Assembly (NCBI GenBank): GCA_026396705.1
Contig: JAPLWE010000040.1
Location: 1-32,051 of the forward strand
Source of the DNA: Candidatus Gribaldobacteria bacterium
GTDB taxonomy: Bacteria > Patescibacteriota > Minisyncoccia > Minisyncoccales > CG1-02-41-26
Direction of reading: 5' to 3'
Length of the DNA stretch: 32,051 nucleotides
Shown: positions 1 through 32,051 of the stretch, one piece after another
How the letters are laid out: the number at the start of each line of letters is the position of its first letter
How positions within the stretch are numbered: the first letter of the stretch is position 1
Program-made: the position numbers and the translations under genes
Notes under the pieces: model-generated
The model's database searches: none
What the model saw: only the letters and a program-made list of their open reading frames with translations
What the model was told of the DNA's origin: nothing

Positions 1-1062
1 ACAGGCATTAAAGCCATTGACGCTATTATTCCCATTGGCCGCGGTCAGCGAGAGCTGATTATTGGCGACCGACAAACCGGCAAAACCGCCTTGGCTATTG
101 ACGCTATTGTTAACCAGAAAGATCAAGATGTTATCTGTGTTTATGTGGCTATTGGCCAAAAGGATTCTAGTGTGGCCAAAACAGTCGCTAAATTAACTGA
201 ATTAGGAGCGCTTGGTCATACGATTGTGGTAGTGGCTTCGGCCTCTGAATCTGCTGCCTTAAATTACATTGCGCCATTTGCTGGTTCAGCAATGGCTGAA
301 TATTTTAAGGACCAAGGCAAAGATGTGTTGATTGTTTATGATGATTTATCAAAGCATGCGGTGTCTTATCGTCAATTGTCGCTATTATTAAGAAGGCCGC
401 CAGGCAGGGAAGCTTATCCTGGGGATATTTTTTATTTGCATTCGCGTTTACTAGAGCGAGCTTGTAAAATAAGCCAAGAAAAGGGGGGTGGCTCAATTAC
501 TGCCTTACCGATTATTGAAACGCAAGCGGGCGATATTTCAGCCTATATCCCCACTAATGTTATTTCCATTACTGATGGGCAAATTTATTTGGAAGGTGAT
601 TAGTTTTACCAAGGTATTAGGCCAGCTTTGAATGTTGGCTTGTCAGTTTCTAGAGTAGGATCAGTTGCTCAAATTAAAGCTATGAAAAAGGTGGCCGGCA
701 AGTTACGGTTAGAATTAGCGCAATTTCGTGAATTAGCCGCTTTTGTGCAGTTTGCTTCTGACTTAGATAAATCTACTCAAGCGCAAATTGAGCGAGGTAT
801 GCGCCTGACCGAAATTCTCAAGCAAGAACAATATTGCCCCATGCCAGTGGAGCGCCAGGTAGCTATTTTATATGCGGCAGTTAACGGATTTTTAGATGAC
901 ATTGCCTTAGACAGAATTAAAGATTTTGAAATTGGCTTATTGGAATATTTAGACAATCAGAGCCAAACCGCTTTGCAATCCATTAAAGAAACCAAAGACA
1001 TCACCGAACAAACCGAACAAGAATTAAAGAATTTAATTGGCGAATATAAAAAGATTTTCTAA
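1..1062 (+). pseudogene. atpA: ATP synthase F1 subunit alpha, 5'-truncated by window edge and interrupted by an in-frame TAG at 601-603
   Basis: Frame 1 reads [34 protein letters not shown] (Walker A)...[12 protein letters not shown]-[TAG][32 protein letters not shown]. The 91-603 and 628-1062 ORFs are in the same frame. Confidence 0.93.
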
Positions 1063-1068
1063 ATAATT

Positions 1069-3419
<2,351 letters not shown>

Positions 3420-3428
3420 TTGTTTGTT

Positions 3429-3869
3429 ATGGACAAAATAAAATTCAAAATTGTTACACCCGAACGGGTGGTTTATGAAAGCGAAGTTGATCAGGCAACC
3501 ATACCAACTGCTCAAGGAGAAATAACTGTTTTGCCTAACCATATTCCTTTAGTAGGTGTTTTGAGACCGGGCGAATTAATGATTAAAAAAGGCAAAGAGG
3601 AGATTACTATGGCGGTTTCTGGCGGAATGATTGAAGTGACTAAAAATATGATAGTTATTTTGGCTGACACAGCCGAGCAAGCTCATGAGATTGATGAGCA
3701 AAGAGCAAAAGAAGCCAAAGACCGCGCCCTAAAACTGATGAGTGAAAAAAATAGGGAAGATGTTGACTATACCGGCTTGGCTATACAAATAGAAAAAGAG
3801 CTAGCCCGGCTAAAAGTTGCCCGAAGACACAAAGGTAGCGCGCCTTTCCAAATGCCAGTTAATAATTAA
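3429..3869 (+). CDS. atpC: ATP synthase F1 subunit epsilon
   Basis: MDKIKFKIVTPERVVYESEVDQATIPTAQGEITVLPNHIPLVGVLRPGEL; operon position. Alternative TTG start at 3420. Confidence 0.94.
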   Translation: MDKIKFKIVTPERVVYESEVDQATIPTAQGEITVLPNHIPLVGVLRPGELMIKKGKEEITMAVSGGMIEVTKNMIVILADTAEQAHEIDEQRAKEAKDRALKLMSEKNREDVDYTGLAIQIEKELARLKVARRHKGSAPFQMPVNN

Positions 3870-3884
3870 TTATTAATAATTTTT

Positions 3885-4295
3885 ATGCACACTTGCCATT
3901 ATTTAGTTTTTCGTTGTATGGATTTTCGTATTAAGCCGAGCATTTTGAGCAGTTTATTAAAAGATGTTGGAATTGAGGAGGGCGATTATGATTTGGTTTC
4001 TTGCGCTGGCTCGGCCAAGGACTTGTTGGGGAACGAGACGGAGAGAGATTTTTTGTTAAAACAAATCACTTTATCGCAAAAACTTCACCAAACAAAAAAC
4101 ATCGTGGTTTTATATCATGACAACTGCGGCGCCTATGGGATAGCTGACCCAGTAGAGGAGGTAACCACCCAACAAGCCGATTTAGCTAAAATTAAAGCCA
4201 TTGTCACTGAACAATTTCCTGAAACGCAATTTAGAGCTTTTATTGTTAAGGGTGTTCCTAGAGACGATTTATGGCTAGAAAAAAAGATTATCTAG
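3885..4295 (+). CDS. Small beta-carbonic-anhydrase-like protein
   Basis: CMDFR (CxDxR) and HDNCGAYG (HxxC) match beta-CA zinc-site motifs; 136 aa. Confidence 0.7.
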   Translation: MHTCHYLVFRCMDFRIKPSILSSLLKDVGIEEGDYDLVSCAGSAKDLLGNETERDFLLKQITLSQKLHQTKNIVVLYHDNCGAYGIADPVEEVTTQQADLAKIKAIVTEQFPETQFRAFIVKGVPRDDLWLEKKII

Positions 4296-4311
4296 GCTAT
4301 GTAATTTTAAG

Positions 4312-4342
4312 AACACGATCGTCTAAGGCGACCGTGTTTTTG
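4312..4342 (+). terminator. Rho-independent terminator after the atp/CA block
   Basis: AACACGATCG-TCTAAGG-CGACCGTGTT hairpin (one mismatch) followed by a T-run. Confidence 0.7.
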
Positions 4343-4411
4343 AATAATTTGTTTAATTTTTATCCACAAAATTGATCCTTGTTTCTTAAATTTTGTGTTA
4401 AAATTAATTTA

Positions 4412-7114
4412 ATGAAAATAAGAATATTTATTTTAATAATTCTGGCCACCTTTTTTTGTCTGATTAATGCTGGTAGCGTTTTGGCGACCTGGGATGGAAA
4501 CCCTTATGATGCTGGCGAAACCCTAAACCCAGAATGTACTCCAACCGATCCTTTATGCAATGTTTTGATTCCAAACTATTGGAAACTCTCGGGCAATAAT
4601 TTATCGGTCACCTCAACTAGTTATTTAGTGGGTATTGGCACAACTACTCCAGCTTATAGATTAACTGTGCAGGCGGTTAGTAGTTCTACGCCAGCTTTTG
4701 TTTTATTAAACGAAAATGGATCGGTTGGCTCAATCCAGATGCGAACTGGGGGGATTGGTTTAAATAATATTTTTATTGGCGCTAATTCTGGCCAATATAA
4801 TTTAAGCACAGATTTTTTAACCGGGCATAATAATACATCTTTGGGTTATCAAGCTTTGGCTGCTAATACAACGGGTTATGGTAATACAGCCATGGGGTTT
4901 CAATCTTTATATACTAATCCTGATGGATATCAAAATACAGCTTTTGGCCAATATGCTATGCGTGGCAATACTAGTGGTTTCAGCAATACGGCTGTTGGCC
5001 ATAATGCTATGGCTTATGGCACAACTGGTACTTTGAATACGGCTGTGGGGGTAGATGCTTTAAGCGATGTGAATACCGGTAGTTATAATACTGCTATTGG
5101 CGCTGACACTTTGTATTACAATACTTCTGGCAAACACAATACAGCTCTTGGTAGTGGAGCCTTATTGAAAAATACTATTGGTAACTATAACATTGCTACG
5201 GGTAGAGCTGCTTTAGAAATGAATGTCTCTGGCTCCAGCAATACCGCCAATGGTTATTACTCTCTCTTTGGCAATACAGTTGGGGTGTCTAACTCTGGTT
5301 TTGGGCGCGCTACACTTTTTAATCAAAGTACTGGTTCTTTCAATGTGGCTATGGGTGAGGGTGCTGGTTATGGAGTTAGTGGCGCTTCTGTTTTTTCAAG
5401 TAGCACGCTTGTGGGTTATCAAGCGGGCTATGGCTTAACTACTGGAAATGGTAATGTTTTGCTTGGTTATCAGGCAGGATATACTGTGTCCGCTGGCGGA
5501 TTAAATACTTTTATTGGCTATCAGGCTGGGGCAAGCACAACGGTATCTAGTAGTGGTAATGGATTTTTTGGAAACAGCGCCGGTTTTGCAAGTAATGGTG
5601 ATAGCAATTACTTTATTGGGGAAAATTCAGGATATAACAACATTGGTAATAATAATTATTTTATTGGCAATTCGGGCGTAGGCTACAATAATATTGGAGA
5701 TGATAATTATTTGATTGGCGACGCGGCTGGTTGGATGAACTCAGGGAGTGATATATATGCTTTCGGCAATTCAGCGGCTTGGTTAAATACTGGTGGCAAT
5801 AGCTATATTATCGGAGATGCCGCTGGCTTTAACAATGCAGGCAATGACACCTACCTTTTCGGAGATGCTACTGGCTACAATAACACAGGAAATGATAGTT
5901 ATTTGATTGGCGACGCTGCTGGTTATAATAACACAGGAGCTAATAATTATTTTATTGGAAGCCACGCTGGTTATAATAACGCCACAGGAAGTTCTAATTA
6001 TTTTTTTGGCGATGTTGCTGGATATGCAAATACAGGAAATAATAATTACATGATAGGTAATCTTGCTGGGTATAGCAACGATGGAAGCTATAATTATATA
6101 TTTGGCACTAGCGCTGGGTATAACAACGCAGGAGATCGTAATATTATTTTCGGAGAGAATGTTGGGTATAATAATACAGGAGATTATAATATATTAATTG
6201 GTAGGCAAAATGGCTATGACAATACTGGGGACTACAATGTTTTTATTGGTATTGATGCTGGATACACAAACACTTCTGGGGCTGACAATTTATTTTTGGG
6301 CTATAACGCTGGATATTCAAACGCCACTGGCTCAAGGAATGTATTCTTGGGATATGAAGCTGGTTACAATGAAATAGGAGATAATAGGCTTTATATATCC
6401 AATAGTTCTACAACTCTGCCTTTAATTTATGGTGTTTTTTCAACCACTAGCACAGCAAGTAGCACTATAACTTTTAATGGAAAGGTGGGTATTGGAAATT
6501 CCAACCCAACTCATTTACTTACTATGGAGGCTGTTGGTGGGGGTTATTACGATGAAAATGCCAATACTTGGGTGGATGCATCTTCTATTAGATGGAAAGA
6601 AAATATAAAGCCAATTGAGAATGCTTTAGACAAAGTTTTGAGTCTGCAAGGAGTAACCTATGATTGGAAAAAAGAATATGGTAATAAGCATAGTCTTGGT
6701 TTTATTGCTGAAGATGTTGGCAAGATTGTGCCCGAGGTTGTTAGCTGGAGCTCAACTGAACCGGGTTATGCAGATGGTATATCCTATGGAGAGTTAACAG
6801 CTTTACTGGTTCAAGCAATAAAAGAGCAACAAGTAAAGATTACGGATGATTTTAATTATTTAAGTGGGAAAATAGATGGAGAGGTCTCTGCGGTTAAAGA
6901 ATTTTTTGTAGAAAAAATTACTGCTATGGTTGGTGATTTTAAGAAAATAAAAACTGATTCTATGGAAATGAAAGACGCCTCAACCGGTGAAATATATTGC
7001 GTTACTATTGAAAATGGAGAATGGAAAAAAGTTAAAGGCGAATGTTTAGCGCAAACAACGGATACTTTAGGGGTTGAGCCACAAATTGAAGAAGAAGCTC
7101 CTGTTATTAATTAA
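4412..7114 (+). CDS. Large secreted repeat protein (beta-roll/adhesin or fibre-like) with C-terminal S74-type intramolecular chaperone domain
   Basis: Signal peptide MKIRIFILIILATFFCLINAGSVLA; NTAxGxxAL and NYxIGDxAGYNNT repeats; C-terminal SSIRWKENIKPIENALDKVLSLQGVTYDWKKE...HSLGFIAEDVGKIVPEVV (Peptidase_S74-like). Start at 4412 preferred over 4379. Confidence 0.85.
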   Translation: MKIRIFILIILATFFCLINAGSVLATWDGNPYDAGETLNPECTPTDPLCNVLIPNYWKLSGNNLSVTSTSYLVGIGTTTPAYRLTVQAVSSSTPAFVLLNENGSVGSIQMRTGGIGLNNIFIGANSGQYNLSTDFLTGHNNTSLGYQALAANTTGYGNTAMGFQSLYTNPDGYQNTAFGQYAMRGNTSGFSNTAVGHNAMAYGTTGTLNTAVGVDALSDVNTGSYNTAIGADTLYYNTSGKHNTALGSGALLKNTIGNYNIATGRAALEMNVSGSSNTANGYYSLFGNTVGVSNSGFGRATLFNQSTGSFNVAMGEGAGYGVSGASVFSSSTLVGYQAGYGLTTGNGNVLLGYQAGYTVSAGGLNTFIGYQAGASTTVSSSGNGFFGNSAGFASNGDSNYFIGENSGYNNIGNNNYFIGNSGVGYNNIGDDNYLIGDAAGWMNSGSDIYAFGNSAAWLNTGGNSYIIGDAAGFNNAGNDTYLFGDATGYNNTGNDSYLIGDAAGYNNTGANNYFIGSHAGYNNATGSSNYFFGDVAGYANTGNNNYMIGNLAGYSNDGSYNYIFGTSAGYNNAGDRNIIFGENVGYNNTGDYNILIGRQNGYDNTGDYNVFIGIDAGYTNTSGADNLFLGYNAGYSNATGSRNVFLGYEAGYNEIGDNRLYISNSSTTLPLIYGVFSTTSTASSTITFNGKVGIGNSNPTHLLTMEAVGGGYYDENANTWVDASSIRWKENIKPIENALDKVLSLQGVTYDWKKEYGNKHSLGFIAEDVGKIVPEVVSWSSTEPGYADGISYGELTALLVQAIKEQQVKITDDFNYLSGKIDGEVSAVKEFFVEKITAMVGDFKKIKTDSMEMKDASTGEIYCVTIENGEWKKVKGECLAQTTDTLGVEPQIEEEAPVIN
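4874..5332 (+). repeat. Nine tandem 17-aa (51-bp) coding repeats, consensus GxxNTAxGxxALxxNTx
   Basis: Nine consecutive 17-residue units counted from the translation (GYGNTAMGFQSLYTNPD ... GVSNSGFGRATLFNQST). Confidence 0.9.
5597..6376 (+). repeat. Sixteen tandem 16-aa (48-bp) coding repeats, consensus GxxNYxIGDxAGYNNT; four units are 17 aa
   Basis: Sixteen consecutive units counted from the translation (GDSNYFIGENSGYNNI ... GSRNVFLGYEAGYNEI). Confidence 0.9.
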
Positions 7115-7138
7115 CTTTAATTTTTTGTATAAGAAAAT

Positions 7139-8878
7139 ATGATAAGACACTTAAAAACATTCATTTTTGTAATGGCTGTTTTTTTTGTTCCAACTTTTTG
7201 TCTTGCTTCAGTGGATGTTGGCACCGTTAACTCTACAAATAAGTATGCTTGGGGAGAAAATATGGGTTGGATAAATTTTGCTCCTACTGATAATTCTGGT
7301 TATGCTGGTATCACAATTACAAAAACTGCTATAACCGGATATGCTTGGAGCCCTCAATATGGCTGGATAAATTTTAATCCAACTAACTCGGGACAGGGTG
7401 TTTTAAATAATTGTTCAGGCGAGCTTAGCGGATATGCTTGGGTTTCTGAATTGGGTTGGTTGAATATGTCGGGGGTGGTAATAAATTCTGCTGGAAAATT
7501 TACTGGCGCAGCTGGAGCAACCAGCACAACTGTGGGTAGAGTTAATTTTGATTGTGATAATTGCAATGTAATAACAGATTGGAGGCCAATATGCTCAACC
7601 ATACAGCAAAGTAGTAATGGAGCTGTAATAATAATTTATCCAACAAGTAGCAGCACCCCGCAGGCGCAAGATCAATTTCCTATAATTGCGACCACCACAA
7701 CAAGCGCTACCACGACTAATATAATAAGCGCGACTACTACCATAATAAGCCCGATTACTATCATAGCAAGCGCAACTACGGTTGTGGCTCCACAGCAGCA
7801 ACAGCCCAACCAGCCAGCTGTAGTGGTCGTTAATAAGGAAAAGCCGACCTATGATAATAACACTAAAGATTCCAGTGCCACTAAGGAAAAGCAAAGCTTT
7901 TTTAGCATGATTCAAGAGGTTGCTCAAAATAATTTTATCAAAATAATTTCTTTGTTTGGGCTAATGCTCGGAATTGCATCGTTAATTTTAAGTTTTTTAA
8001 TTAGCCCTATTTATTTCGAAGATTTGCGGCTTTTGGCTTCTAAAGCCTGGGATTTTTTTCCTGTTATCTTGGGATTAAAGAAAAAGCCTAAAAACCCCTG
8101 GGGCACTGTTTATGATAGCGTTACAAAGCAACCACTAGATCCAGCATATGTTCTGCTACAAGATGTTAATGGCCAAGAGTTAAAAGACGCAATAACCGAC
8201 CTAGACGGAAGATATGGCTTTTTGGCTGAACCGGGAAACTATAAACTTACCGTCAATAAAAGTAACTATATTTTTCCTTCACAAAAGCTTAATGGGCAGG
8301 TCAATGATGAAATTTATGATAATTTATATTTTGGCGGCTCAATAGCTTTAGGGTTAGAACAAGGAGTTATAGCTAACAATATTCCTATGGACTCGATAGG
8401 TTTTGATTGGAATGAGTTTGCTAAAAGAGACAAAAAGCTAATGAAATTTTACTCTAATACCGATAGGATATTTAATTCGACCATCTCCATAGCTATTTTT
8501 GCCCTTGGATTTATTTTTTCTTTAATAGTTGTTTTACTTAGCCATCATACATATAATATTATTATTTTTTCTTTATACATTATTATTTCAATCGCTAATA
8601 TTATAGGAATGAAGCCTAAATTTACAGGCAGAATAACTGACGCAGAAACAAACGAACCCTTCTCTTTTGCTATACTAAAAATATTTTCAGCTTCAAGTGG
8701 CAAAGAGCTTTTTAAGAAAGTATGCGATAAAGTAGGAAGATATTATTGTTTAGTGTCCCCGGGCAAATATATTATTAAGATAGACAAAAAAAATATAGAC
8801 GGCACTTATTCATTTGTTTATGCATCTTCAGAGATTAATGCAAAAAAGGGGATTGTAAGAAAGCATTTTAAGATTTAG
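7139..8878 (+). CDS. Secreted/membrane protein with YAW-GWINF repeats and carboxypeptidase-regulatory-like domains
   Basis: Signal peptide; YAWGENMGWINF, YAWSPQYGWINF, YAWVSELGWLNM repeats; Thr/Ser linker; TM helices; PWGTVYDSVTKQPLDPAYVLLQDVNGQELKDAITDLDGRYGFLAEPGNYKLTV. Confidence 0.75.
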   Translation: MIRHLKTFIFVMAVFFVPTFCLASVDVGTVNSTNKYAWGENMGWINFAPTDNSGYAGITITKTAITGYAWSPQYGWINFNPTNSGQGVLNNCSGELSGYAWVSELGWLNMSGVVINSAGKFTGAAGATSTTVGRVNFDCDNCNVITDWRPICSTIQQSSNGAVIIIYPTSSSTPQAQDQFPIIATTTTSATTTNIISATTTIISPITIIASATTVVAPQQQQPNQPAVVVVNKEKPTYDNNTKDSSATKEKQSFFSMIQEVAQNNFIKIISLFGLMLGIASLILSFLISPIYFEDLRLLASKAWDFFPVILGLKKKPKNPWGTVYDSVTKQPLDPAYVLLQDVNGQELKDAITDLDGRYGFLAEPGNYKLTVNKSNYIFPSQKLNGQVNDEIYDNLYFGGSIALGLEQGVIANNIPMDSIGFDWNEFAKRDKKLMKFYSNTDRIFNSTISIAIFALGFIFSLIVVLLSHHTYNIIIFSLYIIISIANIIGMKPKFTGRITDAETNEPFSFAILKIFSASSGKELFKKVCDKVGRYYCLVSPGKYIIKIDKKNIDGTYSFVYASSEINAKKGIVRKHFKI

Positions 8879-8890
8879 AAAGATATAAAC

Positions 8891-8920
8891 AAAAAACGCT
8901 GGATTGATTCAGTGTTTTTT
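8891..8920. terminator. Probable bidirectional terminator between convergent genes
   Basis: AAAAACGCTG-GATTGATT-CAGTGTTTTT hairpin (one G-U) with A/T tracts on both sides. Confidence 0.6.
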
Positions 8921-8941
8921 GAATGCTTTGTTTATTTTTTA

Positions 8942-9364
8942 TTAGATATCATCTTGTGTGCCAAGATAGTCTTCCATTAGCTTCACATCATCTATATCTT
9001 TTTGGCGGATATCTTTATCTGTTAGCCAGCTTCGTTTGGCGTTTAATAAAAATTGCACGGTGTTGTATCTAACGCTGTCTATAACAACTGACTGTTCTAA
9101 AAGATTATCAAAATACCAAGTTTTGCCCAGCACAGTCCAGCTAGTCATAATTTCTAAGAGGTCGCTTGTTAGTATTTCTCGCTCACGCTTTATTTCTTTT
9201 TTAAAACGGCTATCCAAGGCCAGCTCCTGATATTTTTCTGGAGTTGCAACCACATCAATGTCATGGCTCTCGCGAAGCTTTAAAGCATTCAAAATGCCCG
9301 AGCCAATAACAATAGCATTATCGGGCGTTAAGTCCATTTCATTTAGCTTGCTTTTTATTTCCAT
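8942..9364 (-). CDS. Nucleotidyltransferase-superfamily-like hypothetical protein
   Basis: VIGSGILNALKLRESHDIDVVATPEKY resembles a GS-x-DxD nucleotidyltransferase core; 140 aa. Confidence 0.5.
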   Translation of the reverse strand: MEIKSKLNEMDLTPDNAIVIGSGILNALKLRESHDIDVVATPEKYQELALDSRFKKEIKREREILTSDLLEIMTSWTVLGKTWYFDNLLEQSVVIDSVRYNTVQFLLNAKRSWLTDKDIRQKDIDDVKLMEDYLGTQDDI

Positions 9365-9377
9365 AATCTGTGATGCG

Positions 9378-9791
9378 CTATTTAACTAAAGATAAATCTT
9401 CATTGATAATCACTGGTTTGACTGCTTCAATTTCTGATTGGCAATAAGGCATTTCGGGTATGGGGTGGTAAAGAAAGATTTTTTGATCCAAGACATGGGC
9501 AAAACCGATTTCCATCAGAGTATTGCCGCCGATATAATTTTTAATGCCGTGTTTATCAAGATTCATTACCAAAACAGCGTCCGCTACCTGCATCATCCGC
9601 CAAAATTCTCTGATGGCGTCCATATTGTTTTTTTGACGAAGCTTGATGACCTCTTTTTCTTCATCGGTTTTTCCAATAAAAGCAGTAGCTAATTTTGTAA
9701 CAAAAGCGTCATGCCCAAGCTTAATAAGCTCGTCGCGAGCCTCCATCATTTTTTCTGTATATTGCATACTGCCAATAACGCCTATTTTCAT
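9378..9791 (-). CDS. Nucleoside 2-deoxyribosyltransferase-like protein
   Basis: MKIGVIGSMQYTEKMMEARDELIKLGH...ADAVLVMNLDKHGIKNYIGGNTLMEIGFAHVLDQKIFLYHPIP. Start reassigned to 9791 because the upstream extension lies in a GC-rich repeat. Confidence 0.65.
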   Translation of the reverse strand: MKIGVIGSMQYTEKMMEARDELIKLGHDAFVTKLATAFIGKTDEEKEVIKLRQKNNMDAIREFWRMMQVADAVLVMNLDKHGIKNYIGGNTLMEIGFAHVLDQKIFLYHPIPEMPYCQSEIEAVKPVIINEDLSLVK

Positions 9792-9806
9792 AAGATAAAT
9801 AATTTT

Positions 9807-9960
9807 GTGCCGAAGGTGGGAGTCGGCCTCGCCTCTCGTCCGCTCGTCAGCGGGCTCGGGCTGGCCACCGCCTCGCGGTTTCGCCTTCTGGCGAAACATC
9901 GCTCCGCCGTTCTCGTCCCTCGCGCAAGGCAAGCAGTTGCCTTGCTCCTCGTACACAAAA
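9807..9960. repeat. GC-rich multi-hairpin element adjacent to tRNA-Leu
   Basis: GC-rich island in AT-rich DNA, with perfect hairpins (- strand) GCAAGGCAA-CTGC-TTGCCTTGC and TTTCGCC-AGAA-GGCGAAA, plus CCGCT-GACG-AGCGG. Confidence 0.6.
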
Positions 9961-9976
9961 ATTACTTTATAATTTT

Positions 9977-10062
9977 TGGTGCCGAGGGAGGGACTCGAAC
10001 CCTCACGGCCTTGCGACCATACGATTTTGAGTCGTACGTGTAAACCATTCCACCACCTCGGC
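9977..10062 (-). tRNA. tRNA-Leu (anticodon CAA), CCA encoded
   Basis: Reverse complement GCCGAGG...TACGA-CTCAAAA-TCGTA...GGGTTCGAGTCCC...CCTCGGC-A-CCA; 7-bp acceptor stem, variable arm, T-loop TTCGAGT. Confidence 0.95.
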
Positions 10063-10105
10063 GATACATTCTTATCTTACAATAAATTTTGTTTTGTTCA
10101 AGGCG

Positions 10106-11833
10106 TTAAGCCCACGAGGCGGGCAAAACTCGTTCGGGCCATTTTTCAGATAGTTCTTTGAGGTTGGGGCATTCGGCCTTATGAACCGAAGCGCCCTCGC
10201 CTTGGGTAATAAAGGCGGCCAAGTTGTCGCCTAATTTGGGCGCGCAACATTTGCCCACTCGAGTCATGATACCACTTTGTCCGGCCACCAAAATTTTTGG
10301 CTCTTTTTTACGACCCGGCAATATTTTTTCCAGCAAAGAATTTCTCTTTTCTCTGAAAGTTGTTTTCTTAACCTCTTTAATAGAAAGACCATAGGCTTTT
10401 TCTAAAAAGTTTTTAATTTTCTTTTTGGCTTGATTGCTTTTAACAACTTTGAGCCAGTCCAAGGAGGGTGATTTAATTTTGTTGGTAATAATTTCTATAG
10501 TTTGGCCGGTAGATAGGGCTTGATTAAAGGGCGCGATTTTATCGTCAACAATGGCGCTCTCGCAATGGTCGCCGATCTGGCTGTGTATGGCATAGGCAAA
10601 ATCAAGGGGAGTGGCTCCCTTGGGCAGGTTAACCACATCTCGTTTGGGCGTAAAAACAAAAATGCGGTCTTTGAATAGTTCGGATTTAACGAATTCAGCG
10701 ATTTTGCCCGGAGTTTTAATTTCCTCTTGCCATTTTCTTAATTGGTCAAGCCAATAAAATTGATTGCGGTAAGTTTTTTCTTTGATATTTTTGGCCTTAT
10801 ATGATAAATGCGCCACTGCGCCGTATTCTGACTCTTGGTGCATTTCCATTGTCTTAATCTGGAACTCCACAAACTTATTTTGTTCGCCAATCACTGAAGT
10901 GTGTAAAGCTCGATAGCCGTTGTTTTTAGGTGAGCTGATGTAGTCTTTAATTCGTCCGGGCAAGGCCTCCCATCTTTTATGCACCGCTCCCAAGGCCTGA
11001 TAACAAGCCTCAATATTGGGCACAATGATGCGCAAGGCTACCAAGTCGTAGATTTTTTCAATGTCCATATTGTGCCGTAACAGCTTTTGATATAAAGAAA
11101 AATAATGTTTGGCGCGTGCTTGGATGATGATGGCCTCAATGTTTTCGTTTTTGAGCGTTTCTTCAACTGCCACTTTCATGGTGGCTAAATAATTTTCTTT
11201 TTGATTATACTCGTCTTTAACCGCAGAGATTAACCATTGGTATTCTTGCGGGAAAATATAGGGAAAAGCTGCGTCTTCCAGCTGGCCCTTAATTTCATTG
11301 ATGCCCAAGCCATAAGCCAAAGGAGCTAAAATTTCCAAAGTAGCTAAAGATTTTTTGAGCCGTAATTCTGGCGGGCATAATTCTTCAAGGTGTTGCATTT
11401 CATCTAGCGATTTGGCCAAAATAATTAAAATAGGTCGCAAATCTTGACTAATAGCAAAAAACATTCTTCGTAAATTTTGTGACTGAATATCAAGAAAAGT
11501 TTTTTCCCAGCTGGCTAATGGTTTTAATTTGAGTTCTTTTTTAGGTAGGGCGAGATTTTTGATTTGTTCAAACTTTTTTATAATAAAAATAACTTCATTG
11601 TGTATTCCTGATGGCAAAAAATCTTTGATGGCATCGGTATCTGAGGTGGCTTGCAACAAGCCCGCTAAAATAGTGGGCTCATCGGCTCCCAATTCTTTTA
11701 ACAAAAGGCCAGTTCTTAAGCAATGGAAAAACACCACCTCATTGTTCAAGGTTTTTTGCAGAAAATCCGTTGCCTTATCAAAAGCCTGTGGATTTTCTAC
11801 GCCGTCTTTGATTTTTTCAAGAGTGTGGAGCAT
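10106..11833 (-). CDS. RelA/SpoT-family (p)ppGpp synthetase with TGS domain; HD region degenerate
   Basis: IYDLVALRIIV, GRIKDYISSPKNNGYRALHTSV, EFQIKTMEMHQESEYGAVAHLSYK, and TGS region RIFVFTPKRDVVNLPKGATPLDFAYAIHSQIGD. Confidence 0.9.
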   Translation of the reverse strand: MLHTLEKIKDGVENPQAFDKATDFLQKTLNNEVVFFHCLRTGLLLKELGADEPTILAGLLQATSDTDAIKDFLPSGIHNEVIFIIKKFEQIKNLALPKKELKLKPLASWEKTFLDIQSQNLRRMFFAISQDLRPILIILAKSLDEMQHLEELCPPELRLKKSLATLEILAPLAYGLGINEIKGQLEDAAFPYIFPQEYQWLISAVKDEYNQKENYLATMKVAVEETLKNENIEAIIIQARAKHYFSLYQKLLRHNMDIEKIYDLVALRIIVPNIEACYQALGAVHKRWEALPGRIKDYISSPKNNGYRALHTSVIGEQNKFVEFQIKTMEMHQESEYGAVAHLSYKAKNIKEKTYRNQFYWLDQLRKWQEEIKTPGKIAEFVKSELFKDRIFVFTPKRDVVNLPKGATPLDFAYAIHSQIGDHCESAIVDDKIAPFNQALSTGQTIEIITNKIKSPSLDWLKVVKSNQAKKKIKNFLEKAYGLSIKEVKKTTFREKRNSLLEKILPGRKKEPKILVAGQSGIMTRVGKCCAPKLGDNLAAFITQGEGASVHKAECPNLKELSEKWPERVLPASWA

Positions 11834-13833
11834 TCTTTATTGGAGCATTTTATTTGTTTGCGAATGGTTTGCACCATTAATGATTGACACTCCGGACACT
11901 TTTCGCCAGTGGGTTTATCCCATAAGGCAAAGTCGCAATCAGGCCACTTGGAACAGCCGTAAAAGATTTTTCTCTTTTTGGTATTTTTTTCTACTAAGTC
12001 AGAGTTGCATTTGGGGCACTGAGCCTTCAGGGGCGGTTTTTTAATGTTTTCCGTAAACTTGCAGTTAGGAAATTTACTACAAGCATAAAATTTGCCGAAC
12101 CTACCCATTCTGATAATTACCTCGCCATTGCATTGCGGGCAAACTCGGTCAGTTTTTTCAGTGAGGTCTACTTTAACTACTGCTTTTTCTTTTTCTTTGA
12201 GATTTTCTGCGAAAGGAAAATAAAAATCGCCAATGGTTTTTTGCCAAGTGTCTTTGCCTTGAGCTATTTCGTCAAACTCTTTTTCCATTTTGGCGGTAAA
12301 GGCTGTGTCAACTATTTGCGGGAAATGTTCGGTTAAAAGGTCGTTTACGGTTGAGCCAATTTTAGTTGGCCGAAATTTTTTATTCTCGTCTTTTTCTACA
12401 TAATTCCTATTTTGAATGGTATCTAAGGTCGGCGCGTAGGTTGAGGGGCGGCCAATGCCTTCTTTCTCTAAAATTTTAATCAAAGTGGCTTCAGAGTAGC
12501 GAGCCGGTGGCTGGGTAAAATGCTGTTCTTTGAGCAATTCTTTCAGTTGTAAAACATCATTTTTTTCTAATAGCGGTAAGTCAGTTTCTTCAAATTTAGT
12601 AGTGTAGATTTTTAAGAAGCCGTCAAATTTCATTGTTTGTCCATTAACTCTGAATGTATATTGATTGGCCTGAATATCAACAGTGGTGGCGTCAAAGATA
12701 GCTGGGGTCATTTGCGAAGCGATAAATCTGCGCCAGACTAAATCATAAACCTTGAACATTTCAGGCGTGAGCTGGCTTTTTATTTTTTCGGGAGTGTTTT
12801 GGGCTGGTAGGGTAGGGCGAATGGCTTCGTGCGCTTCTTGAGCGCCTTTGCTTTTGGTTTGGAAACTTCGCGGGACGCCGGGCCAATAATTTTTGCCCAA
12901 TTGTTCGCAGATAAAATTTTGCGCTTCTTGTTGAGCAATGGCTGAAAGGTTAAGCGAATCAGTGCGATGATAAGTGATAAAACCGTTTTCATATAATTTT
13001 TGAGCGGCCATCATGGTTCGTTTGGCGGTAAAGCCAAATTTATTGGCGGCTGTTTGTTGCAATGAGCTGGTAGTGAAGGGAGCTTGCGGATTGCGCAGGG
13101 TCTCTTTGCGTTCTATGTTGGCCACTTTGTATTCGGCTTTGGCTAAATCATTGAGGATTTTATCTGCCTCGGCTTGATTTTTAATGTCTAGTTTGCTGAT
13201 AGTTTTGCCATCTTTGGCAATCAAAGCCGCTTGAAATTCAGTTTTTAATTTGAGAAGCGAAGCAACAATGCTCCAATACTCTACTGGCGTAAAAGCTTCA
13301 ATTTCTTTTTCTCTATCGCAAATTAATTTTACCGCTACTGATTGCACTCGCCCAGCTGACAACCCCCTCATTACTTTTTTCCATAAAAAAGGCGACAGCT
13401 TATAGCCTACCAAACGGTCTAAAATTCTTCGGGCTTGCTGAGCGTTCACTAAATTATCATCAATGCCCCGAGGGTTTTTCAAGGCATTTTCTATGGCGGG
13501 CTTGGTGATTTCATGAAAAACAATCCGTTGGGGTTTTTTCAATCCCAAGATATGCGCCAAATGAAAAGCAATGGCTTCACCCTCTCTGTCCTCGTCAGTA
13601 GCCAAGATAATGCCTTCAGATTTTTTGGCTGCGTCTTTTAAGATTTTCACTTTGGCTTTGGCCTTGGCTGGAATAACATACTCGGGCTTAAAATCATTTT
13701 TAATATCAATACCGATATCTTTTTCCGGCAAGTCGCGAATATGACCAAAAGATGACTCAATTCTATAGTTTTTGCCTAAAAATTTACCAATTGTTTTTGC
13801 TTTGGTCGGACTTTCTACTATAATTAATTGCAT
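11797..13833 (-). CDS. topA: DNA topoisomerase I
   Basis: MQLIIVESPTKAKTIGKFLGKNYRIESSFGHIRDLP, TDEDREGEAIAFHL, FITYHRTDS, and C-terminal four-Cys zinc fingers. Confidence 0.97.
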   Translation of the reverse strand: MQLIIVESPTKAKTIGKFLGKNYRIESSFGHIRDLPEKDIGIDIKNDFKPEYVIPAKAKAKVKILKDAAKKSEGIILATDEDREGEAIAFHLAHILGLKKPQRIVFHEITKPAIENALKNPRGIDDNLVNAQQARRILDRLVGYKLSPFLWKKVMRGLSAGRVQSVAVKLICDREKEIEAFTPVEYWSIVASLLKLKTEFQAALIAKDGKTISKLDIKNQAEADKILNDLAKAEYKVANIERKETLRNPQAPFTTSSLQQTAANKFGFTAKRTMMAAQKLYENGFITYHRTDSLNLSAIAQQEAQNFICEQLGKNYWPGVPRSFQTKSKGAQEAHEAIRPTLPAQNTPEKIKSQLTPEMFKVYDLVWRRFIASQMTPAIFDATTVDIQANQYTFRVNGQTMKFDGFLKIYTTKFEETDLPLLEKNDVLQLKELLKEQHFTQPPARYSEATLIKILEKEGIGRPSTYAPTLDTIQNRNYVEKDENKKFRPTKIGSTVNDLLTEHFPQIVDTAFTAKMEKEFDEIAQGKDTWQKTIGDFYFPFAENLKEKEKAVVKVDLTEKTDRVCPQCNGEVIIRMGRFGKFYACSKFPNCKFTENIKKPPLKAQCPKCNSDLVEKNTKKRKIFYGCSKWPDCDFALWDKPTGEKCPECQSLMVQTIRKQIKCSNKECSTLLKKSKTA

Positions 13834-13868
13834 ATTTTTTTAGAAATTAAAAATTAGAAATTAGAAAT

Positions 13869-14756
13869 TTAGCGCGATAGCGCGTAAGTGTTTCCTCCTA
13901 AATTTTTTACTTGGCCTTCTGTTTCCATTGAGCATAAAGCAGTTGATACGGCTGATGAAGTAAGGCCGGTTATTTCTATTATGCCATCAATAGACATAGC
14001 CTTATTTTTTAAGGCATTGATAATTTGTTGTTCTTCATTGTTTTGGCCCTGATAATCTAAGATATTGGGCAAGGTATTGGCTGACAGACTCAAGCCAGCC
14101 AGAATGTCATTATAATTCTCTACCAGAAGCGCTTCTTGTTTAATCAACCAATGGCAGCCTTGTGAGCTAGCCGAAGTAACTGGTCCGGGCACGGCCATAA
14201 TTTTTCTTTTTTGTTGTTTAGCCCATTTAGCGGTGAGCAAAGCGCCTGATTTTATTTTAGCTTCAACCACTACTACGCCCAACGATAACCCTGAAATTAT
14301 ACGGTTTCTTTGGGGAAAAGTAAAATGAGCGCCTTGGGTGCCTGCTGGATATTCGGAAATTAAACAACCACCTTTTTCTAAAATTGTTTTAGCTAATTTT
14401 AAGTTTTCCTGCGGGTAAAAGCTTTGTTCGTCTAGTCCTGTGCCCAACACAGCGATGGTTGGGCTATTAGCCTCAAGCGCGCCTTGATGCGCCCAACTAT
14501 CAATGCCTCTGGCTAGCCCAGAAACAATAGTTAAACCAGCTCGACTTGAATTTATAGCCAAGCTCAAAGCTATTTCTTTGCCATAGCTACTAGCCAACCT
14601 AGCCCCCACTATGGCCAAGCATTTTTCCTGGCCTGTTAAAAAATTGCCTCTAAAATATAAGGTTTTGGGGCAGTCAGAAATTTTTTTTAATAAAGTAGGA
14701 TAAGCCCCATCAGAGCTTTCAATTTTTTGAATTGGCCAATTTTCTAAATAAAGCAT
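13869..14756 (-). CDS. dprA: DNA processing protein DprA/Smf
   Basis: GARLASSYGKEIA, SGLARGIDSWAHQGAL, AVLGTGLDEQSFYPQEN, SEYPAGTQGAHFTFPQRNRIISGLS. Confidence 0.93.
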   Translation of the reverse strand: MLYLENWPIQKIESSDGAYPTLLKKISDCPKTLYFRGNFLTGQEKCLAIVGARLASSYGKEIALSLAINSSRAGLTIVSGLARGIDSWAHQGALEANSPTIAVLGTGLDEQSFYPQENLKLAKTILEKGGCLISEYPAGTQGAHFTFPQRNRIISGLSLGVVVVEAKIKSGALLTAKWAKQQKRKIMAVPGPVTSASSQGCHWLIKQEALLVENYNDILAGLSLSANTLPNILDYQGQNNEEQQIINALKNKAMSIDGIIEITGLTSSAVSTALCSMETEGQVKNLGGNTYALSR

Positions 14757-14806
14757 AATTCAATGTATCATATTTTTTCCTAAAATAAAAAAGAGCCAAC
14801 AAATAC

Positions 14807-14834
14807 TTGAGTTTTTTCATATTTGGAGTAATCT
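14807..14834 (+). promoter_or_regulatory. Candidate promoter TTGAGT-N16-TAATCT upstream of small ORF cassette
   Basis: Near-consensus -35/-10 with 16-nt spacer in the divergent intergenic region. Confidence 0.4.
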
Positions 14835-14881
14835 TGGTATTGCATCGCAGATTAAAAAACTAATAAAAGGATGTGATTAAA

Positions 14882-15028
14882 ATGAAAAAGCTTGCAGAGT
14901 ATTGGATCGGATTTTCCAGTTTTGGCTTGGGATTTGTAATCGGTGCCTTAAGATCATCTGAGCATAGCCTTGTTTTTTTTGTTACTTGGTGGTGTGATTT
15001 TCTTTTTTGGAGTTTTTCTATTTTTTAA
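14882..15028 (+). CDS. Small membrane protein (48 aa as read; possible frameshift at a T8 tract, alternative end 15065)
   Basis: AAAGGATGTGA SD-like site upstream; MKKLAEYWIGFSSFGLGFVIGALRSSEHSLVFF... Confidence 0.45.
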   Translation: MKKLAEYWIGFSSFGLGFVIGALRSSEHSLVFFVTWWCDFLFWSFSIF

Positions 15029-15081
15029 AAATAGAAAAAAAGAGATACATCACAATACATTATAAAGAGGGGGCGGAGCAA

Positions 15082-15180
15082 ATGAAGTGGCTGAAAAAAT
15101 ACTGGCCAGCGCTGGTTCTTTTGGTGCTGGTTATTGTAATAAAGATCGTATGGCATTCTTATTGTTCTCCTTATCTATAA
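15082..15180 (+). CDS. Tiny single-TM protein (32 aa)
   Basis: MKWLKKYWPALVLLVLVIVIKIVWHSYCSPYL with a purine-rich site (GAGGGGGCGGAG) upstream; resembles the next ORF. Confidence 0.5.
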   Translation: MKWLKKYWPALVLLVLVIVIKIVWHSYCSPYL

Positions 15181-15215
15181 GATGCTACAAAAAAACGTCT
15201 AAGGAGGTGGGATAA

Positions 15216-15308
15216 ATGAAAAAATGGTTGAAGAAGCATTGGCCGGAAGTGTCTACTATTTTGGCTATAATCATTATAGCGATTCTTGTGCAGTATTTTT
15301 TCTCATAG
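15216..15308 (+). CDS. Tiny single-TM protein (30 aa), similar to 15082-15180
   Basis: MKKWLKKHWPEVSTILAIIIIAILVQYFFS with AAGGAGGTG SD 8 nt upstream of ATG. Confidence 0.55.
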   Translation: MKKWLKKHWPEVSTILAIIIIAILVQYFFS

Positions 15309-15321
15309 AAAAAATGCAAAG

Positions 15322-15360
15322 ACCGTCCAAGGAGGTAAAAACTTGTGGACGGTTTTTTTA
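15322..15360 (+). terminator. Rho-independent terminator after small ORF cassette
   Basis: ACCGTCCA ... TGGACGGT followed by TTTTTT. Confidence 0.75.
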
Positions 15361-15392
15361 TTGTTTTAATATTTGTGATATAATGTAAAAAT

Positions 15393-16964
15393 ATGTTAGC
15401 TAAGTATTGGAAAATTTTTAGTTTTATTATAGCTGGAGGCGCAGTGGCTTTATCTTTTTCGGTTTATGCGGCCACTACTACGCCAATCATTTCAGCGCCA
15501 ACCACTACTACGCCAGCTATTGCTGTCACCAACAGTGGCAATACTTTAATCGGCGGGCTTATTTTTGAAAAAGATTTAATTGAGTTATTGTGTTTAGACA
15601 GCCAATGGCAGGGGGGTGAGTTTTTGGCGGGAGTGGGCGCTTACAGCGATTTTATCGCTTCTTCGTCTAAAGAATTTCCTGATTTGCAAAGTAAGCTGGC
15701 TGACTTGGCTGATTATCAAAAAACCGGCCAAGAAAAGATTTCAGCGGTTTGCGCTGCTGTTGGTTATAGCCAGGCCAAAGCCGCTTTTGGCGATTTAGAT
15801 AATTTTGAAAAAACCGTTCAGAGTGTTTTGAGAGAAATTGATTCAGTGATTGCCAAAACTTTTCAAGACAAAGCCGATATTTTAAAAAATAAAATTCCTG
15901 TTAGTCAGAAAAATCAGGTGCGCTCCTCTGTGGCGCAAATGAGAGCCAGTAAGCAGGGTGAGTTGACCAGCTTGGCTAATCAATTAGTCAAAATGGCGCA
16001 AGATTTTTTAGTAGCTCAATTGCCTAAAATGCAATTTCCCTCGCCCAGCGAAGCAACTGGTTACGCTACTAAGGCCACCAGCGATCGCCAAGCGGAAATA
16101 AAAAATCAGCTTACTGGTATGGCCTTACAAGCTCAATCGCTATTGCGCCAATCAGCTCAAACCAAGATATTAGAGGTATTGGGCGGGGACTCGGCCGCTT
16201 TATCAATCATAGTTAAAGATGTTCAAAAAAACAGAGACGCTATTATGGCCAACCAGCAGAAGAGAATTGGTCAGTTAAACAAGATTAAAAGCCAGGCCTT
16301 GCAAAAAAGAAAAGAAATAGCAATTTTAATTTTAAGCAGTCAAGTGGATAATGGCGCTAGCCGACTAAGAGAAAAAGAATTATTAAATGAAAATTTGTCG
16401 TCGCCTTTATTCGCCAATACCCAGCAAGCAGTTGATTACCTTAAAAGTATTAAGCAAAATTTTAATCAAAAAGTTCAAGCCGCTTTATTGAATAACGACG
16501 AGAAAGCTTTAGACGCCGCGATTAGCGATGGGGAAGCCAGTTATCGGGTTTTACAGCTGGCCTTACCAGATATTTTATTAAATGAAAACAGTGCTCAAGA
16601 GTTTTGTTCATCAACACCCACCTTAAAAAGCCAAATGCAACCACAGATTGATCAATTGCTTGTTATGGTGCAAAAAGCCGCCAAGCCCTTTTCTGACAAA
16701 GCAAAGGGCTGTCAAAAGAAAGCGGAAAAAGCCGGTTGCGCTGTTTTTAATAAAGCGTTTGGCGAAATGGCAGCTATTCAGCAAACAGCTCAAAGAATTG
16801 ATAGTATTTTTGTTGATGGAGTGGCTTATTGCTCGGGCACAGCTAGCGCTATGAATGATAGTGGGGGAGTTTCGCTAGCCGGTTTGAGAGCTTTTAGCTT
16901 GCAATTGAAACAGCAGTTGATAGATTGGCAAGTCAACTGGTCGCAATACAAAAATAGTTTTTAA
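15393..16964 (+). CDS. Secreted, helix-rich hypothetical protein
   Basis: Signal peptide (MLAKYWKIFSFIIAGGAVALSFSVYAATTTP), long charged helical regions; extended -10 immediately upstream. Confidence 0.7.
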   Translation: MLAKYWKIFSFIIAGGAVALSFSVYAATTTPIISAPTTTTPAIAVTNSGNTLIGGLIFEKDLIELLCLDSQWQGGEFLAGVGAYSDFIASSSKEFPDLQSKLADLADYQKTGQEKISAVCAAVGYSQAKAAFGDLDNFEKTVQSVLREIDSVIAKTFQDKADILKNKIPVSQKNQVRSSVAQMRASKQGELTSLANQLVKMAQDFLVAQLPKMQFPSPSEATGYATKATSDRQAEIKNQLTGMALQAQSLLRQSAQTKILEVLGGDSAALSIIVKDVQKNRDAIMANQQKRIGQLNKIKSQALQKRKEIAILILSSQVDNGASRLREKELLNENLSSPLFANTQQAVDYLKSIKQNFNQKVQAALLNNDEKALDAAISDGEASYRVLQLALPDILLNENSAQEFCSSTPTLKSQMQPQIDQLLVMVQKAAKPFSDKAKGCQKKAEKAGCAVFNKAFGEMAAIQQTAQRIDSIFVDGVAYCSGTASAMNDSGGVSLAGLRAFSLQLKQQLIDWQVNWSQYKNSF

Positions 16965-16965
16965 T

Positions 16966-17412
16966 ATGTTGGAAATAATCAATAAAATTAAAAGAATTAG
17001 ATTCAATAAAAAAACATTGCTTATTTCAGTAGCTACGATAGCAGTGGTGGGCTTGGCAATGGCTAGTTATTTTTATATTAATCAACACAATATTCAAAAA
17101 GCCTTAAGTGATTTTAATAACTTTAAGTTTGAAGTTCCCTTGGCTTTGCTTAATGCTGATAATCTTTCTTTGAATAATTTAGCGCCCAGCGACTTGCAAC
17201 AAAACGATTGGCAACCTCAAATAACCGTTGACACAAATATAGTGCCTGAAAGCGATTTTATGGTAACTGTGCCCGAAATATCGCTCAAAACGCCAGATGT
17301 TAAGTGGGCGCCTAATGAGGCTATCTGCGAGCAGTTTCAAAACTATACTTCTTGCGATCAAGCGCCTATGTCTACGCGTGATGTTTGCTTAAGATGCCCC
17401 AAGAAAAAATAA
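16966..17412 (+). CDS. Single-TM hypothetical protein
   Basis: 148 aa ORF directly following the previous gene (TAATATG junction); TM near N-terminus (TLLISVATIAVVGLAMASYFYI). Confidence 0.65.
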   Translation: MLEIINKIKRIRFNKKTLLISVATIAVVGLAMASYFYINQHNIQKALSDFNNFKFEVPLALLNADNLSLNNLAPSDLQQNDWQPQITVDTNIVPESDFMVTVPEISLKTPDVKWAPNEAICEQFQNYTSCDQAPMSTRDVCLRCPKKK

Positions 17413-17424
17413 TTAATTATATTT

Positions 17425-18756
17425 ATGCCATATCTTGCCAAAACTGATCCTCAAATAGCCAATATTATTAAAGCTGAAGAAAAACGCCAAGCGCAAACTT
17501 TAATGATGATTCCTTCAGAAAATCACACTTCGCAAGCTGTGCGGGAAGTGGTCGGCTCTTTATTGCAAGATAAGTATTGCGAGGGCTACCCTTTTAAGCG
17601 TTATTATCAGGGGCAAGAAAACTACGATAAGATAGAAGAGTTGTGCCGAGAGAGAGTTAGAAAGTGTTTTGGTGTGCCTTATTGCAATGTTCAAGCTTTG
17701 TCGGGTTCACCCGCTAACTTGGCGGTGTATTTTGCTTTGTTGAAGCCCGGCGATAAAATTATGGGCTTGGCTATGGATCAAGGCGGGCACATTACTCACG
17801 GCTTGAAAGTTAATGTTTCAGGCACTTTTTTTGATAGTGTTTTTTACTATGTTAATGAGCAAGGACTGATTGATTATGACGCCCTTGAAGAAATTGCCTT
17901 AAAAGAAAAACCAAAAATACTGATTGCCGGCATCACTGCCTATCCTTTGGCTTTGGATTTTAAGCGATTTTCGCAAATCGCTGAAAAATGTGGCGCTTTA
18001 TTGATGGCTGATATGTCGCATGTGGCGGGATTAATTTTAGCTAAAGTTTATCCCGATCCAATGCCTTATTGCCATATTATCACTGCCACTACTCACAAAA
18101 CATTGCGAGGGCCACGGGGCGCTTTAATTATGGTTACTGACAAAGGATTAAAAGCTGATCAGCAAATGGGCGACAAAATTGACAAAGCTGTTTTCCCGGG
18201 CTTGCAGGGCGGCCCGCACGAAAATAATATTGCGGGCATTGCGGTGGCCTTAAAAGAAGCGCAAAAGCCATCATTTATTAAATATGGCCAGCAAGTAATT
18301 AAAAATGCCGCTTATTTGGCTGAATGCTTGAAAAAGAGCGGGCTTAAGCTTTGCGCTGGCGGCACCAACACTCATTTGCTGGTAATTGATTTGCAAGAAT
18401 TTAAGATTTCGGGTAATTTAATTGCTGAAGCCTTAGAGCAAGGCGGCATTGTGGCCAACCGCAACGCCGTGCCTTACGATCCCAACCCGCCGTTTTATCC
18501 TTCAGGCATTCGTTTGGGCACCCCAGCCATCACCAGTAGGGGCATGAAAGAAAAAGAAATGAAATTTATCGCTGGCCTGATAGTTGAAATTATTGATGAT
18601 ATTGTTAAGATTAAAAAAAATCTTCAGCTTGGCTTGGAAGATGAGAAAAAGAAAGACACTCGTAATAAAATTATCGCTCAAAGTTTGGTAGTGAAAAAAT
18701 CCAGCCAAAAAGTGAAACAGCTTTGCCTCAAATTTCCTTTGCCTAAAAGTTATTAA
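17425..18756 (+). CDS. glyA: Serine hydroxymethyltransferase
   Basis: IPSENHTSQAVREVVGS, YCEGYPFKRYYQGQENYDKIE, VQALSGSPANLAVY, TATTHKTLRGPRGALI (PLP lysine), FPGLQGGPH. Confidence 0.97.
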   Translation: MPYLAKTDPQIANIIKAEEKRQAQTLMMIPSENHTSQAVREVVGSLLQDKYCEGYPFKRYYQGQENYDKIEELCRERVRKCFGVPYCNVQALSGSPANLAVYFALLKPGDKIMGLAMDQGGHITHGLKVNVSGTFFDSVFYYVNEQGLIDYDALEEIALKEKPKILIAGITAYPLALDFKRFSQIAEKCGALLMADMSHVAGLILAKVYPDPMPYCHIITATTHKTLRGPRGALIMVTDKGLKADQQMGDKIDKAVFPGLQGGPHENNIAGIAVALKEAQKPSFIKYGQQVIKNAAYLAECLKKSGLKLCAGGTNTHLLVIDLQEFKISGNLIAEALEQGGIVANRNAVPYDPNPPFYPSGIRLGTPAITSRGMKEKEMKFIAGLIVEIIDDIVKIKKNLQLGLEDEKKKDTRNKIIAQSLVVKKSSQKVKQLCLKFPLPKSY

Positions 18757-18761
18757 AACAT

Positions 18762-19829
18762 ATGAAATTAAGTATTGGTATTGTTGGCTTGCCTAATGTG
18801 GGCAAGTCAACTTTGTTTCAAACAATTACTAAAAAAGAAGTGCCCAGGGAAAACTACCCTTTTTGCACTATTGACCCCAATGTGGGCGTGGTGGCCGTGC
18901 CTGATGAGCGGGTAGAGAGGTTAGCCGAACTTACTCGCTCGGCTAAGAAAATTTACGCCACTATTGATTTTGTGGATATTGCTGGCTTGGTGAAGGGGGC
19001 TAGCCAGGGGGAGGGCTTGGGCAATCAGTTTTTGGCGCATATTCGAGAAACCAATGCTATTATTTATGTGCTACGAGCCTTTGCCAATGAAAATATTATC
19101 AACACGCAAGAAACTATTGATATTTTGCGCGATAAGGAAATTTTAGACACCGAACTAATCTTGAAGGATTTAGATACCATAGAGAAACGGCTAGTTTCTT
19201 CGGAAAAGGAAGCCAAAATAGGCAAAAAAGAAGCCATCAAAGAAGTAGCTGTTTTGCAAAAGGCCAAAGAATTGCTAGACAAGGGAATTGTTTTGAGCGA
19301 ATCCAATCTCATTGATGAAGAAAAAGAAATCTTAAAAAACACTTGCTTGCTTACCTTAAAGAATCGTCTTTATTTGTTTAACGGCGCTGAAAACGATATA
19401 TCAGCAGAAGTTAAAAATACTTTTGAAAAAAATAATTGGCCATATTTAGTTCTAGATATTTTAACCGAGTTTGAGGCAGTGGATATGACAGAGGATGAAC
19501 GATTGTCATTTGGCTTGCCAATAGAATCTGGCTTGAAAACTTTAATTAAAAAATGCTATGAAATTTTGGGCTTGCTCACTTTTCTAACCACCGGCCCGGA
19601 TGAAACAAGGGCTTGGACAATTAAAAAGGGAGATAAAGCCCCGCAAGCCGGTGGCGCTATTCATAGTGACTTTGAAGAGCTTTTTATTAAAGCGGAAGTG
19701 ATCAACTGGCAGGATTTACTCAATTCGGGCGGTTTTGCGAGAGCTCGCGAAAAAGGTCTCATTCGCACTGAAGGCAAAGAATACATAGTCCAAGACGGCG
19801 ATGTTATTGAAATAAAGTCTGGTAGATAA
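18762..19829 (+). CDS. ychF: Redox-regulated ATPase/GTP-binding protein YchF
   Basis: GIVGLPNVGKSTLFQTIT, NYPFCTIDPNVGVV, DIAGLVKGASQGEGLGNQFLAHIRE, TGPDETRAWTIKKGDKAPQAGGAIHSDFEELFIKAEV. Confidence 0.97.
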   Translation: MKLSIGIVGLPNVGKSTLFQTITKKEVPRENYPFCTIDPNVGVVAVPDERVERLAELTRSAKKIYATIDFVDIAGLVKGASQGEGLGNQFLAHIRETNAIIYVLRAFANENIINTQETIDILRDKEILDTELILKDLDTIEKRLVSSEKEAKIGKKEAIKEVAVLQKAKELLDKGIVLSESNLIDEEKEILKNTCLLTLKNRLYLFNGAENDISAEVKNTFEKNNWPYLVLDILTEFEAVDMTEDERLSFGLPIESGLKTLIKKCYEILGLLTFLTTGPDETRAWTIKKGDKAPQAGGAIHSDFEELFIKAEVINWQDLLNSGGFARAREKGLIRTEGKEYIVQDGDVIEIKSGR

Positions 19830-19836
19830 TCTATCT

Positions 19837-20337
19837 ATGAGTATTATAAAAATTTATCCTTATTATCAAAAGTTTGCCAAGGACTTTGAGAAAAAGAAGC
19901 AAGAGATTATGGCTATTGCCCAAGACGTTGAGGTGCATCATATTGGCAGCACCGCGGTAAGCGGTTTGGGCGGTAAGGGGATTATTGATATGATGATTGG
20001 GGTAAAAGATTGGCAGGGAGTGGAAAAATTGATTGCTGGGCTATGGCAAATTGGTTTTGGGCATATTCATCCCAAGGAGAAGGGTAAAATATTTTTGAGC
20101 AGTGTTAAAGAAAGTAGGCGCGGTGATTTTCATATTCATCTGGTTGTTATTGGCAGTGCCACTTACAGAAATTTTTTAGCGTTTCGTGATTATTTACGGA
20201 AACATCCCGAAGAAGCGGAAAACTATTTTAAGTTAAAACTGGTTTTGCATAAAGAAGCCAAGGGCGAAAGGGCTGTCTATACAAAAATGAAAAATAGCTA
20301 CATCAAAGCAATTTTGAAAAAGGTAAATGAAAAATAA
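19837..20337 (+). CDS. GrpB family protein (nucleotidyltransferase fold)
   Basis: VEVHHIGSTAVSGLGGKGIIDMMIGV, DFHIHLV, FRDYLRKHPEEAENYFKLK. Confidence 0.85.
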   Translation: MSIIKIYPYYQKFAKDFEKKKQEIMAIAQDVEVHHIGSTAVSGLGGKGIIDMMIGVKDWQGVEKLIAGLWQIGFGHIHPKEKGKIFLSSVKESRRGDFHIHLVVIGSATYRNFLAFRDYLRKHPEEAENYFKLKLVLHKEAKGERAVYTKMKNSYIKAILKKVNEK

Positions 20338-20350
20338 AACATAATTTTAG

Positions 20351-20379
20351 TTGACTTTTTGGGGTTATTGGTGAAAGAT
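20351..20379 (+). promoter_or_regulatory. Candidate promoter TTGACT-N17-AAAGAT
   Basis: -35 TTGACT at 20351-20356 and -10 AAAGAT at 20374-20379 with 17-nt spacer, upstream of 20440. Confidence 0.4.
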
Positions 20380-20439
20380 GGGGGCAGAAGTTTTTTATTT
20401 ACAAAATATTCTATTCTTTAATGGAAGGAGGTGAGACTG

Positions 20440-20835
20440 GTGGAACAATCAATCAGGCAGATTATTGGAGAAATTGAGGGCGACCCGAGCTTTATCGCAA
20501 AATTTATTGAGCCCCTCTATCAATCAACTTGTCTTGAGGATCGATATTTTAAGTTGGTTGAGTTGTTGCCTCATAGCTTGTATTGGGATCCGTTTAAGGC
20601 CAGACAATTTATTTTTTATCTGGCTAGCAATTACGGATTGAACTTTGGTGTTTGTGTCTATTATCAGATAGATATGGACGAAGATGGCCGTCAATACTGT
20701 GATATTGATGGTGAAAAAGTGGAATGCCTTTGCGTTATTCCGCAAGGCAGATGTGTCATAAGACAAAAGAAAACGTTCATTCTAGAAGCGGTATCTAGGA
20801 TAAAACAGGAGGAAAGAGAATGCCAAGATCAATAG
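20440..20835 (+). CDS. Hypothetical protein, GTG start
   Basis: GGAAGGAGGTGAG SD positioned for GTG at 20440 (alternative GTG at 20431). Confidence 0.6.
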   Translation: MEQSIRQIIGEIEGDPSFIAKFIEPLYQSTCLEDRYFKLVELLPHSLYWDPFKARQFIFYLASNYGLNFGVCVYYQIDMDEDGRQYCDIDGEKVECLCVIPQGRCVIRQKKTFILEAVSRIKQEERECQDQ

Positions 20836-21026
20836 AAAAAGGAAAAAACAGGATAAAGGCGGTTAATCTCCCGGGCGTGCCGGGAATTTATCTGAGGGTT
20901 GTTGTTCCAAAAGAACCGCCCCCACCTCCGCCACCAAAACCAGAGCCACCTAAACCAAAACAGAAACCCGAGCCAGTTCGGGAGGCGTCAATGTCTCGAC
21001 CAAGGAGAAATTGGTGGGACCTTTAA
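20820..21026 (+). CDS. Small proline-rich, basic hypothetical protein
   Basis: SD AGGAGG upstream of ATG; MPRSIEKGKNRIKAVNLPGVPGIYLRVVVPKEPPPPPPPKPEPPKPKQKPEPV...; overlaps the previous gene by 16 nt. Confidence 0.6.
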   Translation: MPRSIEKGKNRIKAVNLPGVPGIYLRVVVPKEPPPPPPPKPEPPKPKQKPEPVREASMSRPRRNWWDL

Positions 21027-21034
21027 GATATTTT

Positions 21035-21097
21035 AGGCCCTAATTCTATTTTGTCTTTATTGAAAATAAGGCATTAGAATTAGGGCCTTGTTTTTTT
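21035..21097 (+). terminator. Strong Rho-independent terminator
   Basis: Perfect 14-bp stem AGGCCCTAATTCTA / TAGAATTAGGGCCT followed by TGTTTTTTT. Confidence 0.9.
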
Positions 21098-21138
21098 ATT
21101 GCTCGGCAATATAAATTTTATGGTAAGATAAAATAAAT

Positions 21139-21591
21139 ATGAAGAAGATTTTGTTGATTAAAGCTGGGTTAGTAATAGCAGGCTTGCTGATAACAGCTGG
21201 GCTAATTGGCTATTTTGTAATTTTTCATAATCAGAAAGCCAAGGTTTGTTTTAATGACTTTTGCTGGCAAGCGGAGGTAGCCAATAATCGCTTTACTATT
21301 GCCAAGGGGTTGATGTTCCGTAAAAATCTGATGGAAAATGAAGCTATGCTGTTTATTCTGCCGTATGAGGGGAGTCATTCTTTTTGGATGAAAAACACTT
21401 TAATTCCTTTGGATATTATTTTTCTTGATAAAGATAAGAAAGTGGTAGGCATTGCTAAAGATGCCCAGCCTTGCCTAAGCGATAAATGCCCAAGCTATCG
21501 CAATCAACAGCCTGCCCGATATGTTTTAGAAATTAAGGCTGGCCTATCTGATAAAATTGATTTGGGTATAGGCAGTGAATTGCAATTTTAA
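21139..21591 (+). CDS. DUF192 family protein, membrane-anchored
   Basis: N-terminal TM; KGLMFRKNLMENEAMLFILPYEGSHSFWMKNTLIPLDIIFLDKDKKVVGIAKDAQPC is the DUF192 core. Confidence 0.88.
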   Translation: MKKILLIKAGLVIAGLLITAGLIGYFVIFHNQKAKVCFNDFCWQAEVANNRFTIAKGLMFRKNLMENEAMLFILPYEGSHSFWMKNTLIPLDIIFLDKDKKVVGIAKDAQPCLSDKCPSYRNQQPARYVLEIKAGLSDKIDLGIGSELQF

Positions 21592-21592
21592 T

Positions 21593-24500
21593 ATGGCCAA
21601 AAACTTAAACAATTTAAATAAAGAGCAAAGAGAAGCGGTTTTATTTGGCAGCGGGCCTTTGTTGATTGTGGCTGGGGCGGGCACTGGTAAAACCACAGTG
21701 ATTACCGAGAGGATTGCTGGTTTGATTGAACAAGGATTAGCCAAGCCCGAAGAAATTTTAGCTGTCACTTTCACGGAAAAAGCCGCCGCGGAAATGGAAG
21801 ACCGAGTAGATCGGCTTTTGCCTTTTGGCTATCACGAGCTTTGGATATCAACTTTTCACGCTTTTTGCGAAAGGGTTTTGCGGGAAAACGGCTTGGATAT
21901 TGGCCTGCCCACCAACTTTAAGCTGATTGACACAACAGCGGCTTGGCTTTTAGTGAGGCAAAACTTAGATAAGTTTGCTTTGAATTATTATCGGCCATTG
22001 GGCAATCCGCTAAAATTTATTCACGCTTTGCTCTCTCATTTTTCTCGTTGCAAAGATCAAATGATTTATCCACCAGATTATCTGAAATACGCTGACGAGC
22101 TAAAATCAAACTTAACCGATTTGCCCGAGGGCGCCGAGGTCGAGCGCGTTAAAGAAATAGCTGGCGCTTACCATACTTATCAAAAGATTTTGCTGGACAA
22201 CAGTTTGCTGGATTTTGGCGACCTGATTAACTATTGTTTGCAACTTTTCCAAAAGCGGCCGGCCATTTTAGAAAAATACCGGGCTCGTTTTAAGTATATT
22301 TTGGTGGACGAATTTCAAGACACCAACTGGGCGCAATATGAGCTAATCAAAATTTTAGCCGCACCCAAAAACAATCTGGCTGTCTGCGCCGACGATGACC
22401 AATGTTTGCCGGGTAATGCTCTGGTTGCTGTTAGAGATGGCGAAAAAGAAATTAGAGCCATCAAAAAAGGGGAGGAAGTTTTAACAGCCGTGGGTAAGGG
22501 GCATATTGGTGTCAGCCATGTCAATAAAGTATTCAAGCGGCAGAAGAAAGCGCGTTTGCTAACTATCAAAACCAAAAGTGGCCTTCAGGTTCAGGCTACG
22601 GACAATCACAAGATGTTTTGTTTTGTGCCTCAAGTCCATAAAAATCATCAGTATTGTTATGTTTATTTAATGCATCGACAAGGATTGGGTTGGAGGATGG
22701 GTACTACTAATGATTTAATTAGCAGAACGAGATTGGAGCGTTCGGTTGATAAGATTTTGGCGGTGAAAGCGTTCAAAACAGAAATTGAGGCTCGCTATTA
22801 TGAAACATTGTGGTCGTTGAAATATGGAATCCCAACCAGTTGTTTCCAGGCGAGAGAAAATATTGTTATTCAAGGTGATTTATTAATAAAGCTGTATCAA
22901 GATTTAGCCGTTGAAAATAATGCGCAAAGAATGGCTAAGGATTTGAATATTGATTTAGATTCGCATCATTTTTGCTTGGAAGCGGTGACGCGAGGCAATA
23001 AAATTAGGATTAAGATTAACCTGCGTATGTGCCATCGCAACTATCGTAGCAAAGATCATATTAGGATAAAGAAAGAATTACTTTTAAATCCTTTGATAAA
23101 ACATTATTTAAGCATTGAGACTTCAGATTCAAACACTATATCTAAGCTGACAAAGGCAGGTTTTCATCTTAAAAAGGCCAAAAAGGGCATGGTGCTGAAA
23201 CTAGAACATCAGGATTTGCAAGAGTTGGGCAAAATAGTTCAACATTTACAGAAATTAACTGGCGGGATTGTTGAAATAAAGTTTAATCTGGCTTTAAAAA
23301 ATTCTTTGACAGGAAATGAAAACAGACAACGAAGTTTTCCAGCTATTTTGATGCCGGCTAAAAATTTGGTTTTAGGCCATTATCTACCCATTAAGGCAGG
23401 CCGTGAAATTATTTATGACGAAATCGTTGATATTAGAGAAGAGGAAAAGAATATAATTGTTTATGATTTAGAAATAGACAAAACTCATAACTTTTTCGCC
23501 AATGGGGTAGTGGTGCATAATTCCATTTATAAATTTCGCGGGGCTTCGGTGAGCAATATTACCCAGTTTAAGCAGGATTTTCCTAAGGTTAAAGAAATCT
23601 TTTTGGTGAAAAATTATCGCTCCAGCCAGAATATTTTAGATTTGGCTTATAATTTTATTCAGGCCAACAATCCCAATCGCTTAGAGTTCATTTCAGGCAT
23701 TAACAAAAAGCTCATCGCGCAAAAAGAAGCCTCTGGCATAGTGGAGCATTTGCATTTCAAAACATTGGGTGGCGAGACCTCGGGGGTTGTTCAGAAAATC
23801 GCGCAAATTTTACAAAAAAATAAAGATGTTGGTTTTAATGATTTTGCTGTTTTAGCCAGATCCAACGACACCGCCAACTCTTTCGCGCGCGCTTTTGAAA
23901 GAGCTAACTTGCCTTATCAGTTTTTAGCTTCGCAAGGCCTTTATTTCAAGCCAGTGATTATGGACATCATTGCTTACTTGAAACTGCTGGATAATTATCA
24001 TGAAAGCTCGGCGATGTTTCGCGTGTTAAGCTGGCCATCATGGCAGATATCGCCTGATGACTTGATGCGTTTGACGCATTTCAGCCACCAAAAAGCCCAG
24101 TCGCTTTTTGAGACGGTTTCTAGCTTTGCCTTAGTCAAAGGGCTTACTCCCAAAACCGCTTCCAGCCTGAATAGTTTTTTGGCTTTGATTAAAAAGCATA
24201 CAGCTTTATCTAGGGATAAAAATATCTCGGAAATTTTTATTGCTTTGCTGGAGGACTCAGGCTACTTGAAAAAATTAACCACCACTGAAAACAGGGAGGA
24301 GCTAGATTACTTGGCGCAGTTTTATAAAAGAATCAAAGATTTCGAACAGGCCAATCCTGACAGCTCGCTTAAAAATTTTATGGCCCAGCTTAATTTGGAG
24401 CTGGAGTCAGACGAGCAAGGCAAGCTGGCCTTTGATCCGGATCAAGGTCCGGACTTAATTAAAATAATGACCATTCACGGAGCTAAGGGCTTGGAGTTTA

Positions 24501-25639
24501 AGTATGTCTTTATGGGCGGTATGGTTGACCGTCGGTTTCCTTCAAGCGAGCGCAATGACCCCATTGAAATACCAGCCCAGTTAATTAAAGAGAAACTGCC
24601 CGAGGGTGATATGCACTTGCAAGAAGAGCGACGGCTTTGTTATGTGGCCATTACTCGTGCCAAACAAGGATTATTTTTTACATCAGCTGACGATTACGGG
24701 GGGCTAAGAAAAAAGAAAATTTCTTTGTTTTTAACGGAAATGGGTTTTGGTCAGCTAAAATATTTTGCCAAAAGCGGATCGGCTGGTTTTATTGAGCCCA
24801 AAATTAAAATCAAAAAGAAAGCGCCAGTTGTTATTCTGCCCGAGCACTTTTCTTACACTCAATTAGCCGCTTTTGACACTTGCCCTTATCAGTATAAATT
24901 AGCGCATATTTTGAAAGTGCCAGTGCGGGGCAGGCCATCGTTTACTTTTGGCCGAGCTATGCACAACACGCTTTATGAATTTTTACAAACACTTAATCAA
25001 GTTAATTCTAAAAAACAAAACAATCTTTTTGGCGCGACGAATTCGGCCAAGCCACCAGCCATAGCCATTAGCGAGGCCGAACTGCTCAAAATTTACGAAA
25101 GCCAATGGCTTAACGAGTGGTTTGATAGCAAAAAACAAGAGCAGGATTATTATCAAGCGGGCAAGAAAATGTTAAAAGATTTTTACCAAAATTTTTCTAA
25201 AGAACAGCCCCAAATTTTCCAATATCAAGGCCAGCCAGCCTTAGAAGTTGAGTTTAAGCTAAAAATAAAAGACATCACCTTGAAAGGTAAAATTGATCGT
25301 ATCGATCAGGTGGCGGGCGGGGTTCGTTTGCTGGACTACAAAACGGGAGAGAGCAAAGAAAAAATAACCAAAGAAAACAAAATCCAGCTTTTGCTTTATC
25401 AAATAGCCGCCGAAGAATCTTTAGGATTAAAACCAGTAGAGCTTGGCTATTATTATCTTAGCGAGGGAGAAATGATTTCGTTTTTGGGCGCTGAAAAAGA
25501 AAAAGATGATCTTAAGGTAAAAATCATTGAACAAGTTGAACAAATCAAAACCAGCGACTTCACCGCCAAACCCGGCTGGCATTGCCAGTTCTGCGACTTC
25601 AAAAGCATCTGCGAATTCGCCAGCAAAAATAATGGTTGA
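21593..25639 (+). CDS. UvrD/Rep-family helicase fused to a C-terminal RecB/AddB-like PD-(D/E)XK nuclease, interrupted by an intein
   Basis: LNKEQREAVLFGSGPLLIVAGAGTGKTTVITERI, VTFTEKAAAEM, DEFQDTN, CADDDQ^...^SIYKFRGASV, KNYRSSQNI, MTIHGAKGLEFKYVF, LCYVAITRAKQ; C-terminal EVEFKLKIKDITLKGKIDRID..LLDYKTGE and Cys set DTCPYQYK..WHCQFCDFKSICEF. Confidence 0.93.
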   Translation: MAKNLNNLNKEQREAVLFGSGPLLIVAGAGTGKTTVITERIAGLIEQGLAKPEEILAVTFTEKAAAEMEDRVDRLLPFGYHELWISTFHAFCERVLRENGLDIGLPTNFKLIDTTAAWLLVRQNLDKFALNYYRPLGNPLKFIHALLSHFSRCKDQMIYPPDYLKYADELKSNLTDLPEGAEVERVKEIAGAYHTYQKILLDNSLLDFGDLINYCLQLFQKRPAILEKYRARFKYILVDEFQDTNWAQYELIKILAAPKNNLAVCADDDQCLPGNALVAVRDGEKEIRAIKKGEEVLTAVGKGHIGVSHVNKVFKRQKKARLLTIKTKSGLQVQATDNHKMFCFVPQVHKNHQYCYVYLMHRQGLGWRMGTTNDLISRTRLERSVDKILAVKAFKTEIEARYYETLWSLKYGIPTSCFQARENIVIQGDLLIKLYQDLAVENNAQRMAKDLNIDLDSHHFCLEAVTRGNKIRIKINLRMCHRNYRSKDHIRIKKELLLNPLIKHYLSIETSDSNTISKLTKAGFHLKKAKKGMVLKLEHQDLQELGKIVQHLQKLTGGIVEIKFNLALKNSLTGNENRQRSFPAILMPAKNLVLGHYLPIKAGREIIYDEIVDIREEEKNIIVYDLEIDKTHNFFANGVVVHNSIYKFRGASVSNITQFKQDFPKVKEIFLVKNYRSSQNILDLAYNFIQANNPNRLEFISGINKKLIAQKEASGIVEHLHFKTLGGETSGVVQKIAQILQKNKDVGFNDFAVLARSNDTANSFARAFERANLPYQFLASQGLYFKPVIMDIIAYLKLLDNYHESSAMFRVLSWPSWQISPDDLMRLTHFSHQKAQSLFETVSSFALVKGLTPKTASSLNSFLALIKKHTALSRDKNISEIFIALLEDSGYLKKLTTTENREELDYLAQFYKRIKDFEQANPDSSLKNFMAQLNLELESDEQGKLAFDPDQGPDLIKIMTIHGAKGLEFKYVFMGGMVDRRFPSSERNDPIEIPAQLIKEKLPEGDMHLQEERRLCYVAITRAKQGLFFTSADDYGGLRKKKISLFLTEMGFGQLKYFAKSGSAGFIEPKIKIKKKAPVVILPEHFSYTQLAAFDTCPYQYKLAHILKVPVRGRPSFTFGRAMHNTLYEFLQTLNQVNSKKQNNLFGATNSAKPPAIAISEAELLKIYESQWLNEWFDSKKQEQDYYQAGKKMLKDFYQNFSKEQPQIFQYQGQPALEVEFKLKIKDITLKGKIDRIDQVAGGVRLLDYKTGESKEKITKENKIQLLLYQIAAEESLGLKPVELGYYYLSEGEMISFLGAEKEKDDLKVKIIEQVEQIKTSDFTAKPGWHCQFCDFKSICEFASKNNG
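22403..23521 (+). mobile_element. Intein (about 373 aa) with a GIY-YIG-like homing endonuclease insert
   Basis: Starts C-LPGNALVAVRDGEKEIRAIKKGEEVL with block-B-like QATDNHKMF; ends NIIVYDLEIDKTHNFFANGVVVHN followed by Ser+1. Joining exteins restores DDDQSIYKFRGA. Insert carries YVYLMHRQGLGWRMGTTNDLISRTRLE...TEIEARYYETLW. Confidence 0.93.
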
Positions 25640-25686
25640 GCAAAGGCAGTTTTGTTTCGTGGTTTTTTGTGCTAAAATAGCAGTGT

Positions 25687-25986
25687 ATGAGCAAACAAGA
25701 AATCGCTAAAAAAATTATACCAATATTAAAAAAGCAAGGCGTGAAAAAGGCCGCTCTTTTTGGTTCCCAAGCTCGAGGCGAAGCCACAAAAAAGAGCGAT
25801 GTTGATTTGTTGGTAGAGTTTAATAAAAATAAAGAGCCTGGTTTGTTTGGTTTTGTTGGCTTTAAGCTTGAACTGGAAGAAAAATTGCGCCGCAAGGTTG
25901 ATCTTTTAACTTATAACGCAATCCATCCTCTTTTGAGAAATACTATACTAAAAGACCAAAAAATTATTTATGAAAAAAGATCCTAA
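25687..25986 (+). CDS. MntA-like minimal nucleotidyltransferase (antitoxin)
   Basis: AALFGSQARGEATKKSDVDLLVEF (GS-x-DxD signature); paired with a HepT-like gene. Confidence 0.88.
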   Translation: MSKQEIAKKIIPILKKQGVKKAALFGSQARGEATKKSDVDLLVEFNKNKEPGLFGFVGFKLELEEKLRRKVDLLTYNAIHPLLRNTILKDQKIIYEKRS

Positions 25987-26329
25987 AATTTTTCTATCCC
26001 ATATTTTAGAAAGCATAGAAGCAATAAATTCATACACAGGAAAGTTAACAAAAAAGGAATTTGCCGAGAACGGGCTGGCGCAAGATGCGGTAATTTGCAG
26101 GATACAAGTTATTGGCGAAGCGGTAAAAAATTTACCCGCTGGCTTAAGAAGAGAATACAAACATATTCTTTGGAGCAAAGCGACTGGAATGAGAGATGTT
26201 ATGGTTCATGATTATTTTGGTATTGATAAAGATATTGTTTGGAAAACTATCAAAGAGGACTTGCCAACTTTTCAAAAGGAAATTCAGAAAGTCTACAAAG
26301 AGCTCGGCGGACAAGAAAAGTTGATATAA
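25970..26329 (+). CDS. HepT-like ribonuclease toxin (HEPN/DUF86)
   Basis: ILESIEAINSYTGKLTKKEF, RIQVIGEAVKNLP, RDVMVHDYFGID (Rx4HxY); overlaps the mntA-like gene by 17 nt. Confidence 0.88.
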   Translation: MKKDPKIFLSHILESIEAINSYTGKLTKKEFAENGLAQDAVICRIQVIGEAVKNLPAGLRREYKHILWSKATGMRDVMVHDYFGIDKDIVWKTIKEDLPTFQKEIQKVYKELGGQEKLI

Positions 26330-26384
26330 TGAACCCGAACCATCGGGGCGGTTTTATCGCAACCAGCAAATTATTATTAAAATT

Positions 26385-26564
26385 ATGAAAAAAGGAATTA
26401 TAAATTTTTTATTAAGCGTTGGTTTAGTAGCTTTTGCTTTGATAGGTTTTTTAATATTAGAATTATTGGTAAAAAATGAGTTTCTGAAAGGATTTTATAT
26501 TGGAATAGTTTCTACTTTAACAATTGTCTATGTAATTTATGAATCAGAAAAAGTTAAAAAATGA
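26385..26564 (+). CDS. Small two-TM hypothetical protein (59 aa)
   Basis: MKKGIINFLLSVGLVAFALIGFLILELLVKNEFLKGFYIGIVSTLTIVYVIYESEKVKK, uninterrupted and strongly hydrophobic. Confidence 0.45.
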   Translation: MKKGIINFLLSVGLVAFALIGFLILELLVKNEFLKGFYIGIVSTLTIVYVIYESEKVKK

Positions 26565-26755
26565 AATAAATTTATGAAACAAAAAATTAAAAAGTCGTTT
26601 AACTCACTTTCAATTTCCGCAGAGGGAACACCAATCTTTGCGGATTTTTATTTAAAAAATAAAAAAGGATTAAGAGGGGACTGCCCTTGCTTAATTTGGT
26701 TGTTAAATGTAAAATAATAAAAATCGAAAATTATTAATTATTAATTATTAACATT

Positions 26756-27280
26756 ATGTCGCAATATCTTTTGAACTTTATTATATTTTTTGTTCTTTTG
26801 GCGGTGGTGGGCGGGGTTTATTACTGGTTTGTTGTTGGCAAAAACCAGCCGCAGGCAACGCCGGCTGTGGCTACAACCACTCAAGGAACATCTACTGTTG
26901 CTTCAACTACTACTATTGGTGAGCAAAGCTCGGCTGGCCTTATTGATGGCCCGAGCGGTTTGAAATATCAGATACTTAAGGTTGGCACGGGTCAGGAGGC
27001 CAAAAATGGCAATGATGTTTTGGTGCATTATGTGGGTACCTTGGAAGATGGCACCAAGTTTGATTCCAGCCGCGACCGCAACAAACCCTTTGATTTTGTT
27101 TTGGGCACGGGTGCTGTTATCAAAGGCTGGGACTTGGGCGTTTTGGGAATGAAGGTGGGCGAAATACGCAAATTGATTATCCCGTCATCAATTGGCTATG
27201 GCGCTCAAGGCCAGGGCCCCATCCCGCCCAATGCCACCTTAATTTTTGAAGTTGAACTCTTAGGAGTTAGCGGTAGCTAA
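26756..27280 (+). CDS. FKBP-type peptidyl-prolyl cis-trans isomerase, membrane-anchored
   Basis: [83 protein letters not shown]-terminal TM. Confidence 0.95.
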
Positions 27281-27283
27281 TAT

Positions 27284-27453
27284 GACTTACGCGTTTGGGG
27301 CGAGGAAAGTAATTTCAAGGAGTTTCCGCAGGCGAGCGGGCATGGTGTCGCCGTCTTAGGCGACGAGCGAGCCGAGGACTAAGCGAGCCCCTCGCTGGGG
27401 GGCGAGCGGCTCCTTGAAATTAGCTTTCCGAGCCCCAAACATCAGCGTAAGTC
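27284..27453. repeat. Long imperfect inverted repeat with two internal hairpins (cloverleaf-like, MITE-like candidate)
   Basis: Left arm 27284-27322 GACTTACGCGTTTGGGGCGAGGAAAGTAATTTCAAGGAG pairs with right arm 27410-27453 (small bulges). Internal GTCGCC-GTCTTA-GGCGAC and AGCGAG-CCC-CTCGCT. Confidence 0.85.
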
Positions 27454-27461
27454 CTACTAAT

Positions 27462-28082
27462 ATGGAAGCCATTAAACCATTTTTTATTTTTGAGGATCAA
27501 GTTGACGGCGAAAAAATTCTGGCTAACTTAGAAAGATACGCCCGCACTTGCTATAAAAGCGAAGATAAAATCAGGCCCGGCTCGGCCGCAACTTTGATTA
27601 AGGGTTTGATTAAAAACGGCCACGAATCAGTGATTGAACATGAAAAAATTACTGTGCGTGTAGTTTGCGATAGAGGCATAACCCACGAAATTGTTCGCCA
27701 CCGCATTGCTTCTTACAGCCAAGAATCTACCCGTTATTGCGATTATAATAAAAGCGGCAGTATTGTGGTTATTGAGCCGTTTTTTTTCCAAGACAAACCC
27801 GAACAGCGACAGGTTTGGCAGGAAGCCATGATGGCTTGCGAACAGGCCTACAATAAATTACGCGAATTAGGCGCCTCGCCTCAAGAGGCCAGAACAGTTT
27901 TACCCAACTCCTTAAAAACAGAAATTGTTATCACTTATAACTTGCGGGCCTGGCGGCATTTTTTCAAATTACGCACTAGCAAAGCCTCGCATCCTCAAAT
28001 GAGGGAAATTGCTGTTCCGCTTTTGCGAGAGATGCAGAAAAAAGTCCCGGTGATTTTTGACGATATTGTTGTTGAAGATTAA
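27462..28082 (+). CDS. thyX: FAD-dependent thymidylate synthase ThyX
   Basis: ThyX motif RHRIASYSQESTRY; GHESVIEHEKITVRVVCDRGITHEIVRHR. Start reassigned to 27462 because the upstream extension lies in the inverted-repeat element. Confidence 0.95.
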   Translation: MEAIKPFFIFEDQVDGEKILANLERYARTCYKSEDKIRPGSAATLIKGLIKNGHESVIEHEKITVRVVCDRGITHEIVRHRIASYSQESTRYCDYNKSGSIVVIEPFFFQDKPEQRQVWQEAMMACEQAYNKLRELGASPQEARTVLPNSLKTEIVITYNLRAWRHFFKLRTSKASHPQMREIAVPLLREMQKKVPVIFDDIVVED

Positions 28083-28087
28083 AAATT

Positions 28088-28912
28088 ATGCCTACTAAAG
28101 ATGGCGTTATAGGAGTTTTTGACTCGGGGTTTGGCGGTTTGAGCATTCTCAAAGAAATTGTTCGGTCATTGCCTCAATATGATTATCTTTATTTGGGCGA
28201 TACAGCTCGAACGCCTTATGGCACCCGCAGCCAAGAAGTAATTTATCAATTTACCGAGCAATCGGTTGATTTTTTGTTTAAGCGGGGGTGTCGGTTAATT
28301 ATTTTGGCTTGCAACACGGCATCATCAGAAGCTTTAGCTAAAATTCAGCAAGATTATTTACCGAAGCATTATTTTGATTGCAGGGTATTGGGGGTTTTAA
28401 TCCCAGCGGCCGAACAAGCCGTCGCGAAAACTAAAAACAATCGCGTGGGGGTTATTGCCACTAGCGGGGCAGTGAATAGCCTGGCATTTATTAGGGAAAT
28501 TAAAAAAATCAAGCCAAGCATTCAGGTTTTTCAAAATCCCGCTCCTTTGCTGGTGCCATTAGTGGAAGAGGGCGAGCATAACTCACCTATGATTGATTTA
28601 GCTATAGCAAAATATCTTAAACCGCTTTTACAAAAAAATATAGACACTTTGGTTTTGGGTTGCACCCACTATGGAATTTTGGAAAAGAAAATTAAGCAAA
28701 TTGTTGGCTCTAAGATAGCGGTTATCTCGGAAGGCAAAGTAGTAGCTAAAAAATTGGCTGATTATTTATCGCGACACCCGTTAATAGAACAACAATTGTC
28801 GCGGAATGGTCATCTGGAGTTTTTAACTACCGACCTCACTGACAAGTTTCAAAAATTAGGCAGCCAATTTTTCGGTAGCGATATTAAGCCACGAACCATT
28901 CAATTATATTGA
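28088..28912 (+). CDS. murI: Glutamate racemase
   Basis: GVFDSGFGGLSILKEI, YLGDTARTPYGTRS, ILACNTASS, LVLGCTHYGIL. Confidence 0.96.
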   Translation: MPTKDGVIGVFDSGFGGLSILKEIVRSLPQYDYLYLGDTARTPYGTRSQEVIYQFTEQSVDFLFKRGCRLIILACNTASSEALAKIQQDYLPKHYFDCRVLGVLIPAAEQAVAKTKNNRVGVIATSGAVNSLAFIREIKKIKPSIQVFQNPAPLLVPLVEEGEHNSPMIDLAIAKYLKPLLQKNIDTLVLGCTHYGILEKKIKQIVGSKIAVISEGKVVAKKLADYLSRHPLIEQQLSRNGHLEFLTTDLTDKFQKLGSQFFGSDIKPRTIQLY

Positions 28913-28937
28913 AAAAAAGTTGATTTTGGCGTATAGT
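28909..28937 (+). promoter_or_regulatory. Candidate promoter TTGAAA-N17-TATAGT
   Basis: -35 at 28909-28914, 17-nt spacer, -10 at 28932-28937, upstream of the PspC gene. Confidence 0.55.
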
Positions 28938-28966
28938 AAGAATGTCTAACGAATAGACAAAAATAT

Positions 28967-29512
28967 ATGGAAAAATCAACTAAAAAATTATATCGCGCCA
29001 AACAAGAGCGCATTATAGCTGGAGTGGCTGGGGGCTTGGGCGAGTATTTTAAGATAGATCCAGTTTTGGTCAGAATTATTTTTGTGGCCTTGGCCTTGGT
29101 GCATGGCTTGGGCATTTTGCTTTATGTCTTATTTTGGCTAATTGTGCCCAATGAAGGCGGTGGCAACATTACTGATAGGGTTGCTTCTTTTTCAGCTACT
29201 TTGAAAAGAAGCGAAGAAAAACTGGCCAATAAAATAAAGGAATTAAAAAAGAGCGAAGGCAAGGGGCAAGTGGTTTCTAATGAGCCAGCTGTGGCCGAGG
29301 AGCTACCTGTGATTGAGCAATCCCAGTCAACTGGTCAATCATGGTTCCATGATAAAAAGAGAGTGGTCGGGCTGGCTATTATAATTTTAGGCGGGACGTC
29401 TTTCTTGGGCGGGTTGATTGATATTTCTTGGTTTAAGTGGGATCTTTTTTGGCCGATTGCTTTAGTGATAGTTGGTTTTTATTTACTGATTAGTAAAAAT
29501 AACATTAAATAG
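28967..29512 (+). CDS. PspC domain membrane protein
   Basis: KLYRAKQERIIAGVAGGLGEYFKIDPVLVRIIFVALALVHGLGILLYVLFWLIVPNE plus two C-terminal TM helices. Confidence 0.9.
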   Translation: MEKSTKKLYRAKQERIIAGVAGGLGEYFKIDPVLVRIIFVALALVHGLGILLYVLFWLIVPNEGGGNITDRVASFSATLKRSEEKLANKIKELKKSEGKGQVVSNEPAVAEELPVIEQSQSTGQSWFHDKKRVVGLAIIILGGTSFLGGLIDISWFKWDLFWPIALVIVGFYLLISKNNIK

Positions 29513-29515
29513 TTT

Positions 29516-29611
29516 ATGGTAACTTTTTCAGGTATTTTAATTGGCGCGCTAATTATTTTGGTAATAGCTTGGGTTGTTTTTCGCGACGCCATTTCTGAAT
29601 TTAAGAAGTAA
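29516..29611 (+). CDS. Tiny single-TM protein (31 aa)
   Basis: MVTFSGILIGALIILVIAWVVFRDAISEFKK between the PspC stop and the cysteine desulfurase start (TAATATG junction). Confidence 0.45.
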   Translation: MVTFSGILIGALIILVIAWVVFRDAISEFKK

Positions 29612-29612
29612 T

Positions 29613-30764
29613 ATGAAACAAGTTTATCTTGATTATGCCGCCACCACTCCTCAAAGCATAGAGGTAGCCAAAGCAATGAAGCCTTATTCGGGAAAATTTT
29701 ACGGCAACGCTTCCTCTCTTCATCAATTTGGCCAGCGAGCTCACGAGGCGGTGGAAATGTCTCGCCAGAACATAGCTAAATTTTTTAACTGCTTCGCGGC
29801 AGAAGTTTTTTTTACTGGTTCAGCCACTGAAGCAGATAATTTAGCGATTTTGGGTGTGATAAAAAACTCGAAATATCATGTTGTTACTTCCATCATTGAG
29901 CACCCAGCAGTCTTAGAGCCAATAAAACATTTGGAAAAGTTGGGCGAAATTGAGGCAACATATTTGTCTGTGGACAAGAATGGCTTAATAACTCCTGAAC
30001 AGGTAGAAAAAGCCATTAGGCCTAATACTGTTTTAATTTCTATAATGTATGCCAATAATGAAATCGGCGTTATTCAGCCAATCGCTGAAATTGGCAAAAC
30101 GATTAAAGCTGTTAATCAAAAAATCATTTTTCATACTGACGCGGTGCAGGCGGCTAATTACTTGGATTGTGATGTTCAAAAATTGGGCGTGGATTTATTA
30201 ACACTATCTGGCCATAAAATTTATGGTCCCAAGGGTGTTGGCGCTTTGTATGTTAAAAAGGGCGTGGCTATTGAGCCAATAATGTTTGGCGGGCATCAGG
30301 AACAGGGCTTGCGGCCGGGCACGGAAAATGTGGCGGCTATCGCGGGCTTGGGGGAGGCGATAGAGCAAATTAAAAATGAAAAACGAAAAATGAAAAATTT
30401 AGAAAAGTTGAGAGATAGGCTAGCTGATGGAATTTTGAAAAATATACCCAAAACAAGCTTAAATGGCTCGCGCGATCATCGCTTGCCCAATAACGCCAAT
30501 ATCAGTTTTGCGGGAGTAGAGGGTGAAAGCATTTTAATGGCTTTAGATCAAAAAGGCATTGCTGTTTCTACTGGCTCGGCTTGCGCTTCGGGCAGTTTGG
30601 AGCCCAGCCATGTTTTAATGGCTTTAGGACTATCTCATCAGCAAGCCCATGGCTCTATTAGGTTTTCGTTGGGCAAATATACCACCCAAGAAGAAATTAA
30701 TTATACGCTGAAAGTTTTACCTGATATTATCAAGCGATTGAGAGCAATTTCACCTCTTAAATAA
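29613..30764 (+). CDS. Cysteine desulfurase (NifS/IscS family)
   Basis: VYLDYAATTPQSIEVAKAM, GSATEADNLAILG, DAVQAANYLDCDVQKLGVDLLTLSGHKIYGPKGVGALYV, GSACASGSLEPSHVL. Confidence 0.95.
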   Translation: MKQVYLDYAATTPQSIEVAKAMKPYSGKFYGNASSLHQFGQRAHEAVEMSRQNIAKFFNCFAAEVFFTGSATEADNLAILGVIKNSKYHVVTSIIEHPAVLEPIKHLEKLGEIEATYLSVDKNGLITPEQVEKAIRPNTVLISIMYANNEIGVIQPIAEIGKTIKAVNQKIIFHTDAVQAANYLDCDVQKLGVDLLTLSGHKIYGPKGVGALYVKKGVAIEPIMFGGHQEQGLRPGTENVAAIAGLGEAIEQIKNEKRKMKNLEKLRDRLADGILKNIPKTSLNGSRDHRLPNNANISFAGVEGESILMALDQKGIAVSTGSACASGSLEPSHVLMALGLSHQQAHGSIRFSLGKYTTQEEINYTLKVLPDIIKRLRAISPLK

Positions 30765-30772
30765 TTATCAAT

Positions 30773-31228
30773 ATGATTCCATATTCAAAAAAAGTTTTGC
30801 AGCATTTTAATAAGCCCCACAATTACGGCAAGATGAAAAATCATGACGCTGTGGGCGAGGTGGGAAATTTGGTATGTGGAGATGTCATGAAGCTTTATAT
30901 TAAAGTAGGCAAAAACGCCAAAAAACAAGAAATTATCAAAGATATCAAATTTGAAACCTATGGTTGTCTTTCAGCCATTGCTTCTTCGTCAATGCTCACT
31001 GATTTAGTTAAGGGCAAAACCTTGGAGCAAGCCATGAATTTTGACCGTCAAGAAATTGTCCAAGAGTTGGGCGGCCTGCCCGCAATCAAAATCCATTGCT
31101 CGGTGCTGGCTGGTGACGCTTTATTGGAAGCGATTTATGATTACTTAAGCAAAAACAAAAAGCCAATTCCCGAAAAATTGGCTAAGCGTCATCAACAGTT
31201 GCAAAAAGACAAAGTATCAGCGAATTAG
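30773..31228 (+). CDS. IscU/NifU-like Fe-S scaffold protein
   Basis: YSKKVLQHFNKPHNYGKMKNHDAVGEVGNLVCGDVMKLYI, YGCLSAIASSSMLTDLVKGKT, KIHCSVLAGDALLEAI; three conserved Cys; adjacent to cysteine desulfurase. Confidence 0.92.
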   Translation: MIPYSKKVLQHFNKPHNYGKMKNHDAVGEVGNLVCGDVMKLYIKVGKNAKKQEIIKDIKFETYGCLSAIASSSMLTDLVKGKTLEQAMNFDRQEIVQELGGLPAIKIHCSVLAGDALLEAIYDYLSKNKKPIPEKLAKRHQQLQKDKVSAN

Positions 31229-32044
31229 TTATTTGTTTTCTAAAATAATTTCTGGGTAGATTTTTAAGAGAACAACTAATAAGCTGGCAATCATGGGCCC
31301 GATTAAAATGCCCATGGCGCCGAACAAAGAAATTCCTCCTAAAACCGAAAATAAGATAAGTAAAGGGTGCAATCCTGCTCCTTTTTTTAATTTAGGGCTA
31401 ATAATATTATCAATAATAGTGTTTAAGATAAAAGCCCAGGCTAAAAAGCCCATAGCCGCTAAAAGCTTACCGGCAATAATAAGATATAAAACAGCCGGCA
31501 CAACTATCAGAGCCATACCAATTCCCGGTATGAATGAAGCAATTATAGTAACGGTTCCCCAAAGAGCGGCATTGGGTATGCTGAAAATTAAAAAACCAAT
31601 TCCAACTACGAATCCTTGTAAAATAGCGGTTAATAAACCGCCTTTTACAGAGGCGTTGATTGTTCTTTTGAGAGTGTTAAAGATATTGTCGTTGTTTTTG
31701 TCAGAGAGAGGGCTTATATCAAAGATATATTTTTTTATAGAAGGGCCTTCTTTGAAAAAATAAAACAAAGTGATTAAGCCAAGCGACAAGTCAAGCAAAA
31801 GTTTGGCTGCTCCCGAAAACAATCCTCTCAAGTGTCCAGTAGTAAAGCTTAAAATAGGCGACATAATCGTTTGAGCGTTGAGATTTAGAGAAAAGCCCGG
31901 CGATAATTTTTGAGTGGTTTTTTCAATTTTATCGGCTAAGCTGTTGAGCTGGCCGAAATTGTTATTAGAAAGGCTGCCATAAAGACCCAAGGCCTCTTTA
32001 TAAACTTGAAAGCCGATTAAAAACAAGAGCGTTGCAACAATCAA
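31229..32044 (-). CDS. AI-2E/PerM-family permease, probably 5'-truncated by window edge
   Basis: Multiple TM helices; GFLIFSIPNAALWGTVTIIASFIPGIGMALIVVPAVLYLI and HPLLILFSVLGGISLFGAMGILIGPMIASLLVVLLKIY. Confidence 0.88.
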   Translation of the reverse strand: MIVATLLFLIGFQVYKEALGLYGSLSNNNFGQLNSLADKIEKTTQKLSPGFSLNLNAQTIMSPILSFTTGHLRGLFSGAAKLLLDLSLGLITLFYFFKEGPSIKKYIFDISPLSDKNNDNIFNTLKRTINASVKGGLLTAILQGFVVGIGFLIFSIPNAALWGTVTIIASFIPGIGMALIVVPAVLYLIIAGKLLAAMGFLAWAFILNTIIDNIISPKLKKGAGLHPLLILFSVLGGISLFGAMGILIGPMIASLLVVLLKIYPEIILENK

Positions 32045-32051
32045 AGCGACA

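Follow-up and report, generated by a model that had tools for sequence, protein, structure and literature searches.

The window analyzed here, the whole 32,051-nucleotide stretch, carries between dprA and glyA a cassette of three very small ORFs, followed by a terminator and two orphan ORFs (Table 1). The three ORFs (48, 32, and 30 aa) follow one another exactly where the first-pass annotation had placed them, and the terminator that it assigned to the cassette is likewise confirmed at 15317 to 15360. This terminator folds at -20.6 kcal/mol (z = -3.8 against shuffles) and reaches z = -5.4 together with the adjacent hairpin at the end of ORF3; a consensus scanner missed it because it takes only loops of 3 to 8 nt. 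The composition of the cassette is not distinct, and a promoter scan of both strands of the region gave 2 sites versus 4.2 expected, hence no excess. Elsewhere, the window encodes a 911-aa repetitive protein with a C-terminal Peptidase_S74 domain (endosialidase chaperone), known from phage tail spikes (4379 to 7114), and a UvrD-like helicase with a PD-(D/E)XK nuclease domain that an intein interrupts (21575 to 25639; Pfam Intein_splicing, E = 3.9e-19).

Table 1. Features of the cassette and its neighbors (window positions). SD energies, in kcal/mol, describe pairing of the leader with a canonical anti-SD, which the host 16S tail does not carry.
Feature	Position	Strand	Remarks
dprA	13869-14756	-	Core neighbor, divergent; no SD (-0.6); Pfam DNA_processg_A, E = 1.4e-72
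Possible weak promoter	14807-14834	+	TTGAGT, 16 nt, TAATCT; read from the sequence, below promoter-scan threshold
SD of ORF1	14867-14878	+	AAGGATGTGATT; -11.3
ORF1	14882-15028	+	48 aa as found, probably a truncated reading; hydropathy 1.65
T8 homopolymer	14973-14980	+	Loss of one T puts ORF1 in frame with the reading that stops at 15065
SD of ORF2	15068-15078	+	AGGGGGCGGAG; -12.5
ORF2	15082-15180	+	32 aa, single hydrophobic helix, MKWLKKYWPALVLLVLVIVIKIVWHSYCSPYL; paralogue of ORF3
CTCCTTA near the end of ORF2	15163-15169	+	Complementary to TAAGGAG in the ORF3 leader; paired in MFE folds
SD of ORF3	15201-15209	+	AAGGAGGTG; -16.1, strongest scored in the window
ORF3	15216-15308	+	30 aa, single hydrophobic helix, MKKWLKKHWPEVSTILAIIIIAILVQYFFS
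First hairpin, end of ORF3	15293-15317	+	Fold prediction
Intrinsic terminator	15317-15360	+	Stem ACCGTCC/GGACGGT lengthened by A-U pairs; loop with AAGGAGGT; T run
Orphan ORF, 523 aa	15393-16964	+	Hydrophobic, signal-like N terminus; canonical SD absent (-3.5)
Orphan ORF, 148 aa	16966-17412	+	Second member of the downstream block
glyA	17425-18756	+	Core neighbor on the far side; homologue directly neighbors dprA in G002

A frameshift at the T8 tract has probably truncated the 48-aa reading of ORF1. The frame that ORF1 would join also appears as a separate ORF in the ORF list (14970 to 15065). The joined reading, MKKLAEYWIGFSSFGLGFVIGALRSSEHSLVFLLLGGVIFFFGVFLFFKNRKKEIHHNTL, has 60 aa, including two hydrophobic stretches and, at the C terminus, a basic tail, and it stops at 15065, 16 nt before ORF2 and just ahead of the ORF2 SD. 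An open frame of 31 codons, by our own estimate, arises by chance in such DNA with a probability of about 0.1 (roughly 10%) and is weak evidence alone. Assembly error, decay, and slippage are all possible causes of the frameshift. Farther along, within the second half of ORF1, lies a perfect A/T inverted repeat of 13 bp around a 1-nt center (15013 to 15039).

ORF2 and ORF3 reach hydropathies of 2.31 and 2.37, respectively, over 19 residues and have the N terminus M-K-(K)-W-L-K-K-[YH]-W-P in common. In a whole-genome search, the ORF3 query matched ORF2 at E = 0.002 and the reverse query at 0.0015. Five of the six codons that differ within the motif do so silently (AAG/AAA, CTG/TTG, AAA/AAG, AAA/AAG, and CCA/CCG), TAC/CAT being the one nonsilent difference, which argues for selection on the protein sequence after duplication. 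The mutual matches and the silent differences thus support the duplication that had been proposed from the shared start. The same cannot be said of a decayed fourth copy in the terminator loop: AAGGAGGT matches the ORF3 leader at 16 of 19 nt, but 8 of these are the SD itself, and no similar peptide follows, the loop SD being succeeded only by an 8-codon TTG frame. A fourth copy is therefore not supported.

The strong SD site claimed for each of the three ORFs holds up, and the cassette's leaders are in fact the strongest among the scored start sites of the window, most larger genes lying above -5 kcal/mol. In 22 kb of intergenic DNA within 117 kb of the host genome, ATG-started ORFs of 25 to 100 aa with an SD of -9 or below number 6, versus 1.0 +/- 0.9 in dinucleotide shuffles, and the cassette supplies 3 of the 6. 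The proposal that these are protein-coding small membrane ORFs is supported, and such controls place the three ORFs well beyond chance. Among relatives, 99 kb of intergenic DNA from unselected loci yielded 10 small SD-led ORFs (-11 or below), none with a transmembrane stretch, so such cassettes are not common. A further strong SD in the window, CAGGAGGAAAGAGA, precedes a proline-rich 68-aa ORF (20820 to 21026) that overlaps the end of an orphan 134-aa ORF.

The most important context, invisible from the window sequence alone, is that the host lacks the anti-SD. The only 16S gene found in the host genome (G000, 94.8% complete; locus L075, G000:C36:3678-5161) has the 3' tail GGATCATTTCTATTAC / GGATCATTTCTATTACATTTTT and ends in ...GGTGGATCATTTCTATTACATTTTT, with no CCTCC. 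Every 16S tail that could be read in the order lacks CCTCC as well (11 of 11 genomes, host included; L075 and L076 to L102), and none of these tails holds a complement to AGGAGG. The SDs of the cassette thus find no complement in the 16S 3' tail of their host. Accordingly, SD use before core genes exceeds the control marginally at best. In the 117 kb that, with genome pattern searches, underlie the host statistics, an SD of -9 or below precedes 4.2% of 96 long ORFs versus 2.6% of control positions; for relatives, the values are 4.2% of 189 and 2.1%. Loss of CCUCC is known in the CPR lineages Ca. Campbellbacteria, Wolfebacteria, and Absconditabacteria (PMC10783764), and organisms without an anti-SD are generally also without SDs (PMC6107228, 128 taxids). 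With each SD strong while the host ribosome lacks a matching sequence, the cassette looks imported or else translated by an unexplained route.

The surroundings point to a lineage-specific block. In G002, a genome of the same genus, dprA and glyA are divergent neighbors with 101 nt between them; here they lie 2.67 kb apart, separated by the cassette and the 523-aa and 148-aa ORFs, and the block is therefore lineage specific. Its absence from relatives and the adjacency of its flanks in G002 are what a horizontally acquired block would leave, although the sister may instead have lost it. In G001, the second sister genome (84% complete), dprA had no match. Across the family, dprA has other neighbors and no small-ORF cassette; at the dprA locus of G141 (L023), there is one SD-led 141-aa membrane ORF. 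A search of genome contigs with DprA as bait returned one distant locus only. Searches with ORF3 across 246 genomes of the order, with ORF2 across 384 genomes of the class, and with ORF1 across 380 genomes of the phylum yielded no homologue, and the phage, plasmid, and IMG/VR collections gave no credible homologue of the cassette proteins; weak candidates proved to be unrelated coding frames or contained stops. None of the 23 other genomes of the family contains the 523-aa ORF, which has no family match in Pfam, NCBIfam, or PHROGs; a link to viral elements through this ORF was sought and not found. Likewise, no donor matched, and no integrase or transposase was recognized in the flanking ORFs. 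The first-pass annotation had suggested judging the genes by whether relatives conserve the ORFs or only the DNA. The ORFs are indeed absent from the relatives, but the DNA is absent too, so that this comparison does not discriminate.

Orphan status and the frameshift at the T8 tract might suggest chance ORFs or a misassembled foreign fragment. We regard this as highly improbable given the shuffle controls, the silent codon differences between ORF2 and ORF3, and the terminator at the end of the cassette. Moreover, both flanks belong to the host lineage, dprA being 59% identical to that of same-genus G002 and glyA having a homologue there. The cassette is a real, lineage-specific set of SD-led membrane microprotein genes; its anatomy is ordinary, and its host is unusual.

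The cassette is not the only place where the host carries near-canonical SDs. The pattern AAGGAGG-N3-9-ATG, to which the ORF3 site belongs, occurs 24 times in the genome versus 3 times for the reversed control, and about 13 of the 24 sites lie at real ORF starts, mostly of small orphans between SD-less genes. Strong SDs are limited to islands made up of orphan or extra genes. One such gene encodes a second, divergent IF-1 with the SD AAAAAGGAGGTG (L137; L200:4507-4731, G000:C31:18509-18730), present alongside the normal IF-1 on contig C13; relatives' IF-1 genes with a readable start have no SD (best, -6.4). Contiguous islands with an SD before almost every gene, amid mostly SD-less genes, were found in the host (G000:C39) and in other genomes of the order (G119:C42, G062:C26, and G007:C31); these long islands were chosen for SD hits or a weak match, so their number is no measure of frequency. 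The island of G119:C42 (L197:4094-12777) encodes a MoxR-type ATPase of MoxR-vWA-beta-propeller ternary systems, two large proteins that match nothing in Pfam, and a 63-aa two-helix membrane protein, and has SD-less core flanks. The island of G062:C26 (L198:6671-11588) encodes, in a row of SD-led genes, five secreted-looking proteins, and clear similarity links some of the five.

Many SD islands in some genomes of the order could mean a native class of SD-bearing genes instead of imports. In that case, the order would keep canonical SDs on small or accessory genes and recognize the purine-rich leader by another component, such as a ribosomal protein, a different part of the rRNA, or a variant initiation factor; the cassette would then belong to this class and be under normal regulation. 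Consistent with this, SD-led islands with mostly SD-less flanks recur in several genomes, and counts of the AAGGAGG-type pattern across 119 genomes of the order range from control level to nine-fold or more, the largest excesses including 63 versus 7 and 51 versus 6. The extra IF-1 of the host is itself SD-led. However, many genomes are at control level, core genes show at most the marginal excess given above, the IF-1 that carries the SD is not the family's own but an additional, divergent copy, and the 16S tail offers no complement to AGGAGG. On balance, we consider a native class rather unlikely. A still more doubtful extension is that an order without anti-SD maintains these islands, some of them consisting of small membrane-protein genes, as an SD-marked "second translation class" with non-16S recognition, of which the cassette would be a minimal example.

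As to function, the first-pass annotation had likened the peptides to type I toxins, bacteriocins, or membrane regulators. Short hydrophobic helices with Lys/Trp-rich N termini in a paralogous pair would fit such peptides, and a small hydrophobic single-helix peptide is indeed what a type I toxin-antitoxin system would contain. Yet there is no match over cutoff to any family in Pfam, NCBIfam, or PHROGs, no homologues were found, and Rfam gave no antisense or regulatory RNA family at gathering score. The one minus-strand promoter-like site in the cassette region is within chance, in line with the lack of promoter excess on either strand. Immunity or export genes were not recognized nearby, the neighbors being dprA, two orphan ORFs, and then glyA. 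Furthermore, each of the three ORFs has a strong SD, in contrast to the tight repression of type I toxins. Apart from size and hydrophobicity, nothing speaks for a toxin role, and that of a regulator is unsupported as well. We therefore think a toxin or bacteriocin function improbable.

Conceivably, the ORFs might instead be leader peptides of the downstream 523-aa gene, with the hairpin at 15317 to 15360 acting as a regulated terminator. The geometry would allow this, since about 9 nt separate the terminator from the stop codon of ORF3 and another 30 nt or so separate it from the next gene, and Rfam returned a Phe leader match (26.9 bits, E = 0.037), although one far below the gathering score of 55. 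However, a TATAAT that the 523-aa gene has to itself, read by eye, lies about 7 nt upstream of its ATG, a position that suggests a leaderless start. The folds contain a single stable terminator and no competing antiterminator, and three ORFs with separate SDs and the make-up of membrane proteins are not leader-like. Attenuation is thus also a poor candidate, about as improbable as a toxin function. A different kind of coupling is possible within the cassette, where CTCCTTA near the end of ORF2 can pair with TAAGGAG in the ORF3 leader and might link translation of the two ORFs. We offer this as a suggestion only; locally, the pairing is not stronger than in shuffles (z = -0.3 to -1.95).

Taken together, we slightly favor the view that the cassette is an imported, SD-led operon for small membrane proteins in a host without anti-SD. 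Since no donor sequence was found, import is argued from the SD anomaly and the absence in relatives. The stretch from 14860 to 15366 would be a self-contained, terminator-ended operon, probably one transcription unit, for what were originally three membrane-anchored microproteins. ORF1 would specify a two-helix protein of about 60 aa that is now probably frameshifted in the assembly or strain. ORF2 and ORF3 would yield paralogous single-helix peptides with the basic, Trp-rich N terminus KWLKK[YH]WP, predicted to lie at the inner-membrane interface with the N terminus inside. The source was most likely a bacterium with canonical SD initiation, or its mobile element, and the landing site would have been the dprA-glyA gap of a host, of the CPR/Patescibacteria type as judged by gene content and genome size, whose ribosome had lost the anti-SD. 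If translated there, the ORFs might start without SD pairing, perhaps with coupling from ORF2 to ORF3. Our best guess is a putative role in a small membrane-associated accessory complex.

If SDs in this order mark imports, they provide a sequence-level label of recent gene transfer into ultrasmall bacteria and show what these bacteria acquire, in the present case microproteins and an additional IF-1. Should the SDs work in the host, initiation without an anti-SD would need a new recognition route. The occurrence of SD islands and SD-less core genes in one genome makes for a clean test, and both possibilities are directly testable.

Type I toxins and other single-helix bacterial microproteins have a similar size, a single hydrophobic helix, and a basic N terminus. 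The cassette differs from type I toxins in that it matches no sequence family, that no antisense RNA was found, and that three genes form one terminated unit. Among the islands found, G007:C31 (L201:10126-12256), from the same order, is the most like the cassette: five small hydrophobic proteins (93, 78, 87, 56, and 93 aa) are encoded in tandem, their genes fill a gap bounded by SD-less core genes, and the SD of each of the five is about -11 kcal/mol; the 16S tail of G007 is not among the readable ones. Hairpin-plus-T terminators recur between these genes, which, unlike those of the cassette, have separate terminators and apparently separate promoters. Their SD is mostly GGAGGTAG, and there is no convincing sequence similarity to the cassette. 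SD-scarce organisms (PMC10783764; PMC6107228) resemble the host in lacking CCUCC and in having core genes without SDs. Whereas organisms without an anti-SD generally have no SDs (PMC6107228), a minority of island genes in the host bear near-perfect ones. Finally, flavobacterial rpsU (PMC9976891) is reminiscent of the cassette in that a particular gene carries a strong SD in an otherwise non-SD lineage; the host, however, has lost the anti-SD, while in the Flavobacteria it is present and sequestered in a pocket of bS21, bS18, and bS6.
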